Origin: Holophagae bacterium
GTDB taxonomy: Bacteria > Acidobacteriota > Holophagae > Acanthopleuribacterales > Acanthopleuribacteraceae
Direction of reading: 5' to 3'
Assembly: GCA_029263455.1 (NCBI GenBank)
Contig: JAJCXM010000022.1
Span: 186,001-250,000, forward strand
DNA: 64,000 nucleotides
In this document: one piece after another, positions 1 to 64,000 of the stretch
Numbering within the stretch: position 1 is the first letter of the stretch
Layout: every line of letters begins with the position of its first letter
Notes under the pieces: generated by a model
Told to the model about the DNA's origin: nothing
The model's input: only the letters and a program-made list of their open reading frames with translations
The model's database searches: none
Program-made: the position numbers and the translations under genes

Positions 1-340
1 AAGCAAATGCTAGTTTATCGGAATCGATGCGAGTAGATTGAGCCGCGCCACTAATTAAATCGAAGGAATCGTTTTGCTGCAAGAAATCAAATTGCGTGCT
101 ACTTGATCGATATTCAAGTGAAAATTCGGGGGCAGCAAGTACGGTCAAACCGGCAGGATTGTTGTAGGCGGCAGTTGCTTCATCGGCGAGACCCACGAAA
201 GCGCGGCCCATCGCATTCGCCCTCGCCCCAGGCGTAGCAAAATCAAACTGAAATTCGCGGTAAATGGTTTCATCGGTCTGCGCCATTCCAAGAATTGCAC
301 AGCTACAAACAAAACAAACCCGCCACCCACACCTAAGCAT
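1..340 (-). CDS. Outer-membrane beta-barrel protein, PorV/FadL-like, N-terminal part
   Basis: This is the first 113 residues of a gene read right to left and cut by the window edge. From the ATG at 340 the protein begins with a hydrophobic signal peptide ending near CAILGMAQ, followed by a mature start with ATPGARANAMGRAFVGLADE and then AAYNNPAGL. The sequence of Gly/Ala-rich opening, DEAT and YNNPAGL is typical of PorV/UPF0164 and FadL-type outer-membrane barrels, where the NPA segment lies near the N-terminal plug. The substrate cannot be told from this fragment. A short competing frame at 145-330 is a shadow. Seen: signal peptide and motif. Inferred: outer-membrane location and family. Confidence 0.75.
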   Translation of the reverse strand, partial: MLRCGWRVCFVCSCAILGMAQTDETIYREFQFDFATPGARANAMGRAFVGLADEATAAYNNPAGLTVLAAPEFSLEYRSSSTQFDFLQQNDSFDLISGAAQSTRIDSDKLAFA

Positions 341-655
341 AGGCGATCATAGCACCGCGCCCATGTTTGGCAAGATGTTTCTGTCTCTTCATTAAAGACA
401 GAGACGTGGCGATCTAACTCCAGCCAGTGTTCAAGGTTTTACCCCTTTATTTTCAACGTTTTACGCAATCAACAATCTGTGGCATGGATCTCGCATTCTC
501 GTTCTGCATCTTGTCCCTTGTCGAGGGACGAACTACATCAATCTATCGATCGACTCAAGGTAGGCGAATGTTAATCCCAAAAATGCATAACCCAATAGTC
601 AATTCGAATGGTTTGGTCAATCGAACGATCACTCTGTTTATGGAGGTAACCTTTA
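341..655. other. Intergenic region upstream of the 669-aa secreted protein
   Basis: About 315 bases lie between a leftward gene and a rightward gene, so promoters for both are expected here. A small hairpin is visible (GTCCCT at 513-518, loop TGTCG, AGGGAC at 524-529). A strong ribosome binding site, GGAGGT, sits just before the ATG at 656. No convincing -35/-10 pair was found, and the short open frame at 427-663 has no RBS or family features. Confidence 0.5.
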
Positions 656-2665
656 ATGTTTAAGAAAGCAATGTCCCTGCTGGCGCTAACAGCATTGGGC
701 AGCATGGTGTTTGCCAACGTAGATTTACGTACAAACATCAGAGACATCTATTATCGCGGGACATGTGAAGAGGCTGGTGCTGTCACCATGTCTGTCAACG
801 GTAACGACTTCTTTGAAGCGTCAACCGACACACCCGTATTCATCCGAATCCGTCTTGATAAAGGCGGCAAATTGTGTGACACCTTGGTAGACTTCCAGGG
901 TATCGATAGCTTCGGTGGAAGCCACACAAACGTACCCGTCTATCTGGCAATGCGTATTGAATCTTCATCTGGTGCCTTAATTAATGCACCTTCTGAAACC
1001 GTTTCAATCGTACGTTGGAAAGGTGGCGAAAGTGAGCTTTGGATTCGCGTTCAGTCGCCATCCTCTACTTGGGTTAACCAAGGTGGATTCATCTTCGCTC
1101 CTGACACAAGCCGTCGTGTTGCTTGGACCTTTGGTCTGACTGCACGTAGTTCATGGAATCGTAACTTCCCTGACTTCCCGGCATTCTCTAACTTGCCAGC
1201 CAATACGAATGACGTTCCTGCCATTCTTGCTGCTGCGGACACTCGTGGTTGGGCTGTATCAACTCTATTTTGTGTAGACGTTTCCAGCTCTATCTTGACT
1301 CCATGGCCAGCACTGAACTCGGAACTCGAGTTTGATACGATTTCATTTGACTCAGCTACCACACCCCCGTGGTTGGCAGAGTTTGCTTCGCAAATCAACC
1401 TGGGTAACCAGACTTCAGCTAACTTCTCGGGTGACGATACGATCGCTCGTGGAATCGATATCAACTGTTCTTTAACTGTTGATAAAGGTGGTCCTGCTGG
1501 TGCTGATCTTTGTTTGCAACCTGGTGGTCAGAACCTTCAAGCTGAAGGTCTCGTTTGCATGACCGATGGTATCGGTATCAACCTCTTCTGTGATTATGGC
1601 TGGAACCGTGGTTCTCAGATCCATGTGGAAACGCCAGTAGGCGCTCCTTATGGCTTCCAAGTAATCACTGCTGGTGGTAATCCTATCGTTGTTGGTCTTC
1701 AGTTCGGTGAAGAATTGTGGGCAGTTAATGCAACTGCAACCGCTAATGGCGGTGGCGGATTTAACTTCTACACCTTCGCTTCTGACACCTTCTCTGCAGG
1801 TGGCAACATCCTGTCTAGCTACATCATCATGTACTTCCTTGGTCCTGATGTTCCTCCAAATTTCATCAATTTGGACATCACGGCTACCGTATGTGCTTGG
1901 TACACAATTGATCCACAGAGCGTTGAACTGCAAGCTGCAGTTTATGCAACAAACCGTGGTTCATTTGTAGACGATGCTGACCTTAACTTCCAAGGTTTGA
2001 TCGACGACGGCGATGCCAACAGTGGTATTACTGACGCGGATCAGCGTGCACATTGTCCTCCTTCACTTCTGCTTGTAGGTGTAATCGATTGGCCATTCGG
2101 AACATTCTTCCCTTGTCAATCGGATGACGTTGTCATCTTCTTCCCTTACTTGCCGAAGTTAGTTGATACCCCATTCTGGACTGGTATCTCCTTCGTCAAC
2201 CAAGGCTACACTAACTTTGACGACGATGAAGTTGAAATTCACATCTACGAAGCTGATGGCTCTCGTTGGGATGCATCATTCCCAGCATTGGCTATCCGTC
2301 ATCAACAAACATACTTGTTGACCGATGGCGATCAAGGTGTTGGTTTTGAAGACTCAGACAACGGTGTCTTCATTCCTGTTGAAGCGCAAGATGGCGACCT
2401 CGTGCCGCTTGACAAGCGTTCTTCTGCATTCATCATTGCCAGCCACATTGGTACTTCTACTTCCAACATCGCTAACCCTGACATCGACGGCTTCTGCTTG
2501 ATCGGTAACACGGTAACTCAAGTTGTTTACGGCTACCTGCCGCGTAACATCATGAACCCACGTTTCGGTCAATTCAACGACATGCCGCCACGTCGCGGAA
2601 AAGACATCAAGTTCAGCGGCGCATACGAAAGTCATCTAATCACTGACTTGTCTGCACGCAGATAA
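656..2665 (+). CDS. Secreted protein of unknown function, 669 aa
   Basis: The family is not recognised. A signal peptide covers about residues 1-20 (MFKK, hydrophobic core, VFA cleavage site), so the product is exported. The mature chain is beta-rich, poor in Lys, rich in Asn, Asp, Ser and Phe, and contains scattered Cys that could pair outside the cytoplasm. Near residue 508 it has FWTGISFVN followed by an acidic strand and a YEADG turn. A matching WTG...VN stretch occurs in the next gene, suggesting a shared beta-sandwich module. The start is supported by GGAGGTAACC just upstream. A hairpin and a strong terminator follow directly, so the gene is probably monocistronic. Its RBS and terminator suggest good expression. 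Confidence 0.8.
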   Translation: MFKKAMSLLALTALGSMVFANVDLRTNIRDIYYRGTCEEAGAVTMSVNGNDFFEASTDTPVFIRIRLDKGGKLCDTLVDFQGIDSFGGSHTNVPVYLAMRIESSSGALINAPSETVSIVRWKGGESELWIRVQSPSSTWVNQGGFIFAPDTSRRVAWTFGLTARSSWNRNFPDFPAFSNLPANTNDVPAILAAADTRGWAVSTLFCVDVSSSILTPWPALNSELEFDTISFDSATTPPWLAEFASQINLGNQTSANFSGDDTIARGIDINCSLTVDKGGPAGADLCLQPGGQNLQAEGLVCMTDGIGINLFCDYGWNRGSQIHVETPVGAPYGFQVITAGGNPIVVGLQFGEELWAVNATATANGGGGFNFYTFASDTFSAGGNILSSYIIMYFLGPDVPPNFINLDITATVCAWYTIDPQSVELQAAVYATNRGSFVDDADLNFQGLIDDGDANSGITDADQRAHCPPSLLLVGVIDWPFGTFFPCQSDDVVIFFPYLPKLVDTPFWTGISFVNQGYTNFDDDEVEIHIYEADGSRWDASFPALAIRHQQTYLLTDGDQGVGFEDSDNGVFIPVEAQDGDLVPLDKRSSAFIIASHIGTSTSNIANPDIDGFCLIGNTVTQVVYGYLPRNIMNPRFGQFNDMPPRRGKDIKFSGAYESHLITDLSARR

Positions 2666-2687
2666 TTGTAACTAACTAGTTACAATT
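2664..2687 (+). repeat. Perfect 10-bp inverted repeat at the stop codon
   Basis: AATTGTAACT at 2664-2673 and AGTTACAATT at 2678-2687 form a perfect 10-bp stem with a 4-base loop. It overlaps the TAA stop of the secreted-protein gene and lies 14 bases before a separate GC-rich terminator. It may protect the mRNA 3' end or be a protein-binding palindrome; neither is shown. Confidence 0.6.
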
Positions 2688-2701
2688 TGATGATCACCGG
2701 G

Positions 2702-2734
2702 GGCCCCTCTTCTTGAGGGGCCTTTGGTATTTTT
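2702..2734 (+). terminator. Rho-independent terminator
   Basis: GGCCCCTC at 2702-2709 pairs with GAGGGGCC at 2715-2722 around a TTCTT loop and is followed by a T-rich stretch. It ends the 656-2665 transcript. Confidence 0.9.
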
Positions 2735-2817
2735 GGCCACGGTTTTGCATAAATTAGGGAATGATTCCCTAATCACACGTGTTGATCAAAGTAATGAAAT
2801 TAATGAGGATAACCTTT

Positions 2818-5214
2818 ATGAAATCCGCCATTCCCGTTGTCGTCTTGTTCACAATGACTATCGCTTCGCTTGCTCAAGTTCCAGATCTCACCGAAGTCCT
2901 TTGGAACGGTGATTGGCTCTCGTCACAACGTGACCAACTCGTGCATGGCGAAGAGTACCGCGGTTACCCTGGCCCACTTGTGAAGATGTTAGCTGCGGTT
3001 GAGTTTGACGCCAATCATCCAGCCGTCGATTTTGAGTTACGGTTTAACGTGCAGCGCGAAGCTCTCTACTGGAATGGACAATGTAATGGTTGGGCGGCCG
3101 CGACGCTGCTTCATGAAGAACCGACTAGCTTGGTCATCAATGGCGTCAAGCTATTTGAGCCTGAAGTCAAGGCGCTACTCACTAGTATCTACAAAGACAA
3201 CCTGCGCCACTACTTAACGGCCCGTGTCGCGGATGGTATGTCCCCTAAAGTTTTAGATGATGTCTTGGCGGCAACCATCGGACGAGGTGAGCCTGTCATA
3301 TTTGACGTTGACATTTCCGAGGCCATATGGAATTTCCCTGTCGCCACCTACACGAAGAATGAGGCGGTGTCCGGCGACTGGACTCTGGGCACCATTACAG
3401 TTGGTTATGTCGCAACTATGGAAATGACAGATTTCACCGGTCCGACATCGATTGATTATCATAGTTACACCTATCGTTATCCAACGGGTTCAAACACAGG
3501 TTATGAATGGGTGGGTAGCTCAATTGGTGATCATCCTAATGTTGCCTGGACGCCCAGCCTTCCCTATTCTCCGCAACTCTGGGAACTGTCGGCCGATCGC
3601 TACTTCAACTTGGGAACCTATGATTGGCTTTACGATTTAGCTAGCCAACCCGGCACGGAAGTGGACCTTTATGAACCCAATGATAACGAGCAACAGGCAA
3701 CAGCGCTCAATCGACAATTAGTACTGGCAAGTCTCCACAGCGGAGACATTGATGTCTATACCGTTCCACTCGCGAAAGGCGAGGCGTTGGACGCGGTTGT
3801 TAAAGTCTACGACGGGCCTGAAATTAGCATTAGGCTACTAAATCACTCTGGCCAGGTTTTGGAGACATACACCGATAGTAGCCAAGTCAATCTGGATTTC
3901 GTTGCTACCCAAACGAGTCCGGTCATTTTGGAACTGACGCGCAACGAGGAGACAGCCGACACTTTTTATCAAATTGTGTTCTCTGAGGCAGACGGCACAG
4001 TGATAGTAACGGAACAGGAAACATCCTTGATCGCTATGAACTTAGACGATACGGATATTGCCAGTTATGGACGGACCAAGATTGATCTGGCGGCAAATTC
4101 GTCTGTCGAAATTCTTGACGCGCCTCATGATGGTCAGTTCCGTTCGTCGGGCGATGTTTTATGGACACTTGAGCGGCGTGGCGAAAACTATTTGGAAAAA
4201 GAATATATTCGAGACCATAAACCTGCGTTGTCTTATCAAATTCCTCATTTGACTTTTAAGAATGACTGGGACACACGCCTTGAATTGGCGGCCTCGATGG
4301 GGCAATCGGCGGTGGACGTCCGGACATTTGACAACCAAGGAGAGATGATAGAAGTAGCGAGTTTACAATTGGATGAGGATGGCCGATTCAGAGGATCACT
4401 TCGCGATGTCCTCAACAGTGCCTCGATATCCCGAGGTGCTTGGTTCGAGTTGGACGCGAAGCCCGGTAGCTTGAGTGGAAGCGCCGTCTTTTGTCGCGAA
4501 GCGTTGAACGATTGGGTACGTATCGACATTTCGAGCAAACCGATCAATGGGGAGATCCCTATCTTAGGTGTAAGAGCGCCGACGACCGGATGGACAGGCG
4601 TAGCACTAGTGAATACATCTGGCGTCGAAAACGAAATTCAGTATAGAGCCTATACAGATCGCGGGACGATTGTCGATGAGGGCCTGTTTGTTATGCGGCC
4701 CGGCGCCAAATGGCTCAATACGACGGCAGCATTTGCTCCGTCATTGCCTGAGGGTGGTAGTTTAGTTTTCTTTGCGCAATATGATGCAAACGCCCTTGTG
4801 ATTCAACATGAATATCAGCCGCGATCAACTTACGGAATGAGAGCCTTAAGTTACTTCCAAGACGCAATTACGACTGCTTACTTTTCTGTTCCTGAAGACT
4901 GGCAAGAATCTGCCGTTGTCGTCGCAAACTTAAATCGAACAAGCGTGCATGCGCTTTTTGAAGGCTACGATTCAGAAGGTGTGCTTCAAGGTCGGTTCCA
5001 TACCGTTCTTGGCAATACGATAAAAAGTTATGAAGTCAGGTATGCCTCGATTGCCCAGATCATGGAGAATGGTGTTGTAAACGGCGATGTCTCGCAAATT
5101 CGTAAGTTTAAGTTAACGGCGGTTGAGCCCATCTATTGTTATGAAATCGTTGGTGATCAGAGCCAGGGGACGCGAACGGTTTCTAGGGTCTTGCCGTTTT
5201 ATCGTAACCCTTAG
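2818..5214 (+). CDS. Secreted transglutaminase-elicitor-like protein with PPC domain, 798 aa
   Basis: The ATG at 2818 is chosen because GAGGATAACC precedes it, almost the same RBS context as the upstream gene, and because it begins a clean signal peptide (MKSAIPVVVLFTMTIASLA). The mature N-terminus resembles the transglutaminase-elicitor family: QCNGWAAA supplies a candidate nucleophilic Cys, followed by PEVKALLTSIY and later AIWNFPVATY, matching the family WNxPV motif. A pre-peptidase C-terminal (PPC) type segment follows, with EPNDNEQQA and GDIDVYTVPL. The C-terminal 350 residues are beta-rich with a WTGVALVN module also found in the preceding protein. The product may crosslink or process extracellular protein or peptide material. 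Family match is by motif only. Confidence 0.7.
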   Translation: MKSAIPVVVLFTMTIASLAQVPDLTEVLWNGDWLSSQRDQLVHGEEYRGYPGPLVKMLAAVEFDANHPAVDFELRFNVQREALYWNGQCNGWAAATLLHEEPTSLVINGVKLFEPEVKALLTSIYKDNLRHYLTARVADGMSPKVLDDVLAATIGRGEPVIFDVDISEAIWNFPVATYTKNEAVSGDWTLGTITVGYVATMEMTDFTGPTSIDYHSYTYRYPTGSNTGYEWVGSSIGDHPNVAWTPSLPYSPQLWELSADRYFNLGTYDWLYDLASQPGTEVDLYEPNDNEQQATALNRQLVLASLHSGDIDVYTVPLAKGEALDAVVKVYDGPEISIRLLNHSGQVLETYTDSSQVNLDFVATQTSPVILELTRNEETADTFYQIVFSEADGTVIVTEQETSLIAMNLDDTDIASYGRTKIDLAANSSVEILDAPHDGQFRSSGDVLWTLERRGENYLEKEYIRDHKPALSYQIPHLTFKNDWDTRLELAASMGQSAVDVRTFDNQGEMIEVASLQLDEDGRFRGSLRDVLNSASISRGAWFELDAKPGSLSGSAVFCREALNDWVRIDISSKPINGEIPILGVRAPTTGWTGVALVNTSGVENEIQYRAYTDRGTIVDEGLFVMRPGAKWLNTTAAFAPSLPEGGSLVFFAQYDANALVIQHEYQPRSTYGMRALSYFQDAITTAYFSVPEDWQESAVVVANLNRTSVHALFEGYDSEGVLQGRFHTVLGNTIKSYEVRYASIAQIMENGVVNGDVSQIRKFKLTAVEPIYCYEIVGDQSQGTRTVSRVLPFYRNP

Positions 5215-5234
5215 TTCTTTGGAATTTGCGCTAC

Positions 5235-5256
5235 AGCAGAATGACAGATTTCTGCT
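5235..5256 (+). terminator. Weak hairpin after the transglutaminase-like gene
   Basis: AGCAGA at 5235-5240 can pair with TCTGCT at 5251-5256, extended by one A-T pair. There is no T-tract after it, so terminator function is doubtful. Confidence 0.25.
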
Positions 5257-5570
5257 TAACATGCGAGGGCCCACCTTATGCTTTCTTTGAGTCATTATGA
5301 AGCGTAATTCGAGTCCAGATTAGTCGCCAGGAACCACTCGATCTGTATGTTCCTTTTCTTATTCGATGGGTAGTTGTGTCTGATGTCGCAAGCCGTTGAG
5401 CATACGACCTTATTGAAATTTGTGGCCCTTACGATCGCGCTTACTAATTTGAAATCCTACCATGAGTTTCGTTTTGGGAGAGATGGTTAGAGCGGCGGTT
5501 GAGAACGCGCAGTCGCGCTGAGAACCTTGACCAAACAGAACGCTAGATTGACAGTTGAGCCAGATGCGTG
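5257..5570. other. Non-coding stretch before the transposase remnant
   Basis: No open frame with coding features or RBS is seen. It may contain the eroded N-terminal part of the transposase that becomes recognisable at about 5571: a short frame near 5463 reads MSFVLGEMVRAAVE and then hits stops. That link is weak. Confidence 0.4.
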
Positions 5571-6040
5571 CGGAACATGAACACGAAGGCAGGCCGTCTT
5601 CAGCTAAAGGTGCATAAGCTTCGTAAAGGAACGCTTGAAACAGCCAAATGGAGCGTAACAGGCGCCGAAATGCTTCAGTAGAAGAATCGCTCGTACTTCA
5701 ATGCGTGTATCCAAGAGGCCGTGTAGAGCACATCACGGGATCATTTTGCGGTATCAACGTGAGTCCTCCAACGGTCAGCAAGCTTAACAAGAAGGTCTAT
5801 AAACCGACGACTAGACCATGGTTATCCTCACGAATCTGGACGGTGTGGTATTGAAAAGAAGCTGGGCCGGTGAAGTGAATAACATCTCCATCCTAATTGC
5901 ATTGCCATAGACGAAGAGAGTTGCCGCCAGCTGTAAGGTGTGTTGGAAGGCATGTAAGAAGACAAGAAAAGTTGGTTAGGCTTTCTTCGTTATCTTGAGA
6001 ATCGTGGAATTAGACGCACGAATCTGGTGATTCCTTCTTC
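5571..6040 (+). pseudogene. Decayed IS256/Mutator-family transposase fragment
   Basis: Three frames read in succession give an IS256-type transposase. Frame one (from 5571) reads NMNTKAGRLQLKVHKLRKGT then LETA. A frameshift near 5645 leads into ERNRRRNASVEESLVLQ, then HITGSFCG and VSPPTVSKLNKKVY. A second shift near 5820 leads from 5836 into LDGVVLKRSWAGEVNNISIL, ended by TAG. A third frame has GVLEGM, an in-frame TAA, then EDKKSWLGFLRYLENRGIRR and LVI. This order (TKAG..LKVPKLR, ERYRRRE, VSPSTVS.LNKK, LDG..LKRSW, EDK.SW..FLR.L..RG) is that of the family up to the second catalytic region. The C-terminal third and the ends of the element are not recognisable. It is inactive: at least three frameshifts and two stops. 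Confidence 0.82.
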
Positions 6041-6119
6041 TGCGCGAAATGTCACATTCTCCAATTCGCCGCGTAGAAAAACGAACAAACGAAGACAGCT
6101 AATTTTAGATTGGCTGATC

Positions 6120-6148
6120 AAAAAAAGGGGCGCCATATGCGGCGCCCC
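6120..6148 (-). terminator. Rho-independent terminator for the 903-aa exported protein
   Basis: On the minus strand GGGGCGCC (6148-6141) pairs with GGCGCCCC (6134-6127) around a 6-base loop, followed by seven T (A at 6120-6126 on the plus strand). It lies 22 bases after the stop codon. Confidence 0.9.
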
Positions 6149-6169
6149 AGTTGCTTAGTTAGGTCCCGA

Positions 6170-8881
6170 CTATTGGGAGCATACATCTTCGTTTTCGCGA
6201 AACACGTAGTCAAGTATATCCACAATCAAATCGGCATTGAGGTCTGAAAGTGGCTCATCATCTTCTCTCCAGTCATCTAGCATAGATGCCAGCGAAGGTA
6301 CGCCGCCTTGAGGAACCGTAATGGTGACTGGGTAAATACGTGCTATGCCCGTCGTGTCACTTAACACCCTTAGATATACCGTCGTATCTACCGTCAAGTT
6401 GGGGATAGAAAGGTCCCATGTCACAACGTTATTGACTGATTGAGTTGTGTAACTTGGCGTACCGGCGTATAGGTCACCTAGACTCTCATACCATTCAGCG
6501 GAATAGGAGTCGGCAACCAATAATTCCACTGCCCAGGTTTCACAAGAGAAGAATGAAAGGTCAAGAGCCCCCAATACATTGTCAAAAAATGGTTGTTGTG
6601 ACTTGAAAGTAAAATCTGTGATTTCCCAATTGGGGCTGGTACTTCGGTTTTGATCTAAGTAAGGTGCCTGAAAGGCAAAACGAAAGCGTATGTATTTATC
6701 AACTAATGGGTTGATAAGGTTCGGGTTAATCTGCTCCCCGGAAAGAACCAACGGGGATATTGGAGGATTCAAATGCATCCATACACGCCTGTTCGCTATC
6801 GAAGAGGGTATTGTATTGGGGAAGACAAGGCTGTGATAAATCTGAATGGCTGAATAGGTCTCTATCTGCAGCACTAAGTCTTGCCATGACGACCAGCTTG
6901 TTGAGCCGTTGGGAGAAACGCTGAATTCCAGGACGCCGCCTGCTAGATTGAGGGGCAAATTGGGTAGGTGCGCTAAGTCGAAAGACGGAAAGGATCCCGT
7001 GCGAACGACTGGTGACTGCAGGGTGTAGAGCTGGCTTGCATTGTCGGCCTCGCCGAGCCAGCCGTCATCATAGGTCCAACCAGCGACACCAGCCTTCGTC
7101 GTTGGGGCGGGCGTCCAATTGGATAGACTTTGAAATTCTGTCACATTTGTATTTTCACAGTTTGTTCCAACCGAAAAATATTCGCGATGAGAGGTTGTCA
7201 ATGAACCCCGTAAATGCTCGACTTCAATGTAAAAGAACGACTGATCGCAGGCTGGGCCCGCGAATAATTCGTAGCTCAAATTAGATACGACCTGTTGTGA
7301 GTCGGTAAGGGTTGCAGGGACTGCCGAAAACTGGGCGAATGCTTCCGCGGAGACGGCCGGATCAACGCCTACCTCTACGGACACACTAAAAGCGGTTTCT
7401 CCACTTGCATTGGTAATCTGATAGGGCAATGAAAGGGTTTCGCCCGGATCCAAAAACGAATCTGGGATAGGTGTTTCTGCATTAAGGAAACTAGTGGCTC
7501 CAAGCGAATATGAGAATCCATTCACAGCTGAAATAGTGGAAACACTATCGTTTGAGGCGATGTGTCTTACACGTGCCTCTATGGTTAAATCGTCCGTAAT
7601 CGAAAAAGCCGCATCAACATCAAGCGTTAACTTGACGCCGTCGCCATTAATGTCGGTGAGTTTAGTAATTGATTGGTTGGTGCGAGCATACCAGTCAATC
7701 GCATAGGATGAGGACAAGTCTGCCCCTGTTTTCCAAAGTGTCGGCGCATTAGCCGTAGCGCGTATGTTTCCGCGACTGTCGGTATGAAATTGGGTTATTT
7801 CAAATTCGGGGCTAGGTGGACCAAATGCGAAAGTAAGTGGCTGACACGATCCTTGTACGCCAATATACAAAGCTACTTCTCTAATGACGGCCGTTCTAAA
7901 TAAATCAAAAATAATGGCGTAGGGCGGATTGGAATAGTTGAGTACATTTCTTACGGATCCACATGTGGGATTGAAATTTGAAAGATCATAAAAATTCCAG
8001 CCTGAACCGTCAGGTGCTCCGACGTTGCCGGCTCCGCCTGCAGGCGCCAAGGGCACTACACCGTTGGTGGTTCCAGCGATGGTACCGGTCGCGTCCACTA
8101 AGGTACCGTTATATAACTGAACTTGGCCTGTGCTGATGTGTATGTGGTTGATGCTGCAGGTTGTTGAAAACGGATAGACAAAAAAATCGAACATACTCGT
8201 CGGTGAAAACCCAAATGTATACCAGTCGAGCGCCAAATATATTTTTGTATCCGGACTACTCAAATTCGTTAGTAACGGGCTGACTCCAGCTAAGGGCCAC
8301 GGGAATTCGTCAGAATGGGCGATCAATCCACCATTTGGCAGGGGCGTCGCCATATGTGAAGCGCGTTCCACAATGTTTACGACGTTCTCGTCAGGACGAA
8401 GGAAACGCAAATTGTTTGAAGAGCCACCCAAAACGATTGAGCCCTGGCCCTGCCAGGTGAAGCCAATGATAAACTCGATTTGGCCAGTACATAAAGTGGT
8501 GCAAATACTTTGGCCGCCAGCTACATTATCGTAAAGATGTAAGTTAAACACGACTTCCTTAGATGCTCCATTTGTCCAGCTAGGTATGGCAGCCTCAACG
8601 GTTGTGGCGCCGTTTTTGTAACCCACATATGACGTCGAGAAAATGCTTATGTCCTTGCCACTCACGTTAATGACAGAACAAGAAGGCGGTGAAAGGCTAG
8701 GTAAAACGTTTAAAAGTGTTGTGGATGCACCTGTCATTTGCACCGTAAACGTCACCTGCAATGTATCATCTAATACCAGTTGGTCTCCGCCTACACGCGA
8801 AGAAACTGTGAATGTCTGAGCAAGGGCCGGATTCACCCAGATAAAACAGCTTGCTATCAACACATACTTGCATACACTCAT
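6170..8881 (-). CDS. Exported multidomain beta-rich protein with dockerin-like tail, 903 aa
   Basis: The ATG at 8881 is preferred over an upstream in-frame ATG at 9001 because CAGGAG precedes it and it begins a signal peptide (MSVCKYVLIASCFIW..ALAQ). The mature chain is predicted beta-sandwich material: an N-terminal cohesin- or Big-like strand pattern (VSSRVGGDQLVLDDTLQVTF), a middle region with ATSFLNAETPIPDSFLDPGE and an Asn-Ala-Ser-Gly strand typical of CARDB-like modules, and an immune-inhibitor-like segment with SSWQDL and NWEITDF. The last 35 residues contain DLNADLIVDILDYVF, resembling one dockerin calcium loop (DxNxDxxVDxxD). No catalytic motif was seen. Probably a surface or secreted structural or binding protein; function unknown. 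Confidence 0.75.
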   Translation of the reverse strand: MSVCKYVLIASCFIWVNPALAQTFTVSSRVGGDQLVLDDTLQVTFTVQMTGASTTLLNVLPSLSPPSCSVINVSGKDISIFSTSYVGYKNGATTVEAAIPSWTNGASKEVVFNLHLYDNVAGGQSICTTLCTGQIEFIIGFTWQGQGSIVLGGSSNNLRFLRPDENVVNIVERASHMATPLPNGGLIAHSDEFPWPLAGVSPLLTNLSSPDTKIYLALDWYTFGFSPTSMFDFFVYPFSTTCSINHIHISTGQVQLYNGTLVDATGTIAGTTNGVVPLAPAGGAGNVGAPDGSGWNFYDLSNFNPTCGSVRNVLNYSNPPYAIIFDLFRTAVIREVALYIGVQGSCQPLTFAFGPPSPEFEITQFHTDSRGNIRATANAPTLWKTGADLSSSYAIDWYARTNQSITKLTDINGDGVKLTLDVDAAFSITDDLTIEARVRHIASNDSVSTISAVNGFSYSLGATSFLNAETPIPDSFLDPGETLSLPYQITNASGETAFSVSVEVGVDPAVSAEAFAQFSAVPATLTDSQQVVSNLSYELFAGPACDQSFFYIEVEHLRGSLTTSHREYFSVGTNCENTNVTEFQSLSNWTPAPTTKAGVAGWTYDDGWLGEADNASQLYTLQSPVVRTGSFPSFDLAHLPNLPLNLAGGVLEFSVSPNGSTSWSSWQDLVLQIETYSAIQIYHSLVFPNTIPSSIANRRVWMHLNPPISPLVLSGEQINPNLINPLVDKYIRFRFAFQAPYLDQNRSTSPNWEITDFTFKSQQPFFDNVLGALDLSFFSCETWAVELLVADSYSAEWYESLGDLYAGTPSYTTQSVNNVVTWDLSIPNLTVDTTVYLRVLSDTTGIARIYPVTITVPQGGVPSLASMLDDWREDDEPLSDLNADLIVDILDYVFRENEDVCSQ

Positions 8882-9360
8882 AGTTTCTCCTGTTTCTTGT
8901 ATCCATATATTGATCGAATATTGCCAAAGCATGTGCTTGGGCTGCACGAACCGCAAAGGCGCACTGACGGCACCTATATGACTCTGGCTAGCAATCGGCA
9001 CGCCAAAATATGGCAGGCAACGGGTCGAAAATATATGTAGAAATTAAGTCATTTATTTTAAGATACTTATGTCTATGTCGTGTGTTGGTGTTGACGTATT
9101 TCGACGCTAAATAGTCTAGGATTGCCCTCACAATGAGCAGAGTTTATTCGGCTGTATTTATCCGAAGAGACAAAGCGAATGTTCTCACTTGCGCGTCTCT
9201 CTACAACTCCTCGCTAGCGGCCAGCTGAAATCCGCCTTTTTGACACATCGCCGACCGGATTGAAAACATCCCTTAGAGTAACCCTCTTGTTTGGTTGAGC
9301 TTACGGGTAAGGCTCCGATGGCATGAATGCTGCTTCTCAGCAATGCAGGAGGGTCAATTT
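8882..9360. other. Divergent intergenic region
   Basis: About 480 bases separate two divergently read exported-protein genes. It is AT-rich around 9030-9080 and must hold promoters for both directions. A TTGACA at 9240-9245 is a good -35 match for the rightward operon, but no good -10 box sits 16-18 bases later. A strong GGAGGGT RBS lies just before 9361. No RNA gene was recognised. Confidence 0.45.
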
Positions 9361-10332
9361 ATGTGGATACCTATCATATCTCTATGCCTAATGGGACCTG
9401 ACTTTGTAAGACTTGAGAACCATTCATTTATCCTTGAGGATGTTGAGCCATCCAGCCATCACAGTTTCTCGGTGGGATTTCAAACGCCAGCTGACGAGAC
9501 CGTCCGTGTCCGTAGCATTGTCGAGACATGCACCTGCACGGTAACCGTCAATAATGCTGTGTTATCTGCTGAAGATTTTGTTTTGCAACCCGGAGATAGT
9601 GACTATTTGGTCATCGACTTTACCGCGCCTTCCTCCGGCGTTTTCGATGACTATATACACGTCAAGTTTGTCGGTTTAGAGTCTGGTAAAGAACAGGTTA
9701 CAAGATTCACGGTCCAGGGACGCGTCAAAAAGACATCAACTTGGTCAGATGCGCTACTGCCTTTCCAGAACACGAATGTCTCGCAAAAACAAACGCTTAG
9801 TTTGAGATCGCAAACTGGAGATGAACTAGCTCTCAAAATACGAAAAGTGACTCCTGACCTGCTTGATGTTTCTGTCGAGGGATCGTCTGACATAAGCGTC
9901 TCTCTAAATGAAAGAGCATTGTTGACCGCGGACCGAAGTATTGAAGGCTGGATTGAATTCTCGTACCCGTACGGCGACATCGATGTAGTTGATCGATTGC
10001 CTTTTGAAATTGCCTTGAGCAACCCTTGTTCTGTACAACCGCGTCTCGTTTTGTTTGGGCGCGTCGAGTCTGAGTTAGATCTAATCCAGAAAGCGGTCAT
10101 CGATTGTGACGATCTCGAAATCGTTCGTCTCATCAATGCCCCAGACTACCTGTCGGTTCGATACGAAAAGATTGAGGGCCAATACGTTATGCTCATGAAA
10201 TTAACGAAGGAACCCAGTAAGCGTTTCGCCGATGATATATATATTGAAGTCAAAGACGCGCCATTGCCGTTGCGTCTTCAGGTAGCTGGCCAAATCATGG
10301 TGTGGCCTAAAAAAAATGAAGGTGAATTATGA
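9361..10332 (+). CDS. DUF1573-containing protein, 323 aa
   Basis: The ATG at 9361 follows GGAGGGTCAATTT; an earlier in-frame start at 9295 lacks an RBS. Residues 15-120 resemble the DUF1573 (ASPM/SPD-2/hydin-like) immunoglobulin fold: FVRLENHSFILEDVEP, TPADETVRVRSIVETCTCTV, then DYLVIDFTAP and VTRFTVQGRV. The CTCTV segment is the usual Cys-containing strand after which the fold continues. The remaining 200 residues look like a second Ig-like module (RLVLFGRVESELDLIQKAVI). The start is hydrophobic (MWIPIISLCLMG), so export or membrane tethering is likely. It overlaps the next gene by 4 bases, so three exported proteins are probably made together. Role unknown. Confidence 0.72.
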   Translation: MWIPIISLCLMGPDFVRLENHSFILEDVEPSSHHSFSVGFQTPADETVRVRSIVETCTCTVTVNNAVLSAEDFVLQPGDSDYLVIDFTAPSSGVFDDYIHVKFVGLESGKEQVTRFTVQGRVKKTSTWSDALLPFQNTNVSQKQTLSLRSQTGDELALKIRKVTPDLLDVSVEGSSDISVSLNERALLTADRSIEGWIEFSYPYGDIDVVDRLPFEIALSNPCSVQPRLVLFGRVESELDLIQKAVIDCDDLEIVRLINAPDYLSVRYEKIEGQYVMLMKLTKEPSKRFADDIYIEVKDAPLPLRLQVAGQIMVWPKKNEGEL

Positions 10333-11072
10333 AGATGAAATGGATATGCCTCGCGCTTTCGTTCACGGCATGGGCACAAATACCGCCTGGAATGGTGGGT
10401 CCAGAAGGAGAGCGAGACGAGGAGGGACTAGCGATTGGCCGTGTGATTGCCGAGATACTGCTAGACAAGCCCACCTCCCAACGGCTCAATCAGATTGCAA
10501 GTATGTTTGCTGGCGACGATCGTTTGCATCAAGCACGCTTCTTTTATCAGCAGTCTTTGTTGATTGCGCCAAAGGATCAAACCGCATCGGCGGGTTTGAA
10601 GTCAGTTGAACAAAGTCAAGCCGACTTACGAATGAACTATGAAAATTACGCAAAGCTTGCTGAGTCTAAAGGCGATATCCGAGATCGTTGTAGTATGGCC
10701 GCGATCAAATTTCACGAAGGGTACCCTCAGGTGTCCATCGAGATTCTAAACGAAGCGTTGGTTCTGTTACCTGAACAGTCTCAGTTCGCTCGGGGATTGA
10801 GAACGACTTTTATTCACGGAATAAACCTAGAAACGGCCCTGCTGTCACGCCTGGAAAAAGAGCTGGAGTTGGCAACCTTTGAAAAACGCCTCGAGGAGGC
10901 GACAATTCTTTGCGGAAGAATGTTTTCCATTGGATTGGGAAAGCCGCGCACGGTTTCGGCAATGAAAGAACTCCAAGGCTTTTTTCCTGATAAGATCAAT
11001 ACGCAAAGCGCAGATATGCTCGCAAAAATGGCCGATTTTTTCACAAGCCAAACGGGCATTGAAGGAGAATGA
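10329..11072 (+). CDS. Exported helical-repeat (TPR-like) protein, 247 aa
   Basis: It starts at ATG 10329 inside the end of the DUF1573 gene (ATGA-type overlap). A short signal peptide, MKMKWICLALSFTAWAQ, precedes the mature chain. The body is alpha-helical with TPR-like spacing: LHQARFFYQQSLLIAPKDQT and, further on, PQVSIEILNEALVLLPEQSQ both show the small-large pattern of a TPR helix pair ending in a P at the turn. No catalytic residues are apparent. It likely acts as a scaffold for the DUF1573 protein upstream or the NTF2-like protein downstream, but this is inferred from the overlaps only. Confidence 0.7.
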   Translation: MKMKWICLALSFTAWAQIPPGMVGPEGERDEEGLAIGRVIAEILLDKPTSQRLNQIASMFAGDDRLHQARFFYQQSLLIAPKDQTASAGLKSVEQSQADLRMNYENYAKLAESKGDIRDRCSMAAIKFHEGYPQVSIEILNEALVLLPEQSQFARGLRTTFIHGINLETALLSRLEKELELATFEKRLEEATILCGRMFSIGLGKPRTVSAMKELQGFFPDKINTQSADMLAKMADFFTSQTGIEGE

Positions 11073-11698
11073 AGATGTTATTACGATCTGGGTTTATTTG
11101 CCTACTGGCCAGTGTTTGTGTGATAGCTCAGGACCTAACTCCTGACGAAGAGATGCAGGACCTGATAAACAAAATTGAACAGCAACCGGCCGGCGACGAA
11201 TTGCCCGTGGATGTTGTAGAACATAAACACACCTTCAGTCCAAGTACTGACCGCGAGAAAGAGTTGTTTCATCGGGTAGATGGCTATTGGGGTTCTGCGG
11301 CTAGTGGCGAGTGGTCAAAAGTCTATCAATTTTACTGGTTACCATTCCGGGATAATATGCCACTCAACTCATATTTAGGTGCTGACAAGGCGATGATCAA
11401 GGGCGGTTACGATATTAAGAGCATCAAATTCGTTGGTGATCAATGCGCTCAAGTGGTCGTTAGTTATGGCATTGAGCATTCCATGATGAGCATAAACAAA
11501 ATAAGTACGAAACAGCCCTGGCATTTGGACGCGGATGTGTGGTCCATTTTGGCAGATCCATATGAGAACATGATGGGCATTCGCCCGCCTGGCGCAGAAG
11601 AGATTCCGGAACCCTGCGACTTCAGCTCACTGAGAATTGCTGCCCGAGCATCTGCAAAGGCGAAAAGAGAAAAAGCAGAGGCTGCTGAAAAAGATTGA
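11069..11698 (+). CDS. Exported NTF2/SnoaL-like protein, 209 aa
   Basis: Its ATG at 11069 overlaps the preceding stop by 4 bases, so it is translationally coupled. A signal peptide covers about residues 1-20 (MLLRSGFICLLASVCVIAQ). Residues 70-160 (FHRVDGYWGSAASGEWSKVY, FRDNMPLNSYL, then IKSIKFVGDQCAQVVVSYGI) have the helix-helix-beta layout of NTF2-like folds, in which a small cavity binds a ligand or partner. The tail is a charged helix rich in Ala, Lys and Glu. It ends 2 bases before the convergent nadB stop. Function unknown; fold assignment moderate. Confidence 0.65.
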   Translation: MKMLLRSGFICLLASVCVIAQDLTPDEEMQDLINKIEQQPAGDELPVDVVEHKHTFSPSTDREKELFHRVDGYWGSAASGEWSKVYQFYWLPFRDNMPLNSYLGADKAMIKGGYDIKSIKFVGDQCAQVVVSYGIEHSMMSINKISTKQPWHLDADVWSILADPYENMMGIRPPGAEEIPEPCDFSSLRIAARASAKAKREKAEAAEKD

Positions 11699-11700
11699 AG

Positions 11701-13317
11701 CTATCGAAATAGACCGTGTTTCGAGCGGATCATGACAGAGTCATGGCATTGAGCAGGGTCTGTTTCTGGGTGATCGATGTTGTAATTCAAGCCTCTGCTC
11801 TCACGCCGATTGACCGCACTTCTGATAACTAGTTCTGCGATAACTGATATGTTTCTCAATTCAACCAAGTCTTTTGAAATATTGAAGTTCCAATATGAGT
11901 CTTCAATCTCAGTTCTTAATGAGCGAATGCGCCTTAAGGCCCTTTGAAGTCGTTTGTCAGAACGCACTATGCCCACATAATTCCACATAAACCACTTAAC
12001 TTCGTTCCACAGTGGATTTACAAGTGACTCTTCGTGGTCATCGGAATAGTTGTGATAGACCCAGTCCGCGATCGAATCAGGTACTTGAGCATGGTGACTA
12101 AACTCATTTTCTAAAAACTGCGATGATTGACGAGCGTATACGGCCGCCTCTAGCAAGGAGTTAGAGGCGAGTCGGTTTGCACCGTGTAAACCCGTGAAAG
12201 AACATTCGCCACCAGCCATAAGGCCTCGACAGCTCGTTCGGCCCCACATATCAACCTTCACGCCGCCACACAAATAGTGAGCAGCGGGGACCACTGGGAT
12301 AGGGTCAATCGTCATATCCAGATCCAGTGTCAATAACTTTTCGTAAATGGTTGGGAAGTGTGATTTGATTTCCTCGCTAGCCAAATGCGTCATATCCAAG
12401 AACACACAATCACCACCCGTTCTCTTCAATTCGGCATCGATTGCTCGAGCGACAACGTCTCTTGGCGCCAAATCCTTTAGTTCGGGATGATATTGCTCCA
12501 TGAAGGCGTTTCCGTCGCTGGTTCTGAGAATACCGCCTTGCCCTCTAAGCGCTTCGCTAATCAAGAACTTTCGTTCCAAGTGATGAAAGAGAAGCGTCGG
12601 ATGAAATTGAATGAATTCCATGTTCACGACTTCGATGCCCGCACGGTAGGCCATTACGATTCCATCGCCGGTTGCGGTGCGTGGATTGGAGGTATATGGA
12701 TAAACTTTACCGGCGCCACCGGTCGCCAAATACGTTATAGGAGCCGTGAAGGCGGTAACCTCATTCTTGGTAGCGTCTAGAACGTAAGCTCCGACAATGC
12801 ATGCCTCTTTGGTTAGTGTTTTTGCACCTGGTTCGTGAATCACAATTAAGTCGATAGCAAGGTGGTCTTTATAGATTTGAATCTTTGGATGGTTGACGAC
12901 ACGATTAGTCAGTGCGCGCATGATCTCAGCACCCGTCGCATCCTTAGCGTGAACGACCCGATTATGTTGGTGCCCGCCTTCACGATGAAGACTGTAGTGA
13001 TCCCCATTTTTGGTGAATTCGACTCCAGAATCAGCCAAATCTCTGATCATATCTGGGCCGGCTTTGATGACTAGGTCGACAACATCTTGATGACACAATC
13101 CATATCCGCAACTAACAGTGTCATTGAAGTGGGAATCAAAGCTGTCAACTTCGCTAAGGACTGCGTTGATTCCTCCTTGCGCGTACTGAGTAGAGCAAAC
13201 GGGAAAATCATCTTTCATGATCAAGTGCACGGAGCCTCGGTCGGCTACTTTTAGTGCGAACGATAATCCGGCGATACCGCCACCAATCACCAAATAATCT
13301 GATGACTTGGGCTTCAC
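11701..13317 (-). CDS. nadB: L-aspartate oxidase
   Basis: Oxidises L-aspartate to iminoaspartate with FAD, the first step of de novo NAD synthesis; the product feeds NadA. At 538 aa it matches the usual length. The FAD-binding GGGIAGLSFALKVADRG lies near residues 12-28. The succinate-dehydrogenase/aspartate-oxidase features follow: REGGHQHNRVVHAKDATG, then RGQGGILR, APRDVVARAI and AAHYLCGGV. The C-terminal helical domain has YNFNISKDLVELRN. Translation starts at GTG 13317, immediately after the nadA stop codon (TAA then GTG), so the two are coupled. It is the last gene of a nadC-nadA-nadB operon and meets the 11698 gene tail to tail. Confidence 0.96.
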   Translation of the reverse strand: MKPKSSDYLVIGGGIAGLSFALKVADRGSVHLIMKDDFPVCSTQYAQGGINAVLSEVDSFDSHFNDTVSCGYGLCHQDVVDLVIKAGPDMIRDLADSGVEFTKNGDHYSLHREGGHQHNRVVHAKDATGAEIMRALTNRVVNHPKIQIYKDHLAIDLIVIHEPGAKTLTKEACIVGAYVLDATKNEVTAFTAPITYLATGGAGKVYPYTSNPRTATGDGIVMAYRAGIEVVNMEFIQFHPTLLFHHLERKFLISEALRGQGGILRTSDGNAFMEQYHPELKDLAPRDVVARAIDAELKRTGGDCVFLDMTHLASEEIKSHFPTIYEKLLTLDLDMTIDPIPVVPAAHYLCGGVKVDMWGRTSCRGLMAGGECSFTGLHGANRLASNSLLEAAVYARQSSQFLENEFSHHAQVPDSIADWVYHNYSDDHEESLVNPLWNEVKWFMWNYVGIVRSDKRLQRALRRIRSLRTEIEDSYWNFNISKDLVELRNISVIAELVIRSAVNRRESRGLNYNIDHPETDPAQCHDSVMIRSKHGLFR

Positions 13318-14253
13318 TTAAGACCGTCTTAACATTTCGAGTAAGGCTTTTTCGGCGGCTATGCGAATAGGTTCTGCGACGGTAACTTCCGGTCTGCCTG
13401 TGCGCAGTGCTAAGTAGATCTTTTCCATGGTGTTAAGCTTCATGTAGGGACACGTGTTGCAACTGCAACTCTCGTCTTCGCCGAGCGCTGGGATAAATGT
13501 CTTATCCGGCGCGTTCTTCTTCATTTGATGAATAATGCCCGGTTCTGTGACAACGATAAACGTTTTTGCCGGATTTTGGATAACGTCATTCAGTAACTTC
13601 CGCGTTGATCCCACGAAATGTGCTTCATTGAGTGTCGCTTCTGGACATTCAGGGTGAGCAATGACGCGGGCGTCCGGATTTCTAACCTTCAATCGTATGA
13701 GGTGCTTGAGACTAAACGTCTCGTGCACGATGCATGTGCCGTCCCAAAGCACCATGTCTCGACCCGTCTGTTTCATTACCCAGGCGCCTAAATAGCGATC
13801 AGGGGCAAAAATGATTCCTCGATCTGGCGGGATTGAATTGACGATATCCACTGCGTTGGAACTTGTGACAATAATGTCACTAAGTGCTTTGGTCTCGGCG
13901 CTGCAGTTAATGTAAGTGATGACAACATGATCCGGATATTTCGATTTGAAAGCCATGAATTTGTCGGCAGGACACGATTCTGCCAAACTGCAGCCAGCCT
14001 TTAGGTCAGGGATGAGTACTTTTTTGCTCGGATTGAGAATTTTCGCGGTCTCAGCCATGAAGTGGACACCGGCGAAAAGGATCTGTTTGTGGGTGACCGC
14101 TTGTGCCTGGCGTGCAAGATCAAGTGAGTCACCGATAAAGTCAGCAATGTCTTGGATGTCGTCTTCTTGGTAGTAGTGGGCTAGGATTACTGTGTCCGTC
14201 TCCTTTTTGAGCCGGGCAATTTCAGATTCTAGGTCTACTTGCGTTGCAATCAT
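13318..14253 (-). CDS. nadA: Quinolinate synthase A
   Basis: Condenses iminoaspartate with dihydroxyacetone phosphate to quinolinate using an oxygen-sensitive 4Fe-4S cluster. The 311-aa protein shows [20 protein letters not shown] near the start, and three Cys in the positions that hold the cluster: the INCSAE Cys, the HPECPEA Cys and the last Cys of [14 protein letters not shown]. The start codon overlaps the nadC stop by 4 bases and its own stop abuts the nadB start, so the three NAD genes are one coupled unit. Confidence 0.97.
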
Positions 14254-15140
14254 CTAGCGCACCTCTTTTCTTTAACGAGCAAAGTGATATCTGGAGCTTT
14301 TACGGAGTGAGTCAAGGATCCAATGGAAATACGATCCAGTTTTGGATGACAATATGCGGAGATAGTTGCCAAGTTCATCCCGCCGCTTACCTCTAGTAAG
14401 GCTGTGCCGCGCTCGACTTCGCATGCTTTGTGAACTTGTTCGGGGCTGAAATTGTCGAGCATAATCAATGTAGAACCAGCGTCGATAGCCTCGTTCAGTT
14501 GGTCAATCGACTGCACTTCAATTTGAATTTCTATGCCCTTAGGTGCACGGTCGCGAACGAAGTCAAGCGTTGCTTTGACGCTGCCAAAGGTCGCAATGTG
14601 GTTTTCCTTGATCAATATTTGATCGCTCAGACTCATGCGATGATTCATCCCGCCCCCGCAAAGAACGGCATATTTATCAAAATAGCGATAACCAGGCAGC
14701 GTCTTACGCGTGTCTAGAACAGCTGCTGGGCAGCCATTTGAGCGAACCAAGTCGACAAATGTTCTTGTTTGTTTGGCGATTCCCATTCCACGACCGACAA
14801 AATTAAGTATCGTGCGTTCAAATGCCACAATATCCGCGCTATCCCCCTGTATATGAAAGACTTCACTGCCCGGAGTTAAGGCGGAACCATCTATCTGTTG
14901 GGGCACCACGACAAGATTGTGACTCGTTCGTTTTGTGTATGAACCTAGGACCTGCTTGTACCAAGCTTCACCCACCATCACACCCTGTTCGCGAATGAGG
15001 ATGCTGGCTTCCACAGTTTGACCACTTAGTTCTAATGACGTGGCTGTCACATCTCCGTCAGGCATGTCTTCGGCAAAAGCCATGTCTGCCAAGTTGCTGA
15101 CAGTTCGTTTTAGATCCTCTTTGTAGTTACATATGACCAA
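14250..15140 (-). CDS. nadC: Nicotinate-nucleotide pyrophosphorylase (carboxylating)
   Basis: Converts quinolinate and PRPP to nicotinate mononucleotide. The 296-aa chain has [39 protein letters not shown] (substrate and PRPP contacts) and the C-terminal [11 protein letters not shown] strand of the barrel. The first codon is TTG at 15140, supported by AAGGGG six bases upstream; an ATG nearby is out of frame and hits TAA at once, and the next in-frame Met (residue 20) would remove the first helix. First gene of the nadC-nadA-nadB operon. Confidence 0.95.
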
Positions 15141-15330
15141 TGGAACCCCTTCAACATAGTGAGTCGTATGTCAGTTACAACACCTTTAGCCTAGCAGAAT
15201 TCACTTATCTTCTCGATAATCATATCCAACATGATCCTTTGGTAATCTGGGAATATTGACGACCTTATCTTGGTTAATCCACGTGTAATAGGCAACGAGA
15301 TTAACTTGAGAATGAGAAGATGGTTTAGCT

Positions 15331-16875
15331 ATGTTACTAATCATTGAACGCGATCCCCAATTCTCGCAAAAACTCAAGAAACACCTCAAAATTGAGGATT
15401 TAGAGACATTTTTGGTAGAGAGCGCGGCAGATGCTGTTTTTCTGGTGCAAAACGAATCCGTTCAATTCATTTTGATTGATCTAAACGCTGTTTCAGATTG
15501 GGCCGATCTCTTTTCACTTCAGCGCTATGGGCGCGAAAACAACGTTCCTCTGCTGTTCATTGAAGGTCGCAAGAGTACCGCGGCATTGGCGCAAAGATTA
15601 CATGCGAAAGGCAAGGTGGAGGCAATCAGTCTGCCATTTCGCGTTTCGGCTCTAAAGGAGCGAATTCATAAACTCATATCAGCTAGTGATGCGTTCGTTG
15701 GAACGCAGATAGGCCCCGAGGGGCAGAAAGTCACACTTATTAGAAAACTGGGTGCTGGATCAATGGGCTCAGTTTATGAGGGACATCATGAAGCCTTAGA
15801 CCGTAAAGTGGCTGTTAAATTTCTTTTGGGAAATAATGAGAATCGCGACCTTGAATCAAGCCGTCGTTTCTTACAGGAAGCAAGAGCGATGGCCAATATC
15901 CGCTCCCCTCACGTCGCACAAATTTTCTTCACGGGCAGCCATCTAAAGACGCCATATCTGGTTATGGAGTATGTGGATGGACCGGATCTAGACAAATACC
16001 TAAGAGCGAAAGGCTGCTTGAGTCAAAAAGAAACATTGCGATTGATTCGTGAGATCCTGTTGGGTTTGGTACAGGCACATGAAGCTGGAAAAATTCATCG
16101 TGATCTGAAACCAGCTAATATCATGTTAAATCCTGCGGGTCAGGCAGTCATCTTAGACTTTGGCTTGGTGCGAGAATCGGCCTCCGAGGGCTTAACTCAA
16201 ACAGGAACGGTGCTTGGCACACCAAGGTACATATCACCGGAACAAGTGCAAGGAAAACAGATAGACACGCGAAGTGATTTGTATTCCGTAGGCATCATGA
16301 TGTTTGAAATGTTGATTGGTCAAGCGCCGTTTAGGGCACCCGATCTTGTAGGTTTGTTAATGAAACATGTTACTAGTCCGATCCCGGACCCCGCATCCTT
16401 TAACAAGACTGTCCACCCAGATCTCTTTTCAATTATTGTTCGTCTTACCGAAAAAGAACCAGGTCAGCGGTATTCGTCTGCCACTGAAGCGCTGCAAGCA
16501 CTGAGTAATTTCGAGTTAGGCCTTGTGGACTCGGAGCCAGCTGCGCAAAACGAAATCATTAATGTGATTAGGCCGCTTGGAGGCATGGCCATCAGCGAGA
16601 CAGGCTCAATTATCCATCAATTTGGCGAGGTCGCCGATGAACAAGCACAAACGTTACATATACTGAGGAGCGCACTGACTCAGCTCGAATTATCCGCCCC
16701 CATCGGCAAGTTTGAGCGTGGACTTATTCATAGTGACGCAAAACGTTTGTTACTGTTTTCTTACTTTGATGGGATGGCGGCGATGGAGACCAGCCATGAG
16801 AGTATCGACTCGGCCTACCATCAAGTCAGCGCACCTGAATTGATGGCCCTATTTGAATCTGAGGCGCGATCGTGA
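15331..16875 (+). CDS. Ser/Thr protein kinase with receiver-like N-terminus and roadblock-like tail, 514 aa
   Basis: Residues 1-118 look like a response-regulator receiver: ERD near residue 6-8 for the acidic pocket and ILIDLN with Asp50 at the phospho-acceptor place. The usual conserved Lys before Pro is Leu instead (ISLPF), so phosphoryl control is doubtful. A complete kinase domain follows: Gly-loop GAGSMGSVYEG (141-151), Lys163 in VAVKFL, HRDLKPAN at 256 and DFG at 276, then GTPRYISPEQ. All catalytic residues are present. The last 100 residues (GGMAISETGSIIHQFGEV) have a strand-helix pattern like roadblock/LC7 domains. The next gene overlaps by 4 bases. No transmembrane segment; cytoplasmic. 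Targets unknown. Confidence 0.88.
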   Translation: MLLIIERDPQFSQKLKKHLKIEDLETFLVESAADAVFLVQNESVQFILIDLNAVSDWADLFSLQRYGRENNVPLLFIEGRKSTAALAQRLHAKGKVEAISLPFRVSALKERIHKLISASDAFVGTQIGPEGQKVTLIRKLGAGSMGSVYEGHHEALDRKVAVKFLLGNNENRDLESSRRFLQEARAMANIRSPHVAQIFFTGSHLKTPYLVMEYVDGPDLDKYLRAKGCLSQKETLRLIREILLGLVQAHEAGKIHRDLKPANIMLNPAGQAVILDFGLVRESASEGLTQTGTVLGTPRYISPEQVQGKQIDTRSDLYSVGIMMFEMLIGQAPFRAPDLVGLLMKHVTSPIPDPASFNKTVHPDLFSIIVRLTEKEPGQRYSSATEALQALSNFELGLVDSEPAAQNEIINVIRPLGGMAISETGSIIHQFGEVADEQAQTLHILRSALTQLELSAPIGKFERGLIHSDAKRLLLFSYFDGMAAMETSHESIDSAYHQVSAPELMALFESEARS

Positions 16876-17468
16876 TTTCGTTACGCGACTTCGATGGCAT
16901 TGCAGGTTATTTGTGGGGTACACAGCTCCCACAAGGTGGTGAACTCGAATACTCAAAGTCCGTTCCAGAGTCAGCGTCCCGTACTGGGATGCCGCTAGTA
17001 GCGCGCGTCTTGGCGCAGGCGCCATTCGAAATGCCAAAAGCAGATTTGCAGTTCTCCGATTGCCGCGTGCTCGTCAGGCGTGGCAATTTTGGCTTGCTGC
17101 TCCTCTTTTGTGAGCGGACCGTAAATGCAGCGCTTGTAGACGTCGTTATCCTTGAAGGGCAAACGGTGGCCGGAAACGTTAAGGCAAGTTCCGATTCTAG
17201 CTTTTCGGCCATCCAGTCCATAAACGACTCCCTGGCGCCCATACCCGAAGATGTGATTCAAACTCTTATTGAACTCTGGACAGAGGTGCTCGGCCCGCTG
17301 GCTCCAGTATTCGCTAGACGCGATGCCTCGGCAGCAGGGATTGATTTGCAGCATGTTGCGACGCGTGATTGGTCAAAATTATTGAATCTTTTAGCTCGTC
17401 GTATCGACGATGACGTGAAACGAGACCACTTTCTAGATGAAGCCGTGTTATTAAAAACGCGTTTTTAG
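16872..17468 (+). CDS. Small roadblock/LC7-like protein, 198 aa
   Basis: Starts at GTG 16872, overlapping the kinase stop by 4 bases. The first 110 residues (SLRDFDGIAGYLWGTQLPQG, later VLVRRGNFGLLLLFCER) have the helix, G-x-x-G turn and two central beta strands of roadblock/LC7 proteins, which in bacteria include MglB-type partners of small GTPases. The C-terminal part is helical. No GTPase gene is nearby. The match is structural by eye, so the family is tentative, but coupling to a kinase whose tail seems to have the same fold supports a shared complex. Confidence 0.6.
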   Translation: MISLRDFDGIAGYLWGTQLPQGGELEYSKSVPESASRTGMPLVARVLAQAPFEMPKADLQFSDCRVLVRRGNFGLLLLFCERTVNAALVDVVILEGQTVAGNVKASSDSSFSAIQSINDSLAPIPEDVIQTLIELWTEVLGPLAPVFARRDASAAGIDLQHVATRDWSKLLNLLARRIDDDVKRDHFLDEAVLLKTRF

Positions 17469-17476
17469 GAGCAGAG

Positions 17477-18256
17477 ATGAGCCTTTCAATTCGATTCGCC
17501 TTATTTACGTCCTTACTTTGTTGCGGGATCATTGGAGGGATCACTTACCTGTCTTATCGAATATCCTATCGTCAACTAGAAATATCAGTTGGCGAAAGAC
17601 TAGAAGCCGTCGTGCGTAGTGGTGCTATTGGCGTTGATGGATCGCTTCACGACACGATTAAGAGTAATGAAGACGCGGCATCCGAAGCGTTTTTGTCAAT
17701 TCAGTCATATCTACGCAAGCTTAAGAAAGCCAATGATTTAGATACAGATGTGTATACGATGCGACGAGTTGGCGAGTCTCTCAGTTTTGTCGTCATGACA
17801 AATGAAAAACCCTTTGTCGGTGATACTTATTCTATTCGTGAAGAGATGTTGCCGACCTTGAACCGAGGCATTGCCAGCAGTACAGGTGTTTATCAAGATA
17901 CACATGGTAGTTGGATTTCTGCATACGCGCCCATACTGGATCAGCAAGGCCAATTGAGCGGCATTCTAGAAGCAGATGTCGAGGTGCAAACCTTTCTAAC
18001 ATTGCTGCATGAACGATTCAGGTGGTTGGTCTTGAAGGGTGTTGGGTTTGCGGTCTTCGCGGTCTTGATGAGTTTTCTGTTAGCGCGCACAGTCACACGT
18101 AAACTTGTCTATCTCACTGATGTCACAGAAAAGATATCCCTCGGTAAATTGCAGCAATCAATACAAATAAAGGGGTCAGATGAGGTTGCCAAGCTCGGAC
18201 ATTCGCTCGAGCGTATGCGCGAAAGTTTAAAGATGGCCGCAGAGTTGATTCAGTGA
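17477..18256 (+). CDS. Membrane sensor ending after HAMP, 259 aa
   Basis: A transmembrane helix at about residues 6-27 (FALFTSLLCCGIIGGITYLS), a periplasmic domain of roughly 160 residues with a Cache/CHASE-like core (FVVMTNEKPFVGDTYSIRE, GSWISAYAPILDQQG), a second helix near 190-205 and a HAMP linker (LARTVTRKLVYLTDVTEKIS, then GSDEVAKLGHSLERM). The chain stops right after HAMP, with no kinase, cyclase or chemotaxis output domain. It lies 8 bases after the roadblock-like gene, so the kinase encoded two genes upstream may read out its signal. Convergent with pspF, overlapping it by 7 bases. Confidence 0.82.
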   Translation: MSLSIRFALFTSLLCCGIIGGITYLSYRISYRQLEISVGERLEAVVRSGAIGVDGSLHDTIKSNEDAASEAFLSIQSYLRKLKKANDLDTDVYTMRRVGESLSFVVMTNEKPFVGDTYSIREEMLPTLNRGIASSTGVYQDTHGSWISAYAPILDQQGQLSGILEADVEVQTFLTLLHERFRWLVLKGVGFAVFAVLMSFLLARTVTRKLVYLTDVTEKISLGKLQQSIQIKGSDEVAKLGHSLERMRESLKMAAELIQ

Positions 18257-19275
18257 TCAGCTTTGGCATCAATCTCTAATCGCGCTAAGCAGCGTCGAAA
18301 TTGATGGTAAGACAGGCCTAAGCTGGTGGCAGCGTGACGTTGATGAAAATTATGGCTGCGTAACGAGCGCATCAGCCATGAACGTTCATACTCGTCCATT
18401 AATTCCTGTAGTTTGACCGGTTCGGATATTGGACCTTCTTCCGATTCTTTTGCCGAAGGCAGCCTTAACCGGTAAGGGGAAGCAAAAGGGTCAAATACGA
18501 TCTCCTCAATAACACCCCCGCGTTCTCGATACACCGACCTCTCCACCACGTTTTTGAGTTCACGAACATTTCCTGGCCAGGGATATTCAATAAGGTGATT
18601 CATTGACCTATTTGTGAATTCCGGGTGTTCCTCAATACCCATTTCGCGGGCCATGCGACGTGCAAGGTATTGTGCCAGGAAAGGAATGTCGTCGCGCCTC
18701 GCTCGCAATGGTGGAATGGTGATCACTTCGAATGAGAGCCGGTCTAAAAGGTCGGCCCGAAACTGGCCTTGGTCAACAAGCACAGGTAGATCTTCGTGCG
18801 TGGCGGCAATCACGCGTACGTCAATCTGTAGTGTTTCGATTCCGCCTACTCTCTCAAACTCGCCGTATTCCAATACGCGTAAGAGCTTTTCTTGCAATGG
18901 CTTTGTGCTTTGAGCCAATTCATCTAAGAACAGGCTGCCTCGATGTGCCAATTCAAAGCGACCAGGCTTCATCTTGTCCGCGCCCGTGAACGAGCCGCGC
19001 TCATGTCCAAAGATCTCAGATTCCAATAATTCAGGTGCAAATGCCGCACAGTTGACCGTAATACGGCTTTGGTCCCAACGTGCCGAAAGGTAATGGATAC
19101 GGGCCGCCACCAGCTCTTTTCCTGTTCCACGTTCACCAACAATGAGCACTGGCCGATTTATGCGAGCCGCAGCGGAAACCTGCTCTAGACAATTCAAGAA
19201 AGGCTCCGACTCTCCTAGCATACGGTACTTTTCGATCAGCTCCGCTTGCGAGTGTCGTCTCACTAACCGCGACAT
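18250..19275 (-). CDS. pspF: Sigma-54-dependent activator of the phage-shock operon
   Basis: 341 aa with no receiver domain, like PspF: the AAA+ domain begins almost at once. Walker A GERGTGKE is at 47-54, the sigma-54 contact loop reads GSFTGA at 94-99 (Ser replacing the usual Ala), Walker B LFLDE follows, and PWPGNVRELKNVVE marks the end of the ATPase core. A C-terminal Fis-type helix-turn-helix contains QRHAATSLGLSYHQFRR. It is divergent from pspA, with a -24/-12 promoter and a palindrome between them, so it most likely activates pspA-pspC and is inhibited by PspA. Confidence 0.92.
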   Translation of the reverse strand: MSRLVRRHSQAELIEKYRMLGESEPFLNCLEQVSAAARINRPVLIVGERGTGKELVAARIHYLSARWDQSRITVNCAAFAPELLESEIFGHERGSFTGADKMKPGRFELAHRGSLFLDELAQSTKPLQEKLLRVLEYGEFERVGGIETLQIDVRVIAATHEDLPVLVDQGQFRADLLDRLSFEVITIPPLRARRDDIPFLAQYLARRMAREMGIEEHPEFTNRSMNHLIEYPWPGNVRELKNVVERSVYRERGGVIEEIVFDPFASPYRLRLPSAKESEEGPISEPVKLQELMDEYERSWLMRSLRSHNFHQRHAATSLGLSYHQFRRCLARLEIDAKADH

Positions 19276-19305
19276 GCAACACCTCTTGTGGTTTGCACTA
19301 ACTTT

Positions 19306-19320
19306 TAGCGGAAAACGCTA
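19306..19320 (+). promoter_or_regulatory. Inverted repeat, likely PspF binding site
   Basis: TAGCG at 19306-19310 and CGCTA at 19316-19320 form an inverted repeat around GAAAA. It lies about 75-90 bases upstream of the -24 box, the usual distance for a sigma-54 activator site, and faces both pspF and pspA. Binding by PspF is inferred. Confidence 0.6.
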
Positions 19321-19394
19321 CGTGAACGCAAGGTGCATTTTTTGGATTCGGCCTTAAGACTCTTGTTATCAAGCATATAGATGCGTATGTGGAG

Positions 19395-19411
19395 TTGGTA
19401 TCACGCTTGCT
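19395..19411 (+). promoter_or_regulatory. Sigma-54 (-24/-12) promoter of the psp operon
   Basis: TTGGTATC followed after four bases by TTGCT, giving GG at 19397-19398 and GC at 19409-19410 with exactly 10 bases between, the defining sigma-54 spacing. It is 36 bases upstream of the pspA start, leaving a short leader that contains the GGAGGT RBS. Confidence 0.85.
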
Positions 19412-19446
19412 CAAGTACAGGGCGACATACAAAACAGGAGGTAATT

Positions 19447-20115
19447 ATGGGTGTCATTTCAAGAATATCCGATATTGTTAACGCGAATGTGAATGCCGTA
19501 TTAGATCGTGCAGAAGATCCAGAGAAAATGGTGCGCCTCATCATTGCCGAGATGGAAGATACGCTGATTGAGATTAAGTCATCATCAGCCGAGGTCGTTG
19601 CAGACCGAGTGCGCATTGAGCGAGAATTGAGTCATAGTCAGCGCCAGTTTGAACAATGGAATCGTAAAGCTGAGCTCGCGTTGAGCAAGGGCCATGAGGA
19701 CCTCGCGAAAGAGGCTTTGGCGCAAGGCTTAAGTTGCCGCGAACGCAGTGATGCGCTGCAACAAAGATTAACTGAGTTACAAGCGATTGCTTCGCAATAC
19801 TTGGATGATATCGGCCGATTAGAAGATAAGTTGCGGCTGGCCCAACAGCGACAACGATTGATGGTTGCCAAACATGTCAGTCTCCTTAATCGCAAAAAGG
19901 TTGAAGAACGCATATACAAAGTGAATACAACAGGTGCACTGGCTCGTTTCGAACGCTATGAAGGCCGGATGGATCGACTGCATGCTGAGACAGAAATACT
20001 CGCTCAATCTAATCAGACGTTAGATCAGAAATTCCGTAGCCTTGAACATGAAGGTGAATTGCAGCGTGAGTTTGAGGCTCTACAGGAGAAAGTCGCCGCG
20101 ACCGCAAAATCTTAA
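19447..20115 (+). CDS. pspA: Phage shock protein A, membrane-stress effector
   Basis: 222-aa PspA/IM30 homologue starting at ATG 19447 after CAGGAGGT; the longer frame from 19381 runs through the promoter and is rejected. MGVISRISDIVNANVNAVLD is the amphipathic membrane-binding helix, then DPEKMVRLIIAEMEDTLIEI, the hallmark second helix. The rest is a long coiled coil. The protein binds stressed inner membrane as large oligomers and, when free, inhibits PspF. First gene of a four-gene operon under the sigma-54 promoter. Confidence 0.95.
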   Translation: MGVISRISDIVNANVNAVLDRAEDPEKMVRLIIAEMEDTLIEIKSSSAEVVADRVRIERELSHSQRQFEQWNRKAELALSKGHEDLAKEALAQGLSCRERSDALQQRLTELQAIASQYLDDIGRLEDKLRLAQQRQRLMVAKHVSLLNRKKVEERIYKVNTTGALARFERYEGRMDRLHAETEILAQSNQTLDQKFRSLEHEGELQREFEALQEKVAATAKS

Positions 20116-20131
20116 GGTGATGGGAGAAGAT

Positions 20132-20368
20132 ATGATGCAATTGATGGTTCTCATGATCGTTTTCGGCACGCCTGTCGCGATTGTGGCCTTGGTTCTGCAC
20201 TACCGATTAATGAAATTGAGATTGTCGCAAGGAATGCACGTGGTCGAGGCAAGCGATGTCCAGGATTCAAACCTGAATCTGGATTCGAAAGCTCAACAAA
20301 TGCTGCACCGCATCATTAACCTGGAAGAAATTTTGCGATGTGAAGGAGATAGAGATGTCATTGGCTAA
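20132..20368 (+). CDS. pspB: PspB-like membrane protein, 78 aa
   Basis: The ATG at 20132 follows GGGAGAAG; a longer frame beginning inside pspA is rejected. One N-terminal transmembrane helix (MVLMIVFGTPVAIVALVLHY) is followed by a cytoplasmic helix with LDSKAQQMLHRIINLEEIL, matching PspB, whose tail reads as leucine-zipper-like heptads ending in LExIL. PspB and PspC relay membrane stress to PspA-PspF. It lies between pspA and a small membrane gene, with which it overlaps by 14 bases. Confidence 0.82.
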   Translation: MMQLMVLMIVFGTPVAIVALVLHYRLMKLRLSQGMHVVEASDVQDSNLNLDSKAQQMLHRIINLEEILRCEGDRDVIG

Positions 20369-20660
20369 GTTAATCTATGTAACAGGTTTTGTGATCATCA
20401 GTCTCATCGTGCTTTGGGCACTGGGATTTGCCGTCAAGTTATTGTCGCTGGTTTTTGCGCTAGTGAGCATACCTTTCACGGTTGTGGGTCACTTGTTTGG
20501 TGCAAATTTCGTGTGGCTATTATGCCTCGTCGGATTGGCGTGGTGGTTCTTTCGCAAACGGGGAGTACGACCTGTGTCATCGAGCCTGAAATACGAAATG
20601 ACGTCGTTAGAATCACGATTGGATCGGCTTAATCGCTCGTTGGCTTCGCGAAGATATTGA
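20355..20660 (+). CDS. Small psp-operon membrane protein, 101 aa
   Basis: Starts at ATG 20355 with AGGAG seven bases before it, inside the end of the PspB-like gene. Two transmembrane helices (about residues 7-40 and 49-66), an RKR end to the second and a cytoplasmic coiled tail (YEMTSLESRLDRLNRSLASR). It occupies the place held by other small psp genes but does not match PspD or PspG closely. Role in sensing or anchoring PspA is inferred from context. Confidence 0.75.
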   Translation: MSLAKLIYVTGFVIISLIVLWALGFAVKLLSLVFALVSIPFTVVGHLFGANFVWLLCLVGLAWWFFRKRGVRPVSSSLKYEMTSLESRLDRLNRSLASRRY

Positions 20661-20681
20661 GTAAGGAGAGATCAAAAACAA

Positions 20682-21131
20682 ATGCGAAACGTATACTTAG
20701 ATTATTCCACTGCAGATTTGGGGGTTAACAAGATGTTTCATCGTAGGTCATCAACTTCACGTAAAGTTTACCGTTCGTCGTCGGACAAAGTGTTGGGCGG
20801 TGTGATTGGTGGACTTGCGGCGTACTTCGATGTTTCTTCGTTCTGGCTGCGGGTGGCATTTTTGGTGCTGCAATTCACGTTCATCCCGGTTCTAGTGATC
20901 GCCTACGGCGTTGCCTTTTTTATCATGCCAAAGGGTCCTCATTTAAGTCGACAAGAAGATCATGCTGTCGCCAGTCATAAGAAGACATATCCTGTTGAAC
21001 CAGCGCCCGTTGGCGCGATGAACGAGCTGACCAAACAATACGATCAAATAGAAGATAAAATCCGACGACTTGAGGACTATGTGACCTCACGTGAGTTTGC
21101 GCTCAGTCGAAAATTTGAGGAGTTGACTTAG
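20682..21131 (+). CDS. pspC: Phage shock protein C
   Basis: 149 aa with a PspC domain at about 34-95: RSSSDKVLGGVIGGLAAYFD, then SFWLRVAFLVL and a hydrophobic segment ending GVAFFIMPK. The C-terminal 40 residues form a coiled coil (NELTKQYDQIEDKIRRLEDY) as in PspC, which contacts PspB and PspA. An alternative start at 20733 would remove a poorly conserved N-terminus; AAGGAG lies about 13 bases before 20682, which is a little far. Last gene of the psp operon; its stop overlaps the convergent S41-like gene by 4 bases. Confidence 0.9.
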   Translation: MRNVYLDYSTADLGVNKMFHRRSSTSRKVYRSSSDKVLGGVIGGLAAYFDVSSFWLRVAFLVLQFTFIPVLVIAYGVAFFIMPKGPHLSRQEDHAVASHKKTYPVEPAPVGAMNELTKQYDQIEDKIRRLEDYVTSREFALSRKFEELT

Positions 21132-22225
21132 AGCTCCTGATGCCGGGCGATCTTTACGGCACTTTCGAGTGCCGTAGCTGCAACGGTTTTTAATGGGTGA
21201 TCTGGGTTGACGCCCTTACCCACATAGTCAGCGCCGCTTGGGTCTGTTATCTTTCGGGTTGATAATATGATTGACCCGCCGCCCTTAAGCGTTATGGATT
21301 CGTAGTGGTAAGGCAAGCCTTTAGTCTTCTTACCTACCAAGGTTCCACAGTCTAATGAAACAACCAGGGCACACAAGGCCTCCGCGCTAGCGGAGGTAGA
21401 TTCGTCTACCAAGATCACAACCCGGCTGCCTGTCCAACGACCTGACGTCGAATTATTCAGCTGCTTTTCCAGTCCGACGGAGGAACGAAGTTCAGCAAAT
21501 GTGCCCTTCAAAAAGAGACGAGAACCTAAAGATGCAATGGCATCGTCATTTGGCAACGCGTTATGACGAAGATCCAAAACGAGAAACTCAAGATCGGTAA
21601 GTGATGCATCGTATTTTGTGAGGAACTTGTCCAAATCGGAAGGGAACACCGGGAGGCGCAAAATGGCACCATGCTGCACAAGTTCCAAGCTAGGTGAGGG
21701 AAGAACACGCTCTTCCGCTTCAAGAATCAGTTTTCGGGTTTCGGCTTTATCGTTTTCGATGGTTAACGCTATTTTGCTTGCCATAAGACTCTTCTGAGCT
21801 TGATGAAGGGAAATCCTGCGAGTTTGTTGGCCGTTTATTTCGATAATGTGTTCACCCTGACTGATCCCAATTTCGGCCGCAACCGAATTAGGAAAAACAA
21901 CCATGGCAATAAGATTACTTTTGGACTTAGACACAACCAAGCCAGTACGTTTGGCCACTGGCCAAGGATCCAACATAGCTTGATCAGCCTCTAAGACGAA
22001 ACCGGCACCTGGGTCTATCGCCTCAAGTGCACCTTGAAATGCGCCATCCATCAGTTGCGCCACATCGGTATCGTCCACATAAGCGCGGTCAATTAAGTCA
22101 ATGATTTCTGGCATATCGCGTAACTGACTATAAAGTGTTTCCTGCACGCTGCCATTGGGTGTGCGTGATGAAATCCAAGCAGCTGCCGATACGACCAAAA
22201 CCAGCGACACGATAAATCGACTCAT
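21128..22225 (-). CDS. S41 (CtpA-like) peptidase homologue, probably inactive, 365 aa
   Basis: The signal anchor MSRFIVSLVLVVSAAAWISS, a PDZ-like region (residues 94-155, NSVAAEIGISQGEHIIEING) and an S41 core are all visible. The Ser loop reads STSASAEA (276-283). Aligned without gaps to the family T-A-S-A-A-E box, the nucleophile falls on Ala279, with Ser one residue to each side. The family FGKG Lys aligns with Leu304 in GKKTKGLP. Both dyad residues therefore appear shifted or lost. The start overlaps the upstream transporter gene by 4 bases, so it is made with an ABC uptake system. It may bind rather than cut peptides; an altered but active site is possible. Confidence 0.8.
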   Translation of the reverse strand: MSRFIVSLVLVVSAAAWISSRTPNGSVQETLYSQLRDMPEIIDLIDRAYVDDTDVAQLMDGAFQGALEAIDPGAGFVLEADQAMLDPWPVAKRTGLVVSKSKSNLIAMVVFPNSVAAEIGISQGEHIIEINGQQTRRISLHQAQKSLMASKIALTIENDKAETRKLILEAEERVLPSPSLELVQHGAILRLPVFPSDLDKFLTKYDASLTDLEFLVLDLRHNALPNDDAIASLGSRLFLKGTFAELRSSVGLEKQLNNSTSGRWTGSRVVILVDESTSASAEALCALVVSLDCGTLVGKKTKGLPYHYESITLKGGGSIILSTRKITDPSGADYVGKGVNPDHPLKTVAATALESAVKIARHQEL

Positions 22226-23208
22226 GGTGTCTCCTTAGCAGGCTCTAGTATATCTTGCTGATCGGGTACAAAGGTAAAGCTGAAATCCACGAGTTGACGC
22301 CAATTGAGAGGTGATATGTGGTCTGTTTCAACTAACCATTCCGCGAGACGCTGCCATCGACCAGGGTCGCACTGTCCAAGTCCATTTTGCTTTGTATAGG
22401 CGGAATGCCAAAATGGAATGGTCGCTTTAAGTACTCGCAATTCCGATTCGCGCAACGGGCCAGCGCTGATTTCTTTTAGGTGTGTTCTGGAGATCAAGTC
22501 TAGTGCCCCTTCAGGGTCATTAGTGACATCGACTAGGCCACGAAATGTGGCACGCAAAAATCCGGCTACGGCCTGGGGATGCTCGCCTGCAAAGTTACCT
22601 TGAACCATTAAACCAACACCGGGTAGATTGTTACTATCATTTAGAGGCAACGTGTAGACCGTCTGGCCATTGCGCTGCAATCGTATGGGCTCGTGATTTA
22701 TGTAGCCGACCACAGCGTCAACGGTCCCATGTTCCATCGCCTGAACTTGAGTAAAGCCAATCGACACCAAATTCACCTCTTCAAGGCTGAGCCCAATTTG
22801 GTGAAGCAGGGCCTTGAATCCAAGGTATGACGAACCAAAAGTTCCTGATATACCGATCCGCGATCGTTTCAAATCTTGAGCATTAAGAATGTCCTTGGTA
22901 GATATGAGTGCGATTGGGTAGGACTGATAAAGAGTTGCGATATGAATAAGGTCCATGCCTTGCTGGGTTGCCCTTAAAAAGGCATCTGGGTCTGCCGAGG
23001 CCAGTTGCACTTTGCCGAGCGCTGTCAACTTAAAAACATCGGGTCCAACGGTATAATCTAGTGTCAGATCGACGCCCTCTTCAAGATAATAGCCCTTTTC
23101 TAGAGCCACATAGAATGGCGCGAATTGGACATTGGGGATGTAGCCTGCCGCATAGACAATCTTTACGGGAGCCTGGGCAAAAAACATCGATGCCAGTAAT
23201 AATGTCAT
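22222..23208 (-). CDS. ABC transporter substrate-binding protein, NMT1/THI5-like
   Basis: 328 aa, starting at ATG 23208, which overlaps the permease stop in ATGA; a longer frame from 23232 is less likely. Signal peptide MTLLLASMFFAQA, then the NMT1/THI5 signature YIPNVQFAPFYVALEKGYYL and VDLTLDY, SADPDAFLRA. This family binds pyrimidine precursors of thiamine (ThiY-like), and related proteins bind taurine or nitrate, so the ligand is uncertain. No thiamine riboswitch was seen ahead of the operon. Acts in the periplasm, delivering ligand to the permease encoded upstream. Confidence 0.88.
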   Translation of the reverse strand: MTLLLASMFFAQAPVKIVYAAGYIPNVQFAPFYVALEKGYYLEEGVDLTLDYTVGPDVFKLTALGKVQLASADPDAFLRATQQGMDLIHIATLYQSYPIALISTKDILNAQDLKRSRIGISGTFGSSYLGFKALLHQIGLSLEEVNLVSIGFTQVQAMEHGTVDAVVGYINHEPIRLQRNGQTVYTLPLNDSNNLPGVGLMVQGNFAGEHPQAVAGFLRATFRGLVDVTNDPEGALDLISRTHLKEISAGPLRESELRVLKATIPFWHSAYTKQNGLGQCDPGRWQRLAEWLVETDHISPLNWRQLVDFSFTFVPDQQDILEPAKETP

Positions 23209-23981
23209 CGCTTCCGCCTTTCGTGATGCCATGGCCCAACGATGAGTGCTTCCATCGCGGCGACCGCTGAGTAAAACGTAATACCTATCGCCGATAACAA
23301 AATAATACTCACAAAAAGCATGGGTGTATCCAATAATCCGTTTGCCTCGAGCACTAAGTGCCCTAGGCCGGCACCGGCACCAAGGAATTCACCAACGACC
23401 GCACCGACAACGGCTAACGGGGAGGCGATTTTCATGCCGCCAACGATTCCAGGTACGGCCGTTGGCAGTTCGATGTAACGAAAACGTTGCCATTTGTTGG
23501 CGCGTAGGCTCTTCATCAGGCGGACGTGGATGGATGACACCTGTTTGAAACCCACAGCCGTGCTAACAGTGACAGGAAAATAGACGATCAATGCAGCCAC
23601 AACTATTTTTGTGGTAATACCAGTGCCAAGCCATAACATTAGCAGCGGCGCAAAGGCGACGATTGGAATCGAATTGGCGGCGATTAAATAGGGCGTCAGC
23701 CACCGCTCTAACGCTTTGATCTGAGAAATCGGATACCCAGACAGTAGCCCGGCAATCGTGCCGCCCGAAAAGCCGGCTATCACTTCGATAAGGGTCACCC
23801 AGATATGGTGCTGAATGGAGCCAGACTCCCACAATTGTAGAAATCGCTGTGCCACTTTTAGCGGGCCTGGTAGTAGCCAGGTGGGTGGCTCGGTAGCCCA
23901 AATAATGATTTGCCAACCTAGAATTGCCATCCAGAAAGTCAAAACCAAGACGACAAGCCGCGCCAGCAGACGTTTGGTCAT
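23205..23981 (-). CDS. ABC transporter permease (ThiX/SsuC/TauC type)
   Basis: 258 aa, six predicted transmembrane helices, with the inner-membrane EAA loop in the middle (SLRANKWQRFRYIELPTAVP). N-terminal LPGPLKVAQRFLQLWESG and GFSGGTIAGLLSGY are typical of binding-protein-dependent permeases for thiamine precursors, taurine and sulfonates. Its start and stop overlap the ATPase and binding-protein genes by 4 bases each. Confidence 0.92.
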   Translation of the reverse strand: MTKRLLARLVVLVLTFWMAILGWQIIIWATEPPTWLLPGPLKVAQRFLQLWESGSIQHHIWVTLIEVIAGFSGGTIAGLLSGYPISQIKALERWLTPYLIAANSIPIVAFAPLLMLWLGTGITTKIVVAALIVYFPVTVSTAVGFKQVSSIHVRLMKSLRANKWQRFRYIELPTAVPGIVGGMKIASPLAVVGAVVGEFLGAGAGLGHLVLEANGLLDTPMLFVSIILLSAIGITFYSAVAAMEALIVGPWHHERRKR

Positions 23982-24745
23982 AATGGTTCGCTTGCAACTT
24001 GCTGGGGGAGGTTGGGATGGAAGGGCAAATGAGCGCGGACTTCGCGTATGACTTCAGCAAAACGACGGCTATTGAGCGTGGCTTCGTTTCGAGGTTTTGG
24101 AATATCGATCGCCAAATCGTAAATGAAGCGACCTGATTCTAGAATTAGAATTCGATCTGAGAGAATGACCGCTTCGTCGATGGAGTGCGTGACAAACAAG
24201 ATGGTTTTCTTGGTGCGTTCTTGTAATCGCAACAAGTTGATATTCATGTTCTCTCTCAATAGTGGGTCCAAGGATGAAAATGGTTCGTCCATGAGTAATA
24301 GGTCAGGCTCCTGCACAAGAGCCCTCGCAATGGCTAGTCTTTGTGCCATGCCTCCGCTGAGTTGGAATGGGAATAGGGATTTGGCATAAAACAAGCCTAC
24401 CTGTTCTAAGGCAAAATGGACGCGTTCCCGGCAAGTGACTTTGTCTATGCCCTCAATTTCCAGGGGTAAAGCCACGTTGCGTTCAACGGTGCGCCAAGGC
24501 AACAATGCGGGTCTTTGGAAAATATAGCTCATCTTAATCGGGGCAGCACGGCGTTTGATACTGCCCTTGGAAGGCTTGACCAAACCCATAATCAAATCCA
24601 AGAAAGTAGATTTACCAGAACCGGACCGACCAACGATTGTGATGATCTCGCGGTCGTGAATCGCGAAATCAAGTTCATCAAGCACAGGGTGGCCGCCAAG
24701 ACTCTTGCCAAGTTTCTGGGTGCTTATGAGTGGCTCAGCGTTCAA
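23978..24745 (-). CDS. ABC transporter ATP-binding protein (ThiZ/SsuB/TauB type)
   Basis: 255 aa. Walker A GRSGSGKST is near residue 38, then Q-loop YIFQRPALLPWRTVERN, signature LSGGMAQRLAIARAL, Walker B LLLMDEPFSSLD and switch His in VTHSIDEA. It powers the adjacent permease. It begins 11 bases after hslO, so both may share a transcript. Confidence 0.94.
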   Translation of the reverse strand: MNAEPLISTQKLGKSLGGHPVLDELDFAIHDREIITIVGRSGSGKSTFLDLIMGLVKPSKGSIKRRAAPIKMSYIFQRPALLPWRTVERNVALPLEIEGIDKVTCRERVHFALEQVGLFYAKSLFPFQLSGGMAQRLAIARALVQEPDLLLMDEPFSSLDPLLRENMNINLLRLQERTKKTILFVTHSIDEAVILSDRILILESGRFIYDLAIDIPKPRNEATLNSRRFAEVIREVRAHLPFHPNLPQQVASEPL

Positions 24746-24756
24746 AATAGCCGCCG

Positions 24757-25644
24757 TTAATCAAGGCACAGTTGTCTGATCTCACGACTTGAATAGACAT
24801 ATGGTTTTGTGCAGAAGCTGCAATTCATGGTTATGTCCTCACCTGAGTCGGCCATGTCCGTGAGGTCTGCCTGTGGCAGCGCAGCTAGGACCCTACTTAT
24901 TCTATCCCTTGAGCAATGACACCGGTAGGATACTGAATCTTGTGAGAGTAGTTGAGCGTTAGTGCCTTCCATTAGGATATCGACTAATTCCTGAATTCCG
25001 TTTGGGCGCGCGAAATAGGAAGCCAAATCGCCCAGCTGAACGAGGCGATCCTCAAGAATAAAGAGTAGATTGTCATTAGCACCGGGTAAGGCTTGTATGA
25101 GAATGCCACCTGACGCCGCTATTCCTTTTTGAACATCCAAATGTGCGGCTAAACTGATGGCGGAGCGTATTTGGTCACTCTTATTTAGGTAATGGGCGAT
25201 GTTGGTGGCTAGGTTTCCAGCAATAATGGGAACGGTCGAAGTGTAAAGATGTTCGCTGCTAGACAATTTTCTGCGCACGGTTATTCGGCCGTCATTGAGC
25301 GCTTGTTGGAACCACGAAAGCTCACCCGACGGATCGAAATCCAGGTTGAGATTACCTGCAAAGCCTCTAGCTTCACCGTTCATGTTGGCTTCAACCGTAA
25401 TGTGACCTATGGGCCCATCGCCGTCGAACTTGAAGGACATGGTGCCTTCAATCTTAAGATCGGAAACAAGCAAAATCGCGCCAGTCATTGCTTGCGTAAT
25501 TAGCGACAGAGCAATAGGAGAACATTGTAAGCGAACATAGGCGTCTTGCCCAACTGAAGTGGTATCAGTAATACACACGCGTACATTTTTGTTTTCGTCA
25601 ATATAACGAACCAACAACTTGAGCACTCCTTTAAGCCATGTCAC
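24757..25644 (-). CDS. hslO: Redox-regulated chaperone Hsp33
   Basis: 295 aa. The C-terminal zinc redox switch has Cys242 and Cys244 (RCHCS) and Cys275 and Cys278 (NCSFC), the CxC...CxxC arrangement of Hsp33. The core has GPIGHITVEANMNGEARGF and QKGIAASGGILIQALPGAN. Under oxidation the zinc is released and the protein binds unfolding proteins in the cytoplasm. It sits between a phosphatase gene and a transporter operon, all in one direction. Confidence 0.95.
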   Translation of the reverse strand: MTWLKGVLKLLVRYIDENKNVRVCITDTTSVGQDAYVRLQCSPIALSLITQAMTGAILLVSDLKIEGTMSFKFDGDGPIGHITVEANMNGEARGFAGNLNLDFDPSGELSWFQQALNDGRITVRRKLSSSEHLYTSTVPIIAGNLATNIAHYLNKSDQIRSAISLAAHLDVQKGIAASGGILIQALPGANDNLLFILEDRLVQLGDLASYFARPNGIQELVDILMEGTNAQLLSQDSVSYRCHCSRDRISRVLAALPQADLTDMADSGEDITMNCSFCTKPYVYSSREIRQLCLD

Positions 25645-25668
25645 TTAGTGAGGGTCATTATCGTCGAG

Positions 25669-27819
25669 TCAGCCCGTTTTAGGCAACTCATCGACGGCGG
25701 CCACAGCTTTGGGCAACGAGGCAACAACTAACGTAAGGTCGTCGTTCTGTTCACCCGTTGACACAAACTTCCGGACATCTGCTAATACGGCGTCGCGGAT
25801 ATCTTCTGATCCCAACTCACTGAAACTAATAAGGACATCGCGTAGCCGATCTAAGCCATAAAGTTCGCCTTGGTTGGTCATTTCGTCAAGGCCATCTGTA
25901 TATAGAATAATTTTATCGTCCGGTTTGAGCGTAAAAACAACGGGCTTAATAATCTTCCCAAACACCGAGTTTTTTGCCAGCCCAATGGCCATGCCTGGTG
26001 GGAGTACGTCGTGGCATTTGCCCTGGCTTATGTGAAGCGCCGGGCAGTGGCCGGCACGGGCGAGGGTTGCAATCCCTCGTTGACCATCAAGCAGTAAATA
26101 AGCTGCAGAAATAAACACATTAGCACTTAGCGCAGGGTATAAGATTTCGTTTATGGCCAACATCAACTGGCGCGGATCATCCCAAAGATGACGCAATGCA
26201 ATTAAGACACCTTTAAGTTCAGCCATATAGAAGGCCGCGGATGTGCCTTTGCCGGAAACATCGGCAATGAAGATTCCAACGCGACCTGCTGCTACCTCAA
26301 AAACATCGTAATAGTCGCCTCCCACTTGCTTGGCGGGAATACAAATCGCCGAAATGTGTTCGCCTGCAGGCGTATCGCGCATGTCAGGTAGCAGGCTCAT
26401 TTGGATGTCGCGTGCTATCCGCAACTCTTCTTCGTATTTCTCTTTGATGCGAACCTCTTTGAGTAAGGAGTTTATGTTAGTCGACATGGCGTTAAAGGAT
26501 CTTCCCATGGCACCAATTTGATCCTTTCCTAAGTAAGGCAATTGATAGTCAAGGTCGCCACCTGCCATCCTTTCATGGCCGTCGGCGATCGCATTGAGCG
26601 ATCGTGTGATGTAGCTGATGAGGTAAATACCAAAAACAAATGCCATAAGCTCTGCGAGAATCAAAAACAAAGTAATACTGAGGATCAGATAAAATTGAAT
26701 CTGTTTTTGGTCATTACCGAGGAAATTGCGTTCCTTAATACGACCCAAACTGGCTAGTAGTGAACTGGGCGATATTTCGAAAGTCATCGTGGCTGTCGGT
26801 CGATAAATTCCGCTGGACCAATCTAGCGCGCGTAGCTCCCAGGTGCTGCTCAACGGCTTGAACAGCCAACGTAAGAACCATGAACTTCCTGGGCTGTCTG
26901 TCCGGTAACTCCAATACCCTCCGTTGTGGTCCAAGCTGACATTGATGTCCATGGTATCCCGTATATGTTCCAGGAACTGAGTGTCGATGGGTACGGTGGC
27001 CACGGCGACTGTTCTTGAAGTTTCGTCAAAGGGACGCACGCTATAGTGCTGAATAAAGAGCCGATCTTGCCGCTCGACGATGGCCAAATGATCATCGCCC
27101 TTAAACCAATGTGGGAATATGGCTTGGTATTCGTCGTCAGGTAGCGTTTTGAATCCTGTCAAGTTAGAGAGACTCTTGTCCCGCAGTGTTTCGCAGTACA
27201 TACACATAAACAGATTTGACGCATTGAAATCCGAAAGAAAATAGACGTCGACGAGAAGGTCACTATAGGAATGGCGACTTAATTCTGAGCGGCGTGTTTC
27301 GTCGATAATATTGGACAATTCCAGTTCCACATTAAAGTTGGCGTCGCCTACGGACAACAACTCAAGTGTCTGGTCTTGTACGGATGTCGAATACTTAACC
27401 AAATCCGCAGACAACATAATCATCATATTCTCAACGGTATTGGCACTGGTTATGCCAAACAATGCACGAATTCCAAGGGCGAAAATTAAGACAGTACAGG
27501 CAAGTGGGATAAACGCGAAGATTAAATAGGACAAAATGAGCTTGCGGTTCAGGTAGTAGCGGGCCCATTGTCGCAATGCGAAGGCCAGCGATGCCGTGAA
27601 TAGTAAAGCCAGACAAATGGCCAGTGCTCCGTTGACGGTAATGTCATAACGCACTTCCGGGACTTGGCCGGCCTGTAGCTGAATAAATTGATGGCTGAGG
27701 AAGTCTTGGCCTTGAAAACCGAAGGCATAGCGGAACAGGAAATAGAAGGAAAAGACGGTTAGGCTTGGCCAAAACCAGCTTCGCCATTGTTTGGCAGCTT
27801 GGACCAATCGGGAACTCAC
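25669..27819 (-). CDS. Membrane SpoIIE/RsbU-type protein phosphatase, 716 aa
   Basis: Two N-terminal hydrophobic stretches (residues 15-30 and 65-130), an extracytoplasmic sensory region of about 200 residues, a further transmembrane helix near 375-405, a HAMP linker (SLNAIADGHERMAGGDLDYQ) and a PP2C-SpoIIE domain. The metal-binding motifs are present: VGGDYYDVFE, GIFIADVSGKGTSAAFYMA and ILYTDGLDEM. Such phosphatases dephosphorylate STAS-domain anti-sigma antagonists. The only STAS protein seen here is at 54263-54589. The start overlaps the upstream AP-superfamily gene by 4 bases, so it is co-made with that protein and a Ser/Thr kinase. Confidence 0.9.
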   Translation of the reverse strand: MSSRLVQAAKQWRSWFWPSLTVFSFYFLFRYAFGFQGQDFLSHQFIQLQAGQVPEVRYDITVNGALAICLALLFTASLAFALRQWARYYLNRKLILSYLIFAFIPLACTVLIFALGIRALFGITSANTVENMMIMLSADLVKYSTSVQDQTLELLSVGDANFNVELELSNIIDETRRSELSRHSYSDLLVDVYFLSDFNASNLFMCMYCETLRDKSLSNLTGFKTLPDDEYQAIFPHWFKGDDHLAIVERQDRLFIQHYSVRPFDETSRTVAVATVPIDTQFLEHIRDTMDINVSLDHNGGYWSYRTDSPGSSWFLRWLFKPLSSTWELRALDWSSGIYRPTATMTFEISPSSLLASLGRIKERNFLGNDQKQIQFYLILSITLFLILAELMAFVFGIYLISYITRSLNAIADGHERMAGGDLDYQLPYLGKDQIGAMGRSFNAMSTNINSLLKEVRIKEKYEEELRIARDIQMSLLPDMRDTPAGEHISAICIPAKQVGGDYYDVFEVAAGRVGIFIADVSGKGTSAAFYMAELKGVLIALRHLWDDPRQLMLAINEILYPALSANVFISAAYLLLDGQRGIATLARAGHCPALHISQGKCHDVLPPGMAIGLAKNSVFGKIIKPVVFTLKPDDKIILYTDGLDEMTNQGELYGLDRLRDVLISFSELGSEDIRDAVLADVRKFVSTGEQNDDLTLVVASLPKAVAAVDELPKTG

Positions 27820-29423
27820 TTTACGTAACCCAAAGACCGGAGTTGTTCCAGATAGGCATCATCATTTTCGTGACGAGGTCCCCATTGCGATCGTGGACCG
27901 TAAGAAACGGCTTCCTGGGTTGGATTTGAAAGCGCAGTAATCATTTGTTTGTCCAGCGGCAATCCGTGCAGTTCAAGGGCTATCTTGGCGAAATCCGTTT
28001 CGGTTGATTGCGGCTTGAACCGTTCACGTAAGTTAGGTGATTGAATGCCTAAGCATTCAACATAACCTTCATCTAACTCAGATCGACCTGACGTCAAAAG
28101 GATGTAGATGAGACTGTCTTCGGGCATCTGGGATAGCCATGCGTGGATCAATTTTGCCCTCTTTTTAGGCAGGTCGTCGATTGCCAGATGAGGCATTTCT
28201 GGCTGATTTGCTAACACGTCGGACAAAGGGAAATAGGCAAGGGTCAGATTGAACTCGTCTCCTAGCGTGGTCAGGTAGTGCCAGATCGCCTGTTCTCTTT
28301 GAACCACAGCTAAGACATCCTCAGAGCCTTCTTCAAGCCAGTTTTCTTGAATACTGACCGCAGGGATGCCGGTGCAGTAAGGATATTTTTGATGTTGTAA
28401 ATCCCATCGCTCCGAAAGTACCCTGCCCGATTGGCTGGAAGCAGGAAATGTATGCCAGAACCCAAAAATGTTGGTCTTTAGGCCCTGCTCGTCGAGAATT
28501 TCCCATACGTATTTGGTTTGACGAGTCGTTCGCGTGGTTGGTTTAGACAGGCCCACTTTGCTCGCAAACCAAATGACAGGTGCGAGAATTGCATCGTGCT
28601 GATTAAGTGCGTGGTTAAAACCAACAATCTCGTGTGAAATGAGAGACGTCATTTGGTTCCTAATACCGGTACCAAAGCGAGTCCAGAATTGGCTTATGTC
28701 ACTTTCATCAGCTTTGAATTCGGTTCTTGGCCAACTGGGTAAGAGATTAGCAAAGCCTTCCATCTGCTCAGAAGGCATGTCGAAGCCAAGGACAATTAAC
28801 GGTGGTCCATCGGCAATGGCACCGAAAGACTTTACTGGGCTTGGCCAAAAATAATATGTCCCCAAAACGATGCAGGCCATCAACCACATCCAAAACTTAT
28901 GCCGCTTGTGTTTAGGAGGACGGTGACCGAACCAGTAGAGTCGGCTTATGATCAGCAAATGAAAAGCCTCTGCCCAAGTAAGAGCAGCTAAAGCAAAAAC
29001 GCCGAGATATGTCAGTCGGCTTAAAGCGCTGGCTTGGTAAAGATTAGACCTAAGCCAGATTGAAATCATGATGAAGACGAGGATGGCTATGGGCAGTCTC
29101 AGATAACTTAGAAAAGGACCGGAACGAATGAGATCGATGAGCATTGTGGAGGAAAGTGAGACAGCGACAAAAATATCCATAACCAAGGTGATAATCAAAG
29201 TCGCCAAGGCGTAAACCACACTGATCTTAAACAGGTCCGTGCCGCCTGCCGTACAAACAAGTGCAGACATGGTGCCCATAATCAAGCCAAGAGCGGCTCC
29301 GGCAGCTAATAGATGTCGCATATGGCTTCGCCATCCCGGCAGAGCCTGTCCCCAGATCCAATGTACGACGGGGCTGTTTAGATAGCCTAGGTCGCGAAGC
29401 TGTGTTCGGTAATCAGGTGCCAT
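27816..29423 (-). CDS. Membrane-anchored alkaline-phosphatase-superfamily protein, altered site, 535 aa
   Basis: Five or so transmembrane helices (about residues 35-200) precede a phosphodiesterase/sulfatase-like domain. PPLIVLGFDMPSEQ supplies the first metal Asp, FWTRFGTGI the Thr nucleophile region, and GLKTNIFGFWHTFPA and ALELHGLPLDKQM are family landmarks. The later metal ligands normally read SDHG; here the place reads LLTSGRSELD, lacking Asp and His. Both ends carry the same motif: LRDLGYL at residues 9-15 and LRSLGYV at the C-terminus, where the family normally has it only once. It may be a non-catalytic or unusual enzyme. It lies between a kinase gene (2-base gap) and a phosphatase gene (4-base overlap). 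Confidence 0.72.
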   Translation of the reverse strand: MAPDYRTQLRDLGYLNSPVVHWIWGQALPGWRSHMRHLLAAGAALGLIMGTMSALVCTAGGTDLFKISVVYALATLIITLVMDIFVAVSLSSTMLIDLIRSGPFLSYLRLPIAILVFIMISIWLRSNLYQASALSRLTYLGVFALAALTWAEAFHLLIISRLYWFGHRPPKHKRHKFWMWLMACIVLGTYYFWPSPVKSFGAIADGPPLIVLGFDMPSEQMEGFANLLPSWPRTEFKADESDISQFWTRFGTGIRNQMTSLISHEIVGFNHALNQHDAILAPVIWFASKVGLSKPTTRTTRQTKYVWEILDEQGLKTNIFGFWHTFPASSQSGRVLSERWDLQHQKYPYCTGIPAVSIQENWLEEGSEDVLAVVQREQAIWHYLTTLGDEFNLTLAYFPLSDVLANQPEMPHLAIDDLPKKRAKLIHAWLSQMPEDSLIYILLTSGRSELDEGYVECLGIQSPNLRERFKPQSTETDFAKIALELHGLPLDKQMITALSNPTQEAVSYGPRSQWGPRHENDDAYLEQLRSLGYVK

Positions 29424-29424
29424 A

Positions 29425-30420
29425 TCAACGTTGAGTCACATTACAGTGAGGGCAGACGTTTGTTCGTTTCGAAATAGGACGGCCACAGTTCCAGCAGAAC
29501 AAGCTTCCGCTTCGCGTCATTCTTTTTGGGGCTTGTTTTGGCATCGCTAGTTCGCTGCTACCAAGCGAGCGAACTTCACCTGTGTTCAGGTTCACGTCAA
29601 GCTGGCTTCCAGTGCTTTCTCCCCGGTCACGAAGCTGCTCGATATGTCCTTTGAGGTCAGAGGCGGATTGGTAACGAGCCTTGGCGTTGGGGTCCATTGC
29701 TCGTAATATAAGTTGACTCACATTGAGCGGTATCTTTGGGTTGTGATGATGTGGTGGTTTGACGTTGCCTTCGCGCGCCATTTGAGCGACACGTTGCGGG
29801 TTGGGATCAAAGAATGGCAATCTTCCGGTTAGGCATTCGTACATGAGAATCCCCATCGAGTAAATATCCGATTGGCGGACGGCTCGCCCCGAGAAATGTT
29901 CTGGCGCCATGTAGGGCGGCGATCCGATTCTGGTTGAAGCATATTGATCATCGGCCAGAAATCGCGACGTTCCGAAATCGGTCACCTTTACGCGTAAACT
30001 TTTGTCTATCAACACATTTGCTGGGCGAATATCTCGATGGATGACTTTCATACGGTGGGCGTAATCCAGGGCCTCACATATATCTGCAAACCAAGACAAA
30101 GCTTGTTTGATCTCCACTCGCTTGTGTGTTCGCAAATATTGTTCAAGCGAACTACCGTCGACATATTCCATAACAATGTAAAAAACATCGTTGGTCTTTT
30201 CCGCCGTGATGACGGTGACTATGTTTGGGTGGTTTAGAGCAGCCAGTAAACGTGGTTCTTTGAGTAACTTTTCTACATCCTCACCCTGTTTATGAGGAAT
30301 CTTGATTGCGACTTTCTTGTCTATCCACGTATCAGCCGCTAAGTAAACGGCACCGAACCCGCCGCTCCCGATAGAGTCAATGACTTTATATTTGCCTATT
30401 TGTTGGCCTTTGAACAGCAT
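29425..30420 (-). CDS. Ser/Thr protein kinase with C-terminal zinc ribbon, 331 aa
   Basis: Complete kinase domain at 11-275: Gly loop IGSGGFGAVYLA, Lys40, HRDIRPAN at 128, DFG at 148, then GSPPYMAPEH. The tail has a CxxC...CxxC zinc ribbon (Cys309, 312, 323, 326: FCWNCG and VCPHCN), often used as an interaction module. No transmembrane segment, so it is cytoplasmic, unlike PASTA kinases. It is first in an operon with the AP-superfamily protein and the SpoIIE phosphatase, a kinase and phosphatase arrangement that suggests one signalling circuit. Confidence 0.92.
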   Translation of the reverse strand: MLFKGQQIGKYKVIDSIGSGGFGAVYLAADTWIDKKVAIKIPHKQGEDVEKLLKEPRLLAALNHPNIVTVITAEKTNDVFYIVMEYVDGSSLEQYLRTHKRVEIKQALSWFADICEALDYAHRMKVIHRDIRPANVLIDKSLRVKVTDFGTSRFLADDQYASTRIGSPPYMAPEHFSGRAVRQSDIYSMGILMYECLTGRLPFFDPNPQRVAQMAREGNVKPPHHHNPKIPLNVSQLILRAMDPNAKARYQSASDLKGHIEQLRDRGESTGSQLDVNLNTGEVRSLGSSELAMPKQAPKRMTRSGSLFCWNCGRPISKRTNVCPHCNVTQR

Positions 30421-30502
30421 GTTCCGCCCGCTGATTGTTACGCTTCATCATAGCATATGGAGGCGCCACAACAGCGGCTCCGGCGGCCGAGAACAGGGCT
30501 CG

Positions 30503-31171
30503 TTAAAGCTCAGGCGATGATAGGCTTGCGTTGACTTCAGCAGACTTCGACCAAGCGCTTGGGTTGCTTCGCCAGTGGGCCACAGTGAGTGCTTGTTGTT
30601 CGCTCAACTGAGCACGTGTTTGCAGTACCTTGGTCAAGGTGTTTAAGCCGCTGAGAGCGCGGCGATTGATGTCCGCTTTCTTGAAGGCATCATTTGCTCG
30701 CTCCATGCCGTATTCGAAAATCGCCAGGACGCCGGGCAGCACACAACCAGCACTCTGCAATACCTGAGCAGCCTTTATGGAGCTTCCGCCGGTTGATATC
30801 AAATCTTCGATAAGGACCACACGCTGGCCCGCAGATATTCGACCTTCAATTTGATTCTGTTTCCCGTGTTGTTTAGAGCTCGCTCTGACATACACCATGG
30901 GAAGTCTCATTTTGTGTGCTACCCAGGCCGCGTGGGGAATTCCGGCAGTCGCCGTTCCAGCAATAACGTCCGGGCACCATTGCAAGGTTTCTATGGTTTC
31001 GACAAAAGCGTCGGCAATTGTTTCACGCGCGTCGACATGGCTAATTAGGAGTCGGTTGTCGCAATAGATCGGTGACAGTAGGCCACTTGCCCAGCGAAAG
31101 GGTTTATCGGGTGAAACGACAACAGCACCTTGTTCGACGAGCAGGGTCGCAATTTGTTCTGCGAGCGACAT
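30503..31171 (-). CDS. pyrE: Orotate phosphoribosyltransferase
   Basis: 222 aa. Converts orotate and PRPP to OMP in pyrimidine synthesis. The PRPP-binding motif VVLIEDLISTGGSSIKAA is near residue 118, with FRWASGLLSPIYCDNR and AGTATAGIPHAAW ahead of it. ATG at 31171 is chosen because AGAGG precedes it; in-frame GTG at 31192 and ATG at 31186 lack one. It stands alone between a kinase gene and groEL. Confidence 0.93.
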   Translation of the reverse strand: MSLAEQIATLLVEQGAVVVSPDKPFRWASGLLSPIYCDNRLLISHVDARETIADAFVETIETLQWCPDVIAGTATAGIPHAAWVAHKMRLPMVYVRASSKQHGKQNQIEGRISAGQRVVLIEDLISTGGSSIKAAQVLQSAGCVLPGVLAIFEYGMERANDAFKKADINRRALSGLNTLTKVLQTRAQLSEQQALTVAHWRSNPSAWSKSAEVNASLSSPEL

Positions 31172-31239
31172 GTTAGCCTCTGACATTCGCACACTTTATC
31201 ACAGGCAAGCTGTATTCGATTCTTCTTGCTAACGTGAAA

Positions 31240-31264
31240 GGGCTCCCAAGATTGGGAGCCCTTT
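31240..31264. terminator. Hairpin between groEL and pyrE
   Basis: GGGCTCCCAA at 31240-31249 pairs with TTGGGAGCCC at 31252-31261. On either strand the following T-tract is short (TTT), but the stem is strong and it lies just after groEL. Confidence 0.7.
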
Positions 31265-31286
31265 GAGGACAAATTTCAGACAAGAC

Positions 31287-32942
<1,656 letters not shown>

Positions 32943-32970
32943 TTATCTTTATGTTCCAAATAACTCGCGT

Positions 32971-33261
32971 TTACTTTTCGACGATTGCTAATACTTCGTC
33001 TTCGCGAACGATGATGTGTTCAACATCGCTGATTTTGACCTCAGTGCCGGCGTATTTGCCGAGCAGGATCGTGTCGCCGACCTTGACCGTTAATGGACTG
33101 ATTTCGCCATTGTCTTGGCGTTTCCCAGATCCAACGGCAATTACGGCAGCTTCTAGTGGTTTTTCTTTGGCGGTGTCTGGGATGATGATCCCACCGCGCA
33201 TCTCTTCTTGACTGTCAATCCGTTTGACGAGAATGCGGTCGTAGAGTGGCTTAATATTCAT
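32971..33261 (-). CDS. groES: Co-chaperonin GroES
   Basis: 96 aa. MNIKPLYDRILVKRIDSQEE, the mobile loop GGIIIPDTAKEKP and LLGKYAGTEVKI all match GroES. It caps the GroEL ring. AGGAG is placed before the ATG, and a sigma-70 promoter with a CIRCE operator precedes it. Confidence 0.97.
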   Translation of the reverse strand: MNIKPLYDRILVKRIDSQEEMRGGIIIPDTAKEKPLEAAVIAVGSGKRQDNGEISPLTVKVGDTILLGKYAGTEVKISDVEHIIVREDEVLAIVEK

Positions 33262-33305
33262 TACAACTCAACTCCTATTACAAGTTAGCGGGCGCGGCAA
33301 AAGTC

Positions 33306-33332
33306 CTGGCGCTCTAAATGCCCGAGTGCTAA
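33306..33332 (-). promoter_or_regulatory. CIRCE operator (HrcA site) of groESL
   Basis: Plus-strand left arm CTGGCGCTC (33306-33314), nine-base spacer, right arm GAGTGCTAA (33324-33332). The right arm matches CIRCE fully; the left arm matches 6 of 9. It begins at the -10 box, where bound HrcA would block transcription. hrcA is not in the window. Confidence 0.85.
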
Positions 33333-33360
33333 TTCTAGGAGATGCGTGCCTAAGTGTCAA
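33332..33360 (-). promoter_or_regulatory. Sigma-70 promoter of groES-groEL
   Basis: On the minus strand TTGACA (33360-33355), 17 bases, TAGAAT (33337-33332). The -10 box abuts the CIRCE operator. Confidence 0.85.
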
Positions 33361-33458
33361 GCTAAAATGATTGGCACTGTGTTGTGTTAATTAGCCCTTT
33401 AAAACAAATAACTTACATATAAACGTCTCATGTATATACGTCATTGAATGAAGAAAAC

Positions 33459-33477
33459 TTGAGTGTAAAACACTCAA
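33459..33477 (-). terminator. AT-rich hairpin after the 91-aa gene
   Basis: TTGAGTGT (33459-33466) and ACACTCAA (33470-33477) form an 8-bp stem with a 3-base loop, followed on the minus strand by GTTTTC. It is 5 bases beyond the 33483 stop. Confidence 0.45.
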
Positions 33478-33482
33478 AAATG

Positions 33483-33758
33483 TCAGGCTGTTTCGGCCAA
33501 AAATGGACTGAGCCAAGCACCGCGATAGGCGTTCGTGAATTCGAGGAAGGACTGGATGTCGCCTTCTAGATCGTCCCAAACGTGATAGGCATCTGGCGTG
33601 CGGGCCATTTTTGAGTGTGCTTGATCCATCGCCGCAACCACGGCATGGAAGCGCTTGTTGAACTGAGGTACAGTATGGATCAAGGTTTCGATGTGGCTCG
33701 CAGTGTAGCCTTGTATGAGTAGATCGCGGCTGAAACGTAACATCGTGTTTTCAATCAT
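33483..33758 (-). CDS. Small protein of unknown function, 91 aa
   Basis: ATG at 33758 with GAGGT before it; a longer frame reaching into the neighbouring gene is rejected. The protein is mostly helical and acidic-aromatic (MIENTMLRFSRDLLIQGYTA, then YHVWDDLEGDIQSFLEF). No family recognised. Divergent from the HU-like gene, with about 70 bases between, so the two may be co-regulated. Confidence 0.65.
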   Translation of the reverse strand: MIENTMLRFSRDLLIQGYTASHIETLIHTVPQFNKRFHAVVAAMDQAHSKMARTPDAYHVWDDLEGDIQSFLEFTNAYRGAWLSPFLAETA

Positions 33759-33828
33759 GGTTGACCTCGTATGTGTTGTACTAAGGGAATAATGGGGCAC
33801 CAGGTGGACAGCCCTTGTCGGAGGTCGT

Positions 33829-34110
33829 GTGAATCGCAGTGATTTGGTTATTGAACTGAGGGCGCGAACGGATTTGACTGCGCCTGAGGCGCAGTGGCTT
33901 GTTGCCGAATTCTTTTCCGCCATAGCCGATGGATTGGCCGTTAGCGGACACGTCGAGTTACGCGGGTTCGGGGTTTTTCGTGTTCAGACCCGTCAACAGG
34001 CGGGCTTCATAAATCCTAAGAACCAAATCTACTACCCCGGTTTGTCAGTAAAAACGGTGAAATTTCAGGGATCGTCGTTATTGGACGTCGAGATGGGTTC
34101 AGGGGATTGA
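33829..34110 (+). CDS. HU/IHF-family DNA-binding protein, 93 aa
   Basis: GTG start at 33829 with GGAGG five bases ahead. N-terminal helices (RSDLVIELRARTDLTAPEAQ), then the conserved GHVELRGFGVFRV strand-turn of HU/IHF proteins. The DNA-inserting arm normally has RNPRTG; here it reads INPKNQ, keeping Asn-Pro but not the Arg. The end overlaps convergent rsmI by 46 bases. It probably bends or wraps DNA; whether it acts as HU or a divergent relative is not clear. Confidence 0.85.
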   Translation: MNRSDLVIELRARTDLTAPEAQWLVAEFFSAIADGLAVSGHVELRGFGVFRVQTRQQAGFINPKNQIYYPGLSVKTVKFQGSSLLDVEMGSGD

Positions 34111-34907
34111 AGTTCGGCTTGAATGCGGCGTTTGCTGATACTCAGTTTCTGGGACAGGGTTTTTACGGCTTGCGAATGACTTAGGCCCGAATCTCTGTAA
34201 CTTTGATATATAGCCTGTGTGTTGGGTCTTTCTTGGGGTGAGTTTTCGATTGGTGCAATCAACAGGACCAATTCACCGCGCCAAATGATGTCCCTATTTA
34301 GAATAGCTGTGGCCGTACCTCGAATACATTCTTGGTGGATTTTGGTCAATTCGCGGCATACGACGATTTGGGTCTCGGCAAATAGTTCCGCTAATTGAGA
34401 TAAGGTATGACGAATTCGGTGAGGTGATTCGAAAAAAATGCACGTCATATTTAGAACAGGTAGGCGTCTCATGATTTCCATACGGGCGTTTCGAGAGCGC
34501 GGCATAAATCCCATAAATGTATGGGGTGTAGGAGGAAGCCCTGAGATAACTAGTGCCGTAATGCTCGCACTGGGTCCTGGAATAACATCTATGGCCAGTT
34601 CTTTTTCGAGCGCCCATTGTACAAGTGCGTAGCCGGGATCGGCAATCACAGGCATGCCAGCATCACTTACAAAAACCACCTCTTGTTGCAGCATCAAATC
34701 AAACGATTTTTGTCGACTGTGGGGGCTTGAGTGTTCATGAAAGGATCGAAGAGGTTTCTTGATTGATAAGTGATTAAGCAACTTTCGCGTATGTCGTGTG
34801 TCTTCGGCGTAAATAATATCTGCATTTTGTAGCGCCGACACAAGGCGCTGGCTGATATCGCCGAGGTTGCCTATAGGGGTTGCAGCCAGAATCAGTCTCC
34901 CGCTCAT
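34065..34907 (-). CDS. rsmI: 16S rRNA (cytidine-1402-2'-O)-methyltransferase
   Basis: 280 aa. LAATPIGNLGDISQRLVSAL opens the SAM-binding tetrapyrrole-methylase fold; YAEDTRHTRKLLNHL, VFVSDAGMPVIADPGYALV and GLPPTPHTFMGFMPR are RsmI landmarks. Methylates C1402 in the ribosomal P-site. Overlaps the upstream pseudouridine-synthase gene by 4 bases; both modify RNA. Confidence 0.93.
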   Translation of the reverse strand: MSGRLILAATPIGNLGDISQRLVSALQNADIIYAEDTRHTRKLLNHLSIKKPLRSFHEHSSPHSRQKSFDLMLQQEVVFVSDAGMPVIADPGYALVQWALEKELAIDVIPGPSASITALVISGLPPTPHTFMGFMPRSRNARMEIMRRLPVLNMTCIFFESPHRIRHTLSQLAELFAETQIVVCRELTKIHQECIRGTATAILNRDIIWRGELVLLIAPIENSPQERPNTQAIYQSYRDSGLSHSQAVKTLSQKLSISKRRIQAELQSPEPISTSNNDDP

Positions 34908-35803
34908 TGCTTACCCCATAATTCCACTTCGTACGCTAGATCCTGGGGCAACAGTGGCTGCCACCATATTGGAGCAGCTACTCGACCGCAGTAGCTCTCC
35001 AGTCCTTGAAATGCAGGCCAGGTAAGTTGCCCGCAATGAAGCATCATTTTGTGATTGCAACGGCTACCGTAAAGATTGTCGCCCAGAATGGGCATACCCG
35101 AATTGGCAAGATGGACTCGAATCTGGTGTGTGCGGCCAGTGACCGGCATGGCCTCTACCAGCGAGTGTGAGCCCGACGTGGCGATGTGACGAAGTCTTGT
35201 CACAGCAGATTTGCCATCGGCTGCATGTATTTGCTTAGTTGGTTGGCCTTCCAACCTTTCGGCTCTCAAAGGAAGATCAACCTGGATTCGCTCGCCCGCG
35301 TGAGGCCAGGCATGTGCGGTGATGCACAGGTACTTCTTTTCGATTCTATGCTCCGAGAACAGTTTCGAAAAGGCGCTGTTGACGTCTTTAGATCTAGAAA
35401 ATACCATCATGCCAGATGTATCTTGATCGAGGCGATGATGCAAGCCAACGTAGCCTTTGCAGTTTTGCTTTAAGAGTTCATAAAAGCAGTTGTAGTCAGC
35501 ATCACGACTGCCTTGGGTGGCGACGCCACTTGGCTTATCGCAGATCATGAATTTCTTCTTGTCCAATACGATCCAGTGATCGTCAAAGCTAAGCTCTAGC
35601 CAACGGATAGGCGGTCTAATATAGACCTCTATTAATTGACCAGCTTTGACCTCGGCACGGACCTGCTTGAATCGTCGTTTGTTGAGGTAAGCACCGCCCA
35701 TTCTGATCACCAGCGAAGCTTCATCAGCACTCAGGCCGCTTAGGAGTTGAATGGCGTCAATAAAAGGGACAGGCTTGCGAATGACACTTTTTTTGTGAAG
35801 CAA
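34904..35803 (-). CDS. RluA-family pseudouridine synthase
   Basis: 299 aa. The catalytic motif GLHHRLDQDTSGMMVFS has Asp126. N-terminal ADEASLVIRMGGAYLNKRR is S4-like RNA binding; SHSLVEAMPVTGRTHQIRVH and NSGMPILGDNLYG confirm the family. Specific target (23S rRNA or tRNA) cannot be told. The start is TTG at 35803, with AGGAGAG seven bases upstream. Confidence 0.92.
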   Translation of the reverse strand: MLHKKSVIRKPVPFIDAIQLLSGLSADEASLVIRMGGAYLNKRRFKQVRAEVKAGQLIEVYIRPPIRWLELSFDDHWIVLDKKKFMICDKPSGVATQGSRDADYNCFYELLKQNCKGYVGLHHRLDQDTSGMMVFSRSKDVNSAFSKLFSEHRIEKKYLCITAHAWPHAGERIQVDLPLRAERLEGQPTKQIHAADGKSAVTRLRHIATSGSHSLVEAMPVTGRTHQIRVHLANSGMPILGDNLYGSRCNHKMMLHCGQLTWPAFQGLESYCGRVAAPIWWQPLLPQDLAYEVELWGKQ

Positions 35804-35845
35804 AAGCTACTCTCCTGTAACGCGAGGCTAGTGTACACTAACCCA

Positions 35846-36394
35846 ATGCGTATGTTACTGCTGTTCCTAGCGATATTGCTCTCCTGTGGCCAAGATCAGC
35901 CAAAACATACGGCGATGTCCCCCGACACAGCGGCCTCCGACGGGCTTCAAATTCCCGATGCTTGGGCGGCACAAGCCCCTAGCTTACAGGCCCAATTGAT
36001 GCAGGTCCTTAATTACGACACACCTGCGTTCCAAGTGAAGCCGCTCTTTGTTTTTGTGGACGATGGACGTCTAGTAACTGGTCCATTTAGTGCACTGGTT
36101 ACTCACTTTACTTTTGTTCACGTTGCCCTGTTCGAAAAAGGGCGTTTGGCGTGGAGCGGCAGTCTGTTGATGGATCCCAATCGTGGAACCGCCGTGACGT
36201 CTCTGTCGGGACATGAGTTTGATGTGATTCCCGAAGCCTCCACGTATCGCCTTGAGCTAAGGTGGGATGGACAATTGACGCAGGCCACGTTAGCAAGGCG
36301 CGGCAATGATTTTGTCAATGTCGATTTGGGTAACGAGAGACACCTGTTTGCGGCGCGATTACAATTGCCTAATGAACGTCCAATACGCCCTTAA
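35846..36394 (+). CDS. Predicted lipoprotein, 182 aa
   Basis: ATG at 35846 is chosen because it begins a lipoprotein signal (MRMLLLFLAILLSCG, lipobox LLSC with Cys at about residue 13). The rest (FVFVDDGRLVTGPFSALVTH, SLLMDPNRGTAV) is beta-rich and of unknown family. No strong RBS before the start. Its stop overlaps the convergent 36391 gene by 4 bases, another predicted lipoprotein. Confidence 0.65.
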   Translation: MRMLLLFLAILLSCGQDQPKHTAMSPDTAASDGLQIPDAWAAQAPSLQAQLMQVLNYDTPAFQVKPLFVFVDDGRLVTGPFSALVTHFTFVHVALFEKGRLAWSGSLLMDPNRGTAVTSLSGHEFDVIPEASTYRLELRWDGQLTQATLARRGNDFVNVDLGNERHLFAARLQLPNERPIRP

Positions 36395-37101
36395 TCCACC
36401 CACGACTCGGGCACAAACTTGATCTGGCCAAATTGTATTTTGATGATCTTTTTGTTGTTGGGATCGAGGAAGTATTGATCAAACTCGACGGGATCCGTTG
36501 GCGCTTGAATTTCATAATGCAAAGTCTCAATTTCACGCCCATTGTCAAAAATGGTCTCTGGTCCCAGGAAACGAACGAGTTCGTTGACTATGACAGCGTC
36601 CGACTCGATTAATACGGCATAGTGCTTTTCGTCGCCAGGGTTGGTGAGATCACGAGCATATAGAATTGGCGGCAGGTCTGCATAAACATGTCCTTGGTGG
36701 CTAAGCTGTTTGGTGGTTGCAGGCTGCTGATCGACCGTCTGGCTAATTGAGATCTGGCCATTCTTGACTTCACTCTTTATATAGATCACCTGTGCGTCGA
36801 TGATGCGGGTCGTTTCTGACACTCTGAGCTCGAAGTCTTTACCCAAAAATGCCCGGCGTGTTGTTTTTCGGCGGGACATATTGCCAATCGCGTGCAGATT
36901 CTCGCTGTCTAGTCGATAGCCACTGCTGCCGTCCTCAAATTGTGCTTCATTGATACGGTAATTCATTTTCATGGTGCGTTTTCCAGCGTCAAAGCCAACC
37001 AGGTTCGATTCATACATAGGACCGCCACAAGCAGTCAAAAAAAGCAAGCTGGCCAAAATTACCAATTGCACGCCCAACTTAGGGCGAAGCGCCAAAGTCA
37101 T
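36391..37101 (-). CDS. Predicted lipoprotein, 236 aa
   Basis: Lipoprotein signal peptide with lipobox LTACGG (Cys at about residue 25). The mature protein is mixed alpha/beta with repeated strand pairs (MNYRINEAQFEDGSSGYRLD, VIYIKSEVKNGQISIS) and no known motif. Probably anchored in the outer or inner membrane. Divergent from the MshEN-type gene at 37228. Confidence 0.75.
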   Translation of the reverse strand: MTLALRPKLGVQLVILASLLFLTACGGPMYESNLVGFDAGKRTMKMNYRINEAQFEDGSSGYRLDSENLHAIGNMSRRKTTRRAFLGKDFELRVSETTRIIDAQVIYIKSEVKNGQISISQTVDQQPATTKQLSHQGHVYADLPPILYARDLTNPGDEKHYAVLIESDAVIVNELVRFLGPETIFDNGREIETLHYEIQAPTDPVEFDQYFLDPNNKKIIKIQFGQIKFVPESWVD

Positions 37102-37170
37102 AGAAAACCTCCAAACGACCCAGGAAGCCTATCATAGTCATTAATGTGTGCGTATATGTCTGTACATTTG

Positions 37171-37199
37171 TTGACGTTGACCATGCCCTGCGTTATCTT
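37171..37199 (+). promoter_or_regulatory. Sigma-70 promoter before the MshEN-type gene
   Basis: TTGACG (37171-37176), 17-base spacer, TATCTT (37194-37199), 28 bases before the 37228 start. Confidence 0.6.
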
Positions 37200-37227
37200 T
37201 AACGCATAAGAAAAACAGGGTTTAGCT

Positions 37228-38034
37228 ATGGCTGCGCAAAAGCAGAAGAAAATAGGCGAACAATTACTTGAAGCTGGCCTCATCAGTGAGGCGCAACTGT
37301 TAAGGGCCCTAGAGCGGCAACGAAACTGGGGCGGGCGTTTGGGTTCCAATTTGGTCATGATAGGCGCCTTGACTGAAGACGCGTTGCTTAAATTCTTGGC
37401 GTCAAAGACCGGCATCCAAGAAATGAATATTTCTGAGATTGAAATAAATGCTCAGATCATTCGCAAGATTCCTCAAAAAGTGGTCGAAAGTTTTCACATT
37501 GTCCCTGTGTACATGAAAGATAAACGAACCCTTGTTGTAGCCATGGTAGACCCAACTGATCTAAATGCAATTGATGAGGTTCGCTTTATCACGGGCCTTG
37601 AAATTGAACCGGTTATTACGTCCTATTCTTCGATACTACAAGCGATTCACAAATACTATTTGGGTACCCAACTCCGAGAGTCACCCGACCGCGAAATTAT
37701 GATGGATGAGGGCTATGCTGCCTCAACCATGGAGGACCACGGTGGAGTTGCTGCTGTGGATGATCCTGACATTATTATTTTTGGTCGTCAGTCAGAGGGT
37801 CCTTCTGAAGATGACAGCAAGAGTGATAGTTCTTTTGAATTTGACACCAACGCCACTGAATTGAGCGAAGTCGCGGCACCCGCGCCCATCCCTTCAACCG
37901 GCGATCTGGACCAATTCGACCAGAATCAACGTCTGATAGGTCTGTACGAAGTATTGCTGCGCAAGCGTATTGTGACGGAAGCTGAAATCGCGCAAGAGTT
38001 GACGCGTTTATGGTCACTAGGAAAGCTCAAATAA
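37228..38034 (+). CDS. Stand-alone MshEN/GspE N-terminal domain protein, 268 aa
   Basis: The first 150 residues match the N-terminal domain of type II secretion/pilus ATPases: KKIGEQLLEAGLISEAQLLR then GGRLGSNLVMIGALTEDALL, the two tandem motifs that bind cyclic di-GMP in MshEN domains, and PQKVVESFHIVPVY and VAMVDPTDLNAIDEV. There is no ATPase domain: an acidic linker (EDDSKSDSSFEFDTN) and a short helical tail end the protein. It may be a c-di-GMP-responsive adaptor; ligand binding is inferred. Confidence 0.85.
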   Translation: MAAQKQKKIGEQLLEAGLISEAQLLRALERQRNWGGRLGSNLVMIGALTEDALLKFLASKTGIQEMNISEIEINAQIIRKIPQKVVESFHIVPVYMKDKRTLVVAMVDPTDLNAIDEVRFITGLEIEPVITSYSSILQAIHKYYLGTQLRESPDREIMMDEGYAASTMEDHGGVAAVDDPDIIIFGRQSEGPSEDDSKSDSSFEFDTNATELSEVAAPAPIPSTGDLDQFDQNQRLIGLYEVLLRKRIVTEAEIAQELTRLWSLGKLK

Positions 38035-38252
38035 ATCTAAATGATGTCATTGATCTAGATGGACGCCTGTATCGCGGTGTGACTGGATATGATGGGCAGC
38101 GAGTCAGAGCCGTGCTCGCTCATCGCGGATGGGTTCGTTGGTACGGGATTGGTGCGCTGGTCCGGGCACATTGGGCAAAAAAGAACGGCGCACGTTACGT
38201 GACTGAATCCTCGTCCAGTGGCGTAGAAGTGTCTTCAGAAGGTAATCGGTAA
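38010..38252 (+). CDS. Possible small basic protein, 80 aa
   Basis: Starts at ATG 38010, 25 bases before the end of the preceding gene. It reads DVIDLDGRLYRGVTGYDGQR and then a basic stretch, RVRAVLAHRGWVRWYGIGAL. No family recognised and no RBS is visible. Its last 58 bases overlap the tail of the yacG-like gene on the other strand, which weakens it. It could be a real coupled gene or a shadow. Confidence 0.35.
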   Translation: MVTRKAQINLNDVIDLDGRLYRGVTGYDGQRVRAVLAHRGWVRWYGIGALVRAHWAKKNGARYVTESSSSGVEVSSEGNR

Positions 38253-38374
38253 TGCTCCTCAAGCCAATGGCCTAACTCAATGGCTTGGCAGCGTTCGCTG
38301 CAAAAGGGTCGATGCGGATTGTCGTTCCAAGTAGATTCATGACGGCACCTTGGACACCTAAATCCTTTTATCAA
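38195..38374 (-). CDS. yacG: YacG-family zinc protein (DNA gyrase inhibitor-like), 59 aa
   Basis: Begins with TTG at 38374, whose TTGA overlaps the lpxA stop, and ends at TAA (38195-38197). The product reads MIKGFRCPRCRHESTW, then RPFCSERCQAIELGHWLEEH. CPxC plus PFCSERC..I(D/E)LG.W is the YacG signature; four Cys bind zinc. YacG of other bacteria blocks DNA gyrase. It is the last gene of the envelope operon and is easily missed because of its length and TTG start. Confidence 0.85.
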   Translation of the reverse strand: MIKGFRCPRCRHESTWNDNPHRPFCSERCQAIELGHWLEEHYRLPSEDTSTPLDEDSVT

Positions 38375-39147
38375 CGGACAATGCCTCTTTCGCTTGATTC
38401 AATGAACGCCACCAAATAACTTACTTTGGAGCAGTTAGGAAAGTCTGCTTTCAATTTCATTAAGGCTTCCACCAGACGAAGTTGACGTTGAAAGAGTGTC
38501 CGGTAGGCCGACTTCAAATTCTTGATCTCAATTTTCTCGAAGCCAGCTCTTTCTAGACCAATCGAATTAATCCCGTAAATTTTTGCGCGATTACCCACGG
38601 ATTTCACAAAAGGTAAGGCGTCCTGGGTGATGACACTATAGCCGCCTATAAATGCGTGATCACCGACACGACAAAACTGATGCACACCCGAGTAGGCACC
38701 AATTGTGCCGTGACTGCCAACAACTACATGCCCAGCCAAAGTGGCCGCATGGGCAAAGATATTCTCATCACCTACCTGACAATCGTGGGCGACATGGGCC
38801 GCAACCATAAATAAATTAGCATTTCCAATTTGAGTTACACCACCGCCATGACTTGTACCACGGTGGATGGTTGTATGCTCTCGAAACACATTATCGTTGC
38901 CAATCTGCAGTCGCGTTGCTTCGCCTTTGAACTTCAAATCTTGAGGTATGACACCCAGAGTCGAATATGGAAATACTTGGTTTCGGTCCCCAAATTCTGA
39001 ATATCTGCCTATGTAAGCATTTGCCATGAAATGACAATCCGCGCCAATAGTGACATCATCCTCGATAACCGTGTAAGGGCCAATGACTGTCCCCTTTCCC
39101 ACGGTCACTCTTTCACCGAGGACTGCAGTCGCGTGTACTTCACTCAT
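38371..39147 (-). CDS. lpxA: UDP-N-acetylglucosamine acyltransferase
   Basis: 258 aa; first step of lipid A synthesis. Left-handed beta-helix hexapeptide repeats run through most of the chain (TVGKGTVIGPYTVIEDDVTI), with the active-site stretch VAAHVAHDCQVGDENIFAH, then a C-terminal helical domain with GINSIGLERAGF. Overlaps fabZ by 4 bases. Confidence 0.97.
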   Translation of the reverse strand: MSEVHATAVLGERVTVGKGTVIGPYTVIEDDVTIGADCHFMANAYIGRYSEFGDRNQVFPYSTLGVIPQDLKFKGEATRLQIGNDNVFREHTTIHRGTSHGGGVTQIGNANLFMVAAHVAHDCQVGDENIFAHAATLAGHVVVGSHGTIGAYSGVHQFCRVGDHAFIGGYSVITQDALPFVKSVGNRAKIYGINSIGLERAGFEKIEIKNLKSAYRTLFQRQLRLVEALMKLKADFPNCSKVSYLVAFIESSERGIVR

Positions 39148-39593
39148 GCTTCGTCTCGTTTCACCAAAATCGAAGCAAATTCAGCTTCTGCAACCAACTC
39201 GCCATCTACAAAAGCTTGGCCCTTCAAACGGCACACCTTGCGCCGAAAGAAGATCACTTCAACTTCCATTCTTAGTTGATCGCCGGGCACAACTGGCCGT
39301 CTGAACTTCACCTTGTCTATGCTCATGAAAAAAATGACATACTCATCAATGCGTTCAAATTCCTGCATGATGAGAACGCCGCCGGTTTGGGCCATGGCTT
39401 CGATAATCATGACACCAGGCATAACGGGTCGCCCAGGAAAGTGACCTTGAAAGAATTCTTCATTGATGGTGACGTTCTTAATGCCCACGATGCGTTTTTG
39501 TTTTTCAACTTCAAGAATACGATCCACGAGCAACATCGGATAACGATGTGGCAAGAGATTCATAATGCCGGCTATGTCTATCTTATGATTCAT
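39144..39593 (-). CDS. fabZ: 3-hydroxyacyl-ACP dehydratase
   Basis: 149 aa hot-dog fold enzyme that dehydrates 3-hydroxyacyl-ACP. Active-site His in [13 protein letters not shown] and Glu in [11 protein letters not shown]-terminal [15 protein letters not shown] is typical. Overlaps lpxD by 11 bases. Confidence 0.97.
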
Positions 39594-40596
39594 GATTGAG
39601 CTGGTTCTCCAGTTCCTTAATGCGACGCCTCAGTTTATCCAAAGATCGCAAGTTTGCAAGTTGGCGTTGATATTTCATGACAGGTATCGCCGGATTCCCA
39701 GCGTAGGTTCCAGGTTCATTGAGACTTTTGGTAACGACAGATTTGCCCATGATAAGAATCCCATCGGCTATCTTAATATGGCCATTGACGCCAACTTGTC
39801 CAGCTAAAGTTGTGTGTTTACCAAGTTCGGCGCTGCCTGCAATACCAGATTGACTGATCACCATGGCGTGTTCCCCTATGACGACGCCGTGCGCGATCTG
39901 AACCAAATTGTCGATCTTAGTGCCCGATCCTATTTGTGTGTCTTTAATCGCTCCGCGATCGATACACACGTGGCTGCCAATCTCAACATTGTCGCCAATA
40001 ACGACGCGTCCGATCTGCGGAATTTTCACGTGCTGGCCCTTTTCCTGGGCGTAACCAAAACCGTCACTTCCGATCACGCTGTGCGCATGAACTCTCACGT
40101 TGCGGCCGAGGATTGTACGCGGGTACAAGACGACGCCAGGGAATAGGTGACTGCGCGCGCCTACACGGCTCTTTGCGCCAATTACACAATGGTGCCCGAT
40201 GATGCAGCCTGTCTCGACGATGGCATCCGATTCAATAACAGCGCCGACGCCGATGACCACGTCTTCCCCAATTTCAGCGCTGCTATCAATCCATGCACTT
40301 GCATGGATGCCCGTGAATCCTTGTACCTCTGGGTGAAATAGGTTCATTATTTCGCTCAGTCTGGAAGCGGTAGCGGAGGTCTTTAGCTGCAGGACCTCCG
40401 CCCCTTGATCAAACGCATCCACAAGAACCGCGCTAGCTTGGGTCGATTGCAACAAGTTTTTGTACTTGAGGTTTGTTAAGAAACTCAAGTCACCGGTTTG
40501 TGCCTCATCTAATGCGCGTACAGCGGAAAGGGCTACATCCGCGAAAGCGCGACTTGGCGTTAGCTCAAACCGGGCAATCAGTTCGGAAAGGAGCAA
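39583..40596 (-). CDS. lpxD: UDP-3-O-acylglucosamine N-acyltransferase
   Basis: 337 aa. An N-terminal uridine-binding domain ([16 protein letters not shown]), then hexapeptide repeats ([20 protein letters not shown]), the signature [11 protein letters not shown] and [20 protein letters not shown] with the catalytic His. The third step of lipid A synthesis. Short helical C-terminus. Four bases after skp. Confidence 0.97.
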
Positions 40597-40599
40597 GTC

Positions 40600-41118
40600 T
40601 TAGTCCGTTGACTGATCGTACTTTTTGATGACGTCATCGGTAATATCGACGCGTTCGTTGAAGAAGACGAGGTTAGATTGAGGACCATGGTTCATGATGA
40701 TATCCAGACTCATTTCTTCCGCTACTTTCTGAATGATGGGTCCTAATTCTTTACGAAAGCGACTCAGCGCGTCATTCAGGCGTCGATCGCTTTCCTGTTT
40801 GGCGTCTTCTTGCAAACGTTTGATTTCCTTCTCGAGGTTTTGCAGCTCGACAATCATCTGCTTGCGTTTATCTTCACTCAGACTGTTGACCTTGTTCTTG
40901 TAGTCTTTCTCACGATCCTGATATTCAGCAATTCTGGCTTGGATAGACTCTGCTTTAGACTTGCCGAAATCTTCGTATTCCTGAAAGAAGCGTTTGCCTT
41001 TGATCGAATTTTGAATCACGACGTCGGCATCAACAATGCCTATTTTTATGGCGGTCTCTTGAGCCAAGAGTGGCAAGGCTGCCAAAATAAGGACCGCGAG
41101 TAATTTGTTGGAATTCAT
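40600..41118 (-). CDS. skp: Periplasmic chaperone Skp/OmpH
   Basis: 172 aa from ATG 41118, with GAGAGGT before it; the longer frame to 41214 is rejected. Signal peptide MNSNKLLAVLILAALPLLAQ, then IKIGIVDADVVIQNSIKGKR and a long coiled coil (DREKDYKNKVNSLSEDKRKQ) that forms the tentacles. Carries unfolded outer-membrane proteins to BamA, encoded just upstream. Confidence 0.93.
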   Translation of the reverse strand: MNSNKLLAVLILAALPLLAQETAIKIGIVDADVVIQNSIKGKRFFQEYEDFGKSKAESIQARIAEYQDREKDYKNKVNSLSEDKRKQMIVELQNLEKEIKRLQEDAKQESDRRLNDALSRFRKELGPIIQKVAEEMSLDIIMNHGPQSNLVFFNERVDITDDVIKKYDQSTD

Positions 41119-41137
41119 GACGTACCTCTCGAATGTG

Positions 41138-43474
41138 TTAGAACGTGGTTCCGATAGAGAATTTGGGTTCTCCACCTTTTTCGTCAAATGGCGTTTCGAC
41201 GAGTTTGTAAGCATAAATTAAACGCAAAGGCGCTTGGAATACAGGCAAACTAAATCTCATTTCAAGGCCGGTGGACATGGCTAAATCCGAATCAAACCAC
41301 TGTTCGTCGATGCCAAAAACTTGTCCAGCGTCAAAGAACATTACGAAGCGAAATTGGTCCGAAACGGGCACGATGTATTCGACATTGAATTGGAATAACT
41401 TGTCACCTCGCAGGGAATCAAGTCGTCCGTTGAATATGGACGTAGGGCCTAATAGGTTGCGACGGTATCCGCGTACAGACTCTTCGCCGCCTAGATAAAA
41501 CAATTCAAAATAAGATGGCCTCTGGTCTTCAAAGGTATCCATTAGCGAGGCTTCCACATTGACGCCGACAAAGGTTTTCTTGAAGGCATCAAAATATTTG
41601 GTTCCGCCAATCGAATACTTGTAGAACAGAGAATCGCCGCCCGTTTGCCAGCCAGCCAGCTCCAATGAACCTGTCAGTTTGTGCCCACGAGTGGGAAAGA
41701 ATGGGTGGTCGGTTGTGTTGAATGTGTAGGTTTGTGTGAATGAGGACGTTAACAATCCGTCAACAGGTTGGAATATAGGTGACTGAACTTGCGGCACCGT
41801 AATTTCCGTAAATTGATAGGAAATCGAATAGGTAGAAAAGGTTGAAGGCCGAAAGCTCAGGCCGGTGTTGAATCCAAAATTATCTTGCTCAAATCCAAAC
41901 CAGCGTGTTTTTGTATTGAAAATCCGAGCAGAAAACCCACGCGGTTTGTCAAATAACCAAGGTTCCACAAATGTGACGTCATAGGTGTCCGAGATACTTC
42001 CGAGTTGCGCTTGAACCTTGACGGTTTCGCCGCGGCCCAGGAAGTTCAGTGTCGAGAAGCTGAGGAAGCCGTTACGGCCCCTGAAATCGCTATAACCGAT
42101 GCCAAAATTCAACTCATTAACGCCGGATTCTTGACCTTTAATCGTGATATTGACTTTGTTTTCATTGGGTAAAGGTTTGATGTCTGGCTGATCATGAGTC
42201 ACATCAAAATAACCTAGCTGGTTGATGCGTAAGAGGGAGTTTCTGAAGTAGTTAAGTCTGAAAACGTCACCTTCGCGTACAAGAACTTCACGGCGTAGCA
42301 CTTTGTCTCGTGTCGTGATGTTACCGGCAAAACCGATCCGATTAATGTAGATTTGGTCGTTCTCGTTTACCTTAAAGGTGACGTCAACAACCGTCTCGTC
42401 TCGGATCTTTACATCTTGTTGAATGCTGTAATAAAGATAGCCGGTATTATTGTGCAGTTCTTCTAGGCTGGTAATCCACTCATTGACCTTACCCAAATCG
42501 TAAAGTGCGCCTTTACGCAGCGGGAACATGGCAAGGTAGACTTGTGTGGGAATGACGGTGTTATCGGTAATCGTCAACTCGCCAAGATGGTAGGGGCGAC
42601 CCTCAAACACAGGAATCGTCATAGCCATACGCAAATCTTCTTTGGGATTCTTGTTTTTCTTAAGTCGCTTGAGGTTCTTGCGTTTTTGACGTTCGCTGGT
42701 ATGGTCTGTTATCTCAAATTCGGGATCGCCCAACAGAATATCTTTGTAACCTTGCTCCCAGTATTTTGCCTTGATACGATCGACATCTTCACCGTATTTC
42801 TCTTCGCTTTCGTTAAAAACATCATGCTGCGTTAACCAGGAAAACATCCAGTGTTTTTTGGTTTTACGCATGGTACGGCGTAATTTTCGGTCGCTGAAAT
42901 GCTCATTCCCCTCAAAATCAATGTCGTAAATTCGAACCTTGCTGCCTTCAAACACATTAAATACGACCCGAGCTGTGCCCGCGTCTAATCGTTCCAAAGC
43001 GTAAGTTACCTTTGCGTTGCGCAACCCGCGGTCGTTTAACATTACTTTGATTAACTTGCGTATCTCGCTGATTTTGCGGTAGTCGAGTGGGGTGTCTTCT
43101 TCGATGGTTAATCGCTCTTCATCAATCTTATCGTTGATCGTCGACTTGCCGACTTTGCGGTTCCCGCGGATGTCCACTTCTTTGACGATGGGCAGTTCAC
43201 GCAAGATAAAGGTCAGTATTAGACCCTCATCTGTATCTTCTCGCTGCACGCCGAGGTTTTCAAATAGACCGGTGTTCCACAGCTCCTTAATATCTGCTGT
43301 CACCAACCTTTCATCAAGTGGCTCGCCAACTCGTGTGGAGAGCCTATACGTGATGGCTTCGTCTGAGACACGCCGGTTTCCGTAGAAGCGGATTTCCTTA
43401 ACGATATCTTGAGAGAAGCAGGGAAGGAGAGTCAGGAGGATGCAGCCAACACCAAATCGTTTTAGCTGCTGCAT
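41138..43474 (-). CDS. bamA: Outer-membrane protein assembly factor BamA
   Basis: 778 aa with a signal peptide (MQQLKRFGVGCILLTLLPCF), four to five POTRA repeats from about residue 25 to 430 (VKEIRFYGNRRVSDEAITYR, YINRIGFAGNITTRDKVLRR), and a C-terminal 16-strand Omp85 barrel with ESVRGYRRNLLG (the conserved VRGY/F). Inserts beta-barrel proteins in the outer membrane. Its start overlaps the end of clpC by 13 bases. A basic insert (SERQKRKNLKRLKKNKNPK) near residues 268-286 in the POTRA region is unusual for a periplasmic domain. Confidence 0.96.
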   Translation of the reverse strand: MQQLKRFGVGCILLTLLPCFSQDIVKEIRFYGNRRVSDEAITYRLSTRVGEPLDERLVTADIKELWNTGLFENLGVQREDTDEGLILTFILRELPIVKEVDIRGNRKVGKSTINDKIDEERLTIEEDTPLDYRKISEIRKLIKVMLNDRGLRNAKVTYALERLDAGTARVVFNVFEGSKVRIYDIDFEGNEHFSDRKLRRTMRKTKKHWMFSWLTQHDVFNESEEKYGEDVDRIKAKYWEQGYKDILLGDPEFEITDHTSERQKRKNLKRLKKNKNPKEDLRMAMTIPVFEGRPYHLGELTITDNTVIPTQVYLAMFPLRKGALYDLGKVNEWITSLEELHNNTGYLYYSIQQDVKIRDETVVDVTFKVNENDQIYINRIGFAGNITTRDKVLRREVLVREGDVFRLNYFRNSLLRINQLGYFDVTHDQPDIKPLPNENKVNITIKGQESGVNELNFGIGYSDFRGRNGFLSFSTLNFLGRGETVKVQAQLGSISDTYDVTFVEPWLFDKPRGFSARIFNTKTRWFGFEQDNFGFNTGLSFRPSTFSTYSISYQFTEITVPQVQSPIFQPVDGLLTSSFTQTYTFNTTDHPFFPTRGHKLTGSLELAGWQTGGDSLFYKYSIGGTKYFDAFKKTFVGVNVEASLMDTFEDQRPSYFELFYLGGEESVRGYRRNLLGPTSIFNGRLDSLRGDKLFQFNVEYIVPVSDQFRFVMFFDAGQVFGIDEQWFDSDLAMSTGLEMRFSLPVFQAPLRLIYAYKLVETPFDEKGGEPKFSIGTTF

Positions 43475-45906
43475 TCCACCTCCTCCGGGGCAACCTCTTT
43501 CTGAGTCTTAATCAACTCAGGTACCAGTACTTTATCTATCAGCTTCATATTTACGGTGCCCTCGACCGTGTCGTCGGCTTGGACGATGAGCTCGGCCAAC
43601 GGGTCTTCTATATGTTTTTGGATAATACGTCGCAGCGGACGCGCCCCATATTGACGATCTTTGACAGTCAAGTCAAGCAACCAGCGATATGCGTCGTCAT
43701 CGACTACTACTTCAAGATTCTTCTTGCCTAGGGTTTCATTTAGTTCGGAAATCAGCAGGCCGCATATGGCGCGTAGATTTGTATCTGTCAGCTTGTTGAA
43801 GACGACCATCTCATCGATCCTGTTTATGAATTCCGGCCGGAACAAGCGTTTCAGTTCTCTTAAGGCTTCTGCTTTCATGTCGCGATCTTTCTGATCCACG
43901 TTACTGGTCAAACCAAGTGCTTTCTCAGCAATAATCTGCTTCGAGCCAACATTACTGGTCATGATAATAATCGTATTGCGAAAATCAATCGTGTTCCCAA
44001 AGGCATCTGTAACTTGTCCATCTTCAAAAATCTGAAGCAAGATGTTTACCAGATCGGGATGGGCTTTCTCGATTTCGTCAAAAAGAACGATTGAATAGGG
44101 GTTTCGCTTCACTTTATCGGTAAGTTGGCCACCTTCTTCAAAACCCACATATCCTGGCGGAGAACCAATCATTTTGGAAACTGAATGCTTCTCCATATAT
44201 TCCGACATGTCGAATCGAATCAGGCTCTTAGTGTCGCCAAACAAAAATTTTGCCAGCTGTTTTGACATTTCTGTTTTGCCCACGCCAGTGGGGCCAAGGA
44301 ACAAAAAGGAACCCATCGGCCGGTTGGGATTCTTCAAGCCTGTGCGGCTGCGTCGAATGGCGCGACTGACGGCCGATATCGCGTCATCTTGGCCGATAAT
44401 AAACTTGTTGAGATGACTCTCCATGTTGGCGAGTTTCTTCTTGTCTTCCTGCTTAAGGGCTGTGACTGGGACTCCGGTCCAAGAGCTAACCACCTGTTCT
44501 ACATCGTCGATAACGACACTGAGAATCTGGTCCTCGCGCACCGAGTTCTGTTTTTCTTCCTGGATTTGCTTACGTAACTTGATTTCTTGTTCTCGTAATA
44601 CAACGGCCTGTTCGAAGTCCTTGTTGATAACAGCTTCGTTCATTTCTTCGCTCACGCGTCTTAAGTCGCGTTCGAAGTTACGGATCGTTTGCGTATCGGC
44701 TGTATTGGCCAGTTTCACTTTGGCGCCTGCTTCATCCATGAGATCAAGCGCTTTGTCCGGCAACGAGCGGTCAGTGATATAACGGTTTGATAAATAGACC
44801 GCCGCTTTGATAGCGTCATCTTCATATTTGACTCGATGGAACGCTTCGTAATGGTCGCGAAGGCCAAACAGAATACGGGTGGCTTCTGCTTCGTCCGGAG
44901 GATGAACGTGGACCGATTGGAATCGTCTTACGAGGGCGCGATCTTTTTCGATGTACTTGGTGAATTCCTTGTGGGTGGTTGAACCGATGCATTGAATTTC
45001 GCCTCGGCTTAAGGCAGGTTTGAGGATGTTGGCCGCATCGAGCGAACCTTCGGCAGCGCCTGTCCCAATAATGCTGTGAATTTCATCAATGAAGAGGATC
45101 ACGCTGCTGTCTTTTGATGCTTCTGCGATGATTGACTTTAGTCGTTCTTCAAATTGACCGCGATATTTTGTTCCCGCGACGATCAACGAAAGGTCAAGTG
45201 CAAAAATTCGTTTGTCCATCAACCCAATGGGCACGTTTCCCTGCACGATTCTTTGCGCCAATCCTTCTACGATGCTGGTTTTTCCCACGCCTGGTTCCCC
45301 GAGCAAGATGGGGTTGTTTTTGCGGCGTCGCGAAAGGATCTGCACGATCCTTTGGATTTCGGTATCACGGCCAATGAGCCGGTCAAATGCGCCACGTTCG
45401 GCGAGTTCCGAAAGGTTCCTACTAAACTCGGATAATAGGGGGTGCTCTTTCTTTTTCTTATTGATCTTTTCTTCTTTGAGAATATCGAGCAGAATTTCTT
45501 TGGCGCGATATAAATCGGCTCCCATTTCAATTAAGAGTTGGGAGGCAAATGCGTGCTCATCTCGTAGGATCCCCAGTAAGATATGCTCCACACCCACATA
45601 TTTATGATTAAGCGACATTGATTCTTTCATCGCATAATGCAGGACGCGCTTGGTTTCCTCGCTTAAAGGAATCTCAACCGTTGTCGAAACCTGCTTCTTG
45701 GGTAGGTTTTTGGAAATAATACGATCCTTGAGTTCTTGAACATTAATGCTCATTTGTTCGAGAATCTGTATCGTCGTTTTTTCGGCCTCGCGTACTAATC
45801 CCAGCAACAAATGGGCAGAAGTAATGGTACTTGCCCCAAATTGAGATGCTTCGTATCGTGCAAAAAACAAGACACGACGTGCCTTGTCCGTATATTTCTC
45901 AAACAT
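43462..45906 (-). CDS. clpC: AAA+ unfoldase ClpC
   Basis: 814 aa. Two N-domain repeats (ARRVLFFARYEASQFGA), AAA-1 with GEPGVGKTS near residue 207, a UVR motif in the middle region (DFEQAVVLREQEIKLRKQI), and AAA-2 with GPTGVGKTEMSKQLAKFLFG near 549. The size and UVR motif fit ClpC rather than ClpA or ClpB. Unfolds proteins for ClpP, which is not in the window. It sits unusually inside the lol-bam-lpx operon, overlapping lolD by 8 and bamA by 13 bases. Confidence 0.94.
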   Translation of the reverse strand: MFEKYTDKARRVLFFARYEASQFGASTITSAHLLLGLVREAEKTTIQILEQMSINVQELKDRIISKNLPKKQVSTTVEIPLSEETKRVLHYAMKESMSLNHKYVGVEHILLGILRDEHAFASQLLIEMGADLYRAKEILLDILKEEKINKKKKEHPLLSEFSRNLSELAERGAFDRLIGRDTEIQRIVQILSRRRKNNPILLGEPGVGKTSIVEGLAQRIVQGNVPIGLMDKRIFALDLSLIVAGTKYRGQFEERLKSIIAEASKDSSVILFIDEIHSIIGTGAAEGSLDAANILKPALSRGEIQCIGSTTHKEFTKYIEKDRALVRRFQSVHVHPPDEAEATRILFGLRDHYEAFHRVKYEDDAIKAAVYLSNRYITDRSLPDKALDLMDEAGAKVKLANTADTQTIRNFERDLRRVSEEMNEAVINKDFEQAVVLREQEIKLRKQIQEEKQNSVREDQILSVVIDDVEQVVSSWTGVPVTALKQEDKKKLANMESHLNKFIIGQDDAISAVSRAIRRSRTGLKNPNRPMGSFLFLGPTGVGKTEMSKQLAKFLFGDTKSLIRFDMSEYMEKHSVSKMIGSPPGYVGFEEGGQLTDKVKRNPYSIVLFDEIEKAHPDLVNILLQIFEDGQVTDAFGNTIDFRNTIIIMTSNVGSKQIIAEKALGLTSNVDQKDRDMKAEALRELKRLFRPEFINRIDEMVVFNKLTDTNLRAICGLLISELNETLGKKNLEVVVDDDAYRWLLDLTVKDRQYGARPLRRIIQKHIEDPLAELIVQADDTVEGTVNMKLIDKVLVPELIKTQKEVAPEEVECSS

Positions 45907-46600
45907 CAGAAACCCCCTGCTCGATTGGGTAGCTCGTGGCGTCTTCTAACGCCAATATTCTATCACAGCGACTGGCTAGCTCCGGGTTGTGGGTGACCAA
46001 TAGGCATGCGATCGCCCTCTCAGCTTGCAGTTCGCGCAGCACATCGAAGATCCGTTGTCCGGATTCGACGTCGAGATTACCAGTCGGTTCGTCCGCTAGT
46101 ATCAAATTAGGCTCAGTCATCAAAGCGCGTGCGATTGCTACCCTTTGCTGCTCGCCTCCGCTCAATTGGGATGGGCGATGATCAAGCCGGTGATTGAGTC
46201 CTAATCGGCCAAGCAATTGACTCGCGCGTTGTTCGGCTTTTTGAATCGACCAACCGGCAATGATGCCTTTTATCATCGCGTTCTCGAGTGCATTAAACTC
46301 GGGCAACAGCTGGTTAAATTGAAAGATGTAACCGATTTGATGCTGACGATACCTGTCCCATGACTCGGGAGACCAACCGCTGACATCATCATTCTGGTAC
46401 AGCATGCGGCCGCTATCCGCTCTATCGAGCCCACCGATAAGGTTCAACAAGGTCGTCTTGCCGCTACCTGATCGCCCAACGACGGCTAATAGTTCGCCGG
46501 GTGCTACCTGCATCGTCAGGCTGTGCAGAACTTGTACATCAGCCTGACCATTCCAGTAAGATTTATGAATCGCGTCCAACTGCAACAAAGCCTCACTCAT
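45899..46600 (-). CDS. lolD: Lipoprotein-releasing ABC ATPase LolD
   Basis: 233 aa. Walker A GRSGSGKTTLLNLIGGLD, Q-loop IGYIFQFNQLLPEFNALENA, signature LSGGEQQRVAIARALM, Walker B LILADEPTGNLD. The LPEFNALEN segment is diagnostic for the LolD/MacB group. Powers lipoprotein release with LolC/E, encoded by the overlapping upstream gene. Confidence 0.93.
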   Translation of the reverse strand: MSEALLQLDAIHKSYWNGQADVQVLHSLTMQVAPGELLAVVGRSGSGKTTLLNLIGGLDRADSGRMLYQNDDVSGWSPESWDRYRQHQIGYIFQFNQLLPEFNALENAMIKGIIAGWSIQKAEQRASQLLGRLGLNHRLDHRPSQLSGGEQQRVAIARALMTEPNLILADEPTGNLDVESGQRIFDVLRELQAERAIACLLVTHNPELASRCDRILALEDATSYPIEQGVSDV

Positions 46601-47855
46601 AACGCAAGGCCTCCGCCGCGTCCAGGGAGGCCGCTTGCCAGGCCGGATAAAATGAAGAAAACAAAGCGATAATCAATGAACCCGCTGCGACCACAGCTAC
46701 TTCCCATGGGTTAATCTCAAAGGGCAGGTAGTTCAATACTTCATAAACGTCAGAATTGACCTTTAGTAGCTTAGTTCTGTCAGCCCATGTTGCAAGGCCG
46801 ACGCCTAAGAGCGAGCCAGATAAAGTGCCCCACAAGGACAAGGTCAATCCTTGACGGACAAAGATGGTCAAAATCATGCGTTTACTTGCGCCCATGGCCT
46901 TTAAGATACCTATGTCGCGGTGTTTTTCCATGACCAACATAATAAGGGCCGAAATCATATTTAAAGCCACGATCATCATAATTAGGCTGATGATTAACGT
47001 AGTGCCCCATTTTTCGAGTTTCAGGGCGTCCAAGAGTCCAACATTGATATCTCTAAGATCAATGACTCTCGCATTGAAGGGCATATCTGGATGCCTACGC
47101 AAGAGCGACTTGGTAGCATCGAGCGTCCTGACATCCTTGAGTTTGACTTGGATTTGGCTAATCTGTGTCGTGCCCAGCAACGACATGTATTCTTCTAATA
47201 AAACATAAGCAGATAAGCGGTCCAGATCAGAGCTTCCTGTTCTAAATATCGCGACGACCTCGAACGTTTTTTGTTTTAGTGAGCCCCGGTTTAGCGCTAG
47301 CGAGGGACTCGATACCTTAGGAACCATGACCCGCAAGACATCGCCGGTTGTGACGCCAAGTTTTCCTGCCAGATCGTAACCAAGGACAATCCCTGGTCTG
47401 GTTGATGTTGGGCGCTGCTCCAGGAATCCCAAGGAGCCCAGTACCATCTCTTGCAGGCTTTCATTTACCAGCAGTTCGTCGTCTGGGATGATGCCTTTAA
47501 TCTGTGCCGGAGCAATCATTTGTTGGCCGCGGGTCAATAAAGCCCACTCGCTTACTTGATAAGAAATCGCAGCTACGCTGTCTATGTTTTCTAAAAGTTG
47601 ACTTATGGTTCGTATGTCTTCTTTTGCAAAACCAGGCGCTGTCCAGTCGACGTGTGTGATGCTTAAGAGACCGGTTGAGCCGATCAAGCTGCGTAAAAAA
47701 GCGCTACGCATGCCGTTATGAACCGACAGACCTATGTTCAAAGCCGCCACACCCAACGTGATTCCCAGAAGCGTTATCAGTGAAATAACACCAATAAATG
47801 CTTGTTTGCGCTTGGCCCGTAAATAGCGTTTTGCAATATATGCAGAAAAGGTCAC
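46593..47855 (-). CDS. lolE: Lipoprotein-releasing system permease LolC/LolE
   Basis: 420 aa. Four transmembrane helices, one at the N-terminus (AFIGVISLITLLGITLGVAA) and three in the C-terminal third, enclose a large periplasmic MacB-like domain. The cytoplasmic LKAMGASKRMIL loop is the LolD contact. Only one such permease is present, so it probably forms a homodimer; the assignment as LolC or LolE is not resolved. Confidence 0.9.
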   Translation of the reverse strand: MTFSAYIAKRYLRAKRKQAFIGVISLITLLGITLGVAALNIGLSVHNGMRSAFLRSLIGSTGLLSITHVDWTAPGFAKEDIRTISQLLENIDSVAAISYQVSEWALLTRGQQMIAPAQIKGIIPDDELLVNESLQEMVLGSLGFLEQRPTSTRPGIVLGYDLAGKLGVTTGDVLRVMVPKVSSPSLALNRGSLKQKTFEVVAIFRTGSSDLDRLSAYVLLEEYMSLLGTTQISQIQVKLKDVRTLDATKSLLRRHPDMPFNARVIDLRDINVGLLDALKLEKWGTTLIISLIMMIVALNMISALIMLVMEKHRDIGILKAMGASKRMILTIFVRQGLTLSLWGTLSGSLLGVGLATWADRTKLLKVNSDVYEVLNYLPFEINPWEVAVVAAGSLIIALFSSFYPAWQAASLDAAEALRYE

Positions 47856-47874
47856 GTGTGAAATCCCTCAGTGT

Positions 47875-48633
47875 TTATGGGTTTGGGCCCGGTCGAAATC
47901 GCGTCGCTGTTGAGCTGGATAGGATACTGTTTCGTTTTGAGAAAAGTGCCGATAAGGATTCAAAACACTGTTTGACTTTATCAATGTCAGGCGATTTGCA
48001 GGTTATTTTGGTCCACGCGTCCTGGCCCATTCCACTTGGATAAGATCCAATTTCGATCTCTGAAAACTCTTGCTGCACCATTTCGAGCTCAGCCGCAAAC
48101 TGCGACTCCGGCTCTTTGACGTCCAATGAAGCGATAAAAATATGAGGCTGTGTGGGTAAGAGTTTGAGCAGCGCATCGAATTTACGCACGAATAACTCAG
48201 GAAGGCCGGGTAAGGCAAAACAATTGGCAACTTTGATGAGAGGCCAGCTGGTGGTTTTCGTATCGATGAGTTGGGCTTGATCGGGCAACATGGCCATTCT
48301 TAGGTGGCCCGCAGTGATTTTGTCGGCAAAAAACGAACGCATCCGCTGCTCCATGCCGGGATGAAGGGTCAGCGAACAATCGAATGCATCGGCAAAAGCG
48401 CGCATGGTGACGTCATCGTGTGTCGGGCCTAGCCCTCCTGAAGTGACCACCCAATCGCTGCTGGCGCTTAGTTCACGAATGGCCTGGCTGATGGTGAGTA
48501 CCTCGTCGGCCACAATGCGAACCTCGCGCACACGGTGCCCAGATGCCCCGAACTGCGCCAACATATGTGTGATGTTGACGTCGTGGACTTGGCCCGATAG
48601 CAATTCGTTGCCAATGACTAAAATAGATATCAC
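47875..48633 (-). CDS. CinA-type MoCF-fold protein, 252 aa
   Basis: GTG at 48633 is chosen because AGGAG precedes it; a longer frame runs through the likely promoter. Contains ILVIGNELLSGQVHDVNITH, SSDWVVTSGGLGPTHDDVTM and FALPGLPELF, the N-terminal domain of CinA-type proteins (often FAD/ADP-ribose pyrophosphatase-linked). The C-terminal nicotinamide-nucleotide amidase domain of full CinA is missing. It lies 19 bases upstream of the lolE gene, so it is probably first in the envelope operon. Confidence 0.85.
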   Translation of the reverse strand: MISILVIGNELLSGQVHDVNITHMLAQFGASGHRVREVRIVADEVLTISQAIRELSASSDWVVTSGGLGPTHDDVTMRAFADAFDCSLTLHPGMEQRMRSFFADKITAGHLRMAMLPDQAQLIDTKTTSWPLIKVANCFALPGLPELFVRKFDALLKLLPTQPHIFIASLDVKEPESQFAAELEMVQQEFSEIEIGSYPSGMGQDAWTKITCKSPDIDKVKQCFESLSALFSKRNSILSSSTATRFRPGPNP

Positions 48634-48660
48634 CCAAGGTCTCCTCTGCTGGGAGCAGGC

Positions 48661-48666
48661 ATTATA
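48661..48666 (-). promoter_or_regulatory. Possible -10 box before the CinA-type gene
   Basis: TATAAT on the minus strand, 27 bases before the GTG start; no clear -35 at 16-18 bases. Confidence 0.4.
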
Positions 48667-48742
48667 ACGCAGCCCTAAAGTCAGCACTGCATCTTGTATA
48701 CGTCAAGATGACGTCTTTAGGGCTGATCGATTGCCTAAATTG

Positions 48743-48772
48743 TTGATACGAGCGGCTGGCACAAATTATGCT
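48743..48772 (+). promoter_or_regulatory. Sigma-70-like promoter of the HtrA gene
   Basis: TTGATA (48743-48748), 18-base spacer, TATGCT (48767-48772), then a 44-base leader with GGGAGG before the start. Confidence 0.6.
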
Positions 48773-48816
48773 CAAACCGAAAGCGATTGGAAATTGTCGA
48801 AGGGAGGCATTGATTC

Positions 48817-50220
48817 ATGAAGAAAGCGACGATAACAGCGTTTTTGATTTTTGCAGGTGTGGTAGGCGTTCTGGCAGGTGGCAGTAAGCTGGCGGTTGCT
48901 CAGGAAGTAACCCAATCCTTTCCCTCGATTGCGGATCTAGCGGAAGTTTTGAGCCCCACCGTTGTCTATATCGAAAATATTGAGCGCCAAGCCCGTAGCG
49001 ACGTGCCAGAATCACATAACAACCCCTATTTCCGTCATTTTTTCGGTGATCCCAACGGTCCACGAACGGGTGCTGGTTCAGGCGTTATCGTATCCGGAGA
49101 TGGTCACATTATCACCAACCATCATGTCGTAGATCGCGCCGATGAAATTCAGGTGACGCTTACAGATGGACGGGTTTTCCCGGCTGAAGTAATTGGGTCA
49201 GATCCTGAAATCGATCTGGCCGTTATCAAAATTAAGGCTGATGACCTGTTTTATGCCAAATTGGGACGGTCGCAACCGGTGCGAGTCGGTGATTGGGTGG
49301 TAGCCATTGGCAATCCACTGGGCTACCGATATACCGTGACTTTTGGAATCGTCAGTGCCTTAAGCCGAGGCAACGGGCTTAATCATATTGAGAATTATAT
49401 TCAAACAGACGCTGCCATTAATCGCGGTAACTCGGGTGGACCACTCATCAATATGAAAGGCGAAGTGATTGGTATAAACACAGCCATTTCCGCCGATGGC
49501 CAGAATATAGGGTTTGCCGTTCCTATGGATCTTATTCGACCTTCATATGATCAGATCATTGAGTCTGGAAGCGTTTCGCGCGGCGCCTTAGGTATTCGTC
49601 TACAGCCACTGACGCCTGAGCTGAAGGAATATTACGGAACGAGCAAAGGCGTTTTGGTAGCAGATGTGCCAGCCGGGCCCGCACAAAGGGCAGGGATCAA
49701 GCAAGGTGATTTGATTACGGCCTTTAATGGCGAAGAAGTTGAAAACTCGGCGCAACTTATCTCTCGCGTTGCGGTTAATCGACCAGGCAAGGAAATCACT
49801 TTAACCGTTGTTAGAGATGGCAAGGAGAGTCAGTTTAGTTTCAAACTAGGCGACCGTAAGCAAATCTTCTCAGGTGTGGCTGTTTCGGAGTCGAGTGCGC
49901 CCGAAAACGAGAGTGTTCAAACCGTTAAACTCGACGAGTTGGGTGTTGTTCTGGAGCGTATCGGTGAACAGCAGGCAGCGACTGGATTCTACCAGGCTGG
50001 CGACTATGTGATCAGCGAAATAGCCGCCGACAGTCCGCTACGCGAAAAGGGTGCAGCGCCTGGCCTTGTTCTCATTCGCATCAACGATCTTGATGTGACG
50101 CCCATTAACATCAAAAAAATAAGGGCCGAACTAAACGCGAGTGGTGTTGTGAGATTGCAAATTAAGAGCGATCGAGGCACGCGCTTGATTGGCGTGCGAC
50201 CGCTGGTCAATCAGAATTAG
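48817..50220 (+). CDS. degP: HtrA/DegP-type periplasmic serine protease, 467 aa
   Basis: Signal peptide or anchor MKKATITAFLIFAGVVGVLA. Catalytic triad: His103 in TNHHVVDR, Asp133 in EIDLAVIK, Ser206 in GNSGGPL. Two PDZ domains follow, the first with LVADVPAGPAQRAGIKQGDL, the second less conserved. Degrades or refolds damaged envelope proteins. Single gene, convergent with smr (4-base overlap). Confidence 0.93.
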   Translation: MKKATITAFLIFAGVVGVLAGGSKLAVAQEVTQSFPSIADLAEVLSPTVVYIENIERQARSDVPESHNNPYFRHFFGDPNGPRTGAGSGVIVSGDGHIITNHHVVDRADEIQVTLTDGRVFPAEVIGSDPEIDLAVIKIKADDLFYAKLGRSQPVRVGDWVVAIGNPLGYRYTVTFGIVSALSRGNGLNHIENYIQTDAAINRGNSGGPLINMKGEVIGINTAISADGQNIGFAVPMDLIRPSYDQIIESGSVSRGALGIRLQPLTPELKEYYGTSKGVLVADVPAGPAQRAGIKQGDLITAFNGEEVENSAQLISRVAVNRPGKEITLTVVRDGKESQFSFKLGDRKQIFSGVAVSESSAPENESVQTVKLDELGVVLERIGEQQAATGFYQAGDYVISEIAADSPLREKGAAPGLVLIRINDLDVTPINIKKIRAELNASGVVRLQIKSDRGTRLIGVRPLVNQN

Positions 50221-50720
50221 CGGCCTCTAAGGTAAAGAACCAATGCGCCCGCGCCGCCCATGGCGCGTGGCGCCTCCGCATAGCTGTGGACGAATCTTGC
50301 GCCTGGACCCTTGATCCAGCTTTCAACGGTTGGCTTCAGCACTGGCGCACGCATTGCGTTGTGTTTTCCTTTGCCGGTAACCACGATTAAGCTCGTGACA
50401 TTATTTGTGAATGCTTGGATCACAAAACGGGAAAGGATCTGAAGAGCCTGTGTCCTTGTGTTTCCGTGGAGATCTAGCACTTCTTGAACATCAAATGTGG
50501 ATTTCTTGGCAAGTTTAAGCTTACTGGCTTCAAGAGTCAGTGTCCTTGCTGGTGGATCTGGAGGATGTAGCTCGTCATTCAAGGCCGACAAAAACAGTTC
50601 GCGATCTTGATCGCTTGAGGCGTCTCGCTTGCGTGGTTGCGCTGCTGGCCCGTTAAGTGGGGTCACATTCAGTTGGGCCATCGTCTTTACGAAAGATTGC
50701 TTTGAATCAGGATTAGTCAT
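50217..50720 (-). CDS. Smr-domain protein, 167 aa
   Basis: C-terminal Smr domain with VLDLHGNTRTQALQILSRFV and VVTGKGKHN, ending GGAGALVLYLRGR, the usual DLHG, TGxG and GG landmarks of Smr nucleases and MutS2 tails. The N-terminal half is basic and disordered. Acts on nucleic acid, substrate unknown. Its start overlaps the Wza-like gene stop. Confidence 0.9.
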   Translation of the reverse strand: MTNPDSKQSFVKTMAQLNVTPLNGPAAQPRKRDASSDQDRELFLSALNDELHPPDPPARTLTLEASKLKLAKKSTFDVQEVLDLHGNTRTQALQILSRFVIQAFTNNVTSLIVVTGKGKHNAMRAPVLKPTVESWIKGPGARFVHSYAEAPRAMGGAGALVLYLRGR

Positions 50721-51511
50721 GGGACGATCACGATGTCGTTGGCAACGATGGTGAAATCATCCTCCTTGCCAGCCTTAATGTTTTTAACGTTGACTTTGAA
50801 CTCCGCGAATTTGCCATCGCTTTGACGTTTAACCATGACCTTCTTTTGTCGCGCGTAGTCGGTTAGTCCACCCGCTTTGGCGATAACTTGCATCAGGGTC
50901 ACCGGTTCTTTGCTCGAAAATTTCAATTCTCCCGGTCTCACGACTTCGCCTGTCACATAAACAGAAAAGGCGATATCCAAAGGTACGTTGACCGTGTCGC
51001 CTGGAAAGATAGGAATGTTTAGATGGGACTTACCTTGGTTAAGTAGAGCGTCTAGGTCGATCTGCAAGGTCGCACCTATACCTTTGTCAGATCTACGTAT
51101 GACTAATAATTTGTCGCTGGCATTTTCTGTCACGCCGCCAGCTTGACTAAGGACATGCAAGAGGTCGATATCATACGTGATCGTAATTTGGCCCGGTCTG
51201 TTTACGGCGCCGATAACGGAAACGGGCCGCGATCTTTGCTGTTTCACTTTGACGATGACTTGTGGGTCATTTAGATAACTCTTGGCTAATCGCTCGGTAA
51301 TGAGATCTTGTAACTGCTGAGCGCTAAGGTCCTTTACCAAGAGTTGATTCAGGTAGGGAAGGTTGATTGCGCCGACGTTGTCTACTTGATATTCGCCGTT
51401 GATCTCGTCGAGGTTAAGTACTTGAATATCAAGCAAATCGCCCGGACCCAAGGTGAATTCTTGCGCCCTCAAGCAAGGCGCGAGGATCAATATTGTAAAG
51501 AGGAGCCGCAT
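50717..51511 (-). CDS. Polysaccharide export protein (Wza-like), 264 aa
   Basis: Signal peptide MRLLFTILILAPCLRAQ. Poly-export domain FTLGPGDLLDIQVLNLDEIN then VDNVGAINLPYLNQ, followed by two SLBB domains (VSVIGAVNRPGQITITYD and VYVTGEVVRPGELKF). Lacks a clear lipobox Cys at the cleavage point and lacks the C-terminal barrel helix of Wza. Likely part of an export channel whose partners are elsewhere. Confidence 0.9.
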   Translation of the reverse strand: MRLLFTILILAPCLRAQEFTLGPGDLLDIQVLNLDEINGEYQVDNVGAINLPYLNQLLVKDLSAQQLQDLITERLAKSYLNDPQVIVKVKQQRSRPVSVIGAVNRPGQITITYDIDLLHVLSQAGGVTENASDKLLVIRRSDKGIGATLQIDLDALLNQGKSHLNIPIFPGDTVNVPLDIAFSVYVTGEVVRPGELKFSSKEPVTLMQVIAKAGGLTDYARQKKVMVKRQSDGKFAEFKVNVKNIKAGKEDDFTIVANDIVIVP

Positions 51512-51623
51512 GAGTTAGTACCCCGTGTGTGTCGTCGCGATTAATTGCGCTTCTGGCGCATCATGTGCCATTATAGTCGAGACAGATCGGGAACAGCTCC
51601 TCGCTTCGCTAAAGTGTGACTTT

Positions 51624-51644
51624 GGCACGGGATTATATCGTGCC
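51624..51644. repeat. Inverted repeat upstream of rpsO
   Basis: GGCACG at 51624-51629 and CGTGCC at 51639-51644 around GGATTATAT. Between divergent genes; may be an operator or attenuator. Confidence 0.5.
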
Positions 51645-51659
51645 CTTATTGAAAAACCT

Positions 51660-51689
51660 TTGGAGAAGGCGGGAGTGGTGTGTTAATAT
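51660..51689 (+). promoter_or_regulatory. Possible rpsO promoter
   Basis: TTGGAG (51660-51665), 18 bases, TAATAT (51684-51689); moderate match only. Confidence 0.35.
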
Positions 51690-51709
51690 CCCCCGGTTAT
51701 GCATTGAGG

Positions 51710-51732
51710 TCCGTACCTTTTAAGGTACAGGA
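51710..51732 (+). promoter_or_regulatory. Hairpin in the rpsO leader, candidate S15 autoregulatory site
   Basis: GTACCTT (51713-51719) pairs with AAGGTAC (51722-51728), extended by TCC/GGA around one bulged A. It lies 24 bases before the rpsO start and 9 before the GGAG. S15 represses its own mRNA through leader structures in several phyla; whether this one does is inferred. Confidence 0.5.
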
Positions 51733-51756
51733 TGTTTTTAGGAGTGGATCGAGACA

Positions 51757-52020
51757 ATGGACAAGATTACTAAACAATCGATCATCGAAAAGTATCGTAT
51801 TAACGCAAATGACACCGGTTCGCCGGAAGTTCAAATTGCCATTTTGACACAGCGAATAAACGAGTTAACCGAACATTTCAAGCTGCACTCGAGTGACCAT
51901 CACTCGCGACGCGGGTTGTTGAAAATGGTTGGTACTCGAAAACGTTTGTTGGAATATGTCCGCAATCAGGACGAGAAGCGGTACCAAGATGTGATAGGCA
52001 GCCTTGGCTTACGAAAGTAA
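51757..52020 (+). CDS. rpsO: 30S ribosomal protein S15
   Basis: 87 aa (E. coli 89). [20 protein letters not shown] and [20 protein letters not shown] are the conserved 16S-binding helices. Binds the central domain of 16S rRNA early in assembly. GGAG lies 12 bases before the ATG. Followed by a terminator, then pnp, the arrangement of many bacteria. Confidence 0.98.
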
Positions 52021-52035
52021 GTTGAGGCAATGAAC

Positions 52036-52066
52036 AAAGCCCCGACGTATTGTCGGGGCTTTTTTT
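52036..52066 (+). terminator. Rho-independent terminator after rpsO
   Basis: GCCCCGAC (52039-52046), loop GTATT, GTCGGGGC (52052-52059), seven T. Confidence 0.92.
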
Positions 52067-52112
52067 CTGTTTAAAGCGCCATAGGGGCGCAAATTTAGGA
52101 GAGATAAATATT

Positions 52113-54185
52113 ATGTTCCTTAAGGAAAGTGTCGAAATTGGTGGACACGAACTGTCGTTTGAGACAGGCCGAATTGCTAAGCAAGCGCATGGATCAGTTC
52201 TTGTGCGTTATGGCGATAGCATGGTACTTGCCACCTGTTGCGGGACGGAAGATGCCGATCCCGACAAACCTTTTTTTCCATTAACGGTCGAATACCGAGA
52301 GAATTATTATGCAGCGGGTCGTTTTCCTGGTGGCTTTTTTAAGCGCGAGGGCAGAATGAGCACTAAAGAGACGTTGGTCTCACGAATCATAGATCGCCCG
52401 CTAAGACCTATGTTCACTGAAGGCTACATGGGCGAAACCCAAGTCAGCTTATCAGTCATCTCATTTGACGGCATCAACGATACCGACGTTATGGCTATGG
52501 CCGGTGCTGCGGCAGCGACTTACTTGTCGCCGTTACCGTTTCCACACGCCCAGGCATCCGTTAGGGTAGGTCTGGTAGATGGTGAATTTATCGTCAACCC
52601 AAGTTACGAAGTACGAGCCAACAGTCAGTTGGACTTGGTCGTTTCCGGAACCAAAGACAGTATTGTCATGGTTGAAGCCGGTGGTAACTTTATCAGCGAA
52701 GATGTCATGGTTGATGCGTTGGAATTCGCTCAAATCGAAATCGGCAAAATTGTCACGCTTATTGAGAAGATGGGCGAAAAGTTAGCTATTCAACGGTGGG
52801 AAATTCAACCTCCAGAAATTGACCAGGAATTTTACGACAGTCTTGCTGGCGAATTCAGTTCGCGAGTTGTTGAGGCCATGTCAGTTAAAGGCAAAAAGAT
52901 TTCTGAGAAAGCGGTTTCAAATCTCAAAAAAGAAGTAAAAGATCGCTTTGAAGACGATGAAGTAAAGCAAAAGCTTGCGAGCAAGTATTTTGGTCTAATT
53001 AAAGAAAAGGCTTTTCGAAGCTATGTATTAGATCAACAGAAACGTGTCGACGGTCGTGGTTTTGAAGATATACGACCTATATCGATTGAGGTTGGCATCT
53101 TGCCAAGAGCTCACGGTAGTGCACTGTTTACGCGCGGTGAGACTCAGGCCTTAGTCAGTTTGACTTTGGGTACAAAATCCGACTCACAAATAGTCGACTC
53201 GTTAGTTGCGGAATCAAAAAAATCGTTCATGCTGCATTACAACTTCCCTTCATTTAGTGTGGGCGAAGTGCGGCCTTCTCGCGGGCCAGGCCGGCGTGAA
53301 ATCGGTCACGGTGCGTTGGCAGAACGTTCGCTGGATCCTGTCATTCCAAGCAATGATAAGTTTCCTTATACGATGCGTCTGGTCTCGGACATTATGGAAT
53401 CGAATGGTTCTAGCTCGATGGCTTCCGTGTGTGGTGGATCATTGGCGCTGGCTGATGCAGGCGTTCCGATTGATAAACCAATTGCAGGTGTGGCCATGGG
53501 CCTTGTCAAAGAGGGCGACAAATACGCGGTATTGAGCGATATCCAAGGAGCCGAAGACCATTACGGTGACATGGATTTCAAAGTGTCTGGAAGTGCCGAA
53601 GGTATCACGTCCTTGCAGATGGATATCAAAATCAAGGGCTTGACTAAGGACATTATGGCCGAGGCGTTGCACCAAGCACGACGCGGCCGCTTGCACATCC
53701 TTGAAAAGATGAATGCTGTGCTTGCCGAACCTAGAGATAGCTTCTCCGAGCATGCGCCTCAGATCATTGTCATCGACGTACCGATCGAAAAGATACGAGA
53801 TGTTATTGGGCCTGGCGGCAAAGTGATTCGTAGCATCGTCGAGAAAACCGGCGCCAAAGTAGATATCGAAGACAGTGGTAAGTGTTTTGTTACAGCACCC
53901 GATACCAAGTCTGGAGAAGCTGCTTGTAAGATGATTGCCGAATTGGTCGCCGTTCCAGAGGAAGGCAAGTCTTATCTTGGGCGCATCACACGTATCGTTG
54001 ATTTTGGCGCATTTGTCGAAATCCTTCCAGGAACAGAAGGTTTACTTCATATTTCCGAAATCGCCAATTATCGGGTAGCCAACGTTTCCGATGAACTACG
54101 TGAAGGTGAAGAGGTGATGGTTAAAGTCTTGTCCGTTGAACGAAACGGGAAGATGAAGCTTTCTCGCAAAGCTTTGCTTGAATAG
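52113..54185 (+). CDS. pnp: Polyribonucleotide nucleotidyltransferase (PNPase)
   Basis: 690 aa from ATG 52113 (AGGAG before it); the longer frame from 52050 covers the rpsO terminator. Two RNase PH domains: the first with RVLVRYGDSMVLATCCGTE-like strands, the second with FTRGETQALVSLTLGT and SDIMESNGSSSMASVCGGS (phosphate and catalytic site). C-terminal KH (VIGPGGKVIRSIVEKTGAKV) and S1 (GRITRIVDFGAFVEILPG) domains bind RNA. Degrades RNA from 3' ends with phosphate. Confidence 0.97.
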   Translation: MFLKESVEIGGHELSFETGRIAKQAHGSVLVRYGDSMVLATCCGTEDADPDKPFFPLTVEYRENYYAAGRFPGGFFKREGRMSTKETLVSRIIDRPLRPMFTEGYMGETQVSLSVISFDGINDTDVMAMAGAAAATYLSPLPFPHAQASVRVGLVDGEFIVNPSYEVRANSQLDLVVSGTKDSIVMVEAGGNFISEDVMVDALEFAQIEIGKIVTLIEKMGEKLAIQRWEIQPPEIDQEFYDSLAGEFSSRVVEAMSVKGKKISEKAVSNLKKEVKDRFEDDEVKQKLASKYFGLIKEKAFRSYVLDQQKRVDGRGFEDIRPISIEVGILPRAHGSALFTRGETQALVSLTLGTKSDSQIVDSLVAESKKSFMLHYNFPSFSVGEVRPSRGPGRREIGHGALAERSLDPVIPSNDKFPYTMRLVSDIMESNGSSSMASVCGGSLALADAGVPIDKPIAGVAMGLVKEGDKYAVLSDIQGAEDHYGDMDFKVSGSAEGITSLQMDIKIKGLTKDIMAEALHQARRGRLHILEKMNAVLAEPRDSFSEHAPQIIVIDVPIEKIRDVIGPGGKVIRSIVEKTGAKVDIEDSGKCFVTAPDTKSGEAACKMIAELVAVPEEGKSYLGRITRIVDFGAFVEILPGTEGLLHISEIANYRVANVSDELREGEEVMVKVLSVERNGKMKLSRKALLE

Positions 54186-54213
54186 TAGATACACCAAACC
54201 AAGCTAGTTCAAT

Positions 54214-54249
54214 GCGCCCTCGGGATCACTCCCTGGGGCGCTTTTTTTT
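54214..54249 (+). terminator. Rho-independent terminator after pnp
   Basis: GCGCCC-T-CGGG and CCC-T-GGGGCGC stem (54214-54241), then eight T. Confidence 0.9.
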
Positions 54250-54262
54250 GACTAGCTTGTGG

Positions 54263-54589
54263 TTACGCGGATTCGTGACTGCTGCGTAGACCGAAGTATT
54301 CGTCTAAGTTGTGACGCGCAAAGTAACGATAAATGTCGGGCTGCATGTTTGTTAAGCGAAGCTGGCCCTTAAATTTACCGATCGAATTCTTTGTAGACAC
54401 GAATAGGCTGACGCCTGATGCGTCGATGGTGCGTAACTGGCTCAAGTCTAGCACCAGCGCGCTAATCTCTTCACGGGTCATTGCCTTGAAAAAAGACTCT
54501 CTTAATCGAGCGATGTCTTCTAGACGAAGGTCGCCAACTAGATGAAAAACAATTTCAGGTGGATTGCACTCGTTGGTGACATTCAACAT
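54263..54589 (-). CDS. STAS-domain protein (anti-sigma antagonist type), 108 aa
   Basis: Single STAS domain: ALVLDLSQLRTIDASGVSLF holds the phosphorylatable Ser in DASG. Such proteins bind anti-sigma kinases when dephosphorylated, usually by RsbU/SpoIIE phosphatases like the one at 25669-27819. No anti-sigma kinase (HATPase) is next to it. C-terminal half (LRLTNMQPDIYRYFARHNLD) is the usual helical cap. Confidence 0.88.
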   Translation of the reverse strand: MLNVTNECNPPEIVFHLVGDLRLEDIARLRESFFKAMTREEISALVLDLSQLRTIDASGVSLFVSTKNSIGKFKGQLRLTNMQPDIYRYFARHNLDEYFGLRSSHESA

Positions 54590-54625
54590 CTACGACACTC
54601 TAATAGGGACGATTTTTTGGGAAAC

Positions 54626-54651
54626 AAAAAAGGGTCGCCTGCTGGCGACCC
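54626..54651 (-). terminator. Rho-independent terminator of the rng-pur-atp operon
   Basis: On the minus strand GGGTCGCC (54651-54644), loop AGCA, GGCGACCC (54639-54632), then six T. It lies 34 bases after the atpE stop. Confidence 0.88.
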
Positions 54652-54684
54652 TTTCGAGATGCTCGATTTGCAAGTTCTCAGGTC

Positions 54685-54963
54685 TTACCCTTTGATCCAA
54701 GCGACGGCCAACGTGTAAAGAGCCAGAGACTCAATAAGCACAAGGCCAATGATCATAGTGGTACGGATGTTACCTGCAGCTCCGGGGTTACGGGCGATGC
54801 CCTCGCACGCAGCTGAAATGGCTTTACCCTGACCCAGTCCACATAGACCGGCTCCAAGCGCCATACCGATACTGGGTGCAAACAACACACCCGAATGTCC
54901 ATCTTGTGCCATAGCAACCGTTGCGAATGCCATGGAGACCAAAAGAAATAGCAGTTTTTTCAT
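54685..54963 (-). CDS. atpE: ATP synthase Fo c subunit with signal peptide and Na+-type ligands
   Basis: 92 aa, longer than the usual 75-82 because of an N-terminal signal-peptide-like segment (MKKLLFLLVSMAFATVAMAQ). Two membrane helices follow. The ion site has Gln45 in GQGKAISAACEG, Glu78 and Ser79 in LIESLALY and Tyr83. Spacing Gln-33-Glu and Glu-5-Tyr equals that of the Na+ c ring of Ilyobacter (Gln32, Glu65, Ser66, Tyr70), though position 67 is Leu rather than Thr. Forms the rotor ring. Last gene of the operon. Confidence 0.92.
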   Translation of the reverse strand: MKKLLFLLVSMAFATVAMAQDGHSGVLFAPSIGMALGAGLCGLGQGKAISAACEGIARNPGAAGNIRTTMIIGLVLIESLALYTLAVAWIKG

Positions 54964-55017
54964 TGTGAAGATCCTCCGAAATATGCAGTCCGGTTCGGAA
55001 TCGAACTGTGAATTAGT

Positions 55018-55713
55018 TTAATGCTCGTGCTCAATGGCCGAGGTCAAGTAAAGCGTCGTCAGAATGACGAAAATAAATGTCTGCAGGACAGCCGCGAAAA
55101 GTCCCAATGCCATCAAAGGTATGGGTACGAGCCACGGAATCATGCCGTAAATAATGCCAGCGACAATGTGCTCGCCACTGATGTTGAAAAAGAGACGAAC
55201 ACTAAGGGAGAAGGGGCGAGCCAAGTGAGAAATGATCTCAATGACCACCATCAATGGCGCAATCCACCAAATAGGACCCATAAAGTGTTTGACGTATCCA
55301 AATCCGTGTTCGCGAATACCTTCAAAGTTATAGAAAAGAAAAACGATAACCGCGCAAGCGACTGTCGTATTGAAGTTACTCGTAGATGAAGAAAACGTGG
55401 GTATCAGCCCGAGCAAGTTACCGATAAAAATAAAGAAGGCAAGGGTACCAACAATGGGCACGTATCTTCGGCCTCGGGCACCCATGTTCTCGTGGAGCAT
55501 ACCTAGAATGCCTTCCATGACAACTTCAATGACCTGTTGAAAGTGGCCTGGCACCATATTGAGCTTCGTTTTTGTACGAAGGGCAATCAAGAGGCAAATG
55601 ATAAAGACGATACTAGCCGCTACTACGTGATCGTAATAGGCAAACGCGTGCATGTCCTGTACACCTAAGATCGCGGCGACGAGTTTCGTCCAAACTGAGG
55701 GATGTATTTCCAT
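55018..55713 (-). CDS. atpB: ATP synthase Fo a subunit
   Basis: 231 aa, about six transmembrane helices. Essential Arg173 in PFSLSVRLFFNISGEH; PGHFQQVIEVVMEGILGMLH and IFIGNLLGLIP are typical. Forms the ion half-channels next to the c ring. Between the atpI-like and atpE genes. Confidence 0.95.
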   Translation of the reverse strand: MEIHPSVWTKLVAAILGVQDMHAFAYYDHVVAASIVFIICLLIALRTKTKLNMVPGHFQQVIEVVMEGILGMLHENMGARGRRYVPIVGTLAFFIFIGNLLGLIPTFSSSTSNFNTTVACAVIVFLFYNFEGIREHGFGYVKHFMGPIWWIAPLMVVIEIISHLARPFSLSVRLFFNISGEHIVAGIIYGMIPWLVPIPLMALGLFAAVLQTFIFVILTTLYLTSAIEHEH

Positions 55714-55731
55714 GAGCTCCTCTGCGGTCGT

Positions 55732-56112
55732 TTACGAGTATTTGCCGGACGTGAAATCGTTCAGAATCAGACTCGGAAGAAAGGTACAAACTCCGACAAA
55801 AAACCACGCCCATTCGAGCTGAATCCGGCCTCCGAGCACGCGCATTATGCCATAGATGAGCCCGCCAATCAAGGCGTAACGGAGGATGACCAAAACACCG
55901 ACTATCGCGGCACGAGGCGTTGCCCCCCGTGTTCCAAGTGTTACGGTCAAATGCCATAACCCCAACAGGATTGTAATAGCCGCAAAACCAGCGAAAAAGC
56001 TCAGGCCACTACGCCAGCTTAAGATGATGGAAATAGTGGCCCAACTTAATAAACCCAATCCCACCAGCCAAGCATAAAGCCGAGATAGATAGGTTTCAGG
56101 TTTTGCTGTCAT
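55732..56112 (-). CDS. AtpI/ATP synthase subunit I-like membrane protein, 126 aa
   Basis: ATG at 56112 chosen over a longer frame because it lies at the usual 17-base overlap with the atpZ-like gene. Four transmembrane helices (WLVGLGLLSWATISIILSW, GFAAITILLGLWHLTV, then two more) and no catalytic motif. Position before atpB matches atpI, which helps c-ring assembly. Sequence is poorly conserved in this family, so the call rests largely on context. Confidence 0.75.
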   Translation of the reverse strand: MTAKPETYLSRLYAWLVGLGLLSWATISIILSWRSGLSFFAGFAAITILLGLWHLTVTLGTRGATPRAAIVGVLVILRYALIGGLIYGIMRVLGGRIQLEWAWFFVGVCTFLPSLILNDFTSGKYS

Positions 56113-56332
56113 GACTTTCGCCTGACTCTTCGCGGTTAATGACGCCAAGTTCCCGAAAAAGGTTGATGATGCCTGCCACGGAGCCCAGTAAACCAAAGAC
56201 AAGAATGAAAATCTGATCCGTACCTACCCAGCCATCCACCAAATAGCCCAAATAGCCGCCAATAAGGGTTGTGATGATGAGGTGAGGGCCTATGTAGGCA
56301 TAACGGGCCCATGACTTGTTGTCTTTGCTCAT
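56096..56332 (-). CDS. AtpZ/AtpQ-like small membrane protein, 78 aa
   Basis: Two transmembrane helices (HLIITTLIGGYLGYLVDGWV and FILVFGLLGSVAGIINLFR) with GGYLGYLVDGW, the G-D-x-x motif of AtpZ/AtpQ proteins that accompany ATP synthase operons and have been proposed to move Mg2+ or Ca2+. Overlaps purQ by 4 bases. Confidence 0.82.
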   Translation of the reverse strand: MSKDNKSWARYAYIGPHLIITTLIGGYLGYLVDGWVGTDQIFILVFGLLGSVAGIINLFRELGVINREESGESHDSKT

Positions 56333-57030
56333 CCTGGAACTTGCTCCAAATACTCAACCAGTCCATTTAACAGGCTTAACCCGTCATCGGTTCCTAGTTC
56401 CAATTCGACGTGTCGTTCGGGATGCGGCATCAGACCTAGGGCGCGGCCTGACTCGTCGCTAATGCCCGCGATCGCCTGCATGCTGCCATTCGGGTTATCT
56501 TGTGCGCGAATCTCGCCTTGATCAGAGCAGTAACGGAAAACCACTTGGTCGTGGTCTTCCAAAGCCGCTAGGGTTTCGTCATCTGCCACATAGCGGCCCA
56601 TTCCATGAGCGATTGGAATATTGAGCACGCTGCCGCGTTGTAGCCCCTGTGTAAACGGGCTGCGCGTACTTTCGCAGCGCACGTTGACGTCTTGACAGAG
56701 GAATTTCAAGTCACGGTTTTTCATGAGGCAGCCAGGTAAAATTCCCATTTCACAAAGAATCTGGAAGCCATTGCAGACGCCCATGACGTAGCCGCCTTTT
56801 TGATAGTGATCTTTTACCTCAGTCATGATGGGCGAAAACTGTGCAATGGCACCCGAACGTAAATAGTCGCCAAAGGAAAAGCCGCCCGGAATAAAAACCA
56901 AGTCTGGATTTCTAAGGTCGTGGTCCTTGTGCCAAACGGTTGAAACCTTTAGGCCCAATATGCGCTCAAATGCCCACAACGCATCATGGTCACAATTACT
57001 ACCCGGAAAAACGATGACCGAAACGCGCAT
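56329..57030 (-). CDS. purQ: Phosphoribosylformylglycinamidine synthase, glutaminase subunit
   Basis: 233 aa class-I glutamine amidotransferase. Nucleophile Cys86 in GVCNGFQIL, and the His-Glu pair in LMPHPERHVE. Supplies ammonia to PurL with PurS as bridge. PurL is not in the window. Confidence 0.96.
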   Translation of the reverse strand: MRVSVIVFPGSNCDHDALWAFERILGLKVSTVWHKDHDLRNPDLVFIPGGFSFGDYLRSGAIAQFSPIMTEVKDHYQKGGYVMGVCNGFQILCEMGILPGCLMKNRDLKFLCQDVNVRCESTRSPFTQGLQRGSVLNIPIAHGMGRYVADDETLAALEDHDQVVFRYCSDQGEIRAQDNPNGSMQAIAGISDESGRALGLMPHPERHVELELGTDDGLSLLNGLVEYLEQVPG

Positions 57031-57031
57031 C

Positions 57032-57283
57032 TCAATGCTCCAGCAGGTGAAAGTCTTCGATCACCGGGTTAGCCAACAGCCGTTGGCACATCGACTCAAT
57101 ACGGCTACGAACTTCATCGTCGGGAAGGTCAGCCGCCAGTTTAAGGTCAATAAGCTTGCCGATGCGTACGTCCTGGACCTCGTCGAACCCGAGTGCGTGC
57201 AGAGCATGGGCGACCGTTTTTCCTTGCGGGTCAAGTACCGAAGGTTTTAGCCTGACACTGACACGATAGGTTTTTTGGTCCAT
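57032..57283 (-). CDS. purS: Phosphoribosylformylglycinamidine synthase subunit PurS
   Basis: 83 aa. YRVSVRLKPSVLDPQGKTVA, LGFDEVQDVRIGKLIDLKL and the closing MCQRLLANPVIEDF match PurS, the small subunit linking PurQ and PurL. Its ATG overlaps the rng stop by one base (TAATG). Confidence 0.95.
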   Translation of the reverse strand: MDQKTYRVSVRLKPSVLDPQGKTVAHALHALGFDEVQDVRIGKLIDLKLAADLPDDEVRSRIESMCQRLLANPVIEDFHLLEH

Positions 57284-59145
57284 TATTCTTCCTCCGAGTT
57301 GTCGGCATCATTACCGTCCATATCCTCGTTGCGATCGGTGTTCTTGGTGTCATCGCTAAGAACTTCGGTGAGTTTCGAAGGCGTGTTTGTGATGGTGGTG
57401 CGTGCCGCTTCTTTGAATTCCTCAAGACGATCTTCATAAAGTCCATGTCTTTTCATCATCAGGACACGAATAGAGAAATTGAATTGATCGTGGGCATCTA
57501 GTGTTCGAGGTACTGGAATGTCCACTTCTCTAAGTTCCTCAAACGTAAGCCCTTCTAGCGCGGTTATTTTTTCTTCGCGGTAGTCTTTGCGCACATTGAT
57601 GTCTTCATCACTCATGGACGCAGCCATGGAAGCTAGTGAAAGCGGTGTTGGCATTGGCATTTCGTTTTTCTCCTCTCGCGGACCCTTAACAATATCGAAC
57701 CGTGGCGTTATGTGCTGGCCCAACCTGACTTGAATATGAACTTCGCAATTGAATCGCGATTCTAAATCGCGCAGCTCGCCACGTCGCGTATTGAGGACAT
57801 GAAGCCCCAATTCCTCCGAAACCGTGACTACTAGTCGTTGAACCGATGCATTGGTGACCGATGTTTTGATACTACGCAATAAATCGAGTGATTGGGTTTC
57901 TAAGCCTTTCACGCGACCTAAGCCCTTACATACAGGACAGTCTTCGTAGTGTTTTATTTCTTTAGAGGTCTTGATGCGTTGTCGAGACATCTCGAGTAAA
58001 CCAAAACGCGAAATACCGGTAATAGTGATGCGTGCCTTGTCGTCTTTGATGGAATCTTTAAGGCGCTTTTCTACCTGTGCTGTGTTGCGTCGGTCACGCA
58101 GATCAATGAAGTCGATCACAATTAGACCGCCCAGGTCACGTAAACGTAATTGGCGACCAATCTCGTCTGCCGCTTCTACATTCGTCTTTAGGGCAGTGAG
58201 CTCTAAGTTGCCTTCCGACGTTTTTCCGCTGTTGACATCAATCACCACCAGGGCTTCGGTTTGCTCAATCACAATAGATCCGCCCGATGGGAGTTTGATT
58301 TTACGAACAAAAATTTTCTCAACTTGATCTTCGATTTGATATTTGGAGAAGATCGGCGCTTTACCGCGGAAATACTTTACGATCTTTTCGTAATTGGGCA
58401 TCATTTTTTGAAAATAGGATTTGATATCTGAGAATGCGTCATAGTCGTCGATCAGGATTTCAGAGATATCTTCGTTGAAATAATCGCGGATGGTGCGGTT
58501 CAAGACATTGTCTTCTTTGTAGAGAAGCGCGGGGCTCTTGACACGCTCGGCGCGGGACTCAACTTCTTTCCATGTGCTTACGAGCACGTTGATGTCACGT
58601 TGCACTTGATCAGCAGACTTACCCAAGCCAGCCGTGCGGATGATATAGCCCATCTCATCCGGTACGGTGATGTGTTCCACGATTTGTTTTATTTCACGTC
58701 GTTCGCCCATATCTTCGATCTTGCGTGATACGCCCACCTTTTTTGAGAAGGGCATGACAACAAGGTATCGCCCTGCAATCGACAAGAATGTGGTGAGATA
58801 AGCGCCTTTTAGACCTATCTCCTCTCGTCCGACTTGGATCATGAGCTCTTGGCCAACTTTTATTTTTTCTTCGTAGGTCACCCTTCTGTCGTCTGTTGAG
58901 AAGTAGCGTGGGTGAATTTCGTTAAAGGGCAAAAAACCATGCCGGTTACCGCCATAATCGACAAAGGTAGCCTGTAAACTTGGTTCGATTGCAGTGATGG
59001 TTGCCTTGTAAATATTACCTAGAGAATAAGACTGTTTAGCAATTGATTCGAAGTCGACCTGTTCCAACAGGCCATCTTCATTTACAATAGCTACACGGAT
59101 TTCATCGAAATCCTTCGCATTGATTAGCATTTTGTATTTAGACAT
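57283..59145 (-). CDS. rng: Ribonuclease G/E
   Basis: 620 aa. S1 domain IYKATITAIEPSLQATFVDY, RNase H-like and catalytic core with VVIDVNSGKTSEGNLE and GGLIVIDFIDLRDRRNT (Mg-binding Asp), and zinc-link DCPVCKGLGRV. Longer than E. coli RNase G (489) because of a charged C-terminal extension that could bind partners, as in short RNase E. Processes rRNA and mRNA. Leads an operon with purine and ATP-synthase genes. Confidence 0.95.
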   Translation of the reverse strand: MSKYKMLINAKDFDEIRVAIVNEDGLLEQVDFESIAKQSYSLGNIYKATITAIEPSLQATFVDYGGNRHGFLPFNEIHPRYFSTDDRRVTYEEKIKVGQELMIQVGREEIGLKGAYLTTFLSIAGRYLVVMPFSKKVGVSRKIEDMGERREIKQIVEHITVPDEMGYIIRTAGLGKSADQVQRDINVLVSTWKEVESRAERVKSPALLYKEDNVLNRTIRDYFNEDISEILIDDYDAFSDIKSYFQKMMPNYEKIVKYFRGKAPIFSKYQIEDQVEKIFVRKIKLPSGGSIVIEQTEALVVIDVNSGKTSEGNLELTALKTNVEAADEIGRQLRLRDLGGLIVIDFIDLRDRRNTAQVEKRLKDSIKDDKARITITGISRFGLLEMSRQRIKTSKEIKHYEDCPVCKGLGRVKGLETQSLDLLRSIKTSVTNASVQRLVVTVSEELGLHVLNTRRGELRDLESRFNCEVHIQVRLGQHITPRFDIVKGPREEKNEMPMPTPLSLASMAASMSDEDINVRKDYREEKITALEGLTFEELREVDIPVPRTLDAHDQFNFSIRVLMMKRHGLYEDRLEEFKEAARTTITNTPSKLTEVLSDDTKNTDRNEDMDGNDADNSEEE

Positions 59146-59229
59146 CGGCGTTTCATTCCTCGTTCTGAGTAACGTATTTGAAAATCAATCCCATTGATTT
59201 GAGGAGGTAACGTAGAAACGGAGCAAATA

Positions 59230-59667
59230 ATGAAGAAAATCCAAGTTGGTAGTGAACTCGACTCCTACTGCGGTAAATGTAAGATGGAGTTGCGCCATGC
59301 TGTCGTAGCTATGGTGGACGCCCTTCCAAAGCGTGTTCGCTGTCTTACCTGTTCCAACGAGCACAATCACCGCCTGCTCAAGAAAAAATCAACTGTAACA
59401 AAAACTCGCCGTAAAGGCACAAAATCGCCGACCCGCAAAGCCCAGGAAAACGCGGCTCATTGGGCCTCCTTAATGTCCGAGTGGGACGATACACGTGCCC
59501 TGAAATACTCCGTATTCGGTTCGTTCCAAGTGAACGATCGCGTGGTCCACTCCTCTTTTGGGAAAGGGGTCGTAACACAAGTGCCGGGACCCGACCGCAT
59601 TATAACACTATTTGAAAACGGCGAAAAACTGTTGTTACAAGGACGTAACCGGCCAGCCCGGTCGTAG
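59230..59667 (+). CDS. Zinc-ribbon protein with UvrD-tail/CarD-like domain, 145 aa
   Basis: Two Cys pairs (CGKC at 14-17, CLTC at 38-41) suggest a zinc ribbon. A basic linker (VTKTRRKGTKSPTRK) follows, then FQVNDRVVHSSFGKGVVTQV and ITLFENGEKLLL, a Tudor-like strand barrel as at the C-terminus of UvrD/PcrA and in CarD. These bind RNA polymerase in known proteins, so it may be a transcription-linked factor. GGAGGT lies about 25 bases before the ATG, and GGAGC nearer. Divergent from rng. Confidence 0.72.
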   Translation: MKKIQVGSELDSYCGKCKMELRHAVVAMVDALPKRVRCLTCSNEHNHRLLKKKSTVTKTRRKGTKSPTRKAQENAAHWASLMSEWDDTRALKYSVFGSFQVNDRVVHSSFGKGVVTQVPGPDRIITLFENGEKLLLQGRNRPARS

Positions 59668-59681
59668 CTTGTGAACATCAT

Positions 59682-60209
59682 TCAGAGTTTCGCCTTAAAC
59701 TCACGATATAACATGCTCGCTTGTATATCGTGATTGCCTTGGTATTTCCCGCCGTCGTATGAAATTAAATCACCTTTCACCTGATGGTAGAAGATTTGGC
59801 ATATTTTGATGTGTTTGAAGATGCGTATAGGCTGAACGGTGGATATTTGTAACGTCCAATAACCTTCGAAGCCTACGTCGCCAAATCCAGCACTGGCGTG
59901 AACGGACAGACCTAGACGACCAATCGATGAGCGACCCTCGAGCATTGGCACCAGATTCCTTGTGACGGTGCGCTCGAGGGTCCGACCCAGATACAAGCGT
60001 CCCGGCTCTAGAATGATTCCTTCCTTAGGGATGGCGATCGTCTGAGTCGGGTTGTGGGCCGACATATCCAATACACGTTCGCGATAAACAACCAGCTCAT
60101 CCCAGAGCCTTAAGTTATAGCTGTTGGGGTTGAGCTGGCTTTCATCGAATGGATCGATAACGATGTCTTGATTAAGGCGTCGCTTGATTTCAGGTCCGCT
60201 TAGGATCAT
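59682..60209 (-). CDS. dcd: dCTP deaminase homologue with Gln at the catalytic Glu
   Basis: 175 aa. LNPNSYNLRLWDELVVYRER, EGRSSIGRLGLSVHASAGFG and IFKHIKICQIFYHQVKGD match Dcd and its bifunctional relatives. The family has TLE or VLE at the active site, where Glu acts as general base (Glu138 of E. coli). Here codon 121 is CAA: YWTLQIST. A single base separates it from GAA. The deaminase may be inactive or work as a dUTPase/dCTPase-like form. Arg-Ser-Ser nucleotide contacts are intact. Confidence 0.9.
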   Translation of the reverse strand: MILSGPEIKRRLNQDIVIDPFDESQLNPNSYNLRLWDELVVYRERVLDMSAHNPTQTIAIPKEGIILEPGRLYLGRTLERTVTRNLVPMLEGRSSIGRLGLSVHASAGFGDVGFEGYWTLQISTVQPIRIFKHIKICQIFYHQVKGDLISYDGGKYQGNHDIQASMLYREFKAKL

Positions 60210-60215
60210 CTAGCC

Positions 60216-61370
60216 TTACCGCTTGATAACCTTAGTGCCTGCTAACTTATCGTGGAACCCTCGACCTTCAGGATCAAAGAGGACTGTCAGGAAACCTAGG
60301 TATAGAGGAATAGCACATAAGATCTGCCCAAGGATTCTCATTAGTACCGGTTTGATATCAAGGCCGATTTTGTTGGGATGATCGATTTCAACGATTTCAA
60401 TTCCTAGGAAATGCTTGCCCAATGTCTTACCGAACTTCATCCAGCCTACGATGAAATAGGCAAGGACGCCAAACGAGACAAGCAGGCTTAAGATTGAGGT
60501 AAGCCATCCCGGTAGCACAAAGGCAAGACCAACTATGATGAGTTGTACGGCAACAATGAGTACGATGTCGATGATTTGGGCCAACAGACGGTGGATTGGA
60601 CTGGCAGAAGTGGCTTCTCCCGCGCCGGCGAATACAGGTTGTGCAGTCATGCCGGGCATCGCTGGTGGTGGGAAACTGGGCGCACTTGGAGGTGCCGTCG
60701 GTGCCGTGTATCCGGGCGCTGGCGGCATTGCTGGTGGCGCAGGGTTCTGTTGATAAGGCGGCGGCGCTCCGCGCGGTGGCGGCGCGCTTGGCGCATAGGC
60801 CGGCGGCATTTGTGGAGGAGGTGGCGTGGTCACAGGTGGCTGTCCGTAACTCGGCGCTGGTGGCCCACTGGGTGCCGGTGGCGCACTATGCACAGGTGGT
60901 GCGCCAAATGTTGGAGGCGTTCCCGGTGGTGAGGCCGTGGGTTGAGGTACCCGAGGGGTGTCATCGTAGACGCCCACATCTGGCCGTACCGTTCTCGTTT
61001 CCACGGTTTCTGCCAATTGCGCTCTGGGTGTCTCTGCTGTGTCACCCATTAAGTAGTCGTCAGCAGAGGCTGTCGCTACCTTCTGTGAAAAGTAAAACTG
61101 AACACGGCCAGCGATAATATCATCGCCGTCGTGTAAGACGGAGTCCGACACTTTCTTTTTGTTGACATAGGTTCCATTGGAGGAATTGTTGTCAAATATG
61201 TAGTAGTGGCCCGACCGATTCTCAATCCGAACATGAAGTCGCGAGACGCTTGAGTCATTTATGACGATATCCGCTTCTTTGCTACGGCCCAGTGTTATCA
61301 CGGGCTTGTCTAGCGGATGGTCAAAATAACCTCCGTCGCGTTTCTTCTCTTTCAGGATCGCATGATTCAT
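60216..61370 (-). CDS. FHA-RDD membrane protein with Pro-rich linker, 384 aa
   Basis: ATG at 61370 (GGGGGA before it) rather than TTG at 61382. FHA domain in residues 20-95: TLGRSKEADIVINDSSVSRL and IFDNNSSNGTYVNKKKV, with the Arg, Ser and Asn that bind phosphothreonine. A linker of about 140 residues is mostly Pro, Ala and Gly. Three or four transmembrane helices of an RDD domain follow (RLLAQIIDIVLIVAVQLIIV, GKTLGKHFLGIEIVEI, GRGFHDKLAGTKVI). Probably reads out phosphorylation by the Ser/Thr kinases in this genome. Linker length may vary between strains. Confidence 0.88.
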   Translation of the reverse strand: MNHAILKEKKRDGGYFDHPLDKPVITLGRSKEADIVINDSSVSRLHVRIENRSGHYYIFDNNSSNGTYVNKKKVSDSVLHDGDDIIAGRVQFYFSQKVATASADDYLMGDTAETPRAQLAETVETRTVRPDVGVYDDTPRVPQPTASPPGTPPTFGAPPVHSAPPAPSGPPAPSYGQPPVTTPPPPQMPPAYAPSAPPPRGAPPPYQQNPAPPAMPPAPGYTAPTAPPSAPSFPPPAMPGMTAQPVFAGAGEATSASPIHRLLAQIIDIVLIVAVQLIIVGLAFVLPGWLTSILSLLVSFGVLAYFIVGWMKFGKTLGKHFLGIEIVEIDHPNKIGLDIKPVLMRILGQILCAIPLYLGFLTVLFDPEGRGFHDKLAGTKVIKR

Positions 61371-61520
61371 TGATTCCCCCAAGTTCGAGGTAGTACGATA
61401 AAAGCGTTCGCCTGACGTGCAGTAATTGCCGGAATCATAACACGGTCATTGTCGTCAGATCACGTTCTTTGGCGTATTTTGTGCGCTGGCTCAATCGACA
61501 GCGATTTTTGGGAGTCCTAG

Positions 61521-61829
61521 GTGACGGTTGAAAACTTAATTGAGATCTTGGATCGGGCCGAGAAAGTACAGCTCGACATTCAAGGGCACCTCTATGAAAT
61601 TCCTAAAGGGCATCCGCTTTTACGTGGCTTCCAGTTCCTTGAGCTGAAAGGCGTTAACATCAACGTAACGGCTGGTCCTTTCTGTTGGAACGGTGATTGT
61701 CAAAGCTGCCTTTGCGACATTCGGGTTGACGGTGTGGTGAAAACCGACACCTATGCGTGTCAATATCGGGCGGAAAACGCCATTGAAGTTGTAAAAATCA
61801 ACGATAACTACGATTTTGATCCTGACTGA
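61521..61829 (+). CDS. 2Fe-2S ferredoxin-like protein, 102 aa
   Basis: GTG at 61521 after GGGAG. FCWNGDCQSCLCDI with a later TYACQ gives CX4CX2CX13C, the plant-type ferredoxin pattern for a 2Fe-2S cluster. The flanking beta-grasp (VQLDIQGHLYEIP) fits. It may be an electron carrier or a subunit of a larger oxidoreductase; none is nearby. An alternative is a cluster-binding regulatory protein. Confidence 0.8.
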   Translation: MTVENLIEILDRAEKVQLDIQGHLYEIPKGHPLLRGFQFLELKGVNINVTAGPFCWNGDCQSCLCDIRVDGVVKTDTYACQYRAENAIEVVKINDNYDFDPD

Positions 61830-61908
61830 AAACGGTTAACTGGGAGGCGTGTTAAGATAAAAGCACACTTTCAGTATTCATAGCCTTTTCCAGTTTAGTG
61901 AGGTATCC

Positions 61909-64000
61909 GTGACGATTCGCGGCTTGCCTTCAGTTCCGCGTTTCTCAGTAGAGGAGGAATCACCGTTCCCTCACTACGTGTGGGTACGCGACAATATTCA
62001 GCACAAAGTGCTGTTGGGTCGTGTTTACCCCGAACTCAATCCTATCCGCAAAAGCCTGCAAGAATGGTGTGGTACCCGTCACCCGAGCTTGCCAACGCTG
62101 CTGCGATTCGAACAAGTCGATAGCGGACTTTTAGCTCTATTTAGACATCCCGGTGAAGCCAAGAGTCTGCGTGACTGGGATTCAAAAGCGCTCACGGCAG
62201 ATCAACTTAGCCTTATCGCATGGCGCTGGTTTTGGGCACTTGCATACATTCGAGAGCAAAAATTTTCGCTACCTCAGACTGATCTTTCCAATTGCATTTG
62301 GTGCCCAGACACCGGATTTGGATTTTTGGGCTACGAATTGGCTCGGCGCGACGATCGCCATGTGGCAACGCCGCTTGATGTCAGATACACGCCACCGGAA
62401 TGGCGAGCAAGCCAGGCTCCCACGGAACCGAGTTGGATTTACATTGCCGCGTCTCTGTTGACCCACTTTCTGACGGGTCAAGTCGCTCGTGCCGGTCAAT
62501 CGGTTGATGCGACCCAACGCATTCGCCGCTTGAAACGTGGCTGGGATAGTCTGCTCGGGAGCATGCTTGATTCCGACCCTCAACAGCGGCCCAGTTTTGG
62601 GGAGGCCCTATCAACCGTCATGGCATTGGGTTCCAGTGCGGCAAAACAGCGCATGCAAAGCGAATGTTTGGCATTGAATCCGTACGTTTGTCATGACAGC
62701 AACGAGTACATCAATAATCTATTGCAACCAGGGACCATTCGATCGCACACGGCCTTTGTCGAAACCGCTGCTGGGGTTGAGGTCATCAAACGGCTAGCGC
62801 CTTTAAGAGACAAGGCCTATTCGGAGGACTATCTCATCCTTCAAACGTGGGCACCCAAAGAACGAGGCGTGCCCTATCAAGTCGCAAACGAACTAATTGC
62901 TCAGCTAGATCTGATCTTGCGTGAACTTGGTGAGGACGAATTGGCCTCCCATTTATCTGCCCTTAGTGAATGGCAAGATGTTGAACAGATTTATGAAAAA
63001 TGGCATCCTCTTTCGGAGCGCCTTATAAAGGTTATGTTGTCCAAAGCCTACCGTGGTGTTTTGCTCATCATTGAAGATGTTCATCACTTGGATTTGTTGG
63101 CTGTTGAAGCACTCGTCTCCCTTGCTCATTGGGTGAAGAGAGATCCGGTAGCTTTTGTCTTCACTAGCGACCATTTACTTTCAAAACAAATGCGTACCTT
63201 GCTGTCGCAATGGCCCTATTCGCCCATGCGAATCCTTAGCTCAACTCAAATTGATTATGCGAAGTTGACATCACTTGCCCCGGTTGATGCACTGAATCTG
63301 TTACCCACATTTTCGGGCGAGAACGAAGTAAGCTTTTTGTATCGCCACTATGAACACTATTTTGGGCGTGGCTCTTACGACGAATTTGTTCAACGAATAT
63401 GGTCGTCACTTGAGGCTCGCGAACAATTGGTACTGAAGGTACTTAATTGTAGTTTCAGGCCATTGCTCGAAACTGAAATTGGCGAGGCGATGGCGCTTCG
63501 CGAGCTCCACATTGCTGTGGAATCCTTGATTTCTGCGGGCATCGTAGATGCCGATGAGGATGAGCGCCTGACGATAAGGAATATATCGGTGTCGAGCATT
63601 CTTGAAAATACCCTCAGCGTGGAAGAAAGGCGTTTTATTTGGCAGCAGCTTCTTGATTACGAGCAAAAGAAGCCAGATCCAGATGAACTTTTCCTCATCG
63701 ATTTGCATTTGTGCCTTAACTTGGAATTGGAAAAGAAGCACGCATTAGTGAATTCAGTTATCGAACGCATTCTCAACAAATTTGACTTGAAGTCTCTGTA
63801 TCAACTTCAGTCTGTGGCCGATCGCCATCCCGAGGCATTGCCTCAGGTTACCGAACTGTTAGGTGCCTTCACAGCGCGAGTCGATTGGATTAGACAAAAG
63901 CCAGCCTGGCCGTGGCTGAATGACGTCCGTTTAGCCTGGCGTTCAACAGCTAAGAGCGATGACCGTGCGGCCGTTAATTATTGGCGCAAAGTGACGCATT
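61909..64000 (+). CDS. Pseudokinase fused to P-loop-less STAND-like module, partial
   Basis: GTG at 61909 after GTGAGGT; the frame stays open to the window end (697 codons). Residues 20-240 follow the layout of a bacterial Ser/Thr kinase (hinge-like LLALFRHPGEAKSLRDW, YTPPEW for APE, YIAASLLTHFLTG, LGSMLDSDPQQRPSFGEAL), but the Gly loop is missing, the catalytic loop reads LPQTDLSNCIW and DFG is replaced by LGYELAR. A STAND/AAA-16-type ATPase module follows: Walker B LLIIEDVHHLDL and FVFTSDHLL are present, but the Walker A place reads VETAAGVEVIKRL without GKS/T. A winged-helix-like stretch (LELHIAVESL-type) comes after. It is probably a non-catalytic scaffold or regulator; C-terminus not seen. 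Confidence 0.75.
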   Translation, partial: MTIRGLPSVPRFSVEEESPFPHYVWVRDNIQHKVLLGRVYPELNPIRKSLQEWCGTRHPSLPTLLRFEQVDSGLLALFRHPGEAKSLRDWDSKALTADQLSLIAWRWFWALAYIREQKFSLPQTDLSNCIWCPDTGFGFLGYELARRDDRHVATPLDVRYTPPEWRASQAPTEPSWIYIAASLLTHFLTGQVARAGQSVDATQRIRRLKRGWDSLLGSMLDSDPQQRPSFGEALSTVMALGSSAAKQRMQSECLALNPYVCHDSNEYINNLLQPGTIRSHTAFVETAAGVEVIKRLAPLRDKAYSEDYLILQTWAPKERGVPYQVANELIAQLDLILRELGEDELASHLSALSEWQDVEQIYEKWHPLSERLIKVMLSKAYRGVLLIIEDVHHLDLLAVEALVSLAHWVKRDPVAFVFTSDHLLSKQMRTLLSQWPYSPMRILSSTQIDYAKLTSLAPVDALNLLPTFSGENEVSFLYRHYEHYFGRGSYDEFVQRIWSSLEAREQLVLKVLNCSFRPLLETEIGEAMALRELHIAVESLISAGIVDADEDERLTIRNISVSSILENTLSVEERRFIWQQLLDYEQKKPDPDELFLIDLHLCLNLELEKKHALVNSVIERILNKFDLKSLYQLQSVADRHPEALPQVTELLGAFTARVDWIRQKPAWPWLNDVRLAWRSTAKSDDRAAVNYWRKVTH

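Follow-up and report, generated by a model that had tools for sequence, protein, structure and literature searches.

A Ser/Thr kinase, a membrane pseudo-alkaline-phosphatase and a SpoIIE sensor phosphatase encoded together in the Acanthopleuribacteraceae, a possible phospho-switch

Our analysis showed that three tightly spaced genes on the minus strand of a Holophagae bacterium contig encode, in this order, a Ser/Thr kinase (29425-30420), a membrane protein resembling alkaline phosphatases (AP; 27816-29423) and a HAMP-SpoIIE phosphatase (25669-27819). The positions are those of the window, the whole stretch of 64,000 nucleotides that was analysed (JAJCXM010000022.1, 186,001 to 250,000). The motifs of the kinase and the phosphatase are intact, the active site of the AP-like protein is lost, and the kinase and SpoIIE genes adjoin in all seven sampled genomes of the family, three of which have the complete trio. 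We tentatively propose, at somewhat less than an even chance, that the operon encodes a Ser/Thr phospho-switch in which the Cache-HAMP-SpoIIE protein is the eraser and the dead enzyme, where present, a receptor comparable to YejM.

The operon and its conservation in the family

The kinase stop and the AP start are separated by a single base (TGA-T-ATG), and the AP and SpoIIE genes overlap by four bases (GTGA). An earlier sequence-only reading of this DNA had described the genes as nearly contiguous; it was right about the overlap and gave the first gap as two bases. Upstream on the same strand lie pyrE and then groEL (the latter recognised by eye), and downstream hsp33, an SsuABC-like transporter and, by eye, an S41-like peptidase. 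Promoter and terminator scans gave matches at chance level only. A PspA/PspC-like gene cluster, also recognised by eye, is encoded on the other strand, close to where the run of genes ends downstream (19381-21131).

Joint conservation of the genes is borne out for the kinase-SpoIIE pair in 7/7 family genomes and for the trio in three, belonging to two genera, while the AP gene is missing in four. The family kinases are 57-82% identical, the next-best paralogues reaching 40% or less. In a member of the same genus (Acidobacteria isolate HKST-UBA04, JAGQSC010000029.1) the entire neighbourhood is kept, and a PspA/PspC-like cluster is found there too. In the other genus (isolate MO_135.B14, JASJCB010000146.1) the trio is kept, its surroundings differ and the SpoIIE gene runs off the contig. 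Spacing across the carriers consists of gaps of 1-2 bases plus either a 4-base overlap or a 4-base gap, and the AP proteins of the two genera are 27-29% identical.

The remaining genomes (G002, G003, G005 and G006) have no AP gene between kinase and SpoIIE, and a narrow AP profile found no match anywhere in them. The kinase-SpoIIE gap is 26 bp in G002 and a spacer of 390-580 bp in the other three. We considered a decayed AP gene in these spacers and ruled it out, as they hold no AP remnant. Spacers of this length suggest that kinase and SpoIIE may have separate promoters. All three (L100:8957-9349, L101:8743-9200 and L102:8731-9309) have in common a GGTAGATT patch close to the start of SpoIIE, where two of them also have a CTTCCGTGTCAATTCG patch; this may be such a promoter. 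In the kinase tree the AP-bearing genera are not sisters, which suggests that the AP gene was present in the family ancestor and lost at least twice. This is to be taken with care, as G002 sits on a long branch and the root of the tree is uncertain.

A family of degenerate membrane alkaline phosphatases

The middle protein (535 aa) has a membrane part (residues 31-192; 28848-29333) with five transmembrane (TM) helices in its AlphaFold2 (AF2) model, the fifth weakly hydrophobic, and five such segments are also seen in 20 relatives. An AP-fold domain, predicted to be periplasmic, follows (residues 204-535; 27819-28814). The protein has no Pfam match, and a search of solved structures by sequence gave weak iPGM matches only. 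Its model (pLDDT 80.6, built like that of the phosphatase sensor domain on a shallow alignment, of 21 and 7 rows, respectively) has the AP fold, superposes on NPP/ENPP structures (VIA Z about 17, rmsd 3.4-3.8 over 231-240 residues) and has the YejM periplasmic domain among its Foldseek matches. Together with PF01663 matches in 12 of 21 family members, this places the protein, by predicted fold, in the AP superfamily.

A scan of the genome contigs with the single protein found no relative, and a broad 19-row alignment contained no stretch conserved enough for scanning. A profile from three close relatives, searched over 396 Acidobacteriota genomes, gave many AP-superfamily matches, and in the 20 loci read a subfamily stood out whose members have five TM helices and carry LRxxLRxLGYL at the N-terminus and LRSLGYI at the C-terminus. 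This dual-LGY family numbers 22 proteins here, from several Acidobacteriota families, all combining the five TM helices with a degenerate AP domain. In an alignment of 21 of them, drawn from a sample of the phylum and 18-41% identical to the window protein, the invariant residues besides Met1 are L9, G13, Y14, L15, D215, W247, G253, R301, W307, W323, P399, D402, P489, L531, G532 and Y533. A literature search found nothing on the family, which appears to be the new part of this work: an undescribed, uncatalogued and phylum-wide group of apparently dead enzymes that may serve as cell-envelope sensors.

For the active site we aligned the protein with homologues from Acidobacteriota, the majority of them with a complete SDHG. 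The window protein keeps two of about seven catalytic positions, D215 and D402; it has I243 at the place of the Ser/Thr nucleophile, N406 at the histidine of D..H and TSGR (444-447) at SDHG, and the third-His loop is deleted. The loss of the SDHG ligands, pointed out in the sequence-only reading, is thus confirmed and goes further than described, and the metal site is incomplete. Judged by its sequence, the middle protein is a pseudoenzyme. A few distant members of the subfamily still have either a Thr close to the nucleophile position or the histidine of D..H, suggesting that decay has reached different depths. These residues, the invariance of Asp215 and Asp402, and a related claim for YejM (PMC7576196) are what would speak for an active enzyme whose metal site is unusual and reduced; with the nucleophile, SDHG and third His all missing from the window protein, and SDHG found in 0/22 subfamily proteins, we regard this as very improbable.

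The N-terminal LGYL motif (LRDLGYL, residues 9-15; 29379-29399) and the C-terminal LRSLGY motif (residues 528-533; 27825-27842) agree with the earlier observation of an LGY at both ends (residues 12-15 and 531-533). The window and the fetched loci together give 686 distinct ORFs with a minimum length of 150 aa. Of these, 15 have the N-terminal motif, 13 of them being pseudo-AP family proteins, and 14 have the C-terminal one, every one from that family, so that the two-ended LGY exceeds chance. A positive-inside count gave N-in/C-out in 20/20 relatives scored (264 Lys/Arg inside, 90 outside); by this charge rule the topology is predicted to put the two motifs on opposite sides of the membrane, the N-terminal one in the cytosol and the C-terminal one in the periplasm. 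The statement that LGY is C-terminal only applies to the active AP enzymes of the phylum, which share the C-terminal LGY, but not to this phylum-wide subfamily, of which the N-terminal LGY is a particular feature. It had been suggested that the second LGY is a fusion or duplication remnant, and the two ends of the window protein do align over 12 residues, 7 of them identical. A remnant would decay, however, and the motif is fixed in place and sequence in 21 proteins from several families, on the other side of the membrane from its supposed source. This suggestion is largely refuted and hardly credible any more; the invariance points instead to a constrained feature of an old family.

The nearest functional analogue of the pseudo-AP, as far as architecture can tell, would be YejM/PbgA/LapC of Enterobacteriaceae, which combines five N-terminal TM helices with a periplasmic AP/sulfatase-like domain; according to published descriptions, this pseudo-hydrolase detects lipid A and controls a process in the cytosol (PMC7773988, PMC13125744). 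In YejM, Thr302 and a Mg site are reported to be kept, and enzymatic activity has also been claimed (PMC7576196). The pseudo-AP shares the five TM helices and the predicted periplasmic AP-like domain; it differs in having lost the nucleophile, in its closer fold to NPP/ENPP and the PF01663 matches of its relatives, in its two LGY ends, and in that its gene sits with kinase and SpoIIE genes, whereas YejM acts through LapB. We take the Pfam signature of YejM to be DUF3413 plus sulfatase. Neither was reported by Pfam for the window protein or any of the 21 members, and because no sequence signature is shared, YejM is proposed as a functional analogue and not as a family assignment. With the PF01663 type I phosphodiesterases of Acidobacteriota the pseudo-AP shares the fold, the WWxTxPA region and the C-terminal LGY, but these enzymes possess the nucleophile and SDHG and lack the five TM helices and the N-terminal LGYL.

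Outside the family, the relatives of the pseudo-AP have varied neighbours, away from kinase and SpoIIE, and we rejected the trio as a phylum-wide unit for this reason. In four distant Acidobacteriota (L049:8363-11218, L057:7151-9870, L061:7077-10051 and L062:7010-9879) the start of the pseudo-AP gene and the end of a polyprenyl synthase gene are about 4 bases or less apart; in another locus (L060) the distance is one gene. This adjacency hints at an isoprenoid-lipid role.

The kinase and the sensor phosphatase

The kinase (331 aa; PF00069, E 4e-57) is of the Hanks type, with the G-loop, K40, E55, HRDIRPAN, DFG and APE motifs invariant or nearly so in seven genomes; an Arg replaces the usual Lys of HRDxKPxN, and some orthologues have DLG. 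It has no TM segment and no PASTA match in Pfam. Its C-terminal zinc ribbon (LFCWNCxRPxxxRTxxCPHC; 29443-29502) gives a Zn_ribbon_3 match below the cut-off (E 1.5e-4), and Cys309, 312, 323 and 326 are invariant in the seven genomes, in agreement with the earlier description of a cytoplasmic kinase with a zinc ribbon. At a threshold of E 1e-75, orthologues were found in 88 of 93 genomes of the class, nearly always as one match each (two have a second), and in 161 of 396 sampled genomes of the phylum, including two of 1.2 Mb. Genes seen next to it outside the family encode an rsmE-like methyltransferase, a class IV aminotransferase, a PilT-like ATPase, RecX and AlaRS; no SpoIIE was seen beside it in 32 such neighbourhoods, and we dropped the idea of SpoIIE as its phylum-wide partner. 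In one family of the class (L113, L116, L117 and L119-L123) the kinase orthologue is directly followed by a protein of about 1,300-1,450 aa, with a TamB-like end by eye and no Pfam match in L117, the one scanned.

The phosphatase (716 aa) is a membrane protein with the order TM, periplasmic sensor, TM, HAMP (PF00672) and SpoIIE. The sensor domain (residues about 117-351; 26767-27471), predicted to be periplasmic, is Cache-like in its model (pLDDT 72; VIA Z 11 to LuxQ and 10-11 to KinD sensor domains). The SpoIIE (PPM) domain (residues 511-701; 25717-26289) matches PF07228 with an E of 6e-39, and its motifs GGDYYD, DVSGKG, YTDGLDE and DDLT are conserved in six complete orthologues; this domain match and the metal-binding motifs (GGDYYD, DVSGKG and DDLT) uphold the assignment as an RsbU-type sensor phosphatase. 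The sensor half has matches within the family only, and strong full-length orthologues are likewise confined to it, other matches in the class beginning at about position 315 or later. The best NCBIfam match is SiaA (E 1e-11), far below the cut-off.

The HAMP-SpoIIE architecture is that of the RsbU/SiaA sensor phosphatases, but here no RsbW or STAS gene adjoins, and a Hanks kinase gene does, in 7/7 genomes. In the family loci that were read, the surroundings of the operon contain no STAS or RsbW gene; STAS and HATPase_c_2 matches occur elsewhere in the genome, which holds six STAS proteins and two RsbW-type kinases. Since these kinases each adjoin a STAS gene on other contigs, the operon's SpoIIE lies outside a standard partner-switch cluster. 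Both RsbW-type genes are in standard-looking clusters, one of SpoIIE, RsbW-type and STAS genes (C1:25747-28287) and one of RsbW-type and STAS genes (C7:102594-103285). The nearest STAS protein is a stand-alone one about 26 kb from the operon (54266-54571), a possible distant SpoIIE target. Adjoining genes for a Hanks kinase and a PPM-fold phosphatase recall the PrkC-PrpC and Stk-Stp pairs; here, in contrast to the TM/PASTA kinase and soluble PP2C of PrkC-PrpC, a soluble zinc-ribbon kinase stands beside a membrane sensor phosphatase of the SpoIIE type that has TM segments.

A possible phospho-switch and its alternatives

The proposed switch would be a reversible Ser/Thr one located at the inner membrane, with the soluble zinc-ribbon kinase as writer and the Cache-HAMP-SpoIIE protein as an eraser under ligand control whose target would be either the kinase or a substrate common to both. 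The middle protein would perform no chemistry; a ligand from the envelope, which may be a phosphorylated lipid or an isoprenoid one, would bind in its periplasmic pocket, and the signal would travel by way of the TM bundle and of the LGYL helix conserved on the cytosolic side, as in YejM/PbgA with its dead hydrolase fold. The sequence-only reading had already raised a new phospho-signalling circuit, which remains plausible given the intact kinase and phosphatase motifs and the conservation of pair and trio; what we infer is the antagonism of kinase and phosphatase, the receptor role of the pseudo-AP and its communication with either of them. The switch is supported by a tightly spaced trio shared by two genera whose neighbourhoods otherwise differ, by the constant kinase-SpoIIE adjacency, by an AP fold that has lost its catalytic residues, by the invariant LGYL at the cytosolic end and the Cache-like sensor on the phosphatase, and by the position of this SpoIIE outside a standard partner-switch cluster. 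It is disfavoured by the restriction of the trio to three genomes, by the long spacers, with possible separate promoters, in three of the four AP-less ones, and by the different company that pseudo-AP and kinase keep outside the family.

The pseudo-AP could be a passenger envelope protein that shares transcription only, leaving kinase and SpoIIE alone as the signalling unit. The absence of its gene from 4/7 family genomes fits this, as do relatives that adjoin other genes, including the four next to polyprenyl synthase; it is harder to reconcile with a gene that occupies the same place, tight on both sides, in two diverged genera whose surroundings have changed, and we consider it possible but doubtful. 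The SpoIIE protein could instead be an RsbU-type phosphatase acting on a distant STAS anti-anti-sigma factor, with an independent kinase, so that the neighbours are not antagonists. Its SiaA/RsbU-like architecture, the six STAS proteins and the wide occurrence of the kinase without an adjoining SpoIIE are in line with this reading, which we think unlikely in view of the kinase adjacency in every family genome and the lack of STAS or RsbW genes around the operon in the loci read from the family. A broader version of the switch proposal holds that dead membrane alkaline phosphatases across the phylum are lipid or envelope receptors, their two LGY ends facing opposite sides of the inner membrane, and that one such protein has been wired into this family's kinase/SpoIIE switch; we offer it with considerable reserve.

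Acidobacteriota are rich in Ser/Thr kinases of this type, and the zinc-ribbon kinase, being single-copy and conserved in many of them, is a good first target for phosphoproteomics. If the proposed switch is true, the pseudo-AP would join YejM as the second example of a dead alkaline phosphatase fold serving as a membrane sensor, here one linked to Ser/Thr phosphorylation.
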